Part shown: positions 1-64,000 of the stretch, in pieces
Numbering within the stretch: position 1 is the stretch's first letter
How the letters are laid out: each line of letters opens with the position of its first letter
NCBI RefSeq assembly: GCF_009451885.1
Contig: NZ_WIAO01000013.1
Span: forward strand, 62,001-126,000
DNA from: Glycomyces albidus
Lineage (GTDB): Bacteria; Actinomycetota; Actinomycetes; Mycobacteriales; Micromonosporaceae
Length of the DNA stretch: 64,000 nucleotides
Direction: 5' to 3'
Made by a program: the position numbers and the translations under genes
Notes under the pieces: model-generated
What the model was told of the DNA's origin: nothing
The model's input: only the letters and a program-made list of their open reading frames with translations
Databases searched by the model: none

Positions 1-9
1 TCGCGGTGC

Positions 10-921
10 TCAGTGGTCGAAGGGGCGGCCGGTGAGGGCGATGAAGGCGTCTTCGAGGGAGCGCTGGTCGATGCGAAGGTCGGTGACGAGCAGGTGTTCT
101 TGGGCGAGGCGGGCGGCGACGGCGGTGGCGAAGTCGCCGGTGCCGTGGACCGTGACGTGGGCGCCGTCGCGGTCGACGGCCGTGATGCCGGGGAGCGCGG
201 AGAGGAGCGGCACCGGGTCGGTGTCCGCGAGGAGCGTGAAGCGCATCTGCTGCGGGCCGGCGTCGGCGCCGACGAGGCCGGCGGGGGTGTCGAGGGCGAC
301 GACCGTGCCGCGGTCGATGACGGCGACCCGGTCGCACAGTTCCTCGACCTCGTCCATGAAGTGGCTGACCAGGACGGTGGTGACGCCGCGGGCCCGGACG
401 CGTTTCACGAGCTCCCAGGTGGAGCGCCGGGCCTGCGGGTCGAGGCCGGTGGTGAGTTCGTCGAGGAACACGACCTTCGGGTCGCCGACGAGCGCGAGCG
501 CGATGAACAGGCGCTGGCGCTGCCCGCCGGAGAGTTTCCCGAAGCGGGCGCGGCGCAGCTCGGCCAGGCCCCATTCCTCTTGCAGTTCACGCCAGTCGCG
601 CGGCGCCCGGTAGAAGGAGGCGTACAGGTCGAGGGCTTCGCCGACCTTGAGGTTCTCGGGGAGTTGGGTCTGCTGGAGCTGGACGCCGACGTCCTCGCGG
701 AGGGCCCGGGCGTCGCGGACGGGGTCGAGCCCGAGGACGCGGATGGTGCCGGCGTCGGGGCGGCGCAGGCCTTCGACGCATTCGACGGTGGTGGTCTTCC
801 CGGCGCCGTTCGGGCCGAGGATGCCGAACACCTCGCCCTCCTGGACGGAGAAGGAGACGTCCTCGAGGACGGCCCGGCCGGAGTAGGTCTTTCGCAGGTT
901 CGCGACTTCGATGACTGCCAT
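10..921 (-). CDS. ABC transporter ATP-binding protein, DrrA/NatA type
   Basis: This 303-residue protein is the cytoplasmic ATPase of an ABC exporter. Walker A (GPNGAGKTT, about residue 36), the ABC signature LSGGQRQR, Walker B (VVFLDE) with its catalytic Glu, and the switch His (LVSHFMDE) are all intact. After residue 220 comes the C-terminal domain seen in daunorubicin-resistance-type ATPases, ending in SLEDAFIALTGR. The start is the ATG at 921. The permease partner normally follows, which on this strand lies beyond the left edge of the window. Substrate cannot be told; drug, lipid or antibiotic export are all possible. Confidence 0.93.
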   Translation of the reverse strand: MAVIEVANLRKTYSGRAVLEDVSFSVQEGEVFGILGPNGAGKTTTVECVEGLRRPDAGTIRVLGLDPVRDARALREDVGVQLQQTQLPENLKVGEALDLYASFYRAPRDWRELQEEWGLAELRRARFGKLSGGQRQRLFIALALVGDPKVVFLDELTTGLDPQARRSTWELVKRVRARGVTTVLVSHFMDEVEELCDRVAVIDRGTVVALDTPAGLVGADAGPQQMRFTLLADTDPVPLLSALPGITAVDRDGAHVTVHGTGDFATAVAARLAQEHLLVTDLRIDQRSLEDAFIALTGRPFDH

Positions 922-1123
922 GGCTCAAGCCTCGCCGCTTCGAGGCCCTGCCGAATCGACCCTCGGGCGCGCATCGGCGCATCGATGTGCGGACCGGAAA
1001 TCAACCGACTGGTCGATGCGCCCTGGCCGCAAGCCCGCCGCCGAAGCTCCGGCGACGGTTCGCCCGGCCGGATGCGGCAGAACGCCAGGGGCGCCTCATT
1101 CCTGGCGGCGCCCCCGGCGGTTC

Positions 1124-1140
1124 CCGGGCGCTGCGCCCGG
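1124..1140 (-). terminator. Hairpin downstream of the small secreted protein gene
   Basis: CCGGGCGC and GCGCCCGG form a perfect 8-bp stem just after the stop codon of the minus-strand gene at 1149. There is no T tract, as is common in high-GC genomes, so termination is inferred. Confidence 0.4.
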
Positions 1141-1148
1141 CCTTGCGC

Positions 1149-1529
1149 TCATTCGGTGATCTGGATGCGCTGCCAGATGTCGAAGTTCCCGTTCCAGCTC
1201 AGGTCCATGTAGTAGGTGTACCCGGCGCGGATGTTGTAGCTCTTGGAGTTGCAGCCGGCGTCGGAGCCGTCGGAGATCTCCAGGAGGTTGCCGCTCCCCC
1301 CGACCCGGTACAGGACGCCGGTCACCGCGTGACCGTCCCGCTGCGTGTCGCAGACCTTGAACGTGTCCGTCTCCGCGTCGTAGTGGGTCATGGTCCCGAG
1401 CTGCCGGCCGTCCCGGTCGCTCAGGATCAGATATGCGTTGGCCGCTTGCGCCTGTCCCGACGCTCCGAGGACGAGTGCCGTCATGGCGGCGCATACGACC
1501 AGCGCACGCTTCGCGAATGTGGAGAACAA
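1149..1529 (-). CDS. Small secreted protein of unknown function
   Basis: This is a 126-residue exported protein. A basic start (LFSTFAKRA), a hydrophobic stretch and an AQA-A cleavage site make a clear signal peptide of about 30 residues. The mature part of roughly 97 residues has two cysteines (VCDT and AGCN) that could pair, and aromatic strands near the end (YTYYMDLSW, FDIWQRIQI), suggesting a compact beta-sandwich. I chose the TTG at 1529 because it puts the signal peptide at the N terminus and has AGAAGGGAAG just upstream; no ATG or GTG gives this. The frame stays open well upstream but reads through the divergent promoter region. I do not recognise a family. Confidence 0.72.
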   Translation of the reverse strand: MFSTFAKRALVVCAAMTALVLGASGQAQAANAYLILSDRDGRQLGTMTHYDAETDTFKVCDTQRDGHAVTGVLYRVGGSGNLLEISDGSDAGCNSKSYNIRAGYTYYMDLSWNGNFDIWQRIQITE

Positions 1530-1844
1530 AATAGACTTCCCTTCTGTGACAGGGCCAGTATTCGAGCCCGGCGGCCTGTTCACAAGGCGGAACACCGGCG
1601 GAACTCCGGCGGGAGATGCGGGCCCTTTCCAGCCGCCGGTTCGCCGTTCCGGACGGGGTCGCTCGGCGGTCCCTCGGGCCATTCGTCGTGGCGCCGAGCC
1701 GTGGCGATGCCGGGACCGTCCGAATATCCGTCTTCGTACCGACCCCGGCCGGTCGTTCGGCCCAGGGCGGCGAGGCTTCCGCGCGCCAAGGTTGGCGAGG
1801 CGGGCCCGGCCGGGCCCGCGCCGCCAACCGATTGGACATCGACG
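1530..1844. other. Divergent intergenic region, 315 bp
   Basis: This separates the minus-strand small secreted protein from the plus-strand hydrolase and must hold both promoters. It contains the Shine-Dalgarno site of the minus gene at about 1534-1545. Beyond that I see no convincing -10/-35 pair and no conserved gene. If the hydrolase really starts at the ATG at 1708, the gap is shorter. Confidence 0.5.
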
Positions 1845-2978
1845 TTGCGACGACACGCGAAACGACTCCTTCTCGGCGCGACCGCCCTGGCGGTCACCGC
1901 CGGTGCGACGGCCGCCGCCTTCGGCACCGCGCAGGCCGAACCCGCCGGCCCCGGCGCGGCCGCCGACGCGAGCGCGCCTGCGCTGGCCGAACCGAACGGG
2001 CCCTTCGGCATCGGGACCACGACGCTCCATCTCGTGGACGAGGACCGGGCCGACCCCTGGCTCCCTGAGGAAGACCGGCAGCTCATGGTGTCGATGTGGT
2101 TTCCCACTGCGGACCAGGGCGAGACCGCGGCCTACATGACCGCCGAGGAGTCGGCGGTGTTCGTCGACCAGCTCGGCATCGACGCGCCCGCCGACTACTT
2201 CGCGTCCGTCGAGACGAACGCCGTCGCGGACGCCGAACCGGTGCGCGGCAGGCTGTCGCTGGTGATGCTCTCGCCAGGGTGGAGCTTCCCTCGCGCCACG
2301 CTCACGAGCCTCGCCGAGGAGCTCGCGAGCCACGGCTACGCGGTCGCCGCGGTCGGCCACAACTACGAGGCCCCGACGGGCCTCCCCGACGGGACGACGA
2401 ACCCGTGCCTCGCGTGCCCGACCGATCCGGACGGCGGGACCGTCACCGCCCAGCGCGCCGAGGACCTCTCATTCGTGCTCGACGAGCTCACCTCGCGCGG
2501 CTCCGAATGGCGGAGCCGAATCGACCGCGGGCACGTGGCCGTCGGCGGCCATTCGATCGGCGGCTCCGGGGCGCACGCGGCCGTGCAGGCCGATGACCGC
2601 TTCACCGCGGGTTTCGTCCTCGACAGCTCCTTGTACGACCACGTGGACGCGCCCGTGGACGAACCGTTCCTGCTCCTCGGCAGTGAGGAGAACGCCGCGC
2701 CGGGCGGCAACGACGACTGGATCCCCGCCTGGAACCAGATGTCGGACTGGAAGCGCTGGATCCAGGTCGAGCAGACCACGCACAGCTCCTTCACCGACCT
2801 GGCGCCGTTCGCCGACGACCTCGGCATCCCGATCCAGGAGATGGAGGGCGCCCGGGCCGTCGAGCTGGTCCGCGCCTATGTGACCGCGTTCGTCGACGCG
2901 CACTTGCGCGGCGAGGAGGCCCCGGTCCTCGACGGTCCGACCGAGACCTGGCCCGAGGCCGTCTTCCACAGCCCGTAG
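1845..2978 (+). CDS. Exported PAF-acetylhydrolase-like alpha/beta hydrolase
   Basis: This 377-residue serine hydrolase resembles the platelet-activating-factor acetylhydrolase/lipase group. The nucleophile elbow is GHSIGG; a following Asp (FVLDSS) and a late His (QTTHSSF) complete a plausible triad. It opens with a basic stretch and an alanine-rich hydrophobic core ending TAQA, a signal peptide, so it acts outside the cytoplasm. The start is uncertain: the TTG at 1845 puts the signal peptide at the N terminus, while an ATG at 1708 would add about 45 Arg/Pro-rich residues. CLAC at mid-protein may form a surface disulfide. Substrate is unknown; short-chain esters or lipids are likely from the family. 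Confidence 0.82.
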   Translation: MRRHAKRLLLGATALAVTAGATAAAFGTAQAEPAGPGAAADASAPALAEPNGPFGIGTTTLHLVDEDRADPWLPEEDRQLMVSMWFPTADQGETAAYMTAEESAVFVDQLGIDAPADYFASVETNAVADAEPVRGRLSLVMLSPGWSFPRATLTSLAEELASHGYAVAAVGHNYEAPTGLPDGTTNPCLACPTDPDGGTVTAQRAEDLSFVLDELTSRGSEWRSRIDRGHVAVGGHSIGGSGAHAAVQADDRFTAGFVLDSSLYDHVDAPVDEPFLLLGSEENAAPGGNDDWIPAWNQMSDWKRWIQVEQTTHSSFTDLAPFADDLGIPIQEMEGARAVELVRAYVTAFVDAHLRGEEAPVLDGPTETWPEAVFHSP

Positions 2979-2998
2979 GCCGCGGCGGGCGGACACCG

Positions 2999-3036
2999 CG
3001 CAGGCCCGGCCGCGTGCGAGCGCCGCCGGGCCTGCG
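2999..3036 (+). terminator. Intrinsic-type terminator of the exported hydrolase gene
   Basis: CGCAGGCCCGGC (2999-3010) pairs perfectly with GCCGGGCCTGCG (3025-3036) in a 12-bp stem 20 bp after the stop codon. No T tract follows. Confidence 0.7.
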
Positions 3037-3096
3037 CGCGTCGGCCGCCGAGCCCGCGGACGGCACGTCCGCTGCGCCTGAGGGGACCGTCAGCCT

Positions 3097-3110
3097 CTGC
3101 ATCGATGCAG
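3097..3110. promoter_or_regulatory. 14-bp perfect palindrome upstream of egtA
   Basis: CTGCATCGATGCAG is perfectly self-complementary and lies about 115 bp before the egtA start. A second small hairpin, CCGGTT-TGCTT-AACCGG, lies at 3119-3135. They could be an operator and leader structure, but no regulator can be named. Confidence 0.3.
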
Positions 3111-3223
3111 GTAGCGGCCCGGTTTGCTTAACCGGCCCCGTTCTGGGCATCCTCCTCGCGCCCCCGAGCGGGACTGGGCCCGTGCGGGGCGTTCTGCATC
3201 CTGGCGCAGGAAGGAGAGGCGGA

Positions 3224-4438
3224 ATGGACACGCTGTTGACCTCGGACGAGGCGGCCGGTCTCATCGGCCGGTGGGGCTTCACCACCGGTCCCTCCCGGCG
3301 CGTCGGCGTCGAGCTCGAATGGCTCGTCGACCCCCGCGGCGACCTGGAGACCGGTTGGGACCTGCCCAACGGCGGCACCGTCAGCCGCGAGGCCGGCGGA
3401 CAGGTCGAGATGAGCTCCGCACCGGCCGACGACCTCGCCGCCTGCATCGTCTCCGCGGAAGCCGACCAGGCCGCGCTCGAGGCGGCCCTCGCCACGCGGG
3501 GGCAGACCGTCCGCGGCGGCGGTTTCGACGGCGTCCGCGACCCGGTCCGCTACGTCGACGACGCGCGGTACCGGACCATGGAGGCCTACTACGACCGCAC
3601 GGGGCCCTGGGGCCGCATGGTCATGTGCGGCACCGCATCGGTGCAGGTCAACCTGGATGCGGGCGACGACGACGCCGATCTGCGCCGCCGCTGGGACCTC
3701 GCGCACCGGCTCGGACCGGTCCTGATCGCCGCGTTCGCGAACTCGCCCGAACTCGACGGGCGCGCCAGCGGCTGGAACTCCACCCGCCAGGCCCTGTGGT
3801 CGAAGCTCCCCGGGTGGGGCCACCCGGTCTCCGAGGAGGGCGACCTGCGGCGCGACTTCGCGAACTGGGTGCTCGACGCGGAGGTCATGTGCCACCGCTG
3901 CGACCCGCCCGGATCATGGGACGTTCCGCCGGGCATGACCCTGCGCGACTGGATCCGCGACGGACACGACGGCCGATGGCCCACGGCCGAGGACCTTCGG
4001 TACCACATGAGCACGCTCTTCCCGCCCGTGCGGCCGCGCGGCTGGCTCGAGCTGCGCATGATCGACCAGCAGGACGGCGACGGCTGGATCGTGCCCGCGG
4101 TCCTGGCCGAGACCCTCATGGACGACCGGCGCGCCGCCGACGCCGCGTACGAGGCCACCGAGGCGCTGTGCGCGGGCCGGACGCAGCCGCCCGCGCCGGT
4201 GTGGGAGCAGGCCGCCCGCATCGGCCTGACCGACAAGGAGCTGCACGAGGCGGCGCTCGCCTGCTTCACCGCCGCACAGGAGGCGCTCGCCCGCACGGGT
4301 GCCCCGCAGCGGCTGCGTTCGCGCCTCGCCGAGTTCAGGCTCCGCTACACCGACCAGGGCCGGTGCCCGGCCGACGACCGGCTGGACGTCCTCCTCGCGA
4401 GCACGCCGCAGCCGAAGGAGGCGGCGCCGGCGCTCTAG
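3224..4438 (+). CDS. egtA: Glutamate-cysteine ligase EgtA (ergothioneine pathway)
   Basis: EgtA joins glutamate and cysteine to gamma-glutamylcysteine, the sulfur donor that EgtB uses for ergothioneine in actinobacteria. The 404-residue length and the N-terminal signature RRVGVELEWLVDP followed by PNGGTVSREAGGQVEMSS fit this branch of ATP-dependent GCS2-type ligases; MCGTASVQVNLD in the middle is the conserved active-site strand. The ATG at 3224 has AGGAAGGAGAGG upstream. The usual neighbours egtB, egtC and egtD are not here; the next genes are a DUF1801 protein and an arginase-like enzyme, so egtA is either scattered from the rest or serves another gamma-glutamylcysteine need. Confidence 0.85.
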   Translation: MDTLLTSDEAAGLIGRWGFTTGPSRRVGVELEWLVDPRGDLETGWDLPNGGTVSREAGGQVEMSSAPADDLAACIVSAEADQAALEAALATRGQTVRGGGFDGVRDPVRYVDDARYRTMEAYYDRTGPWGRMVMCGTASVQVNLDAGDDDADLRRRWDLAHRLGPVLIAAFANSPELDGRASGWNSTRQALWSKLPGWGHPVSEEGDLRRDFANWVLDAEVMCHRCDPPGSWDVPPGMTLRDWIRDGHDGRWPTAEDLRYHMSTLFPPVRPRGWLELRMIDQQDGDGWIVPAVLAETLMDDRRAADAAYEATEALCAGRTQPPAPVWEQAARIGLTDKELHEAALACFTAAQEALARTGAPQRLRSRLAEFRLRYTDQGRCPADDRLDVLLASTPQPKEAAPAL

Positions 4439-4658
4439 CCGACCGGTTCGAGCCGATTCCAGGCACCGGGGCCGGGGCTGCCGCAGCAGGGGACGCGGGC
4501 CGCGGTTCGTCCGCTCCGGTCGCCCTTTCGCGGGCCGTCCGGGGGCGGCCGCGACCGTCGCGGCGCTTGCCGCCGACATCGATCAGGAATCGAGAAGCGC
4601 AGGTCAGGACGGGAAAACTAGCATCGAGTCATCACGATCGACACAAGAGGAGCCAGTG

Positions 4659-5132
4659 ATGACCGCGAAGAAGACCGCCTCCGAGACCGGTGCCGCCGCG
4701 AAGAACTCGGCGGGGTTCACCGACGAGGAGCGCGCGGCGATGAAGGACCACGCCGAGGAGCTGAAGAAGGAGCGGCGCCGCGGCAAGCGGGCCACCAAGG
4801 CCGACGGCGAGCGCGACGTCCTCGAGAAGATCGCCGAGATGGACGGCACCGACCGAGTGCTCGCGGAGGGCCTCCACGCGATCATCACGGAGCACGCGCC
4901 CGAGCTGACGCCGAAGACCTGGTACGGCATGCCCGCGTACGCCAGGGACGGCAAGGTCGTCTGCTTCTTCCAGAGCGCGCAGAAGTTCAAGGCCCGGTAC
5001 GCGAGCTTCGGCTTCAACGACGAGGCGGCCCTCGACGACGGCGAGATGTGGCCGACCGCGTTCGCGCTCAAGGAGATCACCCCTGCTGTGGAGAAGCAGA
5101 TCACCGAGCTGGTCAAGCGGTCGGTGGGGTGA
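4659..5132 (+). CDS. DUF1801 family protein
   Basis: A 157-residue soluble protein with a DUF1801 (YdhG-like) fold at residues 60-155, including the family core YGMPAY and the strand KVVCFFQSAQKFKARYASFGF. The first 55 residues are very rich in Lys, Glu and Ala and look like a charged disordered or helical tail. Family members have been linked to iron handling in Bacillus, but a biochemical role is not established. The ATG at 4659 follows AGAGGAG with a 6-base gap; a GTG one codon earlier is possible. It stands alone between egtA and a terminator. Confidence 0.82.
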   Translation: MTAKKTASETGAAAKNSAGFTDEERAAMKDHAEELKKERRRGKRATKADGERDVLEKIAEMDGTDRVLAEGLHAIITEHAPELTPKTWYGMPAYARDGKVVCFFQSAQKFKARYASFGFNDEAALDDGEMWPTAFALKEITPAVEKQITELVKRSVG

Positions 5133-5179
5133 CGCCTGAAGACTCGTCCGTGCGCGGTGCGAGTGCGCGAGGTGACGGC

Positions 5180-5208
5180 GGAGCCGCGTCCCGGCGGGAC
5201 GCGGCTCC
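5180..5208 (+). terminator. Terminator after the DUF1801 gene
   Basis: GGAGCCGCGTCCCG (5180-5193) pairs perfectly with CGGGACGCGGCTCC (5195-5208), a stem of up to 14 bp 47 bp after the stop codon. Confidence 0.75.
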
Positions 5209-5489
5209 GTGTTCGTCGCCTGCGGCAGGGGCTCCACCTGACGGAAAGGCGCGCGCCGGGGAGAGCGAGCCGGCCGCAGAGGGGTCTTCGCTCCGGGACA
5301 CATGGTCTAGCGACGGGTCGTGACCGGAGGACGGGCGCAGCGCGGCCCGGTGTGCTCGCCGTGCGCGATCAGGCGGGAGCCTCCGGCGGAACGGGCCCGA
5401 TGCGCCGGGGGACGGGCGGCGGCCGTCGTTTGACCGATCGGCGTTCGGGGGATACGAGGGGCATCCGACACTGCTGATGGGCGACGATC
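5209..5489. other. Non-coding stretch before the arginase-family gene
   Basis: With the terminator just before it this makes a 357-bp gap. Frames here are short and lack coding codon use. The promoter of the following gene should be here, but I see no clear -35/-10 pair. Confidence 0.5.
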
Positions 5490-6371
5490 GTGATCACCTC
5501 TGACTGGTTCCTGCTGGGCGCGCCCTGGGACTGTTCGGGTTCGGGCCGCGGGGAGCAGGCGGCTCCGGCGGCGCTGCGTGCAGCCGGGCTCTCAGGCATG
5601 GTGGGCCGCGACTCGGGAGATGCCGCCTGCTCGATCGACGGCGCTGGACGAGACGCGGCTACCGGGGTACTCGCGCTACCCGAGACGCTGCGTGCGGCGC
5701 ACGCGCTCTCGGAGGCCGTCGAGCGCGCCCTGCGGGACCGGCCCGGACTGCGGCCGTTGGTGGTCGGCGGCGACTGCTCGATCCTGCTCGGGATCGTCCC
5801 GGCCCTGCGCCGCGCGGTGGGCGAGATCGGGTTGTGGTTCGTGGACGGGCACCCGGACTACTCGGACGGGCCCGGCTCGGAGACCGGGGAGACCGCGGAC
5901 ATGGAACTCGCGGTGCTGACCGGCGCCGGCGCGGAACCGCTCGTCTCGCTCGCCGGGGTCGTGCCCATGGTTCCGACCGAGTCGGTGGTCATGCTCGGGC
6001 ACCGCACGAGCGGTCTGGACGCGGCCTCGGCCCGCGAACTCGCCAGGGTTCCCGAAACGCTCCAGCGCATCGACGCCGCGGCCGTCGCGGTCGACCCGGC
6101 GGACGCAGGGCGGCGCGCCGCCTCGTGGGTCCCCGACCGGCGCATGTGGCTGCACGTTGACGTCGACGTGCTCGACGGCGAGGTGCTCCCCGCCGTGAGC
6201 TACCCGCAGCCGGGCGGACTCGACTGGGATCAGCTCGCGGCGGTGATGGAGCCCCTCGCACGGTCACCGCGACTCCTCGGCGTCAGCGTCGCGGACTTCC
6301 GGCCCGACCTGGATCCGGCCGGCGACCACGCAGCGCGCCTCATCGCGCTGCTCGAGCACGTCCTGCCCTGA
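5490..6371 (+). CDS. Arginase/agmatinase family metallohydrolase
   Basis: A 293-residue member of the ureohydrolase (arginase, agmatinase, formiminoglutamase) superfamily, which cleaves guanidino-type bonds with a two-manganese centre. The three metal motifs are visible: GGDCS (about residue 92), VDGHPDY (about 118) and HVDVDVLD (about 222) followed by PGGL. The first motif normally reads GGDHS, so one metal ligand His is Cys here; this also occurs in actinobacterial family members and may alter metal or substrate choice. The start is the GTG at 5490 with a weak upstream GATGGG. No polyamine, arginine or histidine genes lie nearby, so the substrate is open. Confidence 0.85.
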   Translation: MITSDWFLLGAPWDCSGSGRGEQAAPAALRAAGLSGMVGRDSGDAACSIDGAGRDAATGVLALPETLRAAHALSEAVERALRDRPGLRPLVVGGDCSILLGIVPALRRAVGEIGLWFVDGHPDYSDGPGSETGETADMELAVLTGAGAEPLVSLAGVVPMVPTESVVMLGHRTSGLDAASARELARVPETLQRIDAAAVAVDPADAGRRAASWVPDRRMWLHVDVDVLDGEVLPAVSYPQPGGLDWDQLAAVMEPLARSPRLLGVSVADFRPDLDPAGDHAARLIALLEHVLP

Positions 6372-6576
6372 CCGGCGGCGGCCGACGCCGACGCGGGATT
6401 GCGGCGCGCGCGTGGCGAACCGACCGGCAGTGGTCGCTCCAGTGTGCTCAGAGGTAGCGGTCGCCAAGGTAGCCCACAGTGGTCGATGACTACTGCAGCA
6501 CAGTCGAGTTATCCCCAGCTCACATGCGTCTCCTCCTTCATCCTGGGCCATGTCCATACGGCTGCATTCCATTTTC

Positions 6577-6605
6577 GTGACGACTCGACTCCGCGGTGGC
6601 AGGAT
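6577..6605 (+). promoter_or_regulatory. Possible promoter of the secreted beta-propeller gene
   Basis: GTGACG (6577-6582) and CAGGAT (6600-6605) are spaced by 17 bp and lie about 60 bp before the start codon. The match to the main sigma consensus is only partial. Confidence 0.3.
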
Positions 6606-6664
6606 GTGCGGTGCCGCGAAGACGCGCAATACGAATCGAGCCGTCCGGCTCGGAAGGGAACAGC

Positions 6665-7645
6665 ATGAAACGCTCGCTCACGTCCGTCCTATCGGTCGCC
6701 TTGGCCGCGCCCCTGACCCTCGGCCTGCTCGCCGCGCCAGCGTCGGCCGAGAAGGCGCTCACCGACATCCAGCTCCCCAACGGGTTCTCACCCGAGGGCA
6801 TCGCCATCGACGAAGGGGTCGCGTACACCGGCTCGCTGGTCGACGGCTCGATCCTGCAGGTCCACCTCCCCGATGGCGAAGTCGAGGAGTTCGCGCCCTC
6901 GCCGGGGCCGGACAAGCGGGCGATCGGCATGGACGTCGACCGGTTCGATCGGCTCTGGGTCGCCGGCGGCGGCGAGAGCTTCTTCCCAGGCGTGGCACCG
7001 AGCTTCCGCGTCTACGACACCGACACGGGCGAACTGGTGGCCGACGTCGAAGTCCCCGGCGAGTTCCTCAACGACGTGTTCGTGACGAAGGAGGCGGCCT
7101 GGTTCACCGACTCCTTCGCTCCCCAGCTCTTCAAGGTGCCGATCGCGAAGGACGGCGAGATCGGTACGCCCGAACGGATCGAACTCGGCGGCGACTGGGT
7201 CCCGAACCAGGAGGTCGACGCCAACGGCATCGTGGCCGCCGGCGGCGGGAACCTCATCGTGGCACAGACGGTGGCGGCCGACGGAACCGGCGGGGCCCTC
7301 TACCTCGTCGACGCCGACGCCGACGCCGAAGGAGTCGCCGACGCGCAGCGGATCGAGCTCAGCGGCCCGCTGCCAGTGGGCGCCGACGGGCTCGTGCTGA
7401 TCGACCGGAAACTGTTCGTCGTGACGCCCGAAAGCGTCGTCAAGATCAGGCTCGACCGGTCGCTCACCACTGGAACGGTGATCACGACGCTCGATGTGGG
7501 CGCCGAGTGGGCGACCACGGCCAAGAAGTACCACTCCAGTCTCTATGTGGTCGACGGCAACTTCGGCGAGAACTTCGCCAACATCGGCAACCCGGACGCG
7601 GAGTTCAAGATCGTGAAGGTGCCGCTCGGGCGGTTCCACCAGTAG
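6665..7645 (+). CDS. Secreted SMP-30/NHL-like beta-propeller protein
   Basis: A 326-residue protein with a clean signal peptide (MKRSLTSVLSVALAAPLTL, cleaved after PASA). The mature part is a run of short strand repeats (FSPEGIAIDEGVAYTGSL, RAIGMDVDRFDRLWVAGG, FLNDVFVTKEAAWFTDSF and so on) like the six-bladed propellers of the gluconolactonase/SMP-30/NHL group. These sense or hydrolyse lactones, or only bind ligands; the metal ligands that would prove lactonase activity are not clear by eye. The ATG at 6665 has GGAAGGGAA upstream. It is monocistronic and followed by a hairpin at 7685. Confidence 0.78.
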   Translation: MKRSLTSVLSVALAAPLTLGLLAAPASAEKALTDIQLPNGFSPEGIAIDEGVAYTGSLVDGSILQVHLPDGEVEEFAPSPGPDKRAIGMDVDRFDRLWVAGGGESFFPGVAPSFRVYDTDTGELVADVEVPGEFLNDVFVTKEAAWFTDSFAPQLFKVPIAKDGEIGTPERIELGGDWVPNQEVDANGIVAAGGGNLIVAQTVAADGTGGALYLVDADADAEGVADAQRIELSGPLPVGADGLVLIDRKLFVVTPESVVKIRLDRSLTTGTVITTLDVGAEWATTAKKYHSSLYVVDGNFGENFANIGNPDAEFKIVKVPLGRFHQ

Positions 7646-7957
7646 CGCCTCCACCGCCGGCAGCGCCGGTGTTCGCAACACAGCGGGGCCCTCGACCGAC
7701 GACGCTCGGTGCCGAGGGCCCCAGCGCGTGCGATCGGGACGTGCGCTTCGACCACCTCGACGAACCGCGGCTTCCGCGCCGGCGGTGTCCTACCCGTCCG
7801 CCGGCCCGCCCGAAGGCGGTCCCCCGGCCGGGTGCCCCCTCGGGCGTACGTTCTGGGACGGAACGGCGGATACGTTCACAGTCCGATGACGTGTCGGTGC
7901 GGGTCGGCGAACGTGGGAGGAGACATCGAGTCGAATCCCTCGGAAGGACTGATCGAG
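7646..7957. other. 312-bp intergenic region with a terminator at its start
   Basis: Holds the hairpin at 7685-7722 and the upstream region of the next membrane-protein gene. GGGAGGAG at about 7915 looks like a ribosome site but is followed by no usual start codon; the working site is GGAAGGA at 7942. No gene is evident. Confidence 0.5.
7685..7722 (+). terminator. Terminator after the beta-propeller gene
   Basis: GGGGCCCTCG (7685-7694) pairs perfectly with CGAGGGCCCC (7713-7722); the loop contains a further short CCGA/TCGG pairing. It lies 40 bp after the stop codon. Confidence 0.7.
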
Positions 7958-8629
7958 ATGACCGAACACCAAGTGCCCCAGGCTCAGCGGACCGCGCTGC
8001 GCCGACCGGTCGCGCCGCTCCTCGGAGCGGTCGCGTTCCTCCTCTGCTACCTCGCGGTCGACTTCGCGACCGGCGCGGTCCAGAACGGCGACATGCCGCT
8101 GCCGAACGACCCCGCCGACGCGATCTACGCCTACCTGCGCGACAACACGACCGCGTCCCTCCTGACCGGGATCCTCCAGGCGCTCTCGGTGCTCGGCCTC
8201 GCCGTCGTGGTCGCCGGCCCCGTCGCCGCGATCGGGACGCGCCGCAGCGTGGTCCGGATCCTCGGCGCGACCGCGGTGGCCGCGATGCTGGTCTCCGCCG
8301 GCCTGTCCATCGCGCTCGGCCTCACCGCGACCACCGCATCCCAGGACACCGTCCTCGCGATGCGGGAGGTGAACTTCTTCACCGGAGGCGTCGTCCACAT
8401 CGTCGCCCTCGGCCTGTTCGTCTTCCTCGCCACCAGGGCCGCGGCCTGGACCCGTCCGGTCCGCGTCATGGGCTGGGTCGCCGGCGTCCCCGCGGTGCTG
8501 TCGATCCTGTCGGTGGCCTTCTTCTACGCGTCGCCGCTGCTGCCGCTGGGCCGGCTGCTGTGCATGGTCTGCCTCATCGTGGCCGCCGTCAGCCTCGCCC
8601 GCGGCCGCACCCCGGTTCGCGCCGCCTGA
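7958..8629 (+). CDS. Multi-pass membrane protein (DUF4386-like)
   Basis: A 223-residue integral membrane protein with about six hydrophobic segments, starting at residues 20-38, 65-85, 90-115, 135-155, 165-185 and 188-210. A loop between the first two helices (NGDMPLPNDPADAIYAYL) is outside the bilayer and polar. The pattern fits small actinobacterial DUF4386-like proteins with no known function. The ATG at 7958 follows GGAAGGA by 10 bases. It is monocistronic with a terminator 20 bp after the stop. Confidence 0.75.
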   Translation: MTEHQVPQAQRTALRRPVAPLLGAVAFLLCYLAVDFATGAVQNGDMPLPNDPADAIYAYLRDNTTASLLTGILQALSVLGLAVVVAGPVAAIGTRRSVVRILGATAVAAMLVSAGLSIALGLTATTASQDTVLAMREVNFFTGGVVHIVALGLFVFLATRAAAWTRPVRVMGWVAGVPAVLSILSVAFFYASPLLPLGRLLCMVCLIVAAVSLARGRTPVRAA

Positions 8630-8649
8630 TCTCCCACGGCCACAAGGGA

Positions 8650-8671
8650 GCCCGCACCGGAAGGTGCGGGC
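8650..8671 (+). terminator. Terminator after the membrane protein gene
   Basis: GCCCGCACC-GGAA-GGTGCGGGC, a 9-bp perfect stem closed by a GGAA tetraloop, 20 bp after the stop codon. Confidence 0.75.
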
Positions 8672-8769
8672 CCTCGGCGTTCGCACGCGACGTCAGGCCC
8701 ACCTGCGGCCCCCGTCTCCGGAGGTTCGCCGCGGGCTCGCGGGCCTCCCGTTCGCCTGCGGCGGCCCGG

Positions 8770-8885
8770 CGGACTCTGGTGGTCGAGGTGTTGCCGTTGA
8801 CGATCCACTGGCCGGTGCCGTTGTGGTCGCCGGATGAGAAGAGGATGCCGAGGCCGCCGGCGACTTCGGCCGCCGATGCGCTCAC
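8770..8885 (-). pseudogene. Possible remnant of a lost coding region
   Basis: Read from the GTG at 8885, the first 38 or so codons have the local coding signature (nearly all end in C or G) and give a protein-like stretch containing LGILFSSGDHNGTGQWIVNG. Codon use then turns random, with AGA and CGG runs, and the frame runs into the terminator of the neighbouring gene. No ribosome site precedes it. It may be the surviving start of a decayed gene; the remaining bases of this 349-bp gap hold nothing I recognise. Confidence 0.25.
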
Positions 8886-8978
8886 GCGTCCGCAACAGGG
8901 CCGCCGGCGTCCATCGGGACCCCTCCCGGTCGCGGTGGCCTACAACTGGGGGATCGCGCCGCTCTCCCGGAGGTCACC

Positions 8979-9545
8979 GTGTCCCGAACCGCCGCCACCG
9001 TTCTCGCCGCCGCCATCCTGTCGCTCGCTTCGGCGGCCTGCTCCGCCGGAGAACCGACTCAGGACGGCGGCGACGAGTCGCCCGCCGCGGTGTCGGAAGC
9101 GCTCGTGGACTGGGCGGAGGCGTTCTGCGCCGCCCCCGAGGCGATCCCCACGGACCTGTACATCCCGTTCACCGCGGCGGCGCGCGGGGCGGAGGTCACC
9201 GAGGACGACCGCCGGCCGCTCATCGACGCGCTGGCGGAGGTCGACCGCGTCCTCGCCGACGCCGTGGCTGCCGTCGACGCTGTCCCCGCGGGGCCGACAC
9301 CGGAGGCCGAGGCGGCGCTGGAGCAGTACCGGGCGGACGTCGAGGAGGCCCGAAGCGGCTTCGCCGAATACGCGGACCTGGCGCCCGTCTACCCGGTCGA
9401 GCAGCTCGAGGACCTGTACCTGCTCGCGGGCATGGACGCCATGAACCTGCCGTACCCGCTCATGATGGCCGAGACGTACCTGACGGCCGCCGACTTGAAC
9501 GAGGCCGCTCAGAAGGCGCCCGCGTGCGGCGGGGCCGCCGACTGA
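8979..9545 (+). CDS. Putative lipoprotein
   Basis: A 188-residue exported lipoprotein of unknown role. The N terminus is a lipoprotein signal peptide with the lipobox LASAAC (Cys about residue 22), so the mature protein is anchored to the outer face of the membrane. The rest is mostly helical, rich in Ala, Glu and Asp, with FCAAPEAIP near residue 48 and a late CGG that may pair in a disulfide. GGAGG lies 7 bases before the GTG at 8979. It is monocistronic and converges on the cellulase gene. Confidence 0.8.
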   Translation: MSRTAATVLAAAILSLASAACSAGEPTQDGGDESPAAVSEALVDWAEAFCAAPEAIPTDLYIPFTAAARGAEVTEDDRRPLIDALAEVDRVLADAVAAVDAVPAGPTPEAEAALEQYRADVEEARSGFAEYADLAPVYPVEQLEDLYLLAGMDAMNLPYPLMMAETYLTAADLNEAAQKAPACGGAAD

Positions 9546-9700
9546 CGCGGAACGGGCACTTCGAAACGGATCATCAAGCGCCCCAAGGCGGCTCTCCCTC
9601 GTGCCGGTCTCCTGCCGGTCCGCCGCCTCGCGAATCCCGCCTCCGGCCGCGAGACTGAATCCGGCACGGCACATGAACGGCACCGTTCACCCCAGGGGCC

Positions 9701-9769
9701 GGGCCCGCGGTCCCGGTGCGAGACCGCGGGCCCGCCGGCCGGACGGCCGGCCCCGACCGTCCGGCCGGC
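9701..9769. terminator. Two tandem terminator hairpins between convergent genes
   Basis: GGGCCCGCGGTC (9701-9712) pairs with GACCGCGGGCCC (9722-9733), and GCCGGCCGGACGG (9734-9746) pairs with CCGTCCGGCCGGC (9757-9769). They abut each other just after the stop of the cellulase gene and would also stop read-through from the lipoprotein gene. Confidence 0.75.
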
Positions 9770-9777
9770 GGTTCCCG

Positions 9778-11163
9778 CTACGGCAGGTTCGCGATCACGA
9801 AGGGCGCGTGCCCGTGCAGGTGGTTGTCCCAGCCGCCGTTGAGCGGCGCCCCGCTGGAGAGCAGGTTCGTCGAGTCGGTGCCGACGTCCAGTTTCCATGC
9901 GGTCCACGAGATCCGGTTGGCCGCCATCCAGTCGATCCAGCGCTGGGCCTCGTCGAGGCAGACGCGTCCGTCGAGGCCGCCGTCGGCGGCGCTCGCGCCC
10001 CACTCGGTGACGAACAGGGCCAGGCCCGCGTCGATCGCGGCATCGGCCTTGTCGCGGTTCCACTGTGCGTGCGTGCACGAGTAGAAGTGCAGCGTGTACA
10101 TCAGGTTCGTGCCCGACACCGGGTCGGCGGCGGCGACGTCGACGTCCTGGGACCAGGTCGGGGTGCCGAGGACGACGATGTTGTCCGGGTCCTGCGCGCG
10201 GATCGCCGCGAGCACGGCCTCGTGGTAGGGCTTGACCGCGCCGGTCCAGGAGACCTGCTCGGGCTCGTTGTACGGCTCCCAGATGATGTTCGGCAGGTGG
10301 CCGTACCGGTCGGCGAGGTCGGAGAAGAACGCGACCGCCTCGGACCGGTGCTGGTGCGCCTGGTGCGCATGGAAGTCGACGATCAGGTAGACGCCGGCCT
10401 CGGCGGCGTTCCGGATCACCGTCTCCACTTCGGACTTCCACCGGCCGGGGTCGTCGAGGTACGCGCCCGCGGGCTCCACGCCCATGGCGACGCGGAAGAC
10501 CTCGATGTTCCAGTTGTCGCGCATCCATTCGAGGGCCGAGAGGCTCTGCGCGTACGGCTGGGTCTGCCAGTGCAGCCACATGCTGGAGATGCCGCGAAGC
10601 TGGATCGCCTGACCGTCCTCATTGCACATGTTGGCGCCGCACACGCTGAGCTGCCCGTGCCGCTCGACGGGCGTGCCGGCCGGCGGCGGGTCGGTCGGGT
10701 CCGGGTCGGTCGGCTCGGGCTCGGTCGTCGGCTCCTGGCTGCCGTCGCCGCCGCATTCGACGCCGTTGACGGCGGCGTTCTCGATGTCGCCCGCCGTCCC
10801 GTTCGCCGTGAAGCCGAAGACCTCCCTGGTCTGACCGGAGGCGATCGAGCCGTTCCATCCCGCGTCGGAGGCTTCGAAGTGCGGGCCGGTGAGCGACTGC
10901 GCGGTGACGTTCCAGGCGCTGATGCCGGAGACAGCGCCGGTGAAGTCCCATTCGACCGTCCAGCCGTCGATCGGCTCGTCGGCGGTGATGCTGATGTTCG
11001 CCTGGAAGCCCGAGCCCCAGTCGTTGACCACGTTGTACTCGACCTCGCAGCCTTCCGCGGCCCCGGCGCCCTGGGCCGCCACGATGGTCAGCGCGCCCGC
11101 GCCGACCGCGGCGACGACCGCGCCGAGGGCGGCGATGCTCCTTCGTCTTCGTCCTGTCCGCAT
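9778..11163 (-). CDS. Secreted cellulase: CBM2 plus glycoside hydrolase family 5
   Basis: A 461-residue extracellular endoglucanase. Order: twin-basic signal peptide (MRTGRRRRSIAALG to about residue 36), a family 2 carbohydrate-binding module (about 38-137) with its flanking cysteines and surface Trp residues, a Pro/Thr/Glu linker, then a GH5 catalytic domain from about residue 165. The acid/base Glu is in YNEPEQ and the nucleophile Glu in FVTEWGAS. I chose the ATG at 11163 over the one at 11169 because GAAGGG sits 8 bases before it. A CebR-type box lies 33 bp upstream, so expression is probably induced by cello-oligosaccharides. No other cellulose genes are adjacent. Confidence 0.93.
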   Translation of the reverse strand: MRTGRRRRSIAALGAVVAAVGAGALTIVAAQGAGAAEGCEVEYNVVNDWGSGFQANISITADEPIDGWTVEWDFTGAVSGISAWNVTAQSLTGPHFEASDAGWNGSIASGQTREVFGFTANGTAGDIENAAVNGVECGGDGSQEPTTEPEPTDPDPTDPPPAGTPVERHGQLSVCGANMCNEDGQAIQLRGISSMWLHWQTQPYAQSLSALEWMRDNWNIEVFRVAMGVEPAGAYLDDPGRWKSEVETVIRNAAEAGVYLIVDFHAHQAHQHRSEAVAFFSDLADRYGHLPNIIWEPYNEPEQVSWTGAVKPYHEAVLAAIRAQDPDNIVVLGTPTWSQDVDVAAADPVSGTNLMYTLHFYSCTHAQWNRDKADAAIDAGLALFVTEWGASAADGGLDGRVCLDEAQRWIDWMAANRISWTAWKLDVGTDSTNLLSSGAPLNGGWDNHLHGHAPFVIANLP

Positions 11164-11195
11164 TGGCATGCCCTTCGTTGATTCGGCGGAGGCTA

Positions 11196-11209
11196 CGGAA
11201 GCGCTCCCA
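11196..11209. promoter_or_regulatory. CebR-type operator upstream of the cellulase
   Basis: On the minus strand this reads TGGGAGCGCTTCCG, matching 12 of 14 positions of the CebR operator TGGGAGCGCTCCCA known from Streptomyces. CebR is a LacI-type repressor released by cellobiose or cellotriose. Position 33 bp before the start codon suits repression. Confidence 0.72.
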
Positions 11210-11269
11210 TTACATCGAAGTTTGCCAATATGTTGCGACGGAGTCAAGACCCGGCCCGTCCCGGCGCCG

Positions 11270-12091
11270 TCACCCGGCCCTCGTGGCTGCGACCGCGACG
11301 GTCGTGAACCGGACGGTGAAGGCGCCGCCGGCCTCGTCGATCACCGCGCCCGCGGCCTCGAGCAGGCGCTCGAGCACCGGCTTCGGGAGCCGCGTGTAGA
11401 GCCCGCCGGTCGGGAGCTGGTCGAGCCATTCGTCCCGCGTGTACTCGCGCTCCCAGGCGGTCCGCCACTCGGCCGGCTCCGTGAAGGCGCCGGACTCCCG
11501 GACGCCGCGCGCCGCGCTGTCGAACATCGGCCGGTATCCGTCCATTGCGGACTTCACCACGTCCGATCCGTCGATGACGGCAGCGAGTTGCGGCGGCATG
11601 GCCTCGCGGGTCGCCGCTGCGAAGGCCCGGCTCAGGTCGGCCGGCGGCTGCGCGACGTTCCACACGGCCGCGAGCAGCCCGCCGGGGCGCAGCAGTCCGG
11701 CGGCCTTCGCCGCTCCCGCGACCGGATCGATCCAGTGCCAGGTCTGGGCGGCGACGACGGCGTCGAAGCGGCGGCCGGCGGCGTCCCAGTCCTCGAACTT
11801 CGCGACCTCGACGTCCAGCCCGCGGCTCCTGGCGAACGCGGCCATGCGCTCGTCGACGTCCAGTCCGAGGACGCGGCAGCCGGCGGCCTGCAGCCGCCGC
11901 GACGCGATGCCGGTGCCGCAGCCGACGTCGAGCACGTCCCGGCCGGGCGCCGCGGCGGCGATGCGGTCGACCATCGCGGCCGGGTAGTCGGGTCGGGCGC
12001 GGTCGTAGCGGGCGGCGTCGGCGCCGAACGACTCGGCGGCGTCGCGCAGACGGTGGGGCTCCGGAAGCGGCCCGGACACTGAAGTGGTCAT
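11270..12091 (-). CDS. SAM-dependent methyltransferase, class I
   Basis: A 273-residue class I methyltransferase. Motif I, VLDVGCGTG, is at about residue 53, followed by the acidic end of strand 2 (GLDVDERM) and the motif III-like LLRPGGLLAAVWN. AAQTWHWIDP is typical of the Methyltransf_11 group acting on small molecules or lipids; the substrate cannot be read off. It is transcribed away from a TetR gene with a shared control region. The promoter predicts transcription beginning at or next to the ATG, so the mRNA is probably leaderless, which agrees with the lack of a ribosome site. Confidence 0.88.
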   Translation of the reverse strand: MTTSVSGPLPEPHRLRDAAESFGADAARYDRARPDYPAAMVDRIAAAAPGRDVLDVGCGTGIASRRLQAAGCRVLGLDVDERMAAFARSRGLDVEVAKFEDWDAAGRRFDAVVAAQTWHWIDPVAGAAKAAGLLRPGGLLAAVWNVAQPPADLSRAFAAATREAMPPQLAAVIDGSDVVKSAMDGYRPMFDSAARGVRESGAFTEPAEWRTAWEREYTRDEWLDQLPTGGLYTRLPKPVLERLLEAAGAVIDEAGGAFTVRFTTVAVAATRAG

Positions 12092-12097
12092 GCGCCC

Positions 12098-12127
12098 ACT
12101 CTAAATGGGCGTTCGCCCACTTGTCAA
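12098..12127 (-). promoter_or_regulatory. Promoter of the methyltransferase gene with a TetR operator in its spacer
   Basis: On the minus strand TTGACA (12127-12122) and TAGAGT (12103-12098) are 18 bp apart, and the -10 ends 6 bases before the ATG. The spacer holds the inverted repeat TGGGCG-AA-CGCCCA (12106-12119), extended by AA and TT on the outer sides. GCCCACT recurs at 12095-12101 region and 12116-12121 region as a partial second half site. A repressor bound here would sit between -35 and -10. Confidence 0.75.
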
Positions 12128-12164
12128 TCTGGCAGAATTCCCCACAGAAGCGAGGTGGTGCACG

Positions 12165-12767
12165 GTGCCGACAGGAGTGGCGCTCCGCGATCCGCGGACG
12201 CAGCTGTTCGACGCGGCCGAGCGCGTCCTGCTCCGCGACGGGCCCAGCGCCCTGACCAGCCGGGCCGTGACCGACGAGGCGCAGGTCGCCAAAGGCGTGC
12301 TCCACCGCCACTTCACCGACTTCGACGACTTCCTCGCCGAGTTCGTCATGGACCGGGTCGGGCGGCTCGACGGCCCGGCCGCGGCGCTGCGCGAAGCGGC
12401 CGGCACCGGCTCGGTGATCGGGAACCTCACCGAGGCGCTGACGGCCCTGTTCGGATCGGTCGCGGTCGCCATCGTGCCGCTGCTGACCTTCCGCGACCCC
12501 CTGCGCGTGCGCCTCCGCGAGGTCTGGCCCGCCGGCGTTCCCGTCCTGACCGAAGGCGTCGACATGATCGCGGCCTACCTCCGGCAGGAGCGGGACCTCG
12601 GCCGGCTCGCCGCGGACGCCGAGGTCGACGGGCTCGCGCCGATGCTCGTCGGCGGCGCGCACCTGCTGTTCGCCGACCGCGCGGCCCCGCCCGGCGCGGA
12701 GGCAGTCCGCAAGGTCGTGTCCTCGGTGATCGGTGCCGTGCTCCGCGACCCGGCGAAGCGCGACTGA
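12165..12767 (+). CDS. TetR-family transcriptional regulator
   Basis: A 200-residue TetR-type repressor. The N-terminal helix-turn-helix is clear (LFDAAERVLLRDGPSALTSR, then AVTDEAQVAKGVLHRHFTDF, with the hallmark LxRHF turn), and the rest is the helical ligand-binding domain. The GTG at 12165 follows GAGGTGG by 6 bases. It is divergent from the methyltransferase gene, and the palindrome between them lies inside that gene's promoter, so it most likely represses the methyltransferase and itself. The ligand is unknown. Confidence 0.9.
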   Translation: MPTGVALRDPRTQLFDAAERVLLRDGPSALTSRAVTDEAQVAKGVLHRHFTDFDDFLAEFVMDRVGRLDGPAAALREAAGTGSVIGNLTEALTALFGSVAVAIVPLLTFRDPLRVRLREVWPAGVPVLTEGVDMIAAYLRQERDLGRLAADAEVDGLAPMLVGGAHLLFADRAAPPGAEAVRKVVSSVIGAVLRDPAKRD

Positions 12768-12780
12768 CCGCCGGTCAGTC
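12762..12780. terminator. Compact bidirectional terminator containing both stop codons
   Basis: GACTGACC-GCC-GGTCAGTC is a perfect 8-bp stem that contains the TGA of the TetR gene on one arm and the stop of the convergent response-regulator gene on the other. Confidence 0.6.
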
Positions 12781-13434
12781 CACCAGGCCGTGCCGGTGGG
12801 CGTAGACGACGGCCTGGACACGGTCGCGCAGCTCCAGTTTGGTCAGGATGCGCGAGACGAAGGTCTTCACCGTCTCCGGGCTGATGAACAGGGCCGCGGC
12901 GATCTCGGCGTTGGAGCGGCCGTCCGCGATGAGGCGCAGGACTTCCAGCTCCCTCGGCGTGAGGGGGTGTGCCGGGGCGGCGCCGCCCGCGGGCCGGATG
13001 CGGGCCGCGTACCTGCCGACGAGTGCGCGCGTCACCTCCGGGTCGAGCAGCGCCGCGCCGGTCGCGACCGTGCGGATCCCTTGCAGCAGTTGCGAAGGCG
13101 GCGCGTCCTTGAGCAGGAAGCCGCTCGCTCCGGCGCGCAGCGCCTCGTAGACGTACTCGTCGAGGTTGAACGTGGTGAGCACCAGGACCTTGACGGGGTC
13201 GCCGACCGCGGCGCCGGCGAGGCGGCGGGTGGCCTCGATGCCGTCGAGCACCGGCATGCGGACGTCCATGAGCACGACGTCCGGTCGCAGGCGCTCGGCC
13301 AGGTCGACCGCGGTCTGCCCGTCGCCGCACTCGCCGGCCACCTCGAGGTCGGGCTGCGCGCCGATGATCGTGACCAGGCCGGTGCGGATGAGCATCTGGT
13401 CGTCGCAAACCAGGACCCGGATCGGGGCGGTCAC
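12775..13434 (-). CDS. NarL/LuxR-type response regulator
   Basis: A 219-residue two-component response regulator. The receiver domain has the acidic pair (CDDQ), the phospho-acceptor Asp in VVLMDVRMP (about residue 55), the Thr in LVLTTF and the Lys in LLKDAP. The C-terminal LuxR-type helix-turn-helix (LTPRELEVLRLIADGRSN to the end) binds DNA. It starts with GTG and overlaps the kinase stop by 4 bases, so the pair is translationally coupled. Targets are unknown, but the CPBP protease gene at the head of the operon is an obvious candidate for autoregulation. Confidence 0.94.
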   Translation of the reverse strand: MTAPIRVLVCDDQMLIRTGLVTIIGAQPDLEVAGECGDGQTAVDLAERLRPDVVLMDVRMPVLDGIEATRRLAGAAVGDPVKVLVLTTFNLDEYVYEALRAGASGFLLKDAPPSQLLQGIRTVATGAALLDPEVTRALVGRYAARIRPAGGAAPAHPLTPRELEVLRLIADGRSNAEIAAALFISPETVKTFVSRILTKLELRDRVQAVVYAHRHGLVD

Positions 13435-14615
13435 GACGGGCCGCCCGCGGGGATGCGCGCCCGCACGGCGAACCCGCCGCCCGCGCGGGGGCCGGCGTCG
13501 AAGTCGCCGCCGAGGAGGTCGACGCGTTCGCGCAGCCCGGCGAGGCCGCGCCCGCTCCCGGCCAGCGGCGGGACGGTGGACCCCTCGGTGACGACCTCGA
13601 CGGTGATGTCGCCGGCGCGGTGCCGCACCCGCACCGCCGTGGGGCTGCTGCGGGCGTGCTTGACCGCGTTGGTGAGCGCCTCCTGGACGACCCGGTACGC
13701 CACCAGGTCCGCGCTGCCGGTGTCGGCCGCCGGCGTGCCCTCCTCGGTGAACTCCACCGGCTGGCCGGCCTGCCGCGTCTGCTCCACGAGCGTGAGCAGC
13801 CGCCCGACCGCCGGAGTCCGGGCCCCGGCGCCGGGCGCCCGGCGGTCGGCGCCGGCGTTGTCAGAAGCAGTGTGGTCGGGCGCGAGCAGGTCGAGCAGGT
13901 GCCGCAGGTCCGTGGTGGCGCGGCGGCCGGTGTCGCCGACGGCCTTCAGCGTCGCGTCGAGGCGGTCGGGAGCGCCGGTCAGGTACCGGGCGGCCTCGGC
14001 CTGCACGACCATCGCGGTCACGTGGTGCGTGACGACGTCGTGGAGTTCGCGGGCGATGTGCGTCCGCTCGGCGGCGCGGGTGGTCTCGGCGACGCGGCGG
14101 CGCCGCTCGGCCTCGGCCTGCCGCGTGGCGCGGAGCCAGGACCCGGTGCCCCATGCGGCCGCGAGGAGCGCGTAGAACGTCGCGAAGCCGGCCGCCCCTT
14201 CGTCCGAGCCGAGCCGCACGAGCCCGATCGCCAAGCCCGCGTAGGCGATCGAGAGCAGGACCACGGCGGTCCGACGGTACCGCTCGAGGTGGGCGCCTCC
14301 GCTGATCAGGGCGAAACCGACTGCGGTGCTGGCGACCAGGTGGTAGCGGCCGAGCGAGGCGAGGACGAACCCGAGCGACACCAGTGCGAGGCACACGGCC
14401 GGCCACCGGCGCCGCACGGCGAGCGGGAGGCATTCGAGCGCCATGACGCCGATGCCGAACGCGTCCAGCGGCCGCCCGGGGAGGTCGCCGAGCTGCGTCT
14501 CGTGGCCGCGGAGCAGGGGCAGGAACGACATGGCGGCGAGCATCAGCCCCAAGGGGAGATCCCGGATCGTGACGTCGAGCCGCCGCCACTGCTCCGGGAT
14601 CCGCCGGAGTTCCAT
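13431..14615 (-). CDS. Sensor histidine kinase, NarL/DesK group
   Basis: A 394-residue membrane kinase. The first 150 residues form about four to five hydrophobic segments with short loops, so it probably senses something in or at the membrane. The HisKA_3 dimerisation domain has the phospho-His in ARELHDVVTHH (about residue 200), and the ATPase domain has the N box (EALTNAVKHAR) and G box (GRGLAGLRER). It overlaps the upstream CPBP gene by 1 base and the downstream regulator by 4, so the three genes form one operon in the order CPBP-kinase-regulator. Confidence 0.92.
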   Translation of the reverse strand: MELRRIPEQWRRLDVTIRDLPLGLMLAAMSFLPLLRGHETQLGDLPGRPLDAFGIGVMALECLPLAVRRRWPAVCLALVSLGFVLASLGRYHLVASTAVGFALISGGAHLERYRRTAVVLLSIAYAGLAIGLVRLGSDEGAAGFATFYALLAAAWGTGSWLRATRQAEAERRRRVAETTRAAERTHIARELHDVVTHHVTAMVVQAEAARYLTGAPDRLDATLKAVGDTGRRATTDLRHLLDLLAPDHTASDNAGADRRAPGAGARTPAVGRLLTLVEQTRQAGQPVEFTEEGTPAADTGSADLVAYRVVQEALTNAVKHARSSPTAVRVRHRAGDITVEVVTEGSTVPPLAGSGRGLAGLRERVDLLGGDFDAGPRAGGGFAVRARIPAGGPS

Positions 14616-15451
14616 CACCGGGGCAGTGTAGCCGCGGCGTCGGCCCGCTCGGCGCGTCGGCGGGGCGGGACCAGGCGGCCGCGTCGCTTGGCGATCCACA
14701 GGAAGACGATCATCAGGGCGGCGCCGAAGCCGACCGCGTACGCGCTGCCTTCGGGGCCGAAGGCGCCGCCGCTGACGAGGACCGGGCCGGAGGTCGCGGC
14801 GTCGAGGAGGCCCTGCGGGGTGCCGTTGCCGGAGACCTCGGTGCTGAAGATCGCGGAGGCGGCGATGTTCCAGCCGAAGTGCAGGCCGATGGGCAGCCAC
14901 AGGCTGCGGGTGGCGATGTACGCGGCGCCGAGCATGCCGCCGGCCTCGATCGCGATGGCGATCGCGCCCCACAGGGTCGCGTTCGGGTTGACCAGGTGCG
15001 TCAGCCCGAAGACGAGGCTGGTGGAGGCCAGGGCGATCCAGGTGCCGAAGCGCCCTTCGACGATGCGCAGCAGGACGCCGCGGAAGATCAGCTCCTCCGT
15101 GACGGCGGCGGCGGCCATGAAGCCGACGAGTCCGATCGCGCCCGTGGGCGATCCGAGGCCGTCGACGGTGTAGTGCCCGAGGAACGCGATGTTCGCGATG
15201 ACGGCCCCGAACATGGCGACGCCGAGGACGGCGCCGAGTCCGATGCCGCTGCCCGCGCCGGGCCATGCCAGTTCGGCGACCGGGCGGTGCTCGGTGCGCC
15301 GCACGATCCACCGGTACACGAGCACTGCGACCGCGCTCGTGGCGAGGCCGACGATCAGCACGAGCCACGGTCGCCCGTCGAGTACGACCGTCGCTTGGCC
15401 GCCGATGAGGGCGATCGCGCCGACGGCGAGCAGTTGCCAGACCAGTCTCAT
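14615..15451 (-). CDS. CPBP-family intramembrane metalloprotease
   Basis: A 278-residue integral membrane protein with about eight hydrophobic segments. The CPBP (CAAX protease/Abi) active-site motifs are present in order: EELIFRG with its Glu-Glu and Arg, then FGLTHL, then GLHFGWN. Family members cleave peptides within the membrane and include bacteriocin-immunity proteins. As first gene of an operon with a DesK-type kinase and its regulator, it may process the signal or the sensor. The ATG at 15451 follows GGAAGGA. The C-terminal tail is Arg-rich and cytoplasmic. Confidence 0.9.
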   Translation of the reverse strand: MRLVWQLLAVGAIALIGGQATVVLDGRPWLVLIVGLATSAVAVLVYRWIVRRTEHRPVAELAWPGAGSGIGLGAVLGVAMFGAVIANIAFLGHYTVDGLGSPTGAIGLVGFMAAAAVTEELIFRGVLLRIVEGRFGTWIALASTSLVFGLTHLVNPNATLWGAIAIAIEAGGMLGAAYIATRSLWLPIGLHFGWNIAASAIFSTEVSGNGTPQGLLDAATSGPVLVSGGAFGPEGSAYAVGFGAALMIVFLWIAKRRGRLVPPRRRAERADAAATLPR

Positions 15452-15666
15452 GAGGATTCCTTCCGCTGTCCCGCGGCGGGGGCGCCGCGGCTGCGGTGAA
15501 CGCTACGGATCCGGCGGCCCGGCGGCGTCCCCGTGGAGTGGACACTTGCGCGTAGCTCTCCTGGGGGACAAGGCGTTCCGCGGCTGGCCCGCGATCAACG
15601 CAGGGCACGGCGCAGCCCCGGTCCAGTGACGCGTTCGGGGATCGGCGGTCGGGTTCGGGGTGCGGG

Positions 15667-16497
15667 TCAGCGGAAGGCGGCGGCGTTGGCCTGGGCCCAC
15701 TGCTCGAACGTGCGCGGCGGGCGGCCGGTGACCTGCTCGACCGTGGGGTACACCGGCGACTCGTCGAGCGATCCGTCCACATAGAAGTCGAAGAAGGCGT
15801 CGACGTACTGCTGGGGCATCGTCGCCTCGAGCTCTGCCCGGGTCTCCTCGATCGTCAGGTTCTCGAAGCGGAGCGGGCGGTCGAGGATCCGGCCGAGGAT
15901 CTCGAGCTGCTCGGCCGGCAGCATCGCGCGGGGCCCGGAGAGGCGGTAGACCGCCTCGTGGTGGCCGTCCTCGGTCAGCGCTGCCACCGCGACTGCGGCG
16001 ATGTCGAACGGGTCGATGCACGCGACCGGGATGTCGCCCCAGGGCGCGCGGACGACGTCGCCGGTGCGGAGCTGCGGCAGCCACCGCAGCGTGTTCGACA
16101 TGAATCCGCTGGGCCGCAGGACAGTCCACTGGAGACCGGAGCCGCGGGCGGCGTCCTCGGACCGCACCATCATCGCGGTGATCGCGTTGTCGGCGTTGCC
16201 GGTCTCGGGGGAGCTGCCGGAGAGCTGCACGATCCGCTTGACTCCCGCGTCGCGGAGCCGACCGCAGACGGCCGGCATGTCGGCGAAGCCGGGGAGGACG
16301 AACGCCGCTTCGACGCCGCCGAGCCACGGGTCGAGCGACTCGGGCCGGTCGAGGTCGCCGACGGCGGCCTCGACGCCGTCCGGCAGTGCCGCGCGGCTCG
16401 CGTCGCGGACGAGCGCCCGCACCGGGAGCCCTCGCTCCGCCAGCGCCTGAACGACTTCGCGGCCGATGTTGCCGGTGGCTCCCGAGACCAGGTACAT
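15667..16497 (-). CDS. NmrA-like NAD(P)-binding protein (atypical SDR)
   Basis: A 276-residue single-domain Rossmann protein. The dinucleotide-binding motif is GATGNIG (residues 6-12), followed by VRDASRA, which suits NADP. It lacks the Tyr-x3-Lys pair of classical short-chain dehydrogenases, placing it with the NmrA/atypical SDR group that act as redox sensors or as quinone reductases (QOR2-like). LSGSSPETGN and WTVLRPSGFMSN fit that group. Monocistronic; neighbours give no clue. Confidence 0.88.
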   Translation of the reverse strand: MYLVSGATGNIGREVVQALAERGLPVRALVRDASRAALPDGVEAAVGDLDRPESLDPWLGGVEAAFVLPGFADMPAVCGRLRDAGVKRIVQLSGSSPETGNADNAITAMMVRSEDAARGSGLQWTVLRPSGFMSNTLRWLPQLRTGDVVRAPWGDIPVACIDPFDIAAVAVAALTEDGHHEAVYRLSGPRAMLPAEQLEILGRILDRPLRFENLTIEETRAELEATMPQQYVDAFFDFYVDGSLDESPVYPTVEQVTGRPPRTFEQWAQANAAAFR

Positions 16498-16566
16498 GCG
16501 GCGATCCTAACAGGAGAATCCTTGCCGCTCAATCGTTGTCGGGCAGCCGGTGCCTGTTGCTCGCGC

Positions 16567-17256
16567 TCAGCCGGGAAGCAGCCCGAGCAGTACCGCTCGC
16601 AGGTAGGCGGCCAGGGTGAAGCCGTCGGTGATCGCTCCGGCTCGGATCATGTCCCGGAGCTCGTCGGGCGGCACCAGGCGGATCGAGTCGATGGCCTCGC
16701 CCGTGTCCGGCCGGCCGATCCTGTCGATCTCGGCGTAGAACATCGCGACGGACGATGCCGAGATGCCGGTGTCGGGGTGCAGCTCGCCGAGCGGGACGAG
16801 TGTCGTCGCGTCGGCGCCGACCTCCTCTGCGAGTTCGCGGCGTGCATCGTCTTCGGGCGAATCGGATTCGCCGGCGCCTCGGGGCAGCTCAAGGTGGCGG
16901 CTGCGGGTGGCGTGCCGGAAGTGGTCGACGAGCACGACGCTGCCGTCGAGGACCGGCAGCACCACGACTCCGGCGACCGCTCGGGGTCCGACGTCGCGGA
17001 TGTAGGTGCCGAGGGCGCCGTCGGGGAACCGGACGGCGTCCCGGACCCGGAGGCCGTACGCGTCCTCGTAGACCACTCCGGTCCGGGCCCATGCCTCGGG
17101 GAGTCCGGCGGACCGGAGCCGGTCGGCCGCTTCGCGCTCGGCCTCGGCGACCGCTTCAGGTTCGTGCAGGATGGAGAAGATCGTTCCGGCGGGATTGGCG
17201 AACAGTTCGGGTCGGGTCTCCCGGAGTTGTTCGTACCGGCGCTTGTCAGGATTCAT
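16567..17256 (-). CDS. Nudix hydrolase
   Basis: A 229-residue Nudix-fold pyrophosphohydrolase, related to ADP-ribose/nucleoside-diphosphate-sugar enzymes. The Nudix helix keeps RRELAEEVGA with the metal-binding Glu pair, but the preceding loop (LPRGAGESDSPEDDA) is one residue shorter than the consensus G-x5-E-x7-REUxEE and has Asp/Ser where the first Glu is expected. The ATG at 17256 overlaps the end of the upstream gene by 11 bases, so the two are probably cotranscribed. Whether it is active on nucleotides cannot be decided from the sequence. Confidence 0.85.
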   Translation of the reverse strand: MNPDKRRYEQLRETRPELFANPAGTIFSILHEPEAVAEAEREAADRLRSAGLPEAWARTGVVYEDAYGLRVRDAVRFPDGALGTYIRDVGPRAVAGVVVLPVLDGSVVLVDHFRHATRSRHLELPRGAGESDSPEDDARRELAEEVGADATTLVPLGELHPDTGISASSVAMFYAEIDRIGRPDTGEAIDSIRLVPPDELRDMIRAGAITDGFTLAAYLRAVLLGLLPG

Positions 17257-18601
17257 CGTCGATCCGGTACGCGATGCTGCCGCGACCGAGGACGGGGGTG
17301 AAGACCTGATCGGATTCCCTTTGGGCTTTGAGTGCGGCCTTGCCGAGAGCGCGTTCTTTGAATTTGTCGAGCACGACGTTAGCGTACACTCCGCCTGCGG
17401 TTCCGATAAGACTCCCGACAACGGTGCCGACTGCGTCGTTTCCGATGGCGAGTCCGACGATGCCGCCGACGGCCGCTCCCAGTGCGTTGATCGGTGCGGC
17501 GCGGACATGGGCCCAGATCTGTCCGCCCGGCTGCGATCGCATGCGCCGCCCGACATCGTATTCGCGGTATTTTCCGACAAGGAATCGGTACCGGCTCTGC
17601 GGAACCCTGATGTCCTGCATCAGCGTCAGGGTCCGCTGCAGTTCACTCCAGGTCAGCCAGGCGCCGACGTCCGAATGGTCGAGCACCTGAGCGCTCCTGG
17701 CCCCCACCAGGTGCTCGGTTCCCGCTCGCGCCACGATCTGCGCCGCTCTGAAGTCGGGGATCTCCACGTCCAGTCCGTCGGCGCCCAGGGATGCGGCGAC
17801 GATGCCGTTGTACTTGGCGTTCACGAGGCCCCGCACCAGTTCCAGTTGGCCGGCCGCCGACGCGTCCTGCGAGGCCGCGTCCTCGTACTCGTCGAGCAGC
17901 GCGTACCAGGCCGACCGCCGCCTGAACCGCGCCGGGTCGCGGGCCTCCTGGACCCGCGCCTGCAGGAGGGTGAGCATGTCGGTGTCCGCTCCGCCGCTGG
18001 TGCGGCGGATGCTCGAGACGGCGCCGAGCACCTGGTCGGCGAGGTCGGCGCCGTTCGCGATCGTCGCCCGTTCCGAGACGGGGCTGTCCCGCAGCGCCTG
18101 GTCGAACTCGATGAGGCCGAGCAGCCGGTGGAGCAGGTCGTGTTCGGCGATCGCGCCTACCCGTTCCGGGTCGCGGTCGAGCTGCTCGGCGACCGCTCGC
18201 CGCAGTGCCATGTCCGCGCCGAGTTCCGGCCATGACGAGAAGCGGAACTCCGGTTGCAGGAGTGCCGATCGGAACGCATTGAGGAGTGTGAACCTCTGGC
18301 CGTCGGCCGGATCATCCGCGAGGCCCGGGCTGTCGAGAATGCGGACTTGGATGCTTCCCCGGCGGGCGAGTCCGATCATTGCGAGCGAGTCCTCGTCCAT
18401 TCGGGCGAGGGTGCTGACGAGTGGTGCGCTGTCGAATGCCTGGGATTGACTCAGTACGGGGTGAACGCCGCCGAGGATCATGTGGAGCATCACCGCTCCG
18501 GTCGCGTTCAATGTGCGATTCGCAAGTTCGAGTTCCGGAAGATCCGGCTGGAAGTTGACAGTGTCCAGTACGCCGAAATACGCGGTGCTTCCGCTTGTCA
18601 T
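17246..18601 (-). CDS. Unrecognised protein with C-terminal glycine-zipper membrane segment
   Basis: A 451-residue protein I cannot assign to a family. Residues 1-350 look soluble and mainly helical. At about 385-425 comes a glycine-zipper hydrophobic region (AVGGIVGLAIG, then VVGSLIGTAGGVYANVV) that could insert into a membrane or form a helical hairpin, followed by a basic/polar tail. Codon use is less GC-biased than the neighbours and the upstream gap is AT-richer, hinting at acquisition. The ATG at 18601 lacks a good ribosome site. It overlaps the Nudix gene by 11 bases, so the two may work together. Confidence 0.72.
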   Translation of the reverse strand: MTSGSTAYFGVLDTVNFQPDLPELELANRTLNATGAVMLHMILGGVHPVLSQSQAFDSAPLVSTLARMDEDSLAMIGLARRGSIQVRILDSPGLADDPADGQRFTLLNAFRSALLQPEFRFSSWPELGADMALRRAVAEQLDRDPERVGAIAEHDLLHRLLGLIEFDQALRDSPVSERATIANGADLADQVLGAVSSIRRTSGGADTDMLTLLQARVQEARDPARFRRRSAWYALLDEYEDAASQDASAAGQLELVRGLVNAKYNGIVAASLGADGLDVEIPDFRAAQIVARAGTEHLVGARSAQVLDHSDVGAWLTWSELQRTLTLMQDIRVPQSRYRFLVGKYREYDVGRRMRSQPGGQIWAHVRAAPINALGAAVGGIVGLAIGNDAVGTVVGSLIGTAGGVYANVVLDKFKERALGKAALKAQRESDQVFTPVLGRGSIAYRIDDES

Positions 18602-18967
18602 GCGCTGAGCGTAGCGGATTGCCCAAATGCGCTCCTTTCTCGGAGGCGATGGTCCGCCGTCGAGAATGTATGACCGAATTAGGCGGAGTCATTGGCAAAT
18701 GCGGCGCGGGTATTTCTCTCTCTTGTTGGAATTTCATCGATCGTGTGGAATGCGGCAAGCGGATTCGCGGACCCGTGATATGTGACCTGCGGCATGATCG
18801 GCACCGCGGTGTTTACCAGGCTTGCCCGAGGGTTTGCTGGGACGTAATGAGCCGGTGACACCGGCCGGTCAGAGTTGACCGTGAGGCCCGGGGGACCGGA
18901 GACCGGTCGGGCCTCACGCCGCACCGGCGCGGCACGCTCATCGCATCACCGCCCGGAAGGAACCACA
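18602..18967. other. 366-bp divergent gap, AT-richer than surroundings
   Basis: Bases 18650-18790 have visibly more A and T than the rest of the window. Both divergent genes must have promoters here but I cannot place them. Near the plus-strand gene lies a long imperfect hairpin (18881-18917). Short frames are present without coding codon use. Confidence 0.5.
18881..18917. repeat. Long inverted repeat upstream of a small gene
   Basis: GTGAGGCCC pairs with GGGCCTCAC and, inside it, GACCGG-AGA-CCGGTC forms the tip, giving a 15-bp stem with a bulge of Gs. It lies between two divergent genes, where a terminator is not expected, so it may instead be a leader structure or attenuator of the gene at 18968. 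Confidence 0.55.
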
Positions 18968-19183
18968 ATGGACCCTTACGCGTTCATCGCAGTCCAGCTC
19001 ATCAAGTCCGACGCCGGCTCCGCGCTGCCGGACGCCCCGGTCGTCGAGGACCGGCCGTCGCTGATGGACCGCATCGTCGGCGGCTTCGCCGCCGCGAAGC
19101 ACGGCTTCATCGCCCGCGAACTGCGGGTCCGCGGCGAGCTCGCCGCCCTGCCGACGCGCGCCGAGGTGCGCCGCGCCGCATAG
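18968..19183 (+). CDS. Small hypothetical protein, 71 residues
   Basis: A short soluble protein with no recognised family: a central helix around LMDRIVGGFAAAKHGFIARE and an Arg/Ala-rich end. The ATG at 18968 has GGAAGGA 6 bases upstream, codon use is typical, and a 17-bp terminator hairpin follows, so the unit looks real. The first 25 residues are not a signal peptide. A regulatory hairpin precedes it. Function unknown. Confidence 0.6.
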   Translation: MDPYAFIAVQLIKSDAGSALPDAPVVEDRPSLMDRIVGGFAAAKHGFIARELRVRGELAALPTRAEVRRAA

Positions 19184-19263
19184 GGCCGCGACCGGTCCGG
19201 CGGCGTTCGCGCCGTCGGGCACCGGACAGGCGGCCTCGACGTCGCAGGCAATACGTGAGCACG

Positions 19264-19300
19264 GCTCGGGCCCGGGAGGCATCGCCTCCCGGGCCCGAGC
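19264..19300. terminator. Bidirectional terminator, 17-bp perfect stem
   Basis: GCTCGGGCCCGGGAGGC (19264-19280) pairs with its exact complement (19284-19300) around an ATC loop. It separates the convergent 71-residue gene and the amidohydrolase gene. Confidence 0.85.
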
Positions 19301-19386
19301 GCCGTTCCGTCGCACCCCGGGGGCGGGGTCGATACGGGTCTCCCCAGGTGTCCGATGTGAGGACCGGACCCAGACGCGAAGGCGCG

Positions 19387-20559
19387 CTAAGCGACCCGCG
19401 ACCCGTCGATGTACGCCTGCTCCACTTTCGAGTAGTAGTCGAGCGGGTCGCCCGACCACACGCAGAAGTCCGCGTCCTTGCCGGCCTCGAGCGAGCCGAG
19501 CCGGTCGGCGACGCCGAGCACCTCGGCCGGGTTGATCGTCACCGACCGCAGCGCGGTGTCGCGGTCGAGTCCGGCCTTGACGCACTCCATGACCTGCACG
19601 ATGAGGTACTGGATCGGGACCACCGGGTGGTCGGTCATGATCACGAGCTTCACGCCGGCCTCGGCCATCCTCACCGCGTTCTCCGGGAACCGCTTCGCGG
19701 TCTCGACCTTCGCGCGGGCGGTCAGCAGCGGTCCGAACAGGACCGGGACGCCCTTCTCGGCGATCACGTCGGCGAGCAGGTGCGCCTCGGTTCCGTGGTC
19801 GAGGACGAGGTCGTACCCGAACTCGTCGGCGACGCGGATCGCGGTCGCGATGTCGTCGGCGCGGTGGCAGTGCTGGCGCCAGGGGATCTCGCGGTCGAGG
19901 ACCTTCACGAGGTTCTCGAGCCTGAGGTCGCGGTCGGGGTCCTCGGCGGCGCGGTGCTTCTCGGCGGCGATGAACGCCGACCTGAGCACGCCCGCGGTGC
20001 CCATGCGGGTCTTCGGGGTCTGGCCCTTGTCGCCGTACACGCGCTTCGGGTTCTCCCCGAGCGCCGACTTGATGCCGGCGGGGGAGCGGACCACGAGGTC
20101 GTCGACGCGGCGGCCGCCGGCGGTCTTGACCACGACGCACTCGCCGCCGATGACGTTGCCCGAGCCGGGGTTGACGCAGGCGGTGAGCACGCCGCCCTTG
20201 AGGGCGTCGGCGAACCCGGGCTCGGTCGGGTTGATGCCGTCCAGGGCCCGCACGTGCGCGGTGTTCGGGTCGGTCATCTCGTTGGTGTCGTCGCCCGCCC
20301 AGCCTTCGCCGGTCTCGTGGACGCCCAGGTGGGTGTGGGCGTCGATGAGGCCCGGGACGATCCACTTGCCGGACGCGTCGATCCGGTCGACGCCCGCGGG
20401 GACGGTGAGTTCGGGGCCGCCGACGGCGCTGATGCGGCCGTTCTCGACGATGACGACGCCCTGCTCGATCGGAGCGGCGGTGATGGGGACGACGGTGGCG
20501 CCGGTGAGCGCGAACGTCGGTCCGGCGGCGCTTGCGGAGCCGGATTGTGGCACGGACAT
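19387..20559 (-). CDS. Amidohydrolase, imidazolonepropionase-like
   Basis: A 390-residue metal-dependent hydrolase of the amidohydrolase superfamily. The first metal site is DAHTHLG; further ligands are in QHCHRADD, LDHGTEAH and the Asp of MTDHPVVP, all in the expected order. The closing FCVWSGDPLDYYSKVEQAYIDG is the usual beta-sandwich end. Substrates in this branch range from imidazolonepropionate to peptides and drugs. The ATG at 20559 has GAAGG upstream; an ATG at 20607 would reach into the operator. Control is probably by the palindrome at 20610. Confidence 0.88.
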   Translation of the reverse strand: MSVPQSGSASAAGPTFALTGATVVPITAAPIEQGVVIVENGRISAVGGPELTVPAGVDRIDASGKWIVPGLIDAHTHLGVHETGEGWAGDDTNEMTDPNTAHVRALDGINPTEPGFADALKGGVLTACVNPGSGNVIGGECVVVKTAGGRRVDDLVVRSPAGIKSALGENPKRVYGDKGQTPKTRMGTAGVLRSAFIAAEKHRAAEDPDRDLRLENLVKVLDREIPWRQHCHRADDIATAIRVADEFGYDLVLDHGTEAHLLADVIAEKGVPVLFGPLLTARAKVETAKRFPENAVRMAEAGVKLVIMTDHPVVPIQYLIVQVMECVKAGLDRDTALRSVTINPAEVLGVADRLGSLEAGKDADFCVWSGDPLDYYSKVEQAYIDGSRVA

Positions 20560-20609
20560 GGACCCGCCTTCGGATGGGAAGCAGCTTGCAGTCCCATCCT
20601 GCCCCATTC

Positions 20610-20630
20610 ACTAGCCGGTCGGCTAGTATA
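20610..20630 (-). promoter_or_regulatory. Operator palindrome overlapping a -10 of the amidohydrolase gene
   Basis: ACTAGCCG-GT-CGGCTAGT (20610-20627) is a perfect 8-2-8 inverted repeat, the size expected for a TetR- or GntR-type repressor. On the minus strand it directly follows and overlaps TATACT (20630-20625), a good -10. No -35 is obvious. No regulator gene lies next to it. Confidence 0.6.
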
Positions 20631-20651
20631 TTTGCGGGATTGTGACCGGCC

Positions 20652-21572
20652 TCAGGACGCCCAGCGGATGATCTCCTTGGTGACCGTCTCCGGCGACTCC
20701 TGCTGCGGGAAGTGCCCGACCCCGTCGAGGAGCTTCCACTCGTACCGCCCGTGCACGTACCGCCCCGAGCCCTGCGCCGTCCGCGGCAGCACGCACGAGT
20801 CGAGCGCGCCGTGGAGCTGGAGCGTCGGCACCGGCGTCGGCCGCTGGAGCAGCTTCACGAACCGCCGCCCCGCCAGCCCCAGCGAGGTCCGGAACGGCCA
20901 CCGGAACGCCTCCAGGGCGCAGAACGCCGCCTGCGGGATCTGGATGACGTCCCGGCAGGCCCGCACGTACTCCTGGAAGTCCCGCGTGTTCCGCCACCCC
21001 GGCCCCGACCACGAGTACATCAGATCCGCCACTTTCCTTGCGTCCCAAGCAGTCAGCTTGTGCTCGTAGCGGGGCATCTGGAACGCGAACAGGTGCCGTG
21101 ACGCCGAGAGCTGCCCCTTCGGGTCCACCGCGAGCGCGGCCCGCTGCCGCAGCGGGTGCGCGGCGCCGAGGACCACGAGCGACTTGAACTGCCGGGGGTG
21201 GAACGCGGCCGCCGCGAACCCGAGGATCCCGCCGAGGTCGTGGCCGACGACGGTGGCCTCGCGCTCGCCGAGGGCGCGGACGAGCCCGACGACGTCGGCG
21301 GCCATCGTGTACGCGTCGTAGCCGCGCGGGGGCTTGTCGGAGGCGCCGTAGCCGCGCAGGTCGGCGGCGACGACGCGGAAGCCGGCGTCCGCGAGCGCGG
21401 GGATCTGGTGGCGCCAGGCCCACCAGAACTCGGGGAAGCCGTGCAGCAGCAGGATCAGCGGGCCTTCCCCGGATTCGGCCACATGGAAGCGCGAGCCGTT
21501 GGCGTCGACTTGCCGGTGCGTCCAGGGGCCCTGCTTGAGCGCGGCGCTGTCGGCGAAGGTCTTGCGGGTCAC
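20652..21572 (-). CDS. Alpha/beta hydrolase, epoxide-hydrolase type
   Basis: A 306-residue alpha/beta hydrolase. The nucleophile elbow reads GHDLGG, with Asp in place of Ser, as in soluble epoxide hydrolases and haloalkane dehalogenases. The oxyanion motif HGFPEFWWAWRHQ is the epoxide-hydrolase form (HGFPE), and the catalytic His is in GVGHFPQQE near the end. It should open epoxides by an ester intermediate; natural substrate unknown. The GTG at 21572 lacks a clear ribosome site. Next on this strand is the amidohydrolase, but that has its own promoter. Confidence 0.88.
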   Translation of the reverse strand: MTRKTFADSAALKQGPWTHRQVDANGSRFHVAESGEGPLILLLHGFPEFWWAWRHQIPALADAGFRVVAADLRGYGASDKPPRGYDAYTMAADVVGLVRALGEREATVVGHDLGGILGFAAAAFHPRQFKSLVVLGAAHPLRQRAALAVDPKGQLSASRHLFAFQMPRYEHKLTAWDARKVADLMYSWSGPGWRNTRDFQEYVRACRDVIQIPQAAFCALEAFRWPFRTSLGLAGRRFVKLLQRPTPVPTLQLHGALDSCVLPRTAQGSGRYVHGRYEWKLLDGVGHFPQQESPETVTKEIIRWAS

Positions 21573-21583
21573 GCGGACAGCGT

Positions 21584-21620
21584 ACGAGGTCGGGCCCGCA
21601 GGTTGCGGACCCGACCTCGT
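21584..21620 (-). terminator. Terminator downstream of acs
   Basis: ACGAGGTCGGG (21584-21594) pairs with CCCGACCTCGT (21610-21620), with CCGCA-GGT-TGCGG continuing the stem inside. It lies 56 bp after the acs stop codon. Confidence 0.75.
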
Positions 21621-21675
21621 TACGAGTTGCTTACGCCTTAGCGGCGCGGCGGCGAACGCCGGTGGCGTTCGCCTC

Positions 21676-23634
<1,959 letters not shown>

Positions 23635-23962
23635 GGGTATTGGCTCCTTACAGATCTACGCGCCGATGCGCGACTGTGAGGCGGGTCTATGCCGCGTAAC
23701 ACTACCGCGAACTGGCCGACACGGAACGTGCGCCCGCGTCGGCTCCGGCATCTGGGAACTGCCCGCGCCGAACGGCCCGGGAGCGGCCGACCGGCGGCCG
23801 CCGAGCGGTCGGATTCGTTCTCCTCGGGGACCCTTGCGCTCCGATTCGGCAGGTATCGTCGGAGCGGTGCAGACCCGCGAACTTGCATATGATCTTGTGA
23901 CTGCCCTCTAGCCCGCCCGGTGCGCCGTTTGCGTGCTCCGCACTAAAGGTAAGGTTCCGCCC
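23635..23962. other. Divergent region between acs and the Fic-like gene, 328 bp
   Basis: Contains the acs ribosome site (23645-23650) and, for the plus strand, TATGAT at 23888-23893, a fair -10 about 70 bp before the Fic-like start, without a matching -35. No gene is evident; the open frames have poor codon use. Confidence 0.4.
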
Positions 23963-24715
23963 GTGGATCCTCTCGCGCCTCTCCTCGAGCTCTCCGAGGT
24001 CGCCGACGCCCTTGAGAACGCCCGAGCCAACGTCGACCGCATGCTCTGGCACGAGGCCCTGCGCGGCGACGAGAGCCTCGTCGAGACCGAGGTGGCCCTG
24101 CACAGCGCCTCGGCGACCCTCGCGCTGGACGGGTACGACTGCGACGTCGAGCGCCTGCGCGCCGGCGACTTCGACGACCCCGTCGTCAGCGGCGTCCTCG
24201 CCGTCACCGACGCCCTGCCCTCGCTCGCGGACGTCTGGCCGGTCTCGCCGCGCTACGTCCTCGCCAAGCTCCACCTGCTCGCCACCCGCGACTTCGCGGA
24301 CGCCGGCGTCGACTTCGAGCCGGGCCGCATCGAGGTCGACGAGTCCGGTTCCGCGCGGATCAACGCCCTGTGCGCGCTGATCACCAACCCCACCAAGGAG
24401 ATCCCGGCCGCGATGGCCGCCGCCGTCGTCCACGGCGAGCTCCTGTCGGTGCGGCCGTTCCCGGTCGCCAACAACGTGGTCGCCCGCGCCGCCGCGCGCC
24501 TGGCGCTGGCGAGCAAGGGCCTCGACCCGAAGCTGCTCATCACCGTCGACGCCGGGCACCTCGAGCGCCAGCCCGAGTACGTGGGCGCGCAGCGCGCCTG
24601 GTCGACCGGCACGCCCGACGGCGTCCGGGCCTGGCTCAAGCACTACGGCAAGGCCCTCGAGGCGGGCGCGGCCGAGACGCTCCAGATCTGCTCGGAGCTG
24701 ATGAAGGACGCCTGA
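23963..24715 (+). CDS. Fic/Fido-like protein with a degenerate active site
   Basis: A 250-residue all-helical protein that looks like a Fido-fold enzyme. At about residues 162-174 it has VRPFPVANNVVAR, which aligns with the Fic motif HPFxxGNGRxxR but lacks the catalytic His (Arg), both Gly and the phosphate-binding Arg; only Pro, Phe, one Asn and the last Arg remain. It should therefore not transfer AMP by the normal mechanism. I chose GTG at 23963 because of AAGGTAAGG upstream. It is divergent from acs, and actinobacterial relatives are often mislabelled oxidoreductase. Role unknown. Confidence 0.7.
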   Translation: MDPLAPLLELSEVADALENARANVDRMLWHEALRGDESLVETEVALHSASATLALDGYDCDVERLRAGDFDDPVVSGVLAVTDALPSLADVWPVSPRYVLAKLHLLATRDFADAGVDFEPGRIEVDESGSARINALCALITNPTKEIPAAMAAAVVHGELLSVRPFPVANNVVARAAARLALASKGLDPKLLITVDAGHLERQPEYVGAQRAWSTGTPDGVRAWLKHYGKALEAGAAETLQICSELMKDA

Positions 24716-24738
24716 GGGCCGGCCCGAAGGACCGGCCC
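24716..24738. terminator. Terminator between the Fic-like gene and the DUF4229 gene
   Basis: GGGCCGG and CCGGCCC pair across a 9-base loop that can pair further (CC/GG). It starts at the stop codon of the Fic-like gene and lies 10 bp from the convergent gene's stop. Confidence 0.6.
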
Positions 24739-24747
24739 GGCCCGGCG

Positions 24748-24987
24748 TCACTCCCCGGAGAGCTCGGCGCGCAGCCGCTGCTTCTCCTCGCGGCGGCGCT
24801 TCACGCCGTCGTCGATGTGCGCGATCATCGCGTCGCGCTGCTTGCGCAGCAGCAGGAACCCGAGGACGAACGACACCAGCAGGCCGGCGGCGAGCGCGGC
24901 CAGCACGTTGATGAGGAACATGAGCGGCACCGCGACGGCGGCGATGATCGCCACGCGGGCGAGGTAGTACTTGGCGACCGGGTTCAT
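24748..24987 (-). CDS. DUF4229 small membrane protein
   Basis: A 79-residue protein with two transmembrane helices (about residues 9-29 and 32-46) and a highly charged cytoplasmic tail (KRRREEKQRLRAE). This layout and the YYLARVAII start match the actinobacterial DUF4229 family, usually encoded next to menaquinone genes. It overlaps the upstream membrane-protein gene by 4 bases (ATGA), so it is the last gene of the mqnE operon. Function unknown. Confidence 0.85.
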   Translation of the reverse strand: MNPVAKYYLARVAIIAAVAVPLMFLINVLAALAAGLLVSFVLGFLLLRKQRDAMIAHIDDGVKRRREEKQRLRAELSGE

Positions 24988-25394
24988 GCGACCCGCTCCT
25001 CTCCGAAGGCGCGGACCCCTGCTGACCACAGGGGCGCGTAGACGAGTGCGGCGGTGAGTCCGGCCAGGCCGCCGGTGAGCATCGGCGGCCAGGTCGGCGG
25101 CAGGAGGATCCCGACGGCGAGCCCGGAGCCGAGGCCGAGGACGACTCCGGCGAGCATGACGCCCCAGCGGGCCGCGCCGCTGTAGCGCCGGAACTGCTCG
25201 GTGTACGCCCACACGGTGGGCAGCGCGGCGATCCACCCGGAGGTCTCGCCGAACGGCCGGCCGCTGGGGATCACGAACAGCAGGTCGATCACGGCGAGGA
25301 CGACCGCGCCCATCACGAAGTACGCGAGCGCGGTCCCCACGAGCGGGCCCATCGCCATGGGGGCCTTGGGTTCGTCCGGTCGGGCCTGGACCAC
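24984..25394 (-). CDS. Small membrane protein of the mqnE operon
   Basis: A 136-residue protein with about four transmembrane helices and no recognised catalytic motif. It overlaps mqnE by 1 base at its start (TAGTG) and the DUF4229 gene by 4 bases at its end, so all three are made together. An internal ATG at 25358 is an alternative start, giving 124 residues. The context suggests a membrane role linked to menaquinone synthesis, but this is inference. Confidence 0.78.
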   Translation of the reverse strand: MVQARPDEPKAPMAMGPLVGTALAYFVMGAVVLAVIDLLFVIPSGRPFGETSGWIAALPTVWAYTEQFRRYSGAARWGVMLAGVVLGLGSGLAVGILLPPTWPPMLTGGLAGLTAALVYAPLWSAGVRAFGEERVA

Positions 25395-26569
25395 TAGAAC
25401 TTCACCGACTGGGGTTCGGCCCGGCGCTCGGCGATCGACCGGGGCCCGTCGTACTCGCGCACCACCTCGTAGCGGGTGTTGCGCTCGACGGGCCGGAACC
25501 CGGCGTCGCGGATGAGCTCGAGCAGGTCGTCGCGCGTCATCTTGTCGGGCGTGCCGTAGTCGTCGGCGTCGTGGGTGATCTTGTACTCGACGACCGAGCC
25601 GTCGAGGTCGTCGGCGCCGAACGACAGCGAGAGCTGCGCGACGTCGAGGCCGTGCATGACCCAGAAGCACTTGACGTGGTCGAAGTTGTCGAGCAGGAGC
25701 CGCGAGACCGCGAACACCTTGAGCGACTCGGCCGGGCTCGCCATGGTGGTGCGGGCCTGGAGCCGGTTGCGGATCTTGCCGTCCTTGGAGTCGTGGAAGT
25801 CGTGCTGGTAGCGCAGGGGGATGAACACGGCGAAGCCGCCGGTCTCGTCCTGGAGCTCGCGCAGGCGCAGCACGTGGTCGACGCGGTGGCGGGGCTCCTC
25901 GATGTGGCCGTACAGCATCGTCGCCGGGGTCCGCAGGCCCTTCTCGTGGGCGAGCCGGTGGATCCGCGACCAGTCCTCCCAGTGGCAGTCGTGGTCGACG
26001 ATGTGCTGACGGACCTCCCAGTCGAAGATCTCGGCGCCGCCGCCGGTGAGCGACTCGAGGCCGGCCTCGATGAGCTCGTCGAGGATCTCGCTCGCGCCGA
26101 GGCCGGAGATCTTCTCGAACCACTGGACCTCGGTCGCGGTGAACGCCTTGAGGTTCACCTCCGGCAGGGTCTCCTTGAGCGCCTTGAGGACCCGCGGGTA
26201 GTACCGCCACGGGAGGGTCGGGTGGAGGCCGTTGACGATGTGCAGCTCGGTGGGGGCGTCGCCGCGCATCTGCTCGGCGAGGGCCACGGCCTGCTCGACG
26301 CGCATCGTGTACGCGTCGGCCTCGCCGGGCTTGCGCTGGAAGGAGCAGTACGCGCAGGATGCGGAGCAGACGTTGGTGAGGTTCAGGTGCCGGTTGACGT
26401 TGAACATGGTCCGGTCGCCGTTCTTGGCGGTGCGCACCCCGTGCGCGAGGCGGCCGAGCCAGGCGAGGTCGTCGATCTCGTACAGGCCCACGCCGTCGTC
26501 GAAGGTCAGCCGCTCGCCGGCCGCGAGCTTCGCTTCGATGCCGGCCTTGAACTCAGCGGTGTCGTCCAT
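25394..26569 (-). CDS. mqnE: Aminofutalosine synthase MqnE
   Basis: A 391-residue radical-SAM enzyme that joins 3-(1-carboxyvinyloxy)benzoate to SAM's adenosyl group, giving aminofutalosine, the second step of the futalosine menaquinone route. The radical-SAM cluster motif CSASCAYCSF (CxxxCxxC) is at about residue 68; NVNRHLNLTNVC before it and ELHIVNGLHP after it are typical of MqnE, as is TTMASPAESLKVFAVSRL. GGGAG precedes the ATG at 26569. mqnA and mqnC lie 5-7 kb away on the other strand. Confidence 0.95.
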   Translation of the reverse strand: MDDTAEFKAGIEAKLAAGERLTFDDGVGLYEIDDLAWLGRLAHGVRTAKNGDRTMFNVNRHLNLTNVCSASCAYCSFQRKPGEADAYTMRVEQAVALAEQMRGDAPTELHIVNGLHPTLPWRYYPRVLKALKETLPEVNLKAFTATEVQWFEKISGLGASEILDELIEAGLESLTGGGAEIFDWEVRQHIVDHDCHWEDWSRIHRLAHEKGLRTPATMLYGHIEEPRHRVDHVLRLRELQDETGGFAVFIPLRYQHDFHDSKDGKIRNRLQARTTMASPAESLKVFAVSRLLLDNFDHVKCFWVMHGLDVAQLSLSFGADDLDGSVVEYKITHDADDYGTPDKMTRDDLLELIRDAGFRPVERNTRYEVVREYDGPRSIAERRAEPQSVKF

Positions 26570-26833
26570 GGCGCTCCCAACGTTGTCGGTTCACCGCCAG
26601 CGTAGCCTCGCGGCGGCACCGGGGCCGCCGCGCACGATCAGCGTGTGAGGCTCTGAACGCGAACGGAGCGTCCCGGCATTTCGGACACCGGGAGCCCCCC
26701 GATGCGACGCTACGCGGGGAGTACGACATCGAGTGTCCACCAACACGATCCGTTCTCGCAAGCAACCGGAGACGCGAGAGTTGCGTGTGTTGGGTACAGT
26801 ATCCGTGGCCTCCCCCACAGAAGGACACCTCAC

Positions 26834-28225
26834 ATGCGCGTTTCACGGTTCGGTGCCCGCATGATCGCCGCCGCCAGTGCGGCGGCCGTCGTCTTCGGCG
26901 GGGCGCTCCCCGCGTTCTCCCAGCCCGGCGTGACCGTCCCCGACGACGGCGGCCGGCCCCTCGGCACGGCCGGCGACGACACCCCGGTGACCAACCCCGA
27001 GACCGCCGACGGCCCCCTCGGCGACCAGATCGTCGCCGCCCAGATCGACCTCGCGCAGCTCGCCGAGGAGACCACCGACGCGCAGGAGGAGTGGCTCGCC
27101 CGCGAGACCCGCCTCGCCGACGCCCAGACCGAGTGGACCGCGACCGCCACCGAACTCGAAGCCGCGCAGGCCGCCCTCGACTACGCCGCCGGCGAGGCGT
27201 ACGCCGACACCGCCGGCGTCCCCGACAACGAACTGCCCGACCTCTCCGGCCTCACCCCGCTCGGCGGCGAATGGGACCTGCCCGCGCTGACCGCCGAACT
27301 CGAGGACGCGTCGACCGCCGAATCGGTCGCCCGCGCCGCCTACGACGCCGCCGTCCTCTCCGCCGACCGCGCCGAATCGCGCTACCTCGCCCTCGACACC
27401 GAGTTCGACCGCGCCCAGACGGCCCTGAACGAACTCATCGCCGACAACCAGGAGGCCCTCGAGCAGCTCGAGGCCGAGCGCGAGGCCGCCGCCGCCGACT
27501 ACTCCGGCGACTTCTCCTCCGAGGTCGACGGCTGGGACGCCGCCCCCGAAGCGAAGAAGGCCGTCGAGTACGCGCTCGCCCAGCTCGGCGACCCGTACCT
27601 GTGGGGCGCCGAGGGCCCCGACGCCTTCGACTGCTCGGGCCTGGTCCAGTCCGCGTACGCCTACGCGGGCGTGAGCCTCCCGCGCGTCGCCGCCGACCAG
27701 TACAACGCCACCCGCGACAAGCCGGTCGACGTCGAGAAGCTCCTCCCCGGCGACCTCCTCTACTGGTGGGACGACCCGGGCAACTGGCAGTCGGTCTACC
27801 ACACCGGCATGTACCTGGGCGACGGCAAGATGATCCAGGCCCCCCGCTCGGGCGACGTCGTCAAGATCAGCTCGATCTGGTTCGAGAACTTCGCCGGCGC
27901 CCACCGGGTCGTCGACGCCGTCAAGACCGACCCCGACGCCGAGGACCCGACGCAGACGCCCGGCGGCGAGGACCCGTCCACTCCGGACGACGACCCGACC
28001 ACGCCCGACGACGACCCCACGACGCCGGACGACGACCCGACCACCCCGGACGACGACCCGACGTCCGAGGACCCCGACCCGACCGACAGCGAGACGCCGT
28101 CGGAGTCCCCCTCGCCGACCCCGTCGGACGAGCCGCTGACGCCCACCGAGGACGAGGGCGAATCGCCCGTCGACACGGCCTCCAGCACGGTCGCCGGCAT
28201 GCTGACCCGCCAGACCGAGGCGTGA
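26834..28225 (+). CDS. NlpC/P60 peptidoglycan hydrolase with Pro/Asp repeat tail
   Basis: A 463-residue secreted cell-wall endopeptidase. Order: signal peptide (residues 1-31), a long helical, Glu/Ala-rich coiled-coil region (about 55-230), an NlpC/P60 domain (about 245-360) with catalytic Cys in DCSGLVQS and His in YHTGMYLGDG, then a disordered tail with four or so copies of TTPDDDP followed by Glu/Ser/Pro. This is the RipA/PgdS-like plan: it cuts stem peptides during growth or division, the coiled coil keeping it inactive or localised. The ATG at 26834 follows GAAGGA. Confidence 0.92.
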   Translation: MRVSRFGARMIAAASAAAVVFGGALPAFSQPGVTVPDDGGRPLGTAGDDTPVTNPETADGPLGDQIVAAQIDLAQLAEETTDAQEEWLARETRLADAQTEWTATATELEAAQAALDYAAGEAYADTAGVPDNELPDLSGLTPLGGEWDLPALTAELEDASTAESVARAAYDAAVLSADRAESRYLALDTEFDRAQTALNELIADNQEALEQLEAEREAAAADYSGDFSSEVDGWDAAPEAKKAVEYALAQLGDPYLWGAEGPDAFDCSGLVQSAYAYAGVSLPRVAADQYNATRDKPVDVEKLLPGDLLYWWDDPGNWQSVYHTGMYLGDGKMIQAPRSGDVVKISSIWFENFAGAHRVVDAVKTDPDAEDPTQTPGGEDPSTPDDDPTTPDDDPTTPDDDPTTPDDDPTSEDPDPTDSETPSESPSPTPSDEPLTPTEDEGESPVDTASSTVAGMLTRQTEA

Positions 28226-28332
28226 GGGCATCGCCGCGATAGTGGGAACGCGTGCACGGGACGCGACGGGTTGATGGCACGATGGATATCGAGTTGCCCG
28301 ATTGACGACGCTCCAGCCCAGAGGAGGCTTCC

Positions 28333-30702
28333 GTGGACGGAAACAGCTGTAGCTCCTGCGGCAAGCGACTGACGTCCGGGCAGCGCCGCTGCCCCCAGTG
28401 CGGCGCCCCCCTGCCGCCCCCGATCGGCGGGTTCCCGGCAGAGCCGCAGTACCCGCCGCCGGCGACCTACGGCGCGCCCTCGTACGCGCCTCCCGGTGCA
28501 CCCCAGGCGTACGGCGCGGCCGCCGTGCCCCAGTACGCCCCGCCCGGCGAGCCGCAGGGCTACGCCGCGCCGCCCGAACCCCAGTACGCGCCCCCGGGCG
28601 CCTACCAGCCGACCGCGCCGCCCGAGCAGTACCCGAACCAGGGCTACGCGGCCGTCCCGCCGCAGCCGCCGGCGAACCAGCCGCACCAGTGGGGCCCGGC
28701 CGCGCACGGCTCGGCCGCCGTCCCACCCCAGGGCCAGGCCGCCGTGCCCCAGTACGGCTCGGCACCGGTCCCGCCGCCGCAGCCGCCCGCGTACGGCGCC
28801 GCGCAGGTCCCGGCCTACCACGCCCCGAACCAGCAGGGCCAGTACCCGCCCTACCAGCCGCCGCAGCCGCCCGTGCCCCCGTACCAGGCCCCGCAGCCGT
28901 ACCAGTCCGCGCAGTCGCTGCCGCCGGTCGCGACCGCCCCGCCGACGGTCCCGCCGGTCTCCCCGCCGCCCTCGTTCGCGGCCCCGCCCGCGAACCCGCC
29001 GGGCGCACCCTCCTACGGGGCCGCCCCCGAGAGCCGGCCGTTCGCCGAGCCGCCCTCGGCGTCCTCGCCGGTCACCGGCCCGCCCTACGCGGCACCGCCC
29101 GCGAGCAGCGCCTTCAGCCTGCCGTCGGCCGAACCGGGCATGTTCGCACCGCCCGCGGCCCCCGCCGCGCCCGACGTCCAGGACGGCACCCAGATCCTGC
29201 GCCGCACCCCGGCCGTCCCGCCGACGGAGGCGCCGTTCGCCGACCCCGGCCCGACCGCGCCGGCCGTCCCGGCCGCCGCCCCGCCCGGATTCAGCGTGCC
29301 CTCCTCGGAGAGCAGCCCCGGCGGCGTGTTCGCGCCCCCGGCCGAACCCGCGCCCTCCTCCACCGGCACCACCGGCGGCACCGCGTTCACCACGCCGGAC
29401 TCCGGCGACACGGCCGCCGACGGCCCGGACTCCGGCAGCGCCGCGTTCAGCGTCCCCGCCGAGTCGCCCGCCGAGCCCGCACTGTCGTTCAACGCGGCCG
29501 AGCCGGCGGCCGAACCCGAGGTGTCCTTCAGCACCGCCGAACCGGCCGCCGCGCCGGCGGCCCCGGCCGGGCTCGACGAGGACGACGACGAGGACGCCGT
29601 CTGGGACTCCCTGCCCGACCCCGAGGACCCGGACGACGACGCCGAACTCGACGACGACGACGAGTCCGCGCTGGCGGGCCTCGGCGACGAGGTCCCCGGC
29701 GAGTCCCTGCCGCCGGCCCCGGCCGACGCGCCCGGCCTCGCCGAGGACGGCGAGGCGCCCGAGAGCGTCGTCGAGCCCGAGCTCGAGGAGGCGCTCGCCG
29801 AGACCGCCGTCGTGGACGCGCCGACGCCCGGCGCCGACCTGGTCGAGGCGGCCGAGGCCGCGGCCGATGCGGCCGAAGCGGCAGGCGTGCCCGTTCCCGA
29901 CGTGCCCGAGCCCGTGATCGGCTTGGGCGCCAAGGCGTTCGACGAAACACCCGGTGCCGAGGCGGCTGGCGGCTCTGCGCCCGACGTGCCCGAGCCCGCG
30001 ATCGACCTCACCGCCGAGCCCTCCGGCGAGACGCCCCAGGCGGCGGCCGAGACCGTCGACTCCGGGGAGACGGTCAACGAGCGCACCGCCGGCGAACCCG
30101 CCGCGGACCTCTTCGCCTCCACCGAACCGACCCCGCCGGCGCCCACCCCGCCGCAGCCCGTCCCGGACCCGGCGCCGCCGGTCCCGACGCCGGAGCCGGC
30201 CCCGATCCCGCAGCCGGAACCGGTGCCGCACCCGGAGCCGACACCGCCGCAGCCGCCCTCGCCGGGCCCGGTGCCCGACCCGGAGCCGATCCCGCGGCCC
30301 GAGCCGACCCCGCCCCCGACGTACCTGTACGCCGAGGACAGCCCGTTCTCCGACGCGGCGCCCATCGACCTGTACCCGGCCGAACCGACCCCCGGCGCCG
30401 CCGAGGTGGAGCCCGAACCGGTCGAGACGCCCCCGTCCCAGCCGGAGGCCGCCCCCGTCGAGGGCCCGAGCACCGAGGCCGAGTCGCGCAAGAAGATCGT
30501 GAACGCGCCCGACATCAGCCTGTTCGAGGAACCGACGACCAAGACCGGCGCGCAGAAACTCCCGCCCCCGCCCGAGGAGGAGGGCTACCGGGTCGGCCGC
30601 GCCCGCGTCAAGAACCTCCTCGACCGGTCCGAGCTGCCCGAGCACATCCCCCTCCCGCGCCCCACGGTCTACGGCGCCAAGCCCGAGGAGACCGACGCCT
30701 GA
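28333..30702 (+). CDS. Zinc-ribbon protein with a very long Pro/Ala/Glu-rich region
   Basis: A 789-residue protein of unknown role. It opens with a four-cysteine zinc ribbon (CSSCGKRLTSGQRRCPQCG). Residues 30-260 are Pro/Tyr/Gln/Ala-rich in short repeats (YAPPG, PQYAPPG); 260-660 is acidic, Ala/Pro/Glu-rich and includes an Asp/Glu run at about 415-445. Only the last 60 residues (KKIVNAPDISLFEE and VGRARVKNLLDRSELP) look ordered and conserved. Proline-rich ribbon proteins in actinobacteria often scaffold membrane or secretion complexes. GGAGG precedes the GTG. Size and composition suggest a phase-separating or tethering protein, but this is inference. Confidence 0.75.
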   Translation: MDGNSCSSCGKRLTSGQRRCPQCGAPLPPPIGGFPAEPQYPPPATYGAPSYAPPGAPQAYGAAAVPQYAPPGEPQGYAAPPEPQYAPPGAYQPTAPPEQYPNQGYAAVPPQPPANQPHQWGPAAHGSAAVPPQGQAAVPQYGSAPVPPPQPPAYGAAQVPAYHAPNQQGQYPPYQPPQPPVPPYQAPQPYQSAQSLPPVATAPPTVPPVSPPPSFAAPPANPPGAPSYGAAPESRPFAEPPSASSPVTGPPYAAPPASSAFSLPSAEPGMFAPPAAPAAPDVQDGTQILRRTPAVPPTEAPFADPGPTAPAVPAAAPPGFSVPSSESSPGGVFAPPAEPAPSSTGTTGGTAFTTPDSGDTAADGPDSGSAAFSVPAESPAEPALSFNAAEPAAEPEVSFSTAEPAAAPAAPAGLDEDDDEDAVWDSLPDPEDPDDDAELDDDDESALAGLGDEVPGESLPPAPADAPGLAEDGEAPESVVEPELEEALAETAVVDAPTPGADLVEAAEAAADAAEAAGVPVPDVPEPVIGLGAKAFDETPGAEAAGGSAPDVPEPAIDLTAEPSGETPQAAAETVDSGETVNERTAGEPAADLFASTEPTPPAPTPPQPVPDPAPPVPTPEPAPIPQPEPVPHPEPTPPQPPSPGPVPDPEPIPRPEPTPPPTYLYAEDSPFSDAAPIDLYPAEPTPGAAEVEPEPVETPPSQPEAAPVEGPSTEAESRKKIVNAPDISLFEEPTTKTGAQKLPPPPEEEGYRVGRARVKNLLDRSELPEHIPLPRPTVYGAKPEETDA

Positions 30703-30774
30703 CCGCCCCGACCCCGCCGCAATAGCCCGAAAACGCTTCCGGCGCTCCCGCACCGGGTCCATCCTGGTGTCGAA

Positions 30775-30792
30775 GGGCCGCTCCGGCGGCCC
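30775..30792 (+). terminator. Short hairpin between the zinc-ribbon gene and the HPr-like gene
   Basis: GGGCCGC-TCCG-GCGGCCC, a 7-bp perfect stem 72 bp after the stop codon. Termination is plausible but not certain. Confidence 0.4.
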
Positions 30793-30845
30793 CGTGGCGG
30801 CCGTCCGGTTCGGACGCCGCGCGTGAACGGGGGAGAGTGAGCAGC

Positions 30846-31157
30846 ATGGCCGAGCGCCGTGTGAAAGTGACCACAGAGGTCGGCATCCAGGCGCGGCCCG
30901 CGACGGTCTTCGTCGAGACCGCCGCGCAGTCCGCGGGCGAGGTCTTCATCGCGAAGACCGACGGCGAGAGGCACGACGCCAAGTCGATCCTCCAGGTGCT
31001 CGTCCTGGACGTGCGCCCCGGAGACGAGATCGTCCTCACCGGAGACGACGAGGACGTCCTCGACCGGCTCGCCGCGCTCGTCAGCGCCTCCGGAACCACC
31101 GGCGAACACGCCGGCGCCGAGGACGGCAGGGACTTCGCCGACATCGACGAGCGCTGA
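30846..31157 (+). CDS. HPr-family protein with Gln15 (Crh-like)
   Basis: A 103-residue HPr-fold protein. In the phosphotransferase carrier HPr, His15 in the motif G-L-H-A-R-P-A receives phosphate from enzyme I; here the codon is CAG and the motif reads GIQARPA with Gln exactly at position 15. The regulatory serine region is kept (AKSILQVLVLDV, Ser47). This is the pattern of Bacillus Crh, which works only in regulation. Residues 85-103 are an added acidic tail. The ATG at 30846 is preferred over the GTG at 30837 because of spacing from GGGGGAGA. No other PTS genes are near; mqnA follows. Confidence 0.88.
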   Translation: MAERRVKVTTEVGIQARPATVFVETAAQSAGEVFIAKTDGERHDAKSILQVLVLDVRPGDEIVLTGDDEDVLDRLAALVSASGTTGEHAGAEDGRDFADIDER

Positions 31158-31233
31158 TCCGGCCGTGACGGCGGCGACCCCGCCCCCCTCTCGGGACCGT
31201 CCTAGGACTCGAAGGGGGGCTACGGTCGGACCT

Positions 31234-32100
31234 GTGAACAATGCGCGACGCCCGAGGGTCGGCCACATCGCCTTCCTCAACTGCATGCCCATCTACTGGG
31301 GACTGGCCCGGACGGGCGCGCTGCTCGAGTTCGACCTGCGCCGCGACGCGCCCGACGAGCTGAGCCGGCTCCTCGTCGAGGGCGACCTCGACATCGGCCC
31401 GATCACCCTCGTCGAGTACCTGCGCCACAGCGACCGCCTGCTGCTCATCCCGGACCCGGCGGTCGCCGCCGACGGCCCGGTCCTCAGCGTCAACCTGGTG
31501 ACGAAGACCCCGCTCGCCGAACTCCCCGCCGAGCCGCGCGTCTCCCTCGCCTCGGACTCGCGCACCGGCGTCCTCCTCGGGAGGATGCTCCTGGAGGACC
31601 GCTACGGCCGCCGGCCGACCTACCGGACCGCGCCGCCGGACCTCGAGTCCGCGCTCGACGGCGCCGACGCGGCCGTCCTCATCGGCGACGAGGCACTGCA
31701 CGTCTTCCACGAGCACGGCCACGACAGCCCGCGGGGCCTGCACGTGCTCGACCTCGCCGCCGAATGGAAGGACTGGACCGGCCTGCCGATGGTCTTCGCC
31801 GTCTGGGCCGTCCGCCGCGACTACGCCGAAGCCCACCCGGGGCTCGTCAAGGACGTCCACCTCGCGTTCCGCGACTCGGTGCGCCTGAGCCGCGAGGAGA
31901 TCGGCGCCGTTGTCGCCTCCGCCGCCCGCTGGGAGCCGTTCGCGCCCGCCGCGCTCGCCGAGTACTTCGACCGGCTCCAGTTCGGCCTCGGTGACCGGCA
32001 CCTCGCGGGCCTGCGGGAATTCGCCTCCCGAGCCGCCCGTTACACCGAAGTGAAGGACCTTTCGCCCGAAGGGCCCGAATTCTTCGACAGCGACATCTGA
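31234..32100 (+). CDS. mqnA: Chorismate dehydratase MqnA
   Basis: A 288-residue enzyme with a periplasmic-binding-protein-like fold that removes water from chorismate, giving 3-(1-carboxyvinyloxy)benzoate, the first step of the futalosine menaquinone route. Landmarks: VGHIAFLNCMPIYWGL at the start, GDLDIGPITLVEYL, then LVTKTPLAEL and SDSRTGVLLGRML, and EWKDWTGLPMVFAVWAV near residue 185. The GTG at 31234 has no strong ribosome site. Gene order HPr-like, mqnA, flavin reductase, mqnC suggests cotranscription of at least the last three. Confidence 0.92.
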   Translation: MNNARRPRVGHIAFLNCMPIYWGLARTGALLEFDLRRDAPDELSRLLVEGDLDIGPITLVEYLRHSDRLLLIPDPAVAADGPVLSVNLVTKTPLAELPAEPRVSLASDSRTGVLLGRMLLEDRYGRRPTYRTAPPDLESALDGADAAVLIGDEALHVFHEHGHDSPRGLHVLDLAAEWKDWTGLPMVFAVWAVRRDYAEAHPGLVKDVHLAFRDSVRLSREEIGAVVASAARWEPFAPAALAEYFDRLQFGLGDRHLAGLREFASRAARYTEVKDLSPEGPEFFDSDI

Positions 32101-32213
32101 ACCGACGCGACCTCCGAACCGCGCGGCGCCCTGTACGACGTCGCGCCGTTCGAGGCGGCGCCCGGCGGCGCCGCCGACCGACGCGAGAACCGAGAGTGAG
32201 AGAAGGACCGCCC

Positions 32214-32984
32214 GTGGCCATCGAGCTGAACAAGCCCCGCAAGAACCGCCCCGCGTGGCACAAGCTCACCGTCAGCCGCGTCCGGCACCTCACCGAGGAC
32301 GCCGTCGAGGTCACCCTCGCCGTCCCCGAGCACCTCCGGCCTGCGTTCGACTTCAAACCCGGCCAGCACCTCACCTTCCAGCGCGTCGAACCCGACGGCT
32401 CCGAGGTCCGCCGCTCCTACTCGCTCGCCTCCACGCCGCGCGAACTCGCCGAGCAGGGCACGCTGCGCCTGGGCATCCGCTCGATCCCCAAGGGCTCCTT
32501 CTCCGGGTACGCGAACCGGCGGCTCCTGCCCGGCGACGTGCTCGAAGTGCTCCCGCCGCTCGGCAACTTCTGCACCGACATCCGGCCCGACCGCCACTAC
32601 GGCTCCGTCGTCGCCGGCTCCGGGATCACCCCGATCATCTCGATCGCCACCGCCGCCCTCGAAGCCGGCGCGACCGTGACCCTCCTCTACTCGAACCGGA
32701 CCGAGGACAGCACCATGTTCGCCGCCGAACTGCGCGAACTCCAACGCGCCCACGGCGACCGGCTGCGCCTCCACCACGTCCGGACGCGGTCCGAAGGCCC
32801 CTCGCCGCTGCTCACCGGGCGGCTCACCCCCGAACGGCTCCAGCAGGTCCTCGGCACCCTCGTCGACCCGCGCGAGGTCGACGAGTGGTTCCTGTGCGGG
32901 CCCTACGAGATGGTCCTCGGCGTCAAGGAGATCCTCGAAGCCGACGGCACCGCCGAGATCCACACCGAGCTCTACACCGTGTAG
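32214..32984 (+). CDS. Ferredoxin-NADP reductase-fold flavoprotein, PaaE-like, lacking the ferredoxin domain
   Basis: A 256-residue FAD/NAD(P)H oxidoreductase. FAD-binding beta-barrel: RRSYSLAST (RxYS) near residue 68. NAD(P)-binding half: VVAGSGITPIISI, TLLYSNRTEDSTMF and WFLCGPYEMV. In PaaE-type enzymes a C-terminal plant-type [2Fe-2S] domain follows the HTELY stretch; here the stop comes directly after it (HTELYTV) and only 65 bp remain before mqnC, so the domain is absent rather than frameshifted. AGAAGGA precedes the GTG at 32214. Placement between mqnA and mqnC suggests it donates electrons in quinone synthesis, an inference. Confidence 0.87.
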   Translation: MAIELNKPRKNRPAWHKLTVSRVRHLTEDAVEVTLAVPEHLRPAFDFKPGQHLTFQRVEPDGSEVRRSYSLASTPRELAEQGTLRLGIRSIPKGSFSGYANRRLLPGDVLEVLPPLGNFCTDIRPDRHYGSVVAGSGITPIISIATAALEAGATVTLLYSNRTEDSTMFAAELRELQRAHGDRLRLHHVRTRSEGPSPLLTGRLTPERLQQVLGTLVDPREVDEWFLCGPYEMVLGVKEILEADGTAEIHTELYTV

Positions 32985-33049
32985 TAACCCACGAGTCAAT
33001 CCGTTCGGGCGCACTGTCCCGGAGGGCCTGCGGCGGATACGCTTCGTGC

Positions 33050-34213
33050 ATGGCCGAGATTGACGATGTCCTCGCCCGCGCCGCCGACGGCGGCGCCATC
33101 AGCGCCGAGGAAGCCCTGCTGCTCTACACCGAAGCGCCCTTCCACCCGCTCGCGGAGGCCGCCGACGCGGCCCGGCGCCGCGTCATCGGCGACAACATCG
33201 TCACCTACATCATCGACCGCAACATCAACTACACGAACGTGTGCGTCACCGCGTGCAAGTTCTGCGCCTTCTACCGCGCCCCGAAGCACGAGGAGGGCTG
33301 GGCCCACCCGATGGAGGAGGTCCTGCGCCGGTGCGGCGAGGCCGTGGGCCTGGGCGCCACGCAGGTGATGCTCCAGGGCGGCCACCACCCGGACTTCGGC
33401 GTCGAGTACTACGAGGAGCTGTTCTCCTCGGTGAAGCGCGAGTACCCGGAGCTGATGATCCACTCGATCGGGCCGTCGGAGATCGCGCACATGTCGAAGG
33501 TCTCCGGCGTCGAGATCGACGAGGCGATCCGGCGCATCAAGGCGGCCGGGCTCGACTCGATCGCCGGCGCGGGCGCCGAGATGCTGCCGGCCCGGCCGCG
33601 CACCGCGCTCGCCCCGCTCAAGGAGTCGGGGGAGCGCTGGCTCGAGATCATGGAGGCCGCGCACCGGCAGGGCCTCGAGTCGACGGCGACGATGATGATG
33701 GGCACCGGCGAGACCGCGGCCGAGCGGATCGAGCACCTGCGGATGATCCGCGACGTCCAGGACCGCACCGGCGGGTTCCGCTCGTTCATCCCCTGGACCT
33801 ACCAGCCGGAGAACAACCACCTCAAGGGCCGGACCCAGGCGACGACGCTCGAGTACCTGCGCCTCCTCGCGGTCGCGCGGCTGTTCTTCCACAACGTGAA
33901 GCACCTCCAGTCGTCGTGGCTGACGACCGGCAAGGCGTCGGGTCAGCTCAGCCTCCACCTCGGCGTGGACGACCTCGGTTCGATCATGCTGGAGGAGAAC
34001 GTGATCTCCTCGGCCGGCGCCCGCCACCGCTCGCGCCTCTCGGAGCTGATCGGCCTGATCCGCTCCGCGGACCGGATTCCGGCCCAGCGCAACACCCTCT
34101 ACGAGCGCATGTCGGTCCACTGGACCCCGGAGGACGACCCGACCGACGACCGCATCCGGTCGCACTTCTCGACGATCGTCGCCGAACTCCAGGTGAAAGA
34201 GCGCGTGGAGTAG
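33050..34213 (+). CDS. mqnC: Cyclic dehypoxanthinyl futalosine synthase MqnC
   Basis: A 387-residue radical-SAM enzyme that cyclises dehypoxanthinyl futalosine to the spiro naphthoate precursor in menaquinone synthesis. The cluster motif is CVTACKFCAF (about residue 65), preceded by RNINYTNVC; MLQGGHHPDFGVEYYEEL and WLTTGKASGQLSLHLGVDDL are typical of MqnC and separate it from MqnE. The ATG at 33050 has only weak pairing to the ribosome. It ends the plus-strand menaquinone group; a repeat pair and a strong terminator follow. Confidence 0.95.
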   Translation: MAEIDDVLARAADGGAISAEEALLLYTEAPFHPLAEAADAARRRVIGDNIVTYIIDRNINYTNVCVTACKFCAFYRAPKHEEGWAHPMEEVLRRCGEAVGLGATQVMLQGGHHPDFGVEYYEELFSSVKREYPELMIHSIGPSEIAHMSKVSGVEIDEAIRRIKAAGLDSIAGAGAEMLPARPRTALAPLKESGERWLEIMEAAHRQGLESTATMMMGTGETAAERIEHLRMIRDVQDRTGGFRSFIPWTYQPENNHLKGRTQATTLEYLRLLAVARLFFHNVKHLQSSWLTTGKASGQLSLHLGVDDLGSIMLEENVISSAGARHRSRLSELIGLIRSADRIPAQRNTLYERMSVHWTPEDDPTDDRIRSHFSTIVAELQVKERVE

Positions 34214-34223
34214 CGCGCCGCGC

Positions 34224-34380
34224 GAATGTGAACGGCGGTTCCCGGCAAAATGGGCGCTGCGAAGCGCCCCCGGATCAACGGTGCCCGGTGGGACATCCGA
34301 TGGGGCGCAGGGAATGTGAACGGCGGTTCATCGCGAATCGGGCATTCGCAGGCGCCCCCGAGTCAACAGTGCCCGGCGGG
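34224..34380. repeat. Two 69-bp direct repeats between mqnC and the protease gene
   Basis: Copies at 34224-34292 and 34312-34380 have equal length and differ at about 15 positions. Both start with the identical GAATGTGAACGGCGGTTC, which contains the small inverted repeat GAAC-GGCG-GTTC, and share GCGCCCCCG and GTGCCCGG further on. Start-to-start spacing is 88 bp. They lie after the mqnC stop and before its terminator; they could be regulator sites or an intergenic mosaic repeat. Confidence 0.7.
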
Positions 34381-34381
34381 T

Positions 34382-34435
34382 ACGACAGCGGCGGCGGCAC
34401 GGACTCGAAAAGGTCCGCGCCGCCGCCGCTGTCGT
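34382..34435. terminator. Strong bidirectional terminator after mqnC
   Basis: ACGACAGCGGCGGCGGC (34382-34398) pairs perfectly with GCCGCCGCCGCTGTCGT (34419-34435), and CGGAC/GTCCG continues the stem inside. It separates the convergent mqnC and protease genes. Confidence 0.88.
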
Positions 34436-34439
34436 GTCG

Positions 34440-35687
34440 CTAGATCATGCGGCCGATCTCGGCCCGGATGAGCTGGGCGTTCACGCCGGAGTTGGGGCAG
34501 CCGCCGAAGTGGTGGAGGGCCACGACTTCATGCGTGTCGCGGGAGATCACCGGGGAGCCGGAGGAGCCGAACTCGGTGTCGCAGTAGTAGGAGACGTCGC
34601 TGCCGGTCACGTAGCCGTCGAAGACCGCGTCCTTGATGACGCAGTTGCCGCCGTCCTCCGTGGACTCCATCGCGATCTCGGTGGGCCGGCCGGCCGGGTG
34701 CTGCGGGATGTAGATCGCGTCGCCCGCGTCGGCGGGGCGGTCGGCGAGGTCCAGGTGGCCGAAGTGCTCGATCCGCGCGAAGTCGTCGACCGTGAAGAGC
34801 GTGTAGTCCAGGGACTTCGAGGTCTTGAGGACCTGCTCGCCGTTGACCTTCACCGGGATGCTCGCCGTGTCGGTGCCGCACGCAAGGCACTCGTAGCCGA
34901 ACCACACCTCGGTCTGCTTCGCCTCCCACGACTCGGTGAAGCAGTGGTGGTTGGTCAGCAGCCGGTTGTCCTCGCCCACCCGGAACGCCGTGCACAGCAC
35001 GGTCCCGTCGATCAGCAGCCGCGCCACCGGGTCCGCGCCCTCCACGACCTCCGGGTACGAGTTCCGGTAGCACGCCGAGGTGCGCTTCTCGTCGCCCGAG
35101 CAGATGCTCTCCTCGGGCCGCGCCCGGTCAGCCTTGTCCGCGGCCATGGCGTCGACCTCGTCGGCGGCGAACCCGTACGCGACCCGGTCGATCAGCACGC
35201 CGAGCGCGTCCGACACCGGTGCCGACTCGGCCCGGTGCAGCTCGACGACCGCCGTGTCGCCGGTGATCGAGGTCGCCCACCGGTCCACCATGGACTGGTC
35301 GTACCGGTACGACTCGGTCCCGTCGGGGCTGGAGACCGTCACATGGTCGCCGGCGTCGAGCAGCAGCCGCTCGAAGTGGACCTTCACGTATCCGGCGTCG
35401 GGCTCCGACACGGTGACCGCGTTCCGGTCGCCCGCGTAGGTCAGCGACTCGGTCAGGTCCTTGACCTCGCCGACGTCGATCAGGCCCAGCACCGAGTCGT
35501 CCACCGGCAGGATCTCGACGGCGTCCTCGACGGCCTCGGTCGCCGGGTCGTCGGCGAACGCCGCGGGGACCACCACGGCCGCGATGCCCAGGGCCAGCGT
35601 CCCGGCCGTCGCCGCGAGCACCGCCTTGCGGCGCTTCCGCCTCCCGCTCCCGTACTCCGCCTGCGGTCTCCGTTCGCTCGCCGCCAC
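34440..35687 (-). CDS. Secreted trypsin-like serine protease
   Basis: A 415-residue exported serine endopeptidase of the chymotrypsin/V8 fold. After a basic start (RRKRRKA) comes a signal or anchor helix ending VVPAAFA, a non-catalytic N-terminal region of about 160 residues, and a protease domain with the triad His (TNHHCF), Asp (SLDYTLF) and Ser (FGSSGSPV). Several Cys pairs (CSGDEKRTSAC, CLAC) suggest disulfides. I prefer the GTG at 35687 because GGAAGGGG sits 7 bases before it; an ATG at 35714 is the alternative. The long pro-region may be an inhibitor or a surface-binding part. Confidence 0.88.
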   Translation of the reverse strand: MAASERRPQAEYGSGRRKRRKAVLAATAGTLALGIAAVVVPAAFADDPATEAVEDAVEILPVDDSVLGLIDVGEVKDLTESLTYAGDRNAVTVSEPDAGYVKVHFERLLLDAGDHVTVSSPDGTESYRYDQSMVDRWATSITGDTAVVELHRAESAPVSDALGVLIDRVAYGFAADEVDAMAADKADRARPEESICSGDEKRTSACYRNSYPEVVEGADPVARLLIDGTVLCTAFRVGEDNRLLTNHHCFTESWEAKQTEVWFGYECLACGTDTASIPVKVNGEQVLKTSKSLDYTLFTVDDFARIEHFGHLDLADRPADAGDAIYIPQHPAGRPTEIAMESTEDGGNCVIKDAVFDGYVTGSDVSYYCDTEFGSSGSPVISRDTHEVVALHHFGGCPNSGVNAQLIRAEIGRMI

Positions 35688-35889
35688 TGCCGGCCCCTTC
35701 CATGAGAGATGCATCCACGGTTCAAACGAGCGAACGCGCCGGAAGTTGCGCACTGTCACGCGAGCAAACGCGGGTCACACCGCCCGACCACACCGCCGAG
35801 CCGCACTCGTGTCCCCGCCGCCGAGCAGGACCGCGTGCCCGCGCCGAGCATCGGAGCCGCCGCCGCCCAGGACCCGATGCGACCGGCCG

Positions 35890-37659
35890 CTACGCGTCCT
35901 GGGGCGTCCGGCAGCAGTCGTGGACCTCGTTGAGGCCCTTGCGGGTCACCAGCACCAGCAGCGTGTCGCCGTGCTTGATGCGGAAGCCGTCGTCGGGCAT
36001 CCAGCGGACGCCGCCGGTGTCCCGCTTCACCGCGAGCAGCCGGTGCGACCCGGTGACCGTGGCCTCCTGCGCCGCCTGGTCGTCCAGGAACGCGCCCTCC
36101 TCGACCGTGACCTCCGCGATGTACGCGATCTGCCCGCGCACCGGGATCGTCTCCAGGATCTCGTCGTCGGTGAGCTCCCGCGCGAACGAGCCCGCCGCGA
36201 CCTGCGGCGCGCTGTACGACGAATGCTGCGACGCCTCGTGCAGCGACCGGCCACGGTTCAGGTTGCGGCGGATCAGCGCCGCGAACTCCGGGTCGTAGAT
36301 CCGCATGACCGTGCGCAGGTCCGGCTTGCACTCCAGCCCCGACAGCGCCGTCTCCAGGTTCGCCGAGTCCTGCTTCGCCATCGCCACCAGCGACCGCGAG
36401 TACTTCACCTCGGCCTCCTGCAGCGTCTCGGGCCGGCTCGCGTCGCCGAGCAGCACCTGCGCGCCCGCCGCCCGCGCCGCGCGCACGCCGATCGCGTCGC
36501 GGTCCTTCTCGATCGCCACCACCGGCACGCGCCGCTCCCGCAGCGTCTCCACCACGCGGGTGCCCATGTTGCCCAGGCCGACCACGATCACGTGGTCGCG
36601 GACCGCGCGCACCATCCGGCCCTCCGCGAGCGCGTACCGCCGCTCGACCACGGCCTGGACGATCGCACCCGTGACCACCGGGATGAGCAGCGCCCCCGAG
36701 ACGACCACGACGACGTGCGTCAACCGCAGCTCCCAGTGGTCGGTCGTGTCCGGGTCCGCGCCGCCGGCGGCCATCATCGCGAGCATGTAGAGCGCGTCCC
36801 AGAAGTCCCCGTCGGTCTCCCGGTTCGCGTTCAGGCTGTTCACGGACAGCAGCGTCGTCATGCCGCCGAGCATCACGGCGAAGAGGACGGCCGCGGCCAT
36901 CCACAGGCCCTTGCCGAACGTGCGGCGCATCGTGTGCAGCGACTGCCGGAACCACTGCGCCACCGCCTCCCACATCGGCCTGACCCAGCGCCGCGCCGCC
37001 ACCGGCTCCAGGCACAGCATCCGGACCGCCTCGTCGGCGTCCTCGGGGATCATGTCGACGCCGAACTCGTTGCCGGCCGCGACCACCCACTGCGCCTGTG
37101 CGCGCGGGTCGGGCGCGCGCGTCAGGTACAGGCGCCGCCCCCAGATGTCGATGTCGCCCGGCGGGATCTGCTCGAGCGCGGCGGCCGCGTACGTGCGCGC
37201 GACCATGTCCGCATCGGACTTCACGAACACGCCGTCGTCGCCGAGGAGCTTCTGCATGTGGTCGCGCAGCCCCCGGTTGTACATGCGGATGACCAGGCGC
37301 GGGAGCGTCTCGTCGCCGAGGTAGTGGGACATCTCGCGGATCTTCAGCGCCAGGTGCAGGTTCCCGACGTCGTTCTGGTCCATGAGGGCCACCGCGTACG
37401 CGTCGGTGAGGCCGGCCTCGCGGATGGTGTCGGCGCCGATGTTCTGGGCCTCGAGGACCGACAGGCGCCGGTTCTCCTGGGAGGCGCGGCGGATCTCGTC
37501 GCGCTGGCCGCCGGGGCCGGTCGGGATGACGGCGATGACGTGGAACGCGAAGTTGTCGATGAGGTTGCGGATGAACCGGAGCGTGAGCCCGTTGTCGCCC
37601 ACCACGATCACGCGCCGGTCGGGGCGCACGTCCTCGAACCTGGCCTGCCGGGGGTGCAT
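35890..37659 (-). CDS. Two-RCK ion channel protein, CASTOR/POLLUX-like
   Basis: A 589-residue membrane protein. A TrkA-N/RCK Rossmann domain opens it (RVIVVGDNGLTLRFI), two hydrophobic helices follow (about 260-285 and 320-345) around a pore-loop-like stretch (LAMMAAGGADPDTTDH), then a second RCK domain (HVIVVGLGNMGTRVVE) and a TrkA-C domain near the end (GDTLLVLVTRKG). No TVGYG filter is present; the AGGAD region resembles CASTOR/POLLUX-type cation channels. Start ATG at 37659 is taken; TTTACACT lies 7 bases before it, so the mRNA may be leaderless. Ion specificity is unknown. Confidence 0.85.
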   Translation of the reverse strand: MHPRQARFEDVRPDRRVIVVGDNGLTLRFIRNLIDNFAFHVIAVIPTGPGGQRDEIRRASQENRRLSVLEAQNIGADTIREAGLTDAYAVALMDQNDVGNLHLALKIREMSHYLGDETLPRLVIRMYNRGLRDHMQKLLGDDGVFVKSDADMVARTYAAAALEQIPPGDIDIWGRRLYLTRAPDPRAQAQWVVAAGNEFGVDMIPEDADEAVRMLCLEPVAARRWVRPMWEAVAQWFRQSLHTMRRTFGKGLWMAAAVLFAVMLGGMTTLLSVNSLNANRETDGDFWDALYMLAMMAAGGADPDTTDHWELRLTHVVVVVSGALLIPVVTGAIVQAVVERRYALAEGRMVRAVRDHVIVVGLGNMGTRVVETLRERRVPVVAIEKDRDAIGVRAARAAGAQVLLGDASRPETLQEAEVKYSRSLVAMAKQDSANLETALSGLECKPDLRTVMRIYDPEFAALIRRNLNRGRSLHEASQHSSYSAPQVAAGSFARELTDDEILETIPVRGQIAYIAEVTVEEGAFLDDQAAQEATVTGSHRLLAVKRDTGGVRWMPDDGFRIKHGDTLLVLVTRKGLNEVHDCCRTPQDA

Positions 37660-37719
37660 GACTCTCAGTGTAAAGAAGATTCGCAAACGGTTGCGGTACC
37701 GCCGGTCGCGGACACGGGC

Positions 37720-38745
37720 CTAGGCGGGGCGGGAGAGGCGGGCGAGGAGCTTGTCGACGTCCGCTTCGTAGTCGTACCAGTCGACGTCGTGGACGAAGCC
37801 CAGTTCGCTGTTGATCCAGCGGACGTCGTCGGCGGTGTCGAGGGTCCAGGTCTGGACGTCGACGAGCTGCGGCTCGGCGCGGCGCAGCTCGGTGAGCAGC
37901 CGCGCCTTCATGGTCATGGCGAGGCCGTAGGAGCGGTGGGCGGGCGCGACGACGGTGTCGTACTGGTCGGCGCGGGTGGGGCGCTGCGCGGAGACGACGA
38001 GCTCGGTGAGGCCCACGACGTTCCCGTACGGCTCGCTGACGGCGACGGCGATGTGCGAGCGCATGCCGCGGCGCGCGAGCGTCTCGAACGAGTCGCGCAG
38101 GGCCGGGGCGTTGGCCGAGCCGCGCCACTCGGGCACGAACGCGACGTTCCCGGGCGCCGACCGCAGGTTGGCCTTGACGTCGGCGTACGAGTCCATGAGC
38201 CGGTCCGGGACGCCCCCGGCGTGGTACTCGAGCCGGTACCCGGCGGCGAGGCGCCCGGCCGCGCGCTCGATCTTCTCCCAGTCGATGTCGGCCCAGCGCA
38301 GCAGGTGGCGCTGCTCCACGACCGCGCGGGCGAAGCCGAGCCGGTCGTAGAAGCCGACCGCGGGGGTGGTGGCGATGACCTCCACCGAGAGGGTCCGGCA
38401 GCCGCCGGCCTTGGCGCATTCGGCGACGGCCCGCAGCAGGCGCGTGCCGACGCCCTTGCCGCGCGCGGACGGGCGCGTCGACATCTCGACGACGCCGGTG
38501 CCGGCCTGCTCGCCCCCGAACAGGATCAGGCTCGCGTGCCCGACGAGGTCGCCGTCGGCGTCGCGGTCGAGGAACAGGTACCGGCGGTCCTCGGGCAGGG
38601 TCGCGGTCAGGTACTCGCGGAGCGAGTCGGTGCGCCAGCGCGGTTCGGCGGGCATGTCGGCGGCGGTCATGTCGTTGAGCACCGAGCACCAGTCGCGGAG
38701 GTCGTCGTCCGTCATCTCGCCGGGAGCCAGCTGCTTCAGGGGCAT
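37720..38745 (-). CDS. Tandem-GNAT acetyltransferase
   Basis: A 341-residue protein made of two GNAT domains. The first has the acetyl-CoA loop ARGKGVGTRLL (about residue 95) and GFYDRLGF; the second is more divergent, with APAHRSYGLAMTMKARLL and LGFVHDVDWYDYEAD. Two-domain GNATs include mycothiol synthase MshD, but signature MshD substrate residues cannot be confirmed here, and many actinobacteria carry several such paralogues. The ATG at 38745 follows AAGGA by 6 bases. Likely a small-molecule or peptide acetyltransferase; substrate unknown. Confidence 0.88.
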   Translation of the reverse strand: MPLKQLAPGEMTDDDLRDWCSVLNDMTAADMPAEPRWRTDSLREYLTATLPEDRRYLFLDRDADGDLVGHASLILFGGEQAGTGVVEMSTRPSARGKGVGTRLLRAVAECAKAGGCRTLSVEVIATTPAVGFYDRLGFARAVVEQRHLLRWADIDWEKIERAAGRLAAGYRLEYHAGGVPDRLMDSYADVKANLRSAPGNVAFVPEWRGSANAPALRDSFETLARRGMRSHIAVAVSEPYGNVVGLTELVVSAQRPTRADQYDTVVAPAHRSYGLAMTMKARLLTELRRAEPQLVDVQTWTLDTADDVRWINSELGFVHDVDWYDYEADVDKLLARLSRPA

Positions 38746-38816
38746 CTCTTATCCTTACCCGAAATCGTCACCGAACGGAACCCCCGGCTCACGGAATGCA
38801 GCGGTCGGGGTCCCGG

Positions 38817-39677
38817 TCAGGCGGTGCTGGACCGGCCGTACTCGTCGGCGCGGTCGAACACTTTCTGCACGTAGTCGTCCCTGGGGTTGTAGGAGTGGAC
38901 GGCCGCCTGCCAGCCGGCCGGGGTGGTGAGGTCGCGGCCGCCGTGGCAGAGGTAGTTGGCGGCGGCCGTGACGGCGTCGTCGATGTCGTCGGGGTTGAAC
39001 AGGCCGTCCTTGTCGCCGTCGGCCTTCCAGGCCTCCCAGGTGGAGGGGAGGAACTGCATGGGGCCCATCTCGTCGTAGCCGGCGCCGCGGATGGGGGTGA
39101 GGGTGGTGCCGTCGCTCTGGATCCGGTTGCCGCCGGTGGTGCCGTGGTTGGTCTCGGTGGCGCCGATGCCGGCGAGGGTGGTCCAGGAGAGGTTGCAGCC
39201 GGGGTTCTCGACCGCGGAGACGAGCTCGGCGCGCCCGTACGCGACCAGGGCCCGCTCGGGGATGCCGAGGGACGCGAGGCTGCGGGCCCACGAGTCGAGG
39301 TCGCCGCCGCCGGCGGGCGTGGTGGTGGTGTCCCCGGGGGTGGTGGTGCCGTCGGGGGCGGCGGTTCCGACCTCCTCGATCGGGTCGGTCTCGGCCGGGA
39401 GGCCCGCGGCGGGCGCGTCCTCGGGGGTGAGCACGAGCGGAGCCTCTTCGGCCTCGGGGGTCGGCTCGGTGCCGAACGACCATGCGGGTCCGGCGTCGGG
39501 GACGACGAACCAGCCCGCGGCGAGCGCGCCGGCGACGGCGAGGACCGTGAGCGCCGCCTGGACGCCGAGTCGGCCCGCCGGGGCCCGGAGGGCCCGGACG
39601 CAGGAGCGGACGCCCCTGCCCGCGGCCTTGAGGGCGCGCCAGGGGAGGACGGCGAGGCGGCGGAGGAGGAGCGGCAC
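38817..39677 (-). CDS. Membrane-anchored lytic transglycosylase
   Basis: A 286-residue cell-wall hydrolase. After a basic stretch comes a single N-terminal membrane anchor (LTVLAVAGALAAGWFVV, about residues 43-59), a Pro/Thr/Glu linker to about 115, and an SLT/MltB-type domain with the catalytic Glu in GIGATETNHG and GPMQFLPSTWEAW. Such enzymes cleave the glycan strand with 1,6-anhydro product formation. GTG at 39677 follows AAAGGACG; an upstream in-frame start would read into the promoter region. The long intergenic leader upstream could be regulatory. Confidence 0.9.
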   Translation of the reverse strand: MPLLLRRLAVLPWRALKAAGRGVRSCVRALRAPAGRLGVQAALTVLAVAGALAAGWFVVPDAGPAWSFGTEPTPEAEEAPLVLTPEDAPAAGLPAETDPIEEVGTAAPDGTTTPGDTTTTPAGGGDLDSWARSLASLGIPERALVAYGRAELVSAVENPGCNLSWTTLAGIGATETNHGTTGGNRIQSDGTTLTPIRGAGYDEMGPMQFLPSTWEAWKADGDKDGLFNPDDIDDAVTAAANYLCHGGRDLTTPAGWQAAVHSYNPRDDYVQKVFDRADEYGRSSTA

Positions 39678-40126
39678 GGGAGCGGTTCGTCCTTTCTCGA
39701 TCGTCGGGGCCCGATCGGGGGGTGGAGTGCGCGCTGACGGTGCGGCGTCGGCGCCGGGGCGCCCAGTATGCACCCGCGGGTCGACCGCGGCACGGCACCG
39801 GGGGGACCGGACTGTCTGCGAGTATTCCCTAGTTTCGCGCCCGCGGGCAACGCCTGAGGGGCAACAATTCTCTCCGATGCCCGCTACCAGCGGGCGCTCG
39901 GATCGTTCCTCATATCGGATCGGTGGTTGCCACGAGCAAACCCGCGTCGAGAGCGCTTCACGTCTCCGCCTGGGCCCGCAGACACGGCCATGCGGGGTGC
40001 CAGTTCCCATCACGTCAGGTAACCGACTGAGATGGGGGTGACACTGTGAGGCCGCTGGGCAATTGTGCCCGCGCACCAGCGCGCCACAGCCCGGCATACG
40101 GGGGCTGAACGAAAGTTGACCGACAC
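39678..40126. other. 449-bp divergent intergenic region
   Basis: Between the lytic transglycosylase and cyclase genes. It holds a small hairpin GCCCGC-TACCA-GCGGGC (39879-39895) with flanking CCGA/TCGG pairing, and CATACT at about 39767 on the minus strand, a possible -10 without a -35. I looked for the c-di-AMP (ydaO) riboswitch common before actinobacterial wall hydrolases and could not find its conserved blocks. No gene is evident. Confidence 0.45.
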
Positions 40127-41848
40127 GTGGATACGACAACGGCATCGCACGCCGCACTGACCTCATTCGAGCCGCTTTTCACGAACGAGACATCGGAGTT
40201 CCGGCATCCATCCGATGTGGCCGGAAGGCTCGCGGCCCCGGGTGGCGACGGCTCCGCCGGAGAGCGCCGGGCCCTGCTGCCCGCCGGCGACGTCACGTTC
40301 CTGTTCACCGACATAGAGGGCTCCACGCGCCTGGCCTCCGGGCTCGGCGCCGAGCGCTACCGGGTCGTCCTCCACCGCCACCGCGCACTGGTCCGCGAAG
40401 TCCTGCGGGCCGCCGGCGGCGTCGAGATCGACACCGAGGGCGACTCGTTCTTCGTGGCCTTCCACGACGCCGCGGCCGCCTGCGCCGCCGCCGTGGGCAT
40501 ACAGACCGCGCTGCGCGGCGCCGCTTGGCCCGACCAGGACGGCGCGCCGCTGCGGCCGCGCGTCCGCATGGGACTGCACACCGGCGAGGCGTGGCCCTCC
40601 GCCGGCGGCTACGCCACGCCGGAGGTGCACAAGACCGCGAGGATCTGCTCGGCCGCCCACGGCGACCAGATCCTGGCGTCGGCCGCGTGCGCCGCCGCGG
40701 CGGGCCTGCCGCCCGAGCGGATGCGCCGCCTCGGCGACTTCGAACTGCGCGGCCTGCCGGGCGCCACCGAGCTGGTCCAGTTGCGGGCGCCGGGGCTGCC
40801 CGAGCGGTTTCCGCCGCCGCCGGTGCGCCCGCGCCGGCACAACCTGCCGCACGCGTTGAAGCCGCCGGTGGACCGGCCCGACGACGCGCGCGAACTGGAC
40901 CGGGCCTTCGCCGTCAGCCGCATGGTGACGCTGAGCGGCCTGCCCGGCTGCGGGAAGACGACGTTCGCCAGGGCCTGGGCCCGCAAGCGCCTGTCCTGCT
41001 ACGAGCACGGCGTCTGGTACTCCAAGGCCGGTCCCGACCTCGGCAAGGCGCTCCTGGACGCCCTCGACCTGCGCTCGGAGCCGCTGCGGGAGCCGATGCG
41101 CACCGTCATCGACCACTTCCGCGACCGTCAGGCGCTCCTGGTCGTCGACGGCACCGACCAGCTCGGCGCCGAACGCCGCAACGAGCTGCTCCTGCTCCTG
41201 GAGTCCTGCCCGGACCTGCACCTGCTCGCCGTGGGCCGGCGGCCGCTGGACCTGCCCGGCGCGGTCAAGCGGGCCCTGGACCTCCCGTCGAGCGGCGTCG
41301 GCGCGGCGATGCTCGCCGGGTTCTGCGAGGACCGCGGCGCGCCGTGGACCGCCGCCGACTGCCGCGGCCTCGCCGCCGCGGTCGAGAACTTCCCGCCGGC
41401 GCTGCTCGCGCTCGCCGACCTGGTCGCCCTCGCTTCCCCGCAGGCCGCGCTGCGGCGGCTGCGCGACGACCCGGTCGCGGTCCTGGACGCGGGCGGGCGG
41501 TTCCGCGAGGCCATCGACGACGCGGTCGCCGCGATCTCGGGCCCGGCGCGCGCGGTCCTGCTCGAACTCGCGGGGCGCGAGCGCGGCGCGAGCGTCGACG
41601 AGGTCCTCGACCTGTGCCGGCAGCGCGACGGCAGCCTCGAAGCGCTCGTCGAACTCGTCGACGCGGCCCTGGTCGTCATCGAGCGGCCCGCCATGGACCA
41701 GGCGGTCTACCGGGTCCCGGCGCCGCTCCGGTGGCTCCTGGCCGGCCCGGACGCCGAGCCCGGCCCGGCGCCGCTCACCGCGGGATTCGCCGAGCGCCTG
41801 GTCCACCCGGTCGCGATCGACGCGCCGCGGCTGAAGGCGGTCGCCTGA
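40127..41848 (+). CDS. Class III nucleotidyl cyclase fused to a STAND-like NTPase
   Basis: A 573-residue signalling protein. Residues 50-225 are a class III adenylate/guanylate cyclase domain: metal Asp in FLFTDIEGSTRL, second Asp in DTEGDSFFVAF, and MGLHTGEA. Residues 255-430 are a P-loop NTPase with Walker A GLPGCGKTT and Walker B LLVVDGTDQ; the remaining 140 residues are helical. Longer relatives end in TPR repeats and a LuxR helix-turn-helix, both missing here. It is soluble. The GTG at 40127 has no clear ribosome site. The Lys/Asp that choose ATP over GTP are not certain by eye. Confidence 0.88.
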   Translation: MDTTTASHAALTSFEPLFTNETSEFRHPSDVAGRLAAPGGDGSAGERRALLPAGDVTFLFTDIEGSTRLASGLGAERYRVVLHRHRALVREVLRAAGGVEIDTEGDSFFVAFHDAAAACAAAVGIQTALRGAAWPDQDGAPLRPRVRMGLHTGEAWPSAGGYATPEVHKTARICSAAHGDQILASAACAAAAGLPPERMRRLGDFELRGLPGATELVQLRAPGLPERFPPPPVRPRRHNLPHALKPPVDRPDDARELDRAFAVSRMVTLSGLPGCGKTTFARAWARKRLSCYEHGVWYSKAGPDLGKALLDALDLRSEPLREPMRTVIDHFRDRQALLVVDGTDQLGAERRNELLLLLESCPDLHLLAVGRRPLDLPGAVKRALDLPSSGVGAAMLAGFCEDRGAPWTAADCRGLAAAVENFPPALLALADLVALASPQAALRRLRDDPVAVLDAGGRFREAIDDAVAAISGPARAVLLELAGRERGASVDEVLDLCRQRDGSLEALVELVDAALVVIERPAMDQAVYRVPAPLRWLLAGPDAEPGPAPLTAGFAERLVHPVAIDAPRLKAVA

Positions 41849-41853
41849 CGCGG

Positions 41854-41886
41854 ACGCGGCGGCGGGCGCAGCGCCCGCCGCCGCGT
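41854..41886 (+). terminator. Terminator after the cyclase gene
   Basis: ACGCGGCGGCGGGCGC (41854-41869) pairs perfectly with GCGCCCGCCGCCGCGT (41871-41886), a 16-bp self-complementary stem 5 bp after the stop codon. Confidence 0.85.
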
Positions 41887-41950
41887 CAGGCCGGTCATCG
41901 CGTGCAGGCCGAACCGGTGCGACCGGTGATGCGTGTGCGATGCTGACCCC

Positions 41951-43255
41951 GTGACTGACAGGCAACACGAGCCGCTCGACCGCTCCCGCTCGAAGGCCGC
42001 CGCCGAACGCGCGGCCCGGGTCATCCCCGGCGGCGTGAACTCGCCGGTGCGGGCGTTCCGGGGCGTCGGCGGCGACCCGGTGTTCATCGCCGAGGCCGGC
42101 GGCGCCCGCATGACCGACGTCGACGGCAACACCTACATCGACCTCGTCGGCTCGTGGGGCCCGCTCATCCTCGGGCACGCCCACCCCGCCGTCGTCGAAG
42201 CGCTCGCCGAGGCCGCCGCCCGCGGCACCTCCTACGGGGCGCCCACCGTCGGCGAGATCGAGCTCGCCGAGCTCATCGTCGAGCGCACCCCCTGCGAGAT
42301 GGTCCGCCTCGTCTCCTCCGGGACCGAGGCCACCATGAGCGCCGTCCGCCTCGCCCGCGCCGCGACCGGCCGCGACAAGGTCGTCAAGTTCGCCGGCTGC
42401 TACCACGGCCACGCCGACTACTTCCTCGCCGAAGCCGGCTCCGGCGTCGCCACCCTCGGGCACCCCGACTCGCCCGGCGTCCCCGCCGCCGCCGCGGCCG
42501 ACACGATCGTCGTGCCCTACAACGACCTGAACGCCGTCGAAGCCGCGTTCGCCGCCCACCCCGGCCAGATCGGCGCGGTCATCACCGAGGCCGTCCCCGG
42601 CAACATGGGCGCCGTCGCACCCCTCGACGGGTTCAACGAGAAGCTCTACTCCATCGCGCACGCCCGCGGCGCGCTCCTGATCTCCGACGAGGTCATGACC
42701 GGCTTCCGCGTCGCCCCCGGCGGCCTCGCCGCCCCCGCCGACCTCTACACGTACGGCAAGGTCATGGGCGGCGGCCTGCCCGCCGCCGCGTTCGGCGGCC
42801 GCGCCGACCTCATGTCGCGGATCAGCCCCGCCGGCCCCGTCTACCAGGCCGGGACCCTCTCGGGCAACCCGCTCGCCGTCGCCGCCGGACTCGCGACCCT
42901 CCGCGCCTGCGACGACGCGGTCTACCGGACCCTCGACGCCACCGCCGCCGAGATCCAGCGCATGGCCGGCGAGGCCCTCGCCAAAGCCGGCGTCCCCCAC
43001 TACGTCTCGGCGCCCTCGAACCTGTTCTCGGTGTTCTTCACCGAAGGGCCCGTCACGAACTTCACCGAAGCGAAGGCCCAGGACACCGCCGCGTACGGCG
43101 CGTTCTTCAACACCATGCTCGAACACGGCGTCTACCTGCCGCCGAGCGCGTTCGAATGCTGGTTCACGTCCGCCGCGATCGACGAGGAAGCCCTGTCACA
43201 CATCGAACAGGCGCTGCAACCGGCGGCCGAAGCCGCGGCTAAGGTGCGGTCATGA
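41951..43255 (+). CDS. hemL: Glutamate-1-semialdehyde 2,1-aminomutase
   Basis: A 434-residue PLP enzyme that turns glutamate-1-semialdehyde into 5-aminolevulinate for haem, full length. The PLP Lys is in [12 protein letters not shown], with [11 protein letters not shown] carrying the cofactor Asp; [13 protein letters not shown] and [15 protein letters not shown] are typical of HemL. The GTG at 41951 is taken; one 6 codons earlier is possible and neither has a strong ribosome site. It leads the haem/cytochrome c operon and overlaps the next gene by 4 bases. Confidence 0.96.
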
Positions 43256-43905
43256 GCGGCTCCAAGACCATCGTCCACCTGCTGCGCCACGGCGAGGTCC
43301 ACAACCCGGACGGCATCCTCTACGGGCGCCTCCCGGGCTTCGGCCTGTCCGAGCTCGGCCGGGAGATGGCGCTCGCCGCCGCCGAGCGACTCGCCAAGCG
43401 CGACATCGTCCACGTCGGCGCGTCCCCCCTCCAGCGCGCCCAGGAGACCGCCGAACCCGTCGCCGCCTCCCACCGCCTCCACACCGTCACCTACGACGGC
43501 ATCGTCGAAGCCGGGAACTCCTTCGAAGGCCTCAAGGTCGGCGTCGGCGACGGCGCCCTCCGCCGCCCCCGCTACTGGTGGCGCCTGCGCGACCCCTTCA
43601 AACCCTCCTGGGGCGAGGCGTACCTCGACATCGCCCGCCGCATGATGGACGCCATCGACAAGGCCCGTGCCGCCGCCGACGGCGCCGAAGCCGTCCTCGT
43701 CTCGCACCAGCTCCCCATCTGGACGGTCCGCCGCTTCGCCGAGCGCAAGCGCCTCTGGCACGACCCGCGCAACCGCGAATGCTCCCTCGCGTCCCTCACG
43801 AGCTTCGTCTACGAAGGCGAGACCCTCGCCCGCATCGAGTACTCCGAACCGGCCGGGCACCTCGTGCTCAAGTCGCTGTCGGCCCGGCGGGCCAAGGGTG
43901 CCTGA
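43252..43905 (+). CDS. Histidine phosphatase (phosphoglycerate-mutase-like)
   Basis: A 217-residue member of the histidine phosphatase superfamily. The catalytic RHG triplet is in LLRHGEVHN (about residue 12), the second His in LVSHQLPIW (about 149). It is too divergent from true phosphoglycerate mutases to assume that reaction; a phosphatase on a small molecule is likelier. The ATG overlaps the hemL stop (ATGA), and the TlpA gene follows 3 bases on, so it is translated with them. It is found at this place in many actinobacterial haem/cytochrome clusters, role unknown. Confidence 0.9.
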
Positions 43906-43908
43906 CCC

Positions 43909-44499
43909 ATGGGGCTCCGGCGCAGGACCATGCTGGCAGCGGCACCGCTGCTGGCCCTCGCGGCCTGCGGCGACGGCGGCGCCGACAGCAACCGCGTCAA
44001 CGAGATCAACCGCGACCGGTACGTCTCCGGCGACGGCTCCAACTACCGGTGGGAAGACCCCGAGGACCGCTTCGAGGCCCCCCGCCTGCAAGGCGAGGAC
44101 CTCGACGGCAACCCGATCGACACCGACGACTGGGCGGGCTCGGTCATCGTCGTCAACTTCTGGGGCTCCTGGTGCGCGCCCTGCGTCGCCGAAGCCCCCC
44201 ACCTCGTCGACGCCGCCGCCGCCCTCGAAGGGCAGCCGGTCCGGTTCCTCGGCGTGAACATCCGCGACGGCCTCGACACCGCCAGGAGCTTCGAGAACCG
44301 CTGGGGCGTCCAGTACCCGTCCCTGTACGACGAGGCCGGCCGCGTCGCCGACCAGTTCGTCGACTTCGGACTCTCCCCGAACAGCATCCCCGCCACGATC
44401 CTCATCGACGCCGAGCACCGCGTCTTCTCCATCTGGCGGGGCGAACTCGCCGACGCCGAGACGCTCACCGCCGACGTCGCCAAAGCCCTGGAGACCTGA
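43909..44499 (+). CDS. TlpA/ResA-type thiol-disulfide lipoprotein
   Basis: A 196-residue membrane-anchored thioredoxin-fold protein. The lipobox is LALAAC (Cys about residue 20), the active-site motif WCAPC about residue 82 in a VVNFWGSWCAPCVAEAP context, and the cis-Pro is in NSIPATILID. It should reduce the haem-binding cysteines of apocytochrome c outside the membrane, using electrons passed by CcdA, which is encoded two genes on. It overlaps the following 56-residue gene by 1 base. Confidence 0.93.
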   Translation: MGLRRRTMLAAAPLLALAACGDGGADSNRVNEINRDRYVSGDGSNYRWEDPEDRFEAPRLQGEDLDGNPIDTDDWAGSVIVVNFWGSWCAPCVAEAPHLVDAAAALEGQPVRFLGVNIRDGLDTARSFENRWGVQYPSLYDEAGRVADQFVDFGLSPNSIPATILIDAEHRVFSIWRGELADAETLTADVAKALET

Positions 44500-44669
44500 T
44501 GCGCCAGCCGTCCAACCCCGCCGTCCGCCGGGCCGCCAAGGGCGCCGTCATGGCCGGCACCGCCGCCCTCACGGCCGTCGCCGTCGGCGCCCTCGTCAAA
44601 CGCCGCCTCGACAACCCCGCCTCCCGCAAGCAGCACTTCGAGCCGGCACCGCGCGAGGACGCCGAGTGA
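44499..44669 (+). CDS. Small membrane protein in the cytochrome c operon
   Basis: A 56-residue protein with one Ala/Val-rich transmembrane helix (about residues 15-33) flanked by basic residues, and a charged C-terminal tail (ASRKQHFEPAPREDAE). It overlaps the tlpA-like gene by 1 base and the ccdA-like gene by 4 (GTGA), which argues strongly that it is translated. I do not recognise a family; a helper or linker in the maturation complex is a guess. Confidence 0.78.
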   Translation: MRQPSNPAVRRAAKGAVMAGTAALTAVAVGALVKRRLDNPASRKQHFEPAPREDAE

Positions 44670-45433
44670 ACCCCGCCGAGACCGCCGCCTCCGGGCCGCT
44701 CCTGCTCGCGTTCGGCGTCGCCGCACTCGCCGGGCTCGTCTCGTTCGCCTCGCCGTGCACCCTCCCCCTCATGCCCGGCTACGTCTCGTACGTCACCGGC
44801 ATGAGCGGCGCCGAACTCGCCGGCTCCGCCGCCGGCGGCGGGACCACCACCGACCGGCGCACCGGACGCGTCCTCGCCGGCGCCCTCCTCTTCGTCGCCG
44901 GGTTCACCGCCGTCTACACCGTCGTCGTCTTCGCCCTCCAGAGCGCCGGACGCGCCCTCCTCCAGAACACCCAGGTCCTCGAGACCGCCGCCGGCATCGT
45001 CATGATCGCCATGGGCGCCATGTTCATCGGCCTCATCCCGACCCGCGGCGGCTTCGTCCCCAAGTGGCGCCCCGCCGTCGGCCTCGCCGGCGCCCCCCTC
45101 TTCGGCGCCGTCTTCGCCCTCTCCTGGATCCCCTGCACCTCACCGGTCCTCGCCGCGATCACCAGCCTCGCCGTCATCCAGGACGGCACCGCCCGCGGCG
45201 TCGGCCTCATGATCGCCTACTGCGCCGGCCTCGGCGCCCCCTTCGTGCTCTTCGCCGTCGGCATGCACCGCCTCGCCCGCGCCCTCGACTTCCTCAAACG
45301 CCACGGCCGCGCCATCGCGATCGCCGGCGGCGCCATGCTCATCGCCGTCGGCCTCATGCTCGCCACCGGCGCCTGGGGCGAGTTCACCAACTGGCTCCGC
45401 GCCACCGTCGGCACCGGGGTGAGCGCCCTGTGA
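44666..45433 (+). CDS. ccdA: CcdA thiol-disulfide transmembrane electron carrier
   Basis: A 255-residue protein with six transmembrane helices that moves electrons from cytoplasmic thioredoxin to the extracytoplasmic TlpA protein. The redox cysteines are in FASPCTLPLMPGY (helix 1) and SWIPCTSPVLAA (helix 4), each followed by Pro, as in the CcdA/DsbD family. It starts at GTG overlapping the small gene before it and ends overlapping resB by 4 bases. Confidence 0.93.
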   Translation: MNPAETAASGPLLLAFGVAALAGLVSFASPCTLPLMPGYVSYVTGMSGAELAGSAAGGGTTTDRRTGRVLAGALLFVAGFTAVYTVVVFALQSAGRALLQNTQVLETAAGIVMIAMGAMFIGLIPTRGGFVPKWRPAVGLAGAPLFGAVFALSWIPCTSPVLAAITSLAVIQDGTARGVGLMIAYCAGLGAPFVLFAVGMHRLARALDFLKRHGRAIAIAGGAMLIAVGLMLATGAWGEFTNWLRATVGTGVSAL

Positions 45434-47016
45434 CCGCCACCCTCGCCCCCGCGCCCCGCAAACCCAAGGCCGCCAAACGCTTCCGCGCGTTCTGGCGCCG
45501 CTGGTGGCACCAGCTCACCGCCATGCGCACCGCGCTCGTCCTCCTCCTCGCCCTCGCACTCGCCGCCATCCCCGGCTCGACCTTCCCGCAGCGCTCCATC
45601 AGCACCGTCGACGTCGCCGGCTACTTCGACGAACACCCCGACCTTGCCCCCTGGCTCGACCGCCTGTGGGCCTTCGACGTCTACACCTCGCCGTGGTTCT
45701 CCGCGATCTACCTGCTCCTCATGATCAGCCTCGCCGGCTGCATCGTGCCCCGCCTCGGCGTCCACTGGAAGGCCCTGCGCGCCAAGGTCCCCGACGCCCC
45801 CAAGCGCATGTCGATCCTCCCGTACCACCGCGTGCTCGACGTCGACGCCAACCAGGGCCGCGCCCGCGCGGTCCTCAAGCAGCGGCGCTGGCGCACCGCC
45901 GTGACCGAGCACGAGGACGGCACGTTCGTCATCGCCGCCGAGAAGGGCTACCTGCGCGAGACCGGGAACCTGCTGTTCCACACCAGCATCATCTTCGTCC
46001 TCGCCGGCGTCGCCGTCGGCAGCCTCATGAGCTGGTACGGCAACCGGATCCTCTCCGAGGACAAGTCCTACTGCAACAACCTCCAGCAGTACGACGAGTA
46101 CGGCCTCGGCGCCTGGGTCGACGAGACGAGCCTCCCGCGGTTCTGCGTCACCCTCGACGCCTTCGACGCCGAGTTCACCGACGGCGGACCCACCGCCTAC
46201 GACGCCGCCGTCACCTACGAGACCGCCGGCGAGACCGGGAAGTACGACCTCCAGGTCAACCACCCCCTCAACATCGACGGCACCAACGTCTTCCTCATCG
46301 GCCACGGCTACACCGCCGTCGTCACCTACACCGACCGCTACGGGCAGACCCAGACGCTCCACCAGGAGTTCCTGGCCATGGACGCGGCCCTGAACTCCGA
46401 GGGCGCCTTCAAGTTCCCCGACGCGAACGTCGACCCGGAGACCGGCACGGTCGACGCGAACGCCGAGGTCGGCTTCGACGCGATCCTCGTCCCCACCTTC
46501 GACGACTCCACCGCCATGCTCCTGGGCACCGACCCCGAACTGAACAACCCGGTCCTCGCCCTCACCGCCTACACCGGCGACCTCGGCCTCGGCGACGGCG
46601 AACCCGAATCCGTGTACTCCGTCAACGAGGAGCAGATCGCCTCCGGGGCCCTGACCCGGCTCAACGAGGAAGTCGAGGTCATCGGCGTCGGCGACGCCAT
46701 GACCCTCCCCGACGGCACCACCCTCACCTTCGACGGCGTCGAGCAGTACGCCGTCCTCCAGGTCCGCCACGACCCCGGCGGGCCCGTCGTCCTCGCAGGC
46801 GCGGTCCTCCTCCTGCTCGGCCTCCTACCAGGGCTCGCCGTGCGCCGCAGACGATACTGGATCCGGTGGAACCCCGACGGCACCGTCGAGACCGCCGGCC
46901 TCAACCGCAACGACTTCGACGGCCTCGACGAGGAGTGCGACGAGCTCACAGCCGCGATCGCGCCCGACTACGAGCCGCCGGGAACCCACACCGACAAGTC
47001 CGGGAGTGAGCAATGA
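45430..47016 (+). CDS. resB: Cytochrome c maturation protein ResB (Ccs1)
   Basis: A 528-residue ResB-family protein of system II cytochrome c synthesis, working with CcsB to carry haem across the membrane and attach it. Three N-terminal transmembrane helices (about 33-50, 90-108 and 180-205), a large extracytoplasmic domain (about 205-450), a final helix (about 455-475) and a cytoplasmic tail fit the family. GSTFPQRS and GNLLFHTSI are typical. It starts with GTG overlapping ccdA and overlaps the next gene (ATGA). Confidence 0.94.
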   Translation: MTATLAPAPRKPKAAKRFRAFWRRWWHQLTAMRTALVLLLALALAAIPGSTFPQRSISTVDVAGYFDEHPDLAPWLDRLWAFDVYTSPWFSAIYLLLMISLAGCIVPRLGVHWKALRAKVPDAPKRMSILPYHRVLDVDANQGRARAVLKQRRWRTAVTEHEDGTFVIAAEKGYLRETGNLLFHTSIIFVLAGVAVGSLMSWYGNRILSEDKSYCNNLQQYDEYGLGAWVDETSLPRFCVTLDAFDAEFTDGGPTAYDAAVTYETAGETGKYDLQVNHPLNIDGTNVFLIGHGYTAVVTYTDRYGQTQTLHQEFLAMDAALNSEGAFKFPDANVDPETGTVDANAEVGFDAILVPTFDDSTAMLLGTDPELNNPVLALTAYTGDLGLGDGEPESVYSVNEEQIASGALTRLNEEVEVIGVGDAMTLPDGTTLTFDGVEQYAVLQVRHDPGGPVVLAGAVLLLLGLLPGLAVRRRRYWIRWNPDGTVETAGLNRNDFDGLDEECDELTAAIAPDYEPPGTHTDKSGSEQ

Positions 47017-47975
47017 CCGGTGCAGAAGCCGCGAACGCCCTGTTCGTCGCGACCATCCTCACCTACGCGGCGGCGATGTTCTCCTACGCCGTCGAATACG
47101 CCTTCGACAAGCGCGTGGCCAAGCGGGCCCTCGTGGCCGCCGGCGGCGCCGACGCCCCCGACGACGCCCCGGCCGAGTCCCCGTCGGAGGCCCCGATCAG
47201 CCCCGTCGCCGCCCGCGGCGCCGGCCGGCTCGGCCTCGTCCTGACGTTCCTCGGCACCGCCGCGCTCGCCGCGAGCATCGTCACCCGCGTCGTCTACACC
47301 GGACGGTGGCCGTGGGGCAACATGTTCGAGTACACCGTGGGCGTCGCCCTCGCGGGCATGGTCACCTGGCTGGTCCTCGTCTCCCGCGGCAGCGTCCCGC
47401 GCCGCCTCGGCCTCTTCGCGACCTTCGCCGTCACGATGGTCCTCGGCACCAGCGTCCGCGTCTACACCGAGGCCGGGCCCCTGGTCCCCGCGCTCGACTC
47501 GTACTGGATCGTCATCCACGTCACGGCCGCCATCGCCGCCTCCGGCATCCTGCTCATCGGCTGCGTCTTCGCGATCCTGCACCTGCTCAAGCGCCGCTAC
47601 GACCGCCAGCGCTCCGACGGCAAGCCGATCCGCTTCCCCCTCAACATCGCCGAGCGCCTCCCCGACGCGAACGCCCTGGAGCGCATGACGTTCAAGATCC
47701 ACGTGTTCGCGTTCCCGCTCCTGACCTTCGGCATCCTCGCCGGCGCGGTCTGGGCCCACTTCGCGTGGGGCCGCTACTGGAACTGGGACCCCAAGGAGGT
47801 GTGGGCCTTCATCGCCTGGGTCGTGTACGCCGCCTACCTGCACGCCCGCGTCTCGGGCCGGTCCGCCAAGGCGAACGCGCCCTGGATCGCGATCCTCGGC
47901 TACGCGGTCATGCTCTTCAACCTCACCGCCGTCAACCTGGTCTTCGCCGGACTCCACTCCTACGCCGGAGTCTGA
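47013..47975 (+). CDS. ccsB: Cytochrome c synthase subunit CcsB (ResC/CcsA family)
   Basis: A 320-residue polytopic protein with about eight helices. It carries the tryptophan-rich haem-binding motif of the family (WGRYWNWDPKEVWAFIAW) and haem-ligand histidines on both sides (VIHVTAAI and AAYLHARV). With ResB it forms the system II haem lyase. Residues 45-70 are an extra Ala/Pro-rich cytoplasmic loop. It is the last gene of the operon and is followed by a strong terminator. Confidence 0.95.
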   Translation: MTGAEAANALFVATILTYAAAMFSYAVEYAFDKRVAKRALVAAGGADAPDDAPAESPSEAPISPVAARGAGRLGLVLTFLGTAALAASIVTRVVYTGRWPWGNMFEYTVGVALAGMVTWLVLVSRGSVPRRLGLFATFAVTMVLGTSVRVYTEAGPLVPALDSYWIVIHVTAAIAASGILLIGCVFAILHLLKRRYDRQRSDGKPIRFPLNIAERLPDANALERMTFKIHVFAFPLLTFGILAGAVWAHFAWGRYWNWDPKEVWAFIAWVVYAAYLHARVSGRSAKANAPWIAILGYAVMLFNLTAVNLVFAGLHSYAGV

Positions 47976-47990
47976 GGCCGGACGCCGGAT

Positions 47991-48022
47991 CGGGCCCCTC
48001 GCGCACTGGCGCGAGGGGCCCG
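47991..48022. terminator. Terminator of the haem/cytochrome c operon
   Basis: CGGGCCCCTCGCGC (47991-48004) and GCGCGAGGGGCCCG (48009-48022) form a 14-bp perfect stem with an ACTG loop, between convergent genes. Confidence 0.85.
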
Positions 48023-48042
48023 ACCGCGTCATGCCGCGGCGG

Positions 48043-49671
48043 TCACGCCAGCGGGTCGTTCTCGTCCTCGAAGCGGGCCAGGCCCCAGACGTCCTCGTCC
48101 TCGGTCAGCCACGACTCCTTGCCTTCGGCGTTCTCGTCGCCTCCGGCCCCGGGCCTGCCGCCGGCGCCGCCCATCATCCCGGCGCCGCCGGCCCCGGTCG
48201 TCTTCCCGAACAGCCCCGAGCCCTTCCCGAGCCCCGAACCGCCGGCGCGGCCGCCTGCCCCGGCTCCGGCCCCGGCACCCGGCGTCGACCCGACCGCGGG
48301 CCCGAACAGGCCCATTCCGGCACCACCCATCCCGCCGCCGGCACCGCCGCCCGCGCCGCCGCCGGGCAGGCCGCCACCGGCACCGCCGCCCGGCAGACCG
48401 CCGAGGCCGCCGCCGAGTCCGCCGCCGGCGAGGCCACCGGACGTCTCCTCGTCGCCCCCGGTCGTCGGGTTCCACGACGACGTGCCCGACGAGCCCCCGC
48501 TCCCGAACGGGGTGGTCGTGGGCGGCGGGGTCAACCCGCTCGACCCCGAACTCGTCGGCGAACCGTTGAAGTCCCCGCCCGTCGGCGGCGAGTACCCGCC
48601 GCCGTCGAGATCCTGGCCGGACTCGCGGAACGTGGTGTCCTGCACCGGTTCCACGGTCGGCGTGAACTCCTGAGTCGCGATCTCGGCATCTTCCCATCGA
48701 GCCAGGACCGTGTCGTTCTGCTCGGCGGCGCGCGCCTGGTAGTCCTGCGAGCCAGAGTCGTAGTCCCGCTTGGCGCGGGCGTCGCCGTCCTGTGTCGCGA
48801 GTTGCTCGGCCTGAGTGCGCAGTTCGGCCTCAGGAGTCTCCGGGTTCTCTCGCTTGAGCCGCGCGAGGTGGGCCTCGGTCTGGTCCGCCACGTACTGGCC
48901 CAGCTCGTTGGCGTAGTCGCCGTTGAAACCGCCGAGCTCCATGGCCCGGTTGGCGGAGTCGTCCTCGCCGTCCCACGAGCACCCGTCGGTGATCTCGCAG
49001 TCGCCGTCCTTGAACGGGACCCGGTGGTGCACGGTCGGATCGGAGAAGAGGCCGCCTTCGTCCTCGACCCAGTACTGCGGTGCGGGGTAGGGGAGTTCGT
49101 ACGACTCGCCTCCCTGGAGGGCGAAGATCTCTTCGGCCTTGAACTCCAGCAGCCCGATGAGCCCGCTGGTGTTGTCGCCGATGTCGGCTTGGATCTGCGC
49201 GCAGTTGGCGAAGACCGTCTCCATCTGCTCGGCGAAGGCGTCGAAGTCGGTGCCCTGCCAGCCGTTGGAGAGCTCGGTGAGCTTCTGCTCGAGGATCTTG
49301 CCGACGGCTTCGTTGTCGTCGATGGCGAACCGCTGGTTGAAGGTCATCCAGTGCCGGGAGATCTCACGGAGTGCGAACCGGTCTTCGTCATCGGGCCGAA
49401 CTTGCGCGACCAGGCCTCTGACCTCCTCCGGCGTGGGGGCGGCGGTTCCGACAGCCACGCACGTGAACCGCTGAATCTGCCCGGTCACCGGGATCGCGGA
49501 GACGAGCTTGATCCAGGCTTCTTCGAAGGTCGTGTTGGTGTTGGTGCAGCTCGGGTTCGAGCACGGCGCCTGACTGCGGTAGACGGCGGTCGCGGAGGCG
49601 TCTTGGCCGTTGACCGCTTCCTGACCGGCCACGCCTCCGTACGTCTCGGCGGCGAATTCGATGTCGCTCAT
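48043..49671 (-). CDS. Type VII-secretion-style protein with WXG hairpin and Gly-rich tail
   Basis: A 542-residue protein of the large actinobacterial WXG100/PPE-like class. Residues about 100-165 are a helical hairpin with a WxG turn (SNGWQGTDFDAFAEQ), the signal shape for type VII secretion. The middle is acidic and helical with Cys pairs (CEITDGC). From about 390 comes a Gly/Pro/Ser-rich region (GGGLGGGLGGLPGGG), and the end has the recurring acidic box SWLTEDEDVWGL. The ATG at 49671 follows GGAGGTG, only 2 bases after the upstream stop. Likely exported or surface-displayed; no ESX core genes are in the window. Confidence 0.78.
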   Translation of the reverse strand: MSDIEFAAETYGGVAGQEAVNGQDASATAVYRSQAPCSNPSCTNTNTTFEEAWIKLVSAIPVTGQIQRFTCVAVGTAAPTPEEVRGLVAQVRPDDEDRFALREISRHWMTFNQRFAIDDNEAVGKILEQKLTELSNGWQGTDFDAFAEQMETVFANCAQIQADIGDNTSGLIGLLEFKAEEIFALQGGESYELPYPAPQYWVEDEGGLFSDPTVHHRVPFKDGDCEITDGCSWDGEDDSANRAMELGGFNGDYANELGQYVADQTEAHLARLKRENPETPEAELRTQAEQLATQDGDARAKRDYDSGSQDYQARAAEQNDTVLARWEDAEIATQEFTPTVEPVQDTTFRESGQDLDGGGYSPPTGGDFNGSPTSSGSSGLTPPPTTTPFGSGGSSGTSSWNPTTGGDEETSGGLAGGGLGGGLGGLPGGGAGGGLPGGGAGGGAGGGMGGAGMGLFGPAVGSTPGAGAGAGAGGRAGGSGLGKGSGLFGKTTGAGGAGMMGGAGGRPGAGGDENAEGKESWLTEDEDVWGLARFEDENDPLA

Positions 49672-49673
49672 GG

Positions 49674-50384
49674 TCACTGCACCTCCGCTATCTTGCCGTT
49701 CACGGTCTGCTCGACCCCGGCCGCATAGGTCTCGGCGAACCACTGCTCGAGTTCATCGCTGGTGAACGAGTACGCGGGTTCGCCGTCCTCCTCGCCGAAG
49801 TTCTGGTCGTAGTTCAACTGGATGTGGAGAACCCATTGGCCGCTCTGGCCGATGACCTCGAGATAGTGCGCGTCGGCGCTGCCGGTCCACCCGTAGAGGA
49901 CGCCTTGGTCCCATTCGCCGGCAAGTGCGGATTCGGTGAATCCCTCGCTTGACGAGCCCGCCGACTGCGCGCTTCCCGCGCGCTCTTCGTAGGCCGATGC
50001 GGCAGCGTCGGCGCTCTCGGTCGGCACGAGCTTGACCTTGAGCTCACCGCCGCCGCCGAAGTTCTCGTACTCTCCGGAACTGCGGAGGTTGAGGAGGCTT
50101 CCGCAACCGAAGGCGTCGGGGTCGAGGGTGTTGCCGAGCTCGGAGGGTCCGGGCGCACCGCCTTCGACATTGGTACCGCCCCATCCCTCGATCCCCATCT
50201 CGTCGGCGATCGGCTGGAGGTTGTCCAGGACTTCGCACGCGTTCCAGGTGGCCATCTCGGCGTACACCGGGTTCTCGCCCGAACCGTCTGAGGCGTCGTC
50301 GGAGGCGTTGCCCTCGGAATTGCAGGCGGACAGCAGGAGTCCGGCGGCGGCCGCGGCGGTACAGGTCTTGGCGAGTCGATTCAT
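49674..50384 (-). CDS. DUF3558-like lipoprotein
   Basis: A 236-residue lipoprotein with lipobox LLLSAC (Cys about 21). The mature part has the Cys pair and strands of DUF3558-type proteins (NACEVLDNL and FGCGSLLNL), which often sit beside type VII substrates. Residues 22-45 are a Ser/Asp/Gly-rich flexible linker. It lies 11 bp after the EspC-like gene and 2 bp before the WXG protein gene, so the three are one operon. Confidence 0.78.
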   Translation of the reverse strand: MNRLAKTCTAAAAAGLLLSACNSEGNASDDASDGSGENPVYAEMATWNACEVLDNLQPIADEMGIEGWGGTNVEGGAPGPSELGNTLDPDAFGCGSLLNLRSSGEYENFGGGGELKVKLVPTESADAAASAYEERAGSAQSAGSSSEGFTESALAGEWDQGVLYGWTGSADAHYLEVIGQSGQWVLHIQLNYDQNFGEEDGEPAYSFTSDELEQWFAETYAAGVEQTVNGKIAEVQ

Positions 50385-50395
50385 GGTGAGGGGTC

Positions 50396-50725
50396 CTAGC
50401 TCTCGATGTCGGCGCCGGGTGCGCTGAGCATTTGGACGTTCAGCTCTTCCGCCTCCATGTGCAGGCCGAGAGCGTCGTTGAGCGTCACGATCGCACCGTA
50501 CAGATCCTGGCGGAGCTTTTGAAGGTTGTTCCAGACCTCTTCGTGTGCGCGCTTGTAGTCGTCGCGTGCCTGCTGCGAGGATTCGAGCAGCCCGAATCCG
50601 GGCTCGACACCGAGTTCGCGTTCGGGCAGCAGCATCTCGGTCAGCTCGGTGACGTGATTGAGCCGGTTGACCAGCTCGTCTCGGAAGGCTTCAAGATATG
50701 TGGGATCAAGGATCCGCTCGGCCAC
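50396..50725 (-). CDS. Small helical protein at the head of the type VII-like operon
   Basis: A 109-residue all-helical protein, about the size of EspC/DUF2580 and WXG100 partners (EAFRDELVNRLNHVTELTEM and DDYKRAHEEVWNNLQKLRQD), but without a clean WXG turn. GGAGG lies 7 bases before the GTG at 50725. It is first in an operon with a lipoprotein and a WXG/Gly-rich protein, so it is probably a co-secreted partner or chaperone. Family assignment is tentative. Confidence 0.7.
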   Translation of the reverse strand: MAERILDPTYLEAFRDELVNRLNHVTELTEMLLPERELGVEPGFGLLESSQQARDDYKRAHEEVWNNLQKLRQDLYGAIVTLNDALGLHMEAEELNVQMLSAPGADIES

Positions 50726-50951
50726 GACGGGACCTCCGGGGGTGTTTCGGGATCTTTTGTCTCTGAGTCTCATGGTATCGGGTCGTCACCATGCGTGCGG
50801 TACACCGAAACGCGGTCGGAGCGAACTCTCGCTGGGGGTCCCGATCCGACGTGCCGCCCTGCGGCCGTGGCCCATCGGCCGCGCGGTCGTCGCGGCCGAT
50901 TTCGGGGCGCGAGGGCCGACAGCGTGTAGCGGACCATATATATAAGGCATA

Positions 50952-50990
50952 CGGGAACGGCCCCCACCGATCCGGTGGGGGCCGTTCCCG
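50952..50990 (-). terminator. Rho-independent terminator of the MHYT operon
   Basis: CGGGAACGGCCCCCACCG pairs with its exact complement in an 18-bp stem around an ATC loop. On the minus strand TATGCCTTATATATAT follows, a U-rich tail rare in this window. It ends transcripts from the MHYT genes. Confidence 0.9.
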
Positions 50991-51010
50991 CTGCTTGACG
51001 GGTGCGCGGG

Positions 51011-52090
51011 TCAGTGGCCGCGGGTGTTGCGGGTGACGTCGAAGCGTTCGGCGGTGACGTCGAGGTCCGCCTGCTGGAAGGACCGCTGGGGGCGCGAGCC
51101 CGGGCGGTCGGGGACGATGCGCGGGAGGTCGTCCTGGCCCTGCGGGGCCGGGACCGGGGGAGTGGTGCGCTGGTCGGGGACGCGTCCGGAGGCGCGCTCC
51201 GTGCGGTTGCGGACGCGGCCGGGAGTGCGGGGGCGGTCCTGCTGCCGCTGCTGGCGGCGCATGCGGTCCACCGGGATCGCGCCGGTCGAGGTCGGGAGGG
51301 CCTCCTCGTCCTCGACGTGGATGCCGAGCTGCTCGCGGCGGGTCACCGTCTTCGGCGTGGTCCCCATGAGCGCGAACAGGAGCACGATGATCCCGAGCGT
51401 CGCGACGCCGAGGATCGGCAGGATGAGCATGATCGGGTCGATGCCCTCGACGGTGTCGCGGCCCTCGTTGTAGAGGGTGACGCGGACGCCGGCCATGCCC
51501 GTGTAGTGCATGCCGCACACCGCGATCGCCATGACGACGCCCGCGGCGGTGTGCCACCGCCAGCCGTCGAGGTACATGCCGCAGAACAGCGCCGCGGTCG
51601 CGGCGACCACGGCGATCACCACGGAGGCGATGAAGTAGGTCCGGTCGTGGGAGATGAGGCCCGAGACGTTGATGGCCGCCATGCCCGAGTAGTGCATGAC
51701 GACGACGCCGAGGCCGGTGAGCGGCCCGGCGATGAGGATCTTTCCGACGGTCCCGCGGTTGCCGGTGCCCGCGACCAGGAGGCCGAAGAACACCGAGCCG
51801 ACCGAGGCGACCAGGCTGAGGAACGTCCTGAGCGGGTCGTAGGCGATGTCGGAGTCGATGACCTTGAAGCCGATCATCGCGGTGAAGTGCATCATCCAAA
51901 TCGCCGTGGCGCCCAAGGAGAACGAGGCCAAGGCGATCCACTGCACCCGCTTGCGGACCGCTTTCACCGTGCCGTCCTGCCGGCGCGCCTGCGTCATGCA
52001 CATCAGCGCCAGGATCGAGCCCGCGAAGGCGAATCCGAACGACATGATGGGGTTGATCCACCCATAAGTGAAGTGACTCACATGTTCCAC
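51011..52090 (-). CDS. MHYT-domain membrane sensor protein (first)
   Basis: A 359-residue membrane protein with seven helices and the three MHYT motifs (WMMHFTAMIGF, VMHYSGMAAI, GMHYTGMAGV), thought in this family to bind a metal, probably copper, that senses O2, CO or NO. The last 110 residues are cytoplasmic, Pro/Arg/Gln-rich and disordered, with no GGDEF, EAL or other output domain. GGAGGAAG precedes the GTG at 52090. It follows a second MHYT gene by 80 bp, and the two are probably one transcript. Confidence 0.92.
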   Translation of the reverse strand: MEHVSHFTYGWINPIMSFGFAFAGSILALMCMTQARRQDGTVKAVRKRVQWIALASFSLGATAIWMMHFTAMIGFKVIDSDIAYDPLRTFLSLVASVGSVFFGLLVAGTGNRGTVGKILIAGPLTGLGVVVMHYSGMAAINVSGLISHDRTYFIASVVIAVVAATAALFCGMYLDGWRWHTAAGVVMAIAVCGMHYTGMAGVRVTLYNEGRDTVEGIDPIMLILPILGVATLGIIVLLFALMGTTPKTVTRREQLGIHVEDEEALPTSTGAIPVDRMRRQQRQQDRPRTPGRVRNRTERASGRVPDQRTTPPVPAPQGQDDLPRIVPDRPGSRPQRSFQQADLDVTAERFDVTRNTRGH

Positions 52091-52170
52091 CAGCGGTCTT
52101 CCTCCCCAGGCGGCTGCCCGTATCCGGAATGTTGCGCGATTGCGATCGGCGCGGTTCGAAACCTATACGA

Positions 52171-52974
52171 CTACTGTCCGGCGGCATCCGCAAGACGGAC
52201 AGTTGCACTAGGACGGTCATTTCGGTCGAGTCGGTCGAGGCTCGGGGAGGCGAGCACCCCGAAGACCATGCCGACGATGGCGACGAGCGCCAGGATCAGG
52301 ATCGGCAGCAGCAGGATCAGCGGGTCGATGCCCGACAGGTCCGACCGCGCCGGGCCGTCGATGCGCACCGCGGCCATGCCCGTGTAGTGCATGCCGACGA
52401 CGGCGACGCTCATGACGCCCGACGCGAGCGCCATCGACCCGCGCCGGTCCACCACCGCCGCGAAGCGCAGCGCCACCGTCGAGGCCACCACCGCGATGGC
52501 GGCGGAGGCCGCGACCAGCGCCGGGTCGAAACCGACCCGTCCGCCCGTCGCGACCGCCGCCATGCCGGTGTAGTGCATCCCGACCACGCCCGCGCCGCAC
52601 AGCAGTCCGCCCAGCGCCAGGCGCGGCCAGCCAGCGCGCTTGCCGCCGGACGCGAACAGCCCGACCCCCACCGCGAGCACCGCGAGCCCGAATGAAGCGG
52701 CGGTGAGCGCGGGGTCGTAGGCGATGTCCGCCCCCGTGACGGTGAAGCCGATCATCGCGATGAAGTGCATCATCCAGATGCCGATGCCGCCGATGGCCAA
52801 GGCGGCCATGAGGATCCAGCGGAGGCGTCCGCCGGCGGTGGCGGCGGCGCGGGCGTAGCGGGAGGCCGACAGGCCGAGGAAGGACCCGGCTGCGGCGAAG
52901 GCGAGGCCCATCACCGGATTGAGCCAGCCGTACGTGAAGTGGTGGTGCTCGAGCGTGACCGCGAGCGGGTCCAT
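52171..52974 (-). CDS. MHYT-domain membrane sensor protein (second)
   Basis: A 267-residue paralogue of the neighbour, with the same seven-helix layout and motifs WMMHFIAMIGF, GMHYTGMAAV (twice) and an N-terminal HHHFTYGWLNPVMG. It has almost no cytoplasmic tail (about 25 residues after the last helix), so it has no output domain of its own. The ATG at 52974 follows GGAGGG. It is upstream of the first MHYT gene on this strand and divergent from the conservon. Confidence 0.92.
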   Translation of the reverse strand: MDPLAVTLEHHHFTYGWLNPVMGLAFAAAGSFLGLSASRYARAAATAGGRLRWILMAALAIGGIGIWMMHFIAMIGFTVTGADIAYDPALTAASFGLAVLAVGVGLFASGGKRAGWPRLALGGLLCGAGVVGMHYTGMAAVATGGRVGFDPALVAASAAIAVVASTVALRFAAVVDRRGSMALASGVMSVAVVGMHYTGMAAVRIDGPARSDLSGIDPLILLLPILILALVAIVGMVFGVLASPSLDRLDRNDRPSATVRLADAAGQ

Positions 52975-53535
52975 GGCGTTCCCTCCTGGAAGGCGTCGTG
53001 GATCCACCGTGCCGCAGCGGATGCCGGCGCCGTCGCACACGATGTGCGAGTTGTCCCGGGACGCGAAGTCGGTTGTGGAGGGTCTGCCCGGAACGCGCCC
53101 TTCGGAGGGCGAGGCGCGGGCGCGGACCAAAGCCGCGAATCGGACGGCACCGACGGTGGCCGGGTCGCGGCGGTCGGTGCCGGCGCGCTTCGTCCGAGCC
53201 GGATCAAGCCGTTGGTCTGAGGCTCATCATCCGAGTAGTCGGATTTCTCGACCGGACAGCCGAATACCGCGTAGGCGTGTGTCTGAATAGTCAGTGTTTC
53301 TTGAGATTCGCCCGGTAACACGGTGCGATACGGAGCCGGATTCAGTACTCCGGTACGCCCCTGGATTTCGACGCCCTCGTTCGTCATGATGGAATCTGCT
53401 GGGCTTCACATGCCGCCCCCCGTCGTCCCCGGCGGCAGGACGGCAGCCGGCGCGCGCCGTCGGCCCGAGACCGAGCCCGGCCCGGCACGGGCCCGTCGGT
53501 CTGACACAGAGGACCACCCCAGGAGGCTAGACAAG
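52975..53535. other. 561-bp divergent region between the MHYT genes and the conservon
   Basis: The longest gap in the window. Bases 53220-53330 are AT-richer and contain the hairpin ATCCGA-GTAG-TCGGAT (53229-53244) followed by TTTC. TTGAGA at about 53301 could be a -35 of cvnA, without a matching -10. The frames crossing it lack coding codon use. It probably carries long regulated promoters for both directions. Confidence 0.5.
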
Positions 53536-56500
53536 GTGAGCAAGCGCAGCTCGAACCGTGCGGGTTCAGCGGCTCGACGAGGACCGCTCGGCCTGCCCCG
53601 CATCGCCGACATGCGAATCCGGTCCAAGCTGGGACTGATCCTCCTCGTGCCCCTCGTCGTCCTGGTGGCCGTCGCCAGCCTCCGCCTGTACGACCTGGCG
53701 GACCAGGTGTTCGAGTCGGCCGACATGGTGGACCTCGTGGAGTTCAACGCCGTCACGGCCGAACTCCGGTACGACCTCCAGGTCGAGCGGTCCCTGCTCG
53801 TCACCAACCTGCGGCTCGGCGAGGACCACGTCGAGGGCATCGACGAGACCCAGTACGACGAGGCCGCCGTCGCCGCCCAGCAGCAGGCGACCGACGACGC
53901 GCTCGACCAGTTCAACGAGAAGGCCGACGCCCTCCCCTCCCTCTCCGACGACATCTCGAACCGCATCGACGCCGTCCGTACCCAGTACGAGAGCCTGCGC
54001 CAGATCCGCCAGGCCGCCGCCGACAGCCCCGACGGCGTCTCGATCGACGCGACCTCCCGCGTCTACCAGCGGCTCGTCGCCGAACTGGTGACGATCACCG
54101 ACATCTCCTCGCGCATCGTCAACGACCCCGAGATCGCCCGGAACCTCCAGGCCATCGCCGCCGCCACCACCGTCCTCGAGACGCTGGAGGAGGAGCGCGC
54201 GATCGCGATCAACGTCGGCAACGACAAGAAGTTCATCAACAACACCCGCTGGCAGAACTTCATCGCCTTCGCGACCCAGCGCAAGACCGCCGAGGACCAG
54301 TTCAAGACCGTCGCCGACCGCGACGAGCAGCTCGCGTTCTTCTTCAGCCCGGGCGGCCTGAACACCGCCGAGGCCGAAGCGGCCCTGACGTTCGAGAACG
54401 AGGCGGTCAACGCCGGCACCGACAAGCCGCTCGTCGTCGACGCCGCCGTCATCGACTCCTACAACGCGATCCTCAAGAACGGCCTCGACTACATCAACGC
54501 CGAGTCCGACGAGGTCCTGTCCGACGCGACCGCCGACCTGAACGCGCAGATCTTCCAGCTCCTGCTCGAAGCCGTGCTCATCCTCGCGGCGTTCGTCATC
54601 GCGACCGTGATCGCCCTGCTCATCGCCCGCAACATGGCGACCGGCCTGCGCCGCCTGCGCGAAGGCGCGCTGGACGTGGCGCACGTGTCGCTGCCCCAGG
54701 CGGTGGCGCAGATGCGCGACGCGGAGACCATCGGCAACCGGACCCCGGACGAGGTCGCCGCCGACACCGGCGCGGTCATCGACATCGACCAGCGCGACGA
54801 GATCGGCAACGTGGCGCACTCGTTCAACATCGTCCACACCGAGGCGATCCGCATCGCGGCCGAGCAGGCCGCCCTGCGCGCCAACGTCTCGCAGATGTTC
54901 ATCAACCTCGCCCGCCGCTCCCAGAACCTGGTCGACCGGCTCATCGGCCACCTCGACCACCTGGAGCGCGGCGAGGAGAACCCGGACCGCCTGGCCGAGC
55001 TGTTCCAGCTCGACCACCTCGCGACCCGCATGCGCCGCAACGACGAGAACCTCCTGGTGCTCGCCGGCGCGGACTCCACCCGCCAGGAGCGCTACCCGGC
55101 GCCGATCGGCGACATCCTGCAGGCGGCCCAGTCCGAGGTCGAGCAGTACACCCGCATCGAGTTCGGGAACCTGGAGGCCGAGCGGGAGATCCGCCCCGCC
55201 GCCGTCAACGACCTCGTACACCTCATCGCCGAGCTCATGGACAACGCGACCGCGTTCTCCCCGCCGGAGTCCCCGGTGCAGGTCGAGGCCGAGCAGATGC
55301 GCACGGCCGACAGCCCGAACGGCGCGATCCGGGTCCGCATCAACGACGTCGGCATCGGCATGCCGCCGGCGCAGATCGAGGACATCAACCGGCAGCTCTC
55401 GGAGTCGGCGGACGTCATCGACCTCGCGTCCTCGCGCATGATGGGCCTGGTCGTGGTCGCCCGCCTGGCGCGGCGCCATGACGTCCACGTCGAACTGCGC
55501 CCCGGCGAGCAGCGCGGCACGGTCGCCGAGGTCATCCTGGGCGACTCGGTCCTGACCGAGCCGAAGCTCCCCGAGCGCGGCCTGCGCAGCGGCGTCCCGC
55601 TCGAGGGCGTCAACGGCAACGGCCCGCGCGGCGAGCTGCTCGGCATGGAGGCCACCGGCGCCCTGCCGCGGGTCCCCGAGAGCCCGGCGGGCCTGTTCGA
55701 CACGGCCCCGCCCTCGACCCCGCACTCCCCGCCGTCGCCGCAGCCCACGCCGCCCGCGTGGCAGCCGAGCGCCCCGCAGGTGCCCTCGCGCCCGAACACT
55801 CCGCCGGCGGTCGAGCCCGTCACCGGCGAGTACTCGGTGCAGCGGCCCCAGCAGGCGCAGGACTTCCAGCCGCAGGCGTTCCAGCAGCGCCCCGTCGACG
55901 AGGAGCCGGGCTTCATGTTCCGGCCCGGCGGCCTCGCGGACGAGCGCAAGGCCAACGGCAAGGTCATGGAGGTGACCGGGGAGATCGTCTCCTCCGAGCA
56001 CGTGGCCCTGCCGAAGATCCAGCTCGAGGCGTGGACGCCCGAGCCGGAGCCGGCCCCGCCGTCGTGGCCCGACGTCGCCGCGGCACCGTCCGGCACGGAG
56101 GCGCCGCGCGCCGCCCGCCGCGACCGGGTGTCCGCCGTGGACGCCACGACCGAGCTCCCGATCTTCCGCGAGGTCGAGTCCGCCTGGTTCAAGGCGGTCA
56201 CGCCCGCGCCGAAGAAGGTCGACGACGAGGCCGCGAAGGTCGAGGACGCACCCGAGTCCTCCTTCCGGTCGGCCTCCCGTGAACCCGCGGAGGTGGCGGA
56301 GGCATCCGCACCGCGCTACGCTGACCAGTCAGGTGCGGACGAGTCCCCCGCCCAGGCTCGGGACGCGGCGCCGACCTCCCCTCCGCAGCCCACGGAAGGC
56401 CCGACCATGCAGAGCACCCCCGCCGCCGACGATTCGCCGGCCGCCTCGGGTCTCGAGCGACGCCGCCTCACCTCCCCTGAATCCGACACCGGGTCCTACG

Positions 56501-56742
56501 CGTGGCGCACCGCCGCCGACGACGGGTGGTCGCGCGTCGACAACGCCTTCGCCGAGACCATCGACGAGACGACCCCGGTGGGCCTTCCCAAGCGCCGACC
56601 GATGGAACGCCTCGTTCCCGGCGCGGTGGAGGAATCACAGGAGACCGTCAGCGCGCAGAAGCGCAACCCCGAGGGCATTCGGGGCCTGCTGTCGGCCTAT
56701 CACCGTGGGGTGCAGCGAGGACGTGGCAATGACGGCAACTGA
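53536..56742 (+). CDS. cvnA: Conservon sensor kinase CvnA (NIT-domain histidine kinase)
   Basis: A 1068-residue membrane protein. Helix one (about 32-50), an extracellular nitrate/nitrite-sensing-type helical domain (about 55-335), helix two (about 338-362), a HAMP-like linker, and a kinase-type ATPase (about 510-680) with N box LIAELMDNATAFSPP and G box DVGIGMP. The region before it (MFINLARRSQNLVDRLIGHLDHLE) lacks the usual phospho-His motif, as in other CvnA proteins. The 380-residue tail is disordered, ending with SAWFK, DDGW and GLPKRRPMERLVPGAV. GTG at 53536 follows AGGAGGC. Heads the cvnABCD operon. Confidence 0.93.
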   Translation: MSKRSSNRAGSAARRGPLGLPRIADMRIRSKLGLILLVPLVVLVAVASLRLYDLADQVFESADMVDLVEFNAVTAELRYDLQVERSLLVTNLRLGEDHVEGIDETQYDEAAVAAQQQATDDALDQFNEKADALPSLSDDISNRIDAVRTQYESLRQIRQAAADSPDGVSIDATSRVYQRLVAELVTITDISSRIVNDPEIARNLQAIAAATTVLETLEEERAIAINVGNDKKFINNTRWQNFIAFATQRKTAEDQFKTVADRDEQLAFFFSPGGLNTAEAEAALTFENEAVNAGTDKPLVVDAAVIDSYNAILKNGLDYINAESDEVLSDATADLNAQIFQLLLEAVLILAAFVIATVIALLIARNMATGLRRLREGALDVAHVSLPQAVAQMRDAETIGNRTPDEVAADTGAVIDIDQRDEIGNVAHSFNIVHTEAIRIAAEQAALRANVSQMFINLARRSQNLVDRLIGHLDHLERGEENPDRLAELFQLDHLATRMRRNDENLLVLAGADSTRQERYPAPIGDILQAAQSEVEQYTRIEFGNLEAEREIRPAAVNDLVHLIAELMDNATAFSPPESPVQVEAEQMRTADSPNGAIRVRINDVGIGMPPAQIEDINRQLSESADVIDLASSRMMGLVVVARLARRHDVHVELRPGEQRGTVAEVILGDSVLTEPKLPERGLRSGVPLEGVNGNGPRGELLGMEATGALPRVPESPAGLFDTAPPSTPHSPPSPQPTPPAWQPSAPQVPSRPNTPPAVEPVTGEYSVQRPQQAQDFQPQAFQQRPVDEEPGFMFRPGGLADERKANGKVMEVTGEIVSSEHVALPKIQLEAWTPEPEPAPPSWPDVAAAPSGTEAPRAARRDRVSAVDATTELPIFREVESAWFKAVTPAPKKVDDEAAKVEDAPESSFRSASREPAEVAEASAPRYADQSGADESPAQARDAAPTSPPQPTEGPTMQSTPAADDSPAASGLERRRLTSPESDTGSYAWRTAADDGWSRVDNAFAETIDETTPVGLPKRRPMERLVPGAVEESQETVSAQKRNPEGIRGLLSAYHRGVQRGRGNDGN

Positions 56743-56787
56743 GTCGCTGATCCGCAACACGGCAGACGCTACTAAGGAGCGCAAACG

Positions 56788-57186
56788 ATGAGCACTGGTG
56801 GAACCTCGGTCCAGGACCTGGGCTGGCTGCTGGCCGGCTTCGCCGAACGCGTGCCGGGCGTGGCCCACGCCGTCGCGGTCAGCGCCGACGGTCTGCTGCT
56901 GGCGTCCTCCCGGGACCTGCCAAGGGACCGCGCCGACCAGCTTTCGGCGGTGACCTCGGGTCTGGTGAGCCTGACCCAGGGCGCGTCCCGCTGCTTCGAG
57001 GGCGGCGCCGTCCTCCAGACGGTGGTCGAGATGGACCGTGGCTTCCTCTTCCTGATGTCCATCAGCGACGGTTCCTCGTTCGCGGTGCTGGCGTCGAAGA
57101 ACTGCGACGTGGGCCAGGTCGGCTACGAGATGGCCCTCCTGGTCGACCGGGTCGGCCAGGCCCTCACGCCTTCGGCCCGAAGCTGA
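56788..57186 (+). CDS. cvnB: Roadblock/LC7 protein CvnB
   Basis: A 132-residue roadblock/LC7-domain protein ([20 protein letters not shown], then [20 protein letters not shown]), the usual second gene of a conservon. Roadblock proteins form dimers and act as partners of small GTPases, here CvnD, linking it to the kinase. AAGGAG lies 8 bases before the ATG. The next gene is 219 bp on, longer than usual, with its own promoter-like sequence. Confidence 0.94.
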
Positions 57187-57209
57187 TCCGGGCCGCTTCC
57201 GGTGCACGC

Positions 57210-57239
57210 TTGGCGCAACGGGTGGCGGCACGGTAGGCT
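57210..57239 (+). promoter_or_regulatory. Possible internal promoter before cvnC
   Basis: TTGGCG (57210-57215) and TAGGCT (57234-57239) lie 18 bp apart in the unusually long cvnB-cvnC gap, about 165 bp before the cvnC start. It would allow cvnCD to be made without cvnAB. Confidence 0.45.
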
Positions 57240-57405
57240 CCATTCGAGCGGGAACGCAGCTGAGAATGGGACGAACTGAACAACGAACCCCTCCGTCGCA
57301 TCCCCAGGCGACGGGCCGGTGCCTCCCCGGGCACCCGGTACACGGATAACTGACAAGACTGCGGCACAAGGATTGTGGGATCTGGTGCCGTGGTTGGAGG
57401 TAACA

Positions 57406-57783
57406 ATGGTCCTCGGTGGTGATGAGCCTACTGGCTCACTCGTCAGACCGTACGCGGTCACGCGCGGCCGTACGCGGCCGCAATTGGAGATCGCACTCGA
57501 AGCGCTGGTGGAGACCACCGCGCGCGGCCGGTCCGGGCAGTTCCTCGGCGGCAGGGAGCAGAAGGTGATCGTCGACCTGTGCGGCGGCCGGCTCCAGTCG
57601 CTCGCGGAGATCGCCGCACGCATGGAGGTCCCGCTCGGGGTCGCCCGCGTGCTGGTCGCCGACATGGCGGCCGACGGCTTGTTGGCAGTGCACGAACCCA
57701 CCGGCTTCGACGCGGACGGCGGCGACGAATCGGTCGGAACCGAGCTCCTTGAGCGTGTCCTCAGTGGACTCAGGAGGCTATAG
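57406..57783 (+). CDS. cvnC: DUF742 protein CvnC
   Basis: A 125-residue DUF742 protein with the family start SLVRPYAVTRGRTRP and a winged-helix-like core (LQSLAEIAARMEVPLGVARV then LVADMAADGLLAVHEP). It is the third conservon partner; its biochemical role is not settled. The ATG at 57406 follows GGAGG by 5 bases; an in-frame start at 57319 would add 29 residues outside the family. cvnD begins 6 bases after its stop. Confidence 0.93.
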   Translation: MVLGGDEPTGSLVRPYAVTRGRTRPQLEIALEALVETTARGRSGQFLGGREQKVIVDLCGGRLQSLAEIAARMEVPLGVARVLVADMAADGLLAVHEPTGFDADGGDESVGTELLERVLSGLRRL

Positions 57784-57789
57784 ACCCTA

Positions 57790-58377
57790 ATGAACTCACC
57801 CGCAGACACCTCTCGTGTGACCTCTGCCAAGATCGTCATCGCCGGTGGCTTCGGCGTCGGCAAGACGACCTTGGTCGGATCGGTCTCCGAGATCACCCCG
57901 TTGACGACCGAGGCGATCATGACCTCCGCCTCCGAGGGCGTCGACGACAACAACCTGGTGCCCGACAAGGCGACGACCACCGTCGCGATGGACTTCGGCC
58001 GCATCACGATCGACCAGGACCTGATCCTGTACCTGTTCGGCACCCCGGGCCAGACCCGCTTCTGGTTCATGTGGGACGAGCTGGTGCGCGGCGCGATCGG
58101 CGCCATCGTCCTGGTCGACACCCGCCGCCTCGCCGACTGCTTCTCGGTCATCGACTTCTTCGAGCACCGCAAGCTCCCATACCTGGTGGCGGTGAACTGC
58201 TTCGACGGCAAGCAGCTCCACGAGATCAACGACATCCGCGACGCCCTGCAGATCTCGCACGACGTCCCCGTGATGTACACCGATGCCCGCAACCGCGAGT
58301 CCACCAAGCAGGTGCTCATCAAGCTCGTCGAGTACGTGCTGTCGATGCGGCGAACCCGCACCGTCGGCGTCCACTAA
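57790..58377 (+). CDS. cvnD: Conservon small GTPase CvnD
   Basis: A 195-residue Ras-like GTPase. G1 is GGFGVGKTT (residues 19-27), the switch region Thr is in KATTTVAMDFG, G3 is FGTPGQTRF (with Thr-Pro instead of Asp-x-x-Gly, usual in this group), and G4 is VAVNCFDG. It is the switch protein of the conservon, read out with CvnB and CvnC. Nearly the whole gene is overlapped on the other strand by the run-on frame of the HNH endonuclease. Confidence 0.95.
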   Translation: MNSPADTSRVTSAKIVIAGGFGVGKTTLVGSVSEITPLTTEAIMTSASEGVDDNNLVPDKATTTVAMDFGRITIDQDLILYLFGTPGQTRFWFMWDELVRGAIGAIVLVDTRRLADCFSVIDFFEHRKLPYLVAVNCFDGKQLHEINDIRDALQISHDVPVMYTDARNRESTKQVLIKLVEYVLSMRRTRTVGVH

Positions 58378-60705
58378 GTGCCCACAACTGGACGCATGAC
58401 AACCGACCGCGAACCGCGCCCCCGCGCGCGGTGACCGTCTAGGCTGACCCGAACCACCTGGACCATGCTGAAGGCGCCCAAGGCAGAACGCTTTGGGCGC
58501 CTTCAGCGTTCTTCGGGAAGCCGTCGAGATCGCCCCTCGGAGCAGGCGGGTGCTTCGACGTTCCGGGCTGTGGGTGGCCGCGGTTGCTGAATCGGCGACA
58601 ACGAGGTGAGTGGAGGGGCGGGCCTGGTTCTCCGGCCGTCTGGTTCGGTGAAGCCCGCGTTCAAGCGGCGGCGACACGGAGTACGCGGCGGGGAAGCGCG
58701 TGCGGCCGCCGGGTCCCCGGTTCGACCGGGCATCTCCTTCGGCGTGTTCCTGCTTGGGCGCGGCGAAGGGCTCGAACCCGTGCAAGGTTCGAGCTGAGCG
58801 GCTGGGACAGTGCGGCCCCAGAGGTACAGCTCCCCTTCCCCGCCCCGGCCGCTGCCGGAGCGGGCAGCGTAAGAACGGTGGCCGGCCCGGTGTCTCACCT
58901 TTCGGTTCGCTGATCTCGGGCGGCAGCGGCTCCCGGCCGGTCCGCGGGTGGGGGATCGGCGGTGGTTCGCCAACTCCGGCCGGTTCGGTCTCAGGTCCGG
59001 GGCCCGTGAATCTGGCTCGGCATTCGGCTCGCGCTTCCCGGATGGCGACCAGAGCGCGTCGTTGCTCGGCTGCTTGGGCTCTGGCGTCGAGGTCGGGTTT
59101 GAGTGTCTGCGCCCATTCGCTGCGGTAGAGACCGGTCGGGAAGACGTCCCAATCGGTACCGCTGTTCTCGGAGTCCATGTCCCGGTCGCTTCGCCAGTCC
59201 GAACATCCACACCCGCCCCGGCCATCCTCGACCTGCCCGACCTCCTCCTCTCCGGCCCTGACCTGCCTGGCCGAGTCTCGCCCGGTCGCGCCTCGGTGAG
59301 CGGCGGTCCCGGTCCCACTCCCGATCCCGGTGCCGGGGCAAGCGGCAGTCCCGGCCTTGACCCCGGCGGCGGTGGCCGTCCCAGTCCTCGTCCTGGCGCC
59401 GGCGCTGGTCTGGATGGTCCGCGTGTGGTCGTGGTGGGTGATCACTGCTGTCCCGGGGCCGGTCTTGACCACTTCCCAGCCGATGGTGTGGATGCGGCCG
59501 TGGTGGAATCGGCACAGGAGGATCAGGTTGTCGGCGTTGGTCTCGCCGCCGTCGGCCCAGTGGACGATGTGGTGTGTCTCGGTCCAGGCGACCGGGCGCC
59601 CGCAGCCGGACCAGGCGCAGCCTTCGGGCTGTTCGAGTTCGAGCTTCCTGCGCAGCGACGCGTTGGGGAGGCGGGCGGCCCGGCCGAGTTCGACGGCCTC
59701 GCCGCTCTGGTAGTCGAAGACCGAGGGGATGACACCGGCTTCGCAGGCGAGGAGACGGGCCTGGGCGACCGAGATCGGCCTGCCTTCGAGGAGGGGCAGG
59801 CGGCCGGTGTCCTTGCCTTGGAGGGTCTCGATGTCGACCGTGAGGTCGAGGGTGGCGGTGTGGCCGTGGCGGGTGGCGGCTTCGGGGGAGGTGCCGTATC
59901 CGGCGAGGAGCTGGTGGAGGGCCTCGGCGTTGCGGTTCGCTTGTGGGGGAAGGACGCCGTGCTGGTCTGATTCGTCTTGGCGGGGCGGTGGAACGGCCGT
60001 CTTGAGGTACTTCTCGAGGAGGCGCCCGGTGTCGCCTGCGAGTTCGCCGGAGAGGGCCCACATGCCGTTGTCGAGTTCCGCCAGCTCGATCCATTGCAGT
60101 GACTGCTCGCCGAGGCCTTCGAGGAGTTCGGTCTCTTCGGCGAGGGAGGCCGCGAGGGAGTCGAGGTGGCGTTGGAGGTCCTTGATCGGGGCGTGGCGGC
60201 AGTACTCGGCGATCAGGTGCTCGGGTGTCGCGCACTCGGTCCGGTCGTCGAAGGGGGAGAAGACAGGTTCTCTGAAGGGGGTGCGGGCGAACAGGCGCAT
60301 CGCGGGGGTGCGGTCGAGTTGCCTTACGGCGTAGGCGACCTGGTCGATCCGCGCCCGCCCGGTGGTGGCGGCAGCGGCGAGGATCGGGAACTTCCGGGAG
60401 AGGCGGGCGATGGCGGCGATGTCGGCGGCGGTGCGGTTGTGGAAGTCGAAGGTGGAGACGAGCCAGTCCCGCAGGGCTGAGAAGCCGAAAGCAATGCGGT
60501 GGAGATTGGCTTCCTTGGCCTCGATCACCGCTGACAGCACTTGGGCGTGCTGGGTGTTGATGACCTCGGCGGCCGCAACGAACGCGATGCGGATGGCCTG
60601 AGCCTGCGCGGCCCGGTCGGTGCCGGAGATGAGGGAGGCGGCCGGGCGCCCGGCGGGGAAGGCGAGTGCGGGGTGTGAGGGGGATGAAATGGGGGTGGTG
60701 GTCAT
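57796..60705 (-). CDS. DUF222/HNH endonuclease with a run-on reading frame
   Basis: A 13E12-repeat-type protein. Residues 1-330 are DUF222 (RIAFVAAAEVINTQHAQVLS onward) and about 370-440 an HNH nuclease (ETHHIVHWADGGETNADNLILLCRFHHGRIH). ATG at 60705 follows GGGAGG. Codon use and sequence remain protein-like to about 58880 (WDVFPTGLYRSEWAQTLKPD, then Pro-rich), but no stop occurs there; the frame continues through the conservon terminator and antisense to cvnD, ending at 57796 for 969 residues. The true end has probably been lost by frameshift or stop-codon mutation, so treat the last 360 residues as doubtful. Such genes are often mobile-element relics. Confidence 0.65.
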   Translation of the reverse strand: MTTTPISSPSHPALAFPAGRPAASLISGTDRAAQAQAIRIAFVAAAEVINTQHAQVLSAVIEAKEANLHRIAFGFSALRDWLVSTFDFHNRTAADIAAIARLSRKFPILAAAATTGRARIDQVAYAVRQLDRTPAMRLFARTPFREPVFSPFDDRTECATPEHLIAEYCRHAPIKDLQRHLDSLAASLAEETELLEGLGEQSLQWIELAELDNGMWALSGELAGDTGRLLEKYLKTAVPPPRQDESDQHGVLPPQANRNAEALHQLLAGYGTSPEAATRHGHTATLDLTVDIETLQGKDTGRLPLLEGRPISVAQARLLACEAGVIPSVFDYQSGEAVELGRAARLPNASLRRKLELEQPEGCAWSGCGRPVAWTETHHIVHWADGGETNADNLILLCRFHHGRIHTIGWEVVKTGPGTAVITHHDHTRTIQTSAGARTRTGTATAAGVKAGTAACPGTGIGSGTGTAAHRGATGRDSARQVRAGEEEVGQVEDGRGGCGCSDWRSDRDMDSENSGTDWDVFPTGLYRSEWAQTLKPDLDARAQAAEQRRALVAIREARAECRARFTGPGPETEPAGVGEPPPIPHPRTGREPLPPEISEPKGETPGRPPFLRCPLRQRPGRGRGAVPLGPHCPSRSARTLHGFEPFAAPKQEHAEGDARSNRGPGGRTRFPAAYSVSPPLERGLHRTRRPENQARPSTHLVVADSATAATHSPERRSTRLLRGAISTASRRTLKAPKAFCLGRLQHGPGGSGQPRRSPRAGARFAVGCHASSCGHLVDADGAGSPHRQHVLDELDEHLLGGLAVAGIGVHHGDVVRDLQGVADVVDLVELLAVEAVHRHQVWELAVLEEVDDREAVGEAAGVDQDDGADRAAHQLVPHEPEAGLARGAEQVQDQVLVDRDAAEVHRDGGRRLVGHQVVVVDALGGGGHDRLGRQRGDLGDRSDQGRLADAEATGDDDLGRGHTRGVCG
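58467..58507. terminator. Terminator of the conservon operon
   Basis: GCTGAAGGCGCCCAA (58467-58481) pairs with TTGGGCGCCTTCAGC (58493-58507), a 15-bp stem, followed by GTTCTT. It lies 89 bp after cvnD and inside the run-on part of the HNH frame. Confidence 0.88.
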
Positions 60706-61197
60706 GGAGTTCGCCTCCCTTCTTGCAAGGCTTGCTGTTCTCGAATGCGTTGCTGTTTTCCGCTTGCTTGTTCGATTGCTGTGACTCAATTGTGACTGTG
60801 GGTGGTCAGTGGTGGCAACACCTAGAAGAGTGAATGATGGTGAGAAAGTTTCATCGCGGACCGCGGAAGCGCCTGGGCCGCAATCGCAACCGCCGATGAC
60901 GTCGACCGTCGCCGCGGCAGGCGAAGCGGACCCGGCGGCCGAGAAGCGAGCTCGATGCGTCCTCGTCGTCGCTGCCAGAAGACCCGGGCCAGGATGGCGC
61001 GAAAGGCCGAAGCGGAAGCTGGATGCGATCCGGTCGTCGCCGCCAAGGCCCGGCCCTGACGGCGCGAAAGGCCGAAACGGAAGCCCCGCCAATGCGACCT
61101 CATGTTGCAGCGTCGCGCACCAGGACCGGCCCCGACGCGAACGGCCCCGACGCGAACGGCCCCGACGCGGAAGCCCCGGGACCGTGGATGCGCTTGC
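60706..61197. other. 492-bp gap with degenerate repeats
   Basis: Next to the HNH gene it is AT-richer with TTGCT repeated several times (60727-60780), probably the HNH promoter region. The other half is the repeat block at 60934-61171. No gene is evident. Confidence 0.5.
60934..61171. repeat. Degenerate tandem repeats of about 63 bp and 15 bp
   Basis: Units begin at about 60934, 60996 and 61061; the last two share GGCGCGAAAGGCCGAA exactly and then diverge. They are followed by three 15-bp copies of CGGCCCCGACGCGAA (61127-61141, 61142-61156, and 61157-61171 with one change). The block lies just downstream of the roadblock gene on the minus strand. Confidence 0.7.
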
Positions 61198-61623
61198 TCA
61201 GACGACCTTCGGGATCGAGCCCGTGTTCGTCAGGGCCTCGTTCAGGAGCGGGCCGACCTGCATCGTGAACTGGCCGAGCTCGTAACCGAGCTGCTCGCGG
61301 TCGCACTGGGAGACCGCCAGGAGCGTCAGGCAGATCTGCGGGCCGACCGGGGCCGCGAGGAGGACGCCCTCGGCCATCTCGACGATGACCTGCTGGGCGG
61401 GGCCGTGGTCCATGGACCGGCCGGCGCCCTCGCCGATCGACAGGAGGCCGGATCCGATGCCCGCGAGCTGGTCCGCGCGCTCCTTGGGGAGTCCGGCGGA
61501 CACCGCCAGCGGCAGTCCGTCGACGCTCACCAGAACCGCGTGCGAGAGCCCCGGCGTGCGCGCCACGAGCGATCCGAGCAGCATGCTCAGGGAGCGCTCG
61601 TAGACGCCGAGATTGGCGCTCAT
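61198..61623 (-). CDS. Roadblock/LC7 protein (second, CvnB-like)
   Basis: A 141-residue roadblock/LC7-domain protein, paralogous to CvnB (LGSLVARTPGLSHAVLVSVD, GLPLAVSAGLPKERADQLAG, QQVIVEMAEGVLL). The ATG at 61623 overlaps the end of the upstream gene (ATGA), so the two are translated together. No DUF742 or GTPase gene follows: next on this strand is a repeat block. It may plug into the cvnD pathway 3 kb away or act with its coupled partner. Confidence 0.93.
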   Translation of the reverse strand: MSANLGVYERSLSMLLGSLVARTPGLSHAVLVSVDGLPLAVSAGLPKERADQLAGIGSGLLSIGEGAGRSMDHGPAQQVIVEMAEGVLLAAPVGPQICLTLLAVSQCDREQLGYELGQFTMQVGPLLNEALTNTGSIPKVV

Positions 61624-63155
61624 CGGGCCGCCATCCTCTCCGTCCTGGCGGGGCTCCCCGGGCGCCCGCCGCGGGCGCGGCCCCAGCCCCGGAAGTAGCC
61701 GGCGGTGTTCTGCGCCAGCAGCTCGGGGTCGCGGTCGATCGGCTCGTCGAAGCGCGGGTTCTCGTCGGGGACGACCGCGCCGGGTACGAGGTTCGCCTGC
61801 GGCTTGCGCCGCGGCAGGCCCGCCGCCGTGGTCGGCTCCTCGGTCGCCGGCGTCTCGGTGGCCGTGCGCGCGGTGCGCCAGCCGTCGTCGCCGGGGAGGT
61901 TCCACGACTCCGCTTCGGGCTCTTCGGTCTCGGGCCGCTTGAACCAGGCGCTCTTGGCCTGGCCGAAGATCAGGAGGCCGTCGTCGTCGGCGGCGAGGCT
62001 CGCCACGTCGACGATGTTGACGTCCTCGCGGGGCTGCCACGGGTGGCGGCGCGGCTCGTCGGCGCGGGGGAGCTCGGCCGGCTCGGCGCGGCGGCGCCGG
62101 ATCGACCGGGTCTGCCCGCCGCTCTCGGCGTCGACCGGCTGCTGCATCGACGGCGACGAGAACGAGTCGGGGATGACCTGGGTCGCCTCGAGGTCCGGCA
62201 GGACCGAGTGGAGCTGCGAGGCCGGGTCCAGGGCCCGCAGGCTCTGGCGGTCCGGCAGGTCCCCGGGGAGGCGCACGGTGCGGTGCGTGTCGGAGTCGTG
62301 CCCACGGCCGCGGCGGCGCACGGCGGCGCGGTCCTCGGGCGGCAGCGGCGGCGGGGTGGCGTGCGTGGCCGGCTCGGGCTTGGGGCGCTTGGCCTGGAGC
62401 AGGCCGATGAGTCCTTCGAGCGACCGGTCCCAGGCCGAGACGGCGTCGGCGGTCGCGGAGACGGAGGGCGCGACGGACGGGTCGTCGCCGCCGCCGATCT
62501 CCCGGATCGCCTCGGTGAGCGCGCCGGCCATCGCGGCGACCTGGCCGGGGTCGGCGACGGTGGCGAGGTCGGCGGCGAGCTCCTCGGTCGAGATGGACTG
62601 GAGCGCCCCGGGCTGGGGGAGCCGGGTGAGGATCGCGACGGCGTTGGCCTCGCTCGGGTCGTCCCAGGCGGCCAGCGCGGCGGGGAAGACCGCGCGCAGG
62701 AGGCACGTGAGCGCCTCTGCCGCGTCGTGGCGGGCCCTGGCGGCCGCGGCCACCGTGTCCAGGATCGGGCGCAGAGCGGCCACCTCAGGGCGTGCGGCGA
62801 CCGGCTGCCCGGCGACCTCCCCGGTGGCGAGGCCGCGGGCGATCGCGATGGCGTCGTCGAGGGCGTCCTTGGAGCGGGCGGCGGGGCTGTCGGCGCGGAC
62901 GACGAGCTGTCCGGCGGCGGCGGCGAACTCGACGAGGTTGACGACGTCGCCTGAGTAGGAGATCGAGACGGACTGGCCGGGGGCCGATCGCGCGAGGAGC
63001 CCGTTGAAGCGGACCCAGCCGCGGGGGTCGTCGCCGAACGTGTCGGTCGCGATGAGGCTGCCGCCCGCGGCAACGAGGGCGACGGCGCACGCGGTGTCGC
63101 CGTGCCCGGCGCCGGACACCTGATGGTCGGTGGTGATGCCGCAGAACACTTGCAC
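61620..63155 (-). CDS. CvnA-tail protein with an IS110-like N-terminal domain
   Basis: A 511-residue protein. Residues 1-70 (VFCGITTDHQ, then TACAVALVAAGGSLIATDTF) look like the RNase-H-fold start of IS110 transposases, but the first catalytic Asp (GID) reads GIT, so it is not an active transposase. Residues 110-240 are helical. The end copies the CvnA tail: SAWFK, DDGWR and GLPRRKPQANLVPGAV, compared with GLPKRRPMERLVPGAV in CvnA. No kinase or membrane segment is present. GAGGAG lies 9 bases before the GTG at 63155; it overlaps the roadblock gene by 4 bases. The IS110 likeness is my reading and needs a profile search. Confidence 0.72.
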   Translation of the reverse strand: MQVFCGITTDHQVSGAGHGDTACAVALVAAGGSLIATDTFGDDPRGWVRFNGLLARSAPGQSVSISYSGDVVNLVEFAAAAGQLVVRADSPAARSKDALDDAIAIARGLATGEVAGQPVAARPEVAALRPILDTVAAAARARHDAAEALTCLLRAVFPAALAAWDDPSEANAVAILTRLPQPGALQSISTEELAADLATVADPGQVAAMAGALTEAIREIGGGDDPSVAPSVSATADAVSAWDRSLEGLIGLLQAKRPKPEPATHATPPPLPPEDRAAVRRRGRGHDSDTHRTVRLPGDLPDRQSLRALDPASQLHSVLPDLEATQVIPDSFSSPSMQQPVDAESGGQTRSIRRRRAEPAELPRADEPRRHPWQPREDVNIVDVASLAADDDGLLIFGQAKSAWFKRPETEEPEAESWNLPGDDGWRTARTATETPATEEPTTAAGLPRRKPQANLVPGAVVPDENPRFDEPIDRDPELLAQNTAGYFRGWGRARGGRPGSPARTERMAAR

Positions 63156-63466
63156 CCGCGGAGCTCCTCTCGTAGGGCGCGCAGCCGGCGCTGTCCCCTG
63201 TCGCCGGGGCTGGAGCCCGGCCCGTTTTTACCAGTCCGTTATCAGTTTTCCGCAGAATACTCGGTTCTGCAAGCGGACGGTCAGTGCGGGTTCGCCCACG
63301 GACGGAAGGTCATAGCACACAAAACCGCCAATTCGCAGACCGCCCTGACCAGGCCGTTCCCTTGTGGAATAACGCCGCGCGGTTGCCGCGGATCACAAGG
63401 GGCGGCACCGGAATTCGGACTCGGCGGCCCATCGGGCATGGGCTGTTCGGGGGATGGCGGCGCGCG
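63156..63466. other. 311-bp intergenic region upstream of the CvnA-tail gene
   Basis: Relatively AT-rich at 63225-63275. On the minus strand TATTCT at about 63257-63262 is a possible -10 for the CvnA-tail/roadblock pair, without a clear -35. No gene is evident. Confidence 0.4.
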
Positions 63467-64000
63467 CTATCCGCGCCATTCGACATGGTCGTTGATCTTC
63501 GCGATGACACCGCGCCATGCGATGGCCGCCTGCTGCGCGTCGTTGCGCCGCAGCCGCCGCTTCGCGAACTTGCCCTTGATGCCGCCTTCGACGACGACGC
63601 GGAACGCCTCGTCGAGGTCGTCGAGCGGCGACCCGGGCGCGAGGGCGGCGACGATCGAGTCGTTCTTGAGCGCGTACCCGAGGTCGCGGCCGACTTCGGC
63701 GGCCTTGATGAGGAGTTCGGGCTCCCACGCCTCGTGGCCGCCGCGGAGGTTCGCGACGACGAGGTCGAGTTCGTAGATGTCGGCTTCGTCACAGACGATG
63801 TCGGCTTCGGTGACGCGCTCCTGGAGGTCGGCGTACTCGTCGATCACGGCGAGGTCGTGGTCGTCGTTCTCCATGACGTACGCGACGAGCGCGGCCTGAT
63901 CGCGGAAGACCAGCAGCTTCCCCTTGCGGGTCAAGAAGACCGGGACCTCTTCGGGCTCGGCGTCGAGGGCGTCCACGTCCTCGTCGTCCTCGGCTTCGGG
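63467..64000 (-). CDS. Hypothetical actinobacterial protein, 5' end outside the window
   Basis: At least 177 residues, open to the window edge. The first visible residues are an acidic run (EAEDDEDVDALDAEPEE), then an ordered region VPVFLTRKGKLLVFRDQAAL and YVMENDDHDLAVIDEYADLQ, and a basic C-terminal part (KGKFAKRRLRRND). Relatives in other actinomycetes are labelled primosomal or hypothetical without evidence. A GTG at 63976 is an internal possibility, but the acidic lead-in suggests the true start is further right. Function unknown. Confidence 0.7.
   Translation of the reverse strand, partial: PEAEDDEDVDALDAEPEEVPVFLTRKGKLLVFRDQAALVAYVMENDDHDLAVIDEYADLQERVTEADIVCDEADIYELDLVVANLRGGHEAWEPELLIKAAEVGRDLGYALKNDSIVAALAPGSPLDDLDEAFRVVVEGGIKGKFAKRRLRRNDAQQAAIAWRGVIAKINDHVEWRG

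What the first reader, a model, noticed from the sequence alone, without database searches (positions are those of the whole stretch)
61198..63155. Kinase-less second conservon: CvnA tail on an IS110-like domain, coupled to a roadblock protein
The 511-residue protein ends with the same three landmarks as CvnA 5 kb away (SAWFK, DDGW, GLP[KR]R-x-P...LVPGAV) but has no membrane segments or ATPase. Its N terminus resembles the RNase-H-fold domain of IS110 transposases with the first catalytic Asp replaced (GIT for GID). It overlaps a roadblock/LC7 gene by 4 bases. This looks like a domesticated transposase domain placed where the kinase should be, keeping the part that contacts the roadblock protein.
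Basis: partly seen in the sequence, partly recalled or inferred. Interest (0 to 1): 0.75.

Follow-up and report, generated by a model that had tools for sequence, protein, structure and literature searches.

The report
Domesticated transposase in bacterial G-protein signalling
A dead copy of a jumping-gene enzyme has lost its DNA-cutting half, gained the tail of a signalling kinase, and become a near-universal single-copy gene in one family of soil bacteria, usually beside a G-protein switch or its partner protein.

Summary
The 511-aa protein (61620-63155, -) carries an IS110-type RuvC plus coiled-coil region (residues 1-260, not 1-110). The IS110 Tnp domain is missing; in its place are a variable linker and a tail homologous to CvnA C-termini (138 ORF hits, 0 in 20 column shuffles). 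Homology to IS110: profile-profile E 1e-21 over 250 columns; the Pfam IS110 profile hits 8 orthologues, two above its cut-off, but not the window protein. The catalytic site is gone: first Asp 0 of 47 family rows versus 34 of 34 transposase rows. It is no relic: 197 of 200 genomes of the window's GTDB family have it, 194 in one copy; the hits inspected outside are IS110 transposases. Family members form one clade. The locus usually faces a complete CvnABCD conservon, so 'kinase-less second conservon' is not apt. The second roadblock is a distinct clade seen only beside this gene, in 26 of 121 genomes. Best reading: an exapted, catalytically dead dimeric scaffold that presents CvnA-type tails to roadblock proteins. 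The interaction is inferred; structure models were weak.

The parts
61620..63155 (-). Exapted IS110 RuvC/coiled-coil protein with CvnA-type tail (511 aa, P0001)
   Evidence: ORF; 20 Glycomyces orthologues; 197 of 200 family genomes
62790..63155 (-). Residues 1-122: RuvC (RNase-H-fold) domain homologue, DEDD site lost; boundary set by analogy with IS621
   Evidence: hhalign to IS110 transposases, E 9.8e-22 over residues 1-259; PF01548 hits on orthologues; residue table
62376..62789 (-). Residues 123-260: helical region matching the IS110 coiled-coil (dimerisation) part; most constrained segment
   Evidence: hhalign; pN/pS about 0.10
62004..62375 (-). Residues 261-384: variable linker in place of the IS110 Tnp domain
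   Evidence: pN/pS about 0.57; no PF02371 match in P0001
61686..62003 (-). Residues 385-490: CvnA-type tail (SAWFK, DDGW, GLPRRKPQANLVPGAV)
   Evidence: HMM matches to CvnA C-termini across the class; shuffle control
61198..61623 (-). Second roadblock/LC7 protein (RB2, 141 aa), 4-base overlap with the gene above
   Evidence: PF03259; separate clade from CvnB, 100/100; RB2 only beside the RuvC-tail gene, 26 of 26
53323..56742 (+). CvnA (NIT, HATPase; tail with the same landmarks); ORF as listed, true start probably downstream
   Evidence: Pfam
56788..57186 (+). CvnB roadblock
   Evidence: PF03259
57319..57783 (+). CvnC (DUF742)
   Evidence: PF05331, 100.5 bits
57790..58377 (+). CvnD small GTPase (so named by its place and the cvn literature)
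   Evidence: PF03029 112.7 bits, GTP_EFTU 23.2 bits, below its cut-off; homologues at the same place in relatives
63467..64000 (-). SatS-like gene, cut by the window end; upstream partner of the RuvC-tail gene
   Evidence: NCBIfam SatS, 40 bits, far below its cut-off of 700; same strand in 62 of 63 loci, median gap 87 bases
63231..63272 (-). Conserved upstream block with inverted repeat GCAGAA-N7-TTCTGC; putative operator or promoter
   Evidence: alignment of 9 Glycomyces

Best explanation
An IS110-family recombinase was exapted once in the ancestor of the window's GTDB family (Micromonosporaceae by recall). It kept the RuvC and coiled-coil region, lost the Tnp (serine) domain and most of the metal-binding acidic residues, and acquired a CvnA-type C-terminal tail on a flexible linker. 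The product is probably a soluble dimer (the coiled coil dimerises IS621) that displays two CvnA-type tails in the cytoplasm. These tails are proposed to bind roadblock dimers, either RB2 encoded just downstream or CvnB of the neighbouring conservon. It would thus act as a kinase-free accessory subunit of the actinobacterial G-protein system, competing with the membrane kinase for the GAP-like roadblock protein or recruiting it elsewhere. Shown by sequence: homology, loss of the active site, one clade, conservation, tail homology, genomic coupling. Inferred: dimerisation, tail-roadblock binding, direction of the effect.
For: Profile-profile match to IS110 transposases E 9.8e-22, 250 columns, 23% identity. 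PF01548 matches 8 orthologous ORFs at E<=0.01 in a scan of 51 family genomes, two over the Pfam cut-off (42.8 and 32.4 bits, cut-off 29), and 15 of 38 N-domains at E<=0.1. Active-site columns: first Asp 0/47 family rows vs 34/34 IS110 rows, third 2/47 vs 33/34, fourth 4/47 vs 34/34. One clade, 100/100, 27 family rows against 32 IS110 rows. 197 of 200 genomes, 43 of 44 genera, E<=1e-25; 194 with one copy, 3 with two. Tail homology to CvnA with clean shuffle controls. Purifying selection strongest in the coiled-coil region. RB2 present in 26 of 121 genomes, each time directly downstream of this gene (coordinates compared). A convergent conservon in 34 of 42 non-Glycomyces loci; 7 of the other 8 have RB2 and the eighth (L099) is at a contig edge. 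Published (passages read): IS621 = RuvC 1-122, coiled-coil 123-188 (dimerisation), Tnp 189-326, and mutation of D11, E60, D102, D105 or S241 abolishes recombination (PMC11208158); CvnA9 interacts with CvnB9 and CvnC9 (as reported in PMC8510531); MfpD, a CvnB homologue, is a GAP and a dimer.
Against: No binding data. In 3 of 27 sampled tail loci outside the family (L039, L041, L049, read further as L166-L168) a CvnA with this tail is followed by DUF742 with no roadblock or GTPase hit in the 13 kb read, so the tail may bind CvnC or something else. The window protein itself scores nothing against Pfam, PF01548 found nothing in the own genome, and at E<=0.01 it found the orthologue in only 8 of 51 family genomes. 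In the Glycomyces subset a KDALDDA stretch could keep one or two of the DxxD aspartates under a one-residue shift, and the Glu position is mostly Asp (39/47), so the site is not uniformly erased. One genome (G297, 810 contigs) has the N-domain but no match to the full profile at E<=1e-6, hence no tail seen. AlphaFold models were weak (pLDDT 44.8 and 54.4) and no PDB match was significant.
Confidence: 0.6

Rival explanations
1. Nucleic-acid-binding output or input arm: the RuvC/coiled-coil part still binds DNA or a structured RNA, and the tail brings the G-protein switch to it.
For: IS110 recombinases work in complex with bridge RNA and DNA (PMC11208158); conservons affect gene expression (PMC8510531).
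Against: The Tnp domain is missing. The RuvC part tends to be acidic (net charge median -12.5, range -19 to -2, in 42 non-Glycomyces members vs median 0, range -10 to +7, in 15 transposases; coiled coil -1.5 vs +4). The ranges overlap and the window protein is at -4 and -8, so this is weak. The Lys of KSD is kept in 6 of 47 vs 34 of 34. No Rfam match at 61100-64000.
Confidence: 0.15
2. The tail binds CvnC (DUF742) or another common AGPS partner rather than the roadblock protein; RB2 is linked for another reason.
For: Three conservons with tail and DUF742 but no roadblock found in cis; CvnA9 also interacts with CvnC9.
Against: Where a Cvn-type gene follows the RuvC-tail gene on the same strand in the loci read, it is a roadblock gene; no DUF742 gene was seen in that place.
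Confidence: 0.2
3. A residual or degenerating IS110 element with a chance fusion, of no host function.
For: It derives from an IS110 transposase.
Against: Conserved in 197 of 200 genomes, 194 in single copy; conserved neighbour (62 of 63); pN/pS (ratio of medians) 0.10 to 0.35 in coiled coil, tail and RuvC; one clade.
Confidence: 0.02

Closest known systems
IS110-family recombinases (DEDD_Tnp_IS110 PF01548 plus Transposase_20 PF02371; IS621)
   Same: RuvC and coiled-coil regions homologous over 250 columns
   Different: Tnp serine domain absent, acidic active site lost, single copy in 194 of 197 positive genomes, conserved across genera, CvnA-type tail added
CvnA sensor kinases of conservons (actinobacterial G-protein systems)
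   Same: C-terminal tail with the same ordered landmarks, gene near a roadblock gene
   Different: no transmembrane, NIT, HAMP or HATPase regions found; IS110-derived N-terminus
AGPS accessory proteins CvnE (P450) and CvnF (GAF) (PMC13343842)
   Same: extra protein linked to a conservon
   Different: different domains; not in the cvnABCD operon but convergent to it; in the window it lies beside a CvnA that has the NIT domain, whereas CvnE/CvnF are reported with CvnA proteins that lack a sensory domain

Membership tests
IS110 transposase | PF01548 RuvC-like domain homology | tested here: met
   met for orthologues (8 in 51 genomes; 15 of 38; G306) and by profile-profile; not detectable for the window protein alone
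IS110 transposase | DEDD catalytic residues | tested here: not met
   first Asp 0/47, third 2/47, fourth 4/47; Glu position Asp in 39/47, Glu in 2/47
IS110 transposase | Tnp domain (PF02371) with catalytic Ser | tested here: not met
   no match in P0001 or in the two orthologues scanned at full length (L085, L106); homology ends at about residue 260
IS110 transposase | mobile, multi-copy element with non-coding RNA region | tested here: inconclusive
   194 of 197 positive genomes have one copy; no Rfam match; ends of an element were not searched for
CvnA | HATPase/sensor core | tested here: not met
   no such family hit
CvnA | C-terminal tail motif | tested here: met
AGPS accessory protein | conserved linkage to a conservon | tested here: met
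   34 of 42 non-Glycomyces loci; 7 of the other 8 carry RB2, the eighth is at a contig edge
AGPS accessory protein | physical or genetic interaction with Cvn proteins | not testable with these tools
   needs bench work
Roadblock/LC7 (RB2) | PF03259 domain | tested here: met
   64.9 bits, cut-off 23

The most novel reading that the evidence does not exclude
A core, family-wide actinobacterial G-protein system subunit made from a dead IS110 recombinase that still binds a structured cellular RNA (as its ancestor bound bridge RNA), so that the roadblock/GTPase switch is controlled by RNA.
Probability: 0.06. Interest if true: 0.95.

Novelty: new variant of a known kind. Interest (0 to 1): 0.75.

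Why it matters
How conservons pass a signal from CvnA to the GTPase is open (the abstract of PMC13343842 says the path remains poorly understood). A soluble, kinase-free protein that carries only the CvnA tail isolates that part of the kinase and makes its role directly testable. It is also a clear case of a bacterial transposase turned into what looks like a signalling scaffold, conserved across a whole family. In seven library searches (listings seen, mostly capped) I found no report of an IS110-derived conservon component; papers outside that open-access library were not searched.

Tried and rejected
Direct Pfam and NCBIfam scans of the window protein gave nothing useful (only an ArgJ match at E 0.12), nor did phmmer or a family profile against PDB sequences (best E 0.032; best E 0.89). 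PF01548 in the own genome gave no hit. Two AlphaFold jobs on Glycomyces-only alignments were weak (pLDDT 44.8 and 54.4). Their Foldseek searches had no match at E<=0.001: the first listed RuvC-like resolvases and the IS110-type recombinases IS621 and ISCro4 among its top 12 (best E 0.71), the second many RNase-H-like folds among sugar kinases, Argonautes and others (best E 0.11). I do not count these as evidence. A viral-contig scan with the family alignment gave no relative. The 'kinase-less second conservon' idea was rejected because no CvnC or CvnD is on that side and a full conservon stands opposite.

The link between RB2 presence and absence of a nearby conservon (7, 6; 0, 28 in 41 loci, Fisher p 8e-5; 3, 6; 0, 24 with one locus for each of 33 genera, p 0.015; L099 left out as a contig edge) is suggestive only: 5 of the 7 loci without a nearby conservon are one genus, and only about 5 kb on either side was read.

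Rows dropped before counts: 16 of 20 Glycomyces loci in the two trees and the residue table; 20 further family rows and 2 repeated IS110 rows. The 34 IS110 rows still hold those two repeats.

Full report
What is in the window. The 511-aa ORF at 61620-63155 (-) and the 141-aa roadblock ORF at 61198-61623 (-) are real and overlap by four bases. The neighbouring conservon (CvnA, CvnB, DUF742 protein, GTPase) lies at 53323-58377 (+), convergent with them. The genome is a Glycomyces: all 20 of 20 confirmed relatives in genome contigs were Glycomyces, 69-92% identical in the best segment. NCBI places the genus in Glycomycetaceae; the genome tools use GTDB families without names, and I recall that GTDB puts Glycomyces in Micromonosporaceae.

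The N-terminal region is an IS110 recombinase. The window protein alone matches no useful family. A profile of 63 family members against 15 IS110 transposases from related genomes aligns residues 1-259 with transposase positions 3-268 of 409 (probability 99.4, E 9.8e-22, 23% identity, 250 columns). The Pfam IS110 profile, run over 51 genomes of the family at E<=0.01, hits eight orthologous ORFs: G306 at 42.8 bits and G343 at 32.4 (cut-off 29), and G311, G336, G334, G335, G327 and G310 at 26.5 to 18.2 bits; the orthologues of the other genomes stay below that threshold. Of 38 N-domains scanned, 15 match PF01548 at E<=0.1, best 1.8e-10. In IS621 the RuvC domain is residues 1-122, the dimerising coiled coil 123-188 and the Tnp domain 189-326 (PMC11208158, passages read). 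The homology therefore spans RuvC and the coiled-coil region and stops about where the Tnp domain begins. A control IS110 transposase has both PF01548 and PF02371; the orthologue of G306 has only PF01548.

The active site is gone. In a joint alignment of 47 family rows and 34 IS110 rows (two of them repeats), the first catalytic Asp is present in 0/47 vs 34/34, the third in 2/47 vs 33/34 and the fourth in 4/47 vs 34/34 (34 of 47 have Arg there); the Glu position is Asp in 39/47. Over all 63 members no row has Asp at the first position. Mutation of any of the corresponding IS621 residues abolishes recombination. In Glycomyces a KDALDDA stretch could retain one or two aspartates under a one-residue shift.

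The C-terminus is a CvnA tail. In 296 class genomes the Glycomyces profile matches 92, in all but two of them (G059, G290, which match only in the N-domain) including the tail region. Of the 27 best loci outside the family (L024-L050), 23 have a roadblock gene within the 1.5 kb flanks and 18 show the CvnA core. In 8242 ORFs the tail HMM gave 138 hits at E<=1e-3, while 20 column-shuffled HMMs and a reversed one gave none. Exceptions: L166-L168 carry a CvnA with the tail and DUF742 but no roadblock or GTPase hit in 13 kb, and L030/L165 has a tail ORF with no other Cvn hit in 12 kb.

It is a conserved host gene. A family-wide N-domain profile finds it in 197 of 200 genomes of the GTDB family, 43 of 44 genera, E<=1e-25; 194 have one match and three have two; the three without (G551, G332, G406) are draft assemblies of 360 to 780 contigs. 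In 394 class genomes (3 of them in the family; the six best candidates scored in each) 42 have a match at E<=1e-3, and the best outside the family is E 1.1e-29, against 8.2e-45 for the weakest listed family member. Of 17 outside loci examined, 13 match IS110 transposases over their length, Tnp part included, and 4 match only in part or in pieces; the other 22 outside genomes with matches were not inspected beyond length and score. In 150 genomes of the order, the 19 family members are positive with at least 282 bits, and the other 131 reach at most 83 bits. The tree puts 27 family rows on one branch, 100/100, against 32 IS110 rows. Among 21 Glycomyces, pN/pS (ratio of medians) is 0.10 in the coiled-coil region, 0.35 in RuvC, 0.33 in the tail and 0.57 in the linker: the part that dimerises IS621 is the most constrained.

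Neighbourhood. N-domain and tail are in one ORF in 62 of 63 members (L107 is split). A SatS-like gene lies upstream on the same strand in 62 of 63, median gap 87 bases. Of 42 non-Glycomyces loci (33 genera), 34 face a conservon and 13 have a second roadblock (RB2) downstream. RB2 is a clade of its own (18 rows, 100/100, against 60 CvnB). A search of 121 family genomes shows two separate score groups: RB2 at 172-248 bits in 26 genomes, everything else at or below 117.5 bits. By comparison with the coordinates, all 26 RB2 genes lie directly downstream of the RuvC-tail gene. Thus RB2 was not seen without this protein, while this protein often occurs without RB2, and then a neighbouring conservon supplies a roadblock protein in 28 of 28 loci that could be read. 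Start and stop codons of the two genes overlap by four bases in 26 of 34 RB2 loci.

Mechanism. CvnA9 is reported to bind CvnB9 and CvnC9 (PMC8510531, passages), and the CvnB homologue MfpD is a GAP and a dimer (PMC13343842 and PMC13015309, passages). A dimeric soluble protein that carries the CvnA tail is therefore best read as an adaptor or competitor for roadblock dimers. The acidic tendency of the RuvC part (median -12.5 versus 0, with overlapping ranges; window -4) speaks weakly against retained nucleic-acid binding.

Status. Homology, loss of catalysis, one clade, conservation and genomic coupling are shown by sequence. Fold, dimerisation, roadblock binding and effect are inferred. Weak AlphaFold models and non-significant Foldseek lists are not used as evidence. 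The AGPS accessory proteins named in PMC13343842 are CvnE and CvnF (abstract, section 5 and passages read); 'transposase' does not occur in its main text.

Noticed in passing
window 63231-63272 (-): A block with inverted repeat GCAGAA-N7-TTCTGC upstream of the RuvC-tail gene is nearly unchanged in nine Glycomyces while flanks vary; perhaps an operator.
   Followed up: partly
window 58378-61197: An insert of about 2.8 kb with an HNH endonuclease ORF (PF01844) separates the two convergent units; in L015-L020 they are only about 100-200 bases apart.
   Followed up: partly
window 63467-64000 (-): SatS-like acidic protein gene, upstream neighbour in 62 of 63 loci; weak NCBIfam SatS match, 40 bits versus cut-off 700, no Pfam match for two longer homologues.
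   Followed up: partly
L166, L167, L168: Conservon variants in which CvnA with the tail is followed by DUF742 and no roadblock or GTPase hit was found in the 13 kb read.
   Followed up: partly
L165:51-806: An ORF that ends in a CvnA-type tail near a contig start with no other Cvn hit in 12 kb.
   Followed up: no
whole genome of the window: Five roadblock domains in the genome, two of them in this window, and no IS110 transposase detected by PF01548.
   Followed up: no
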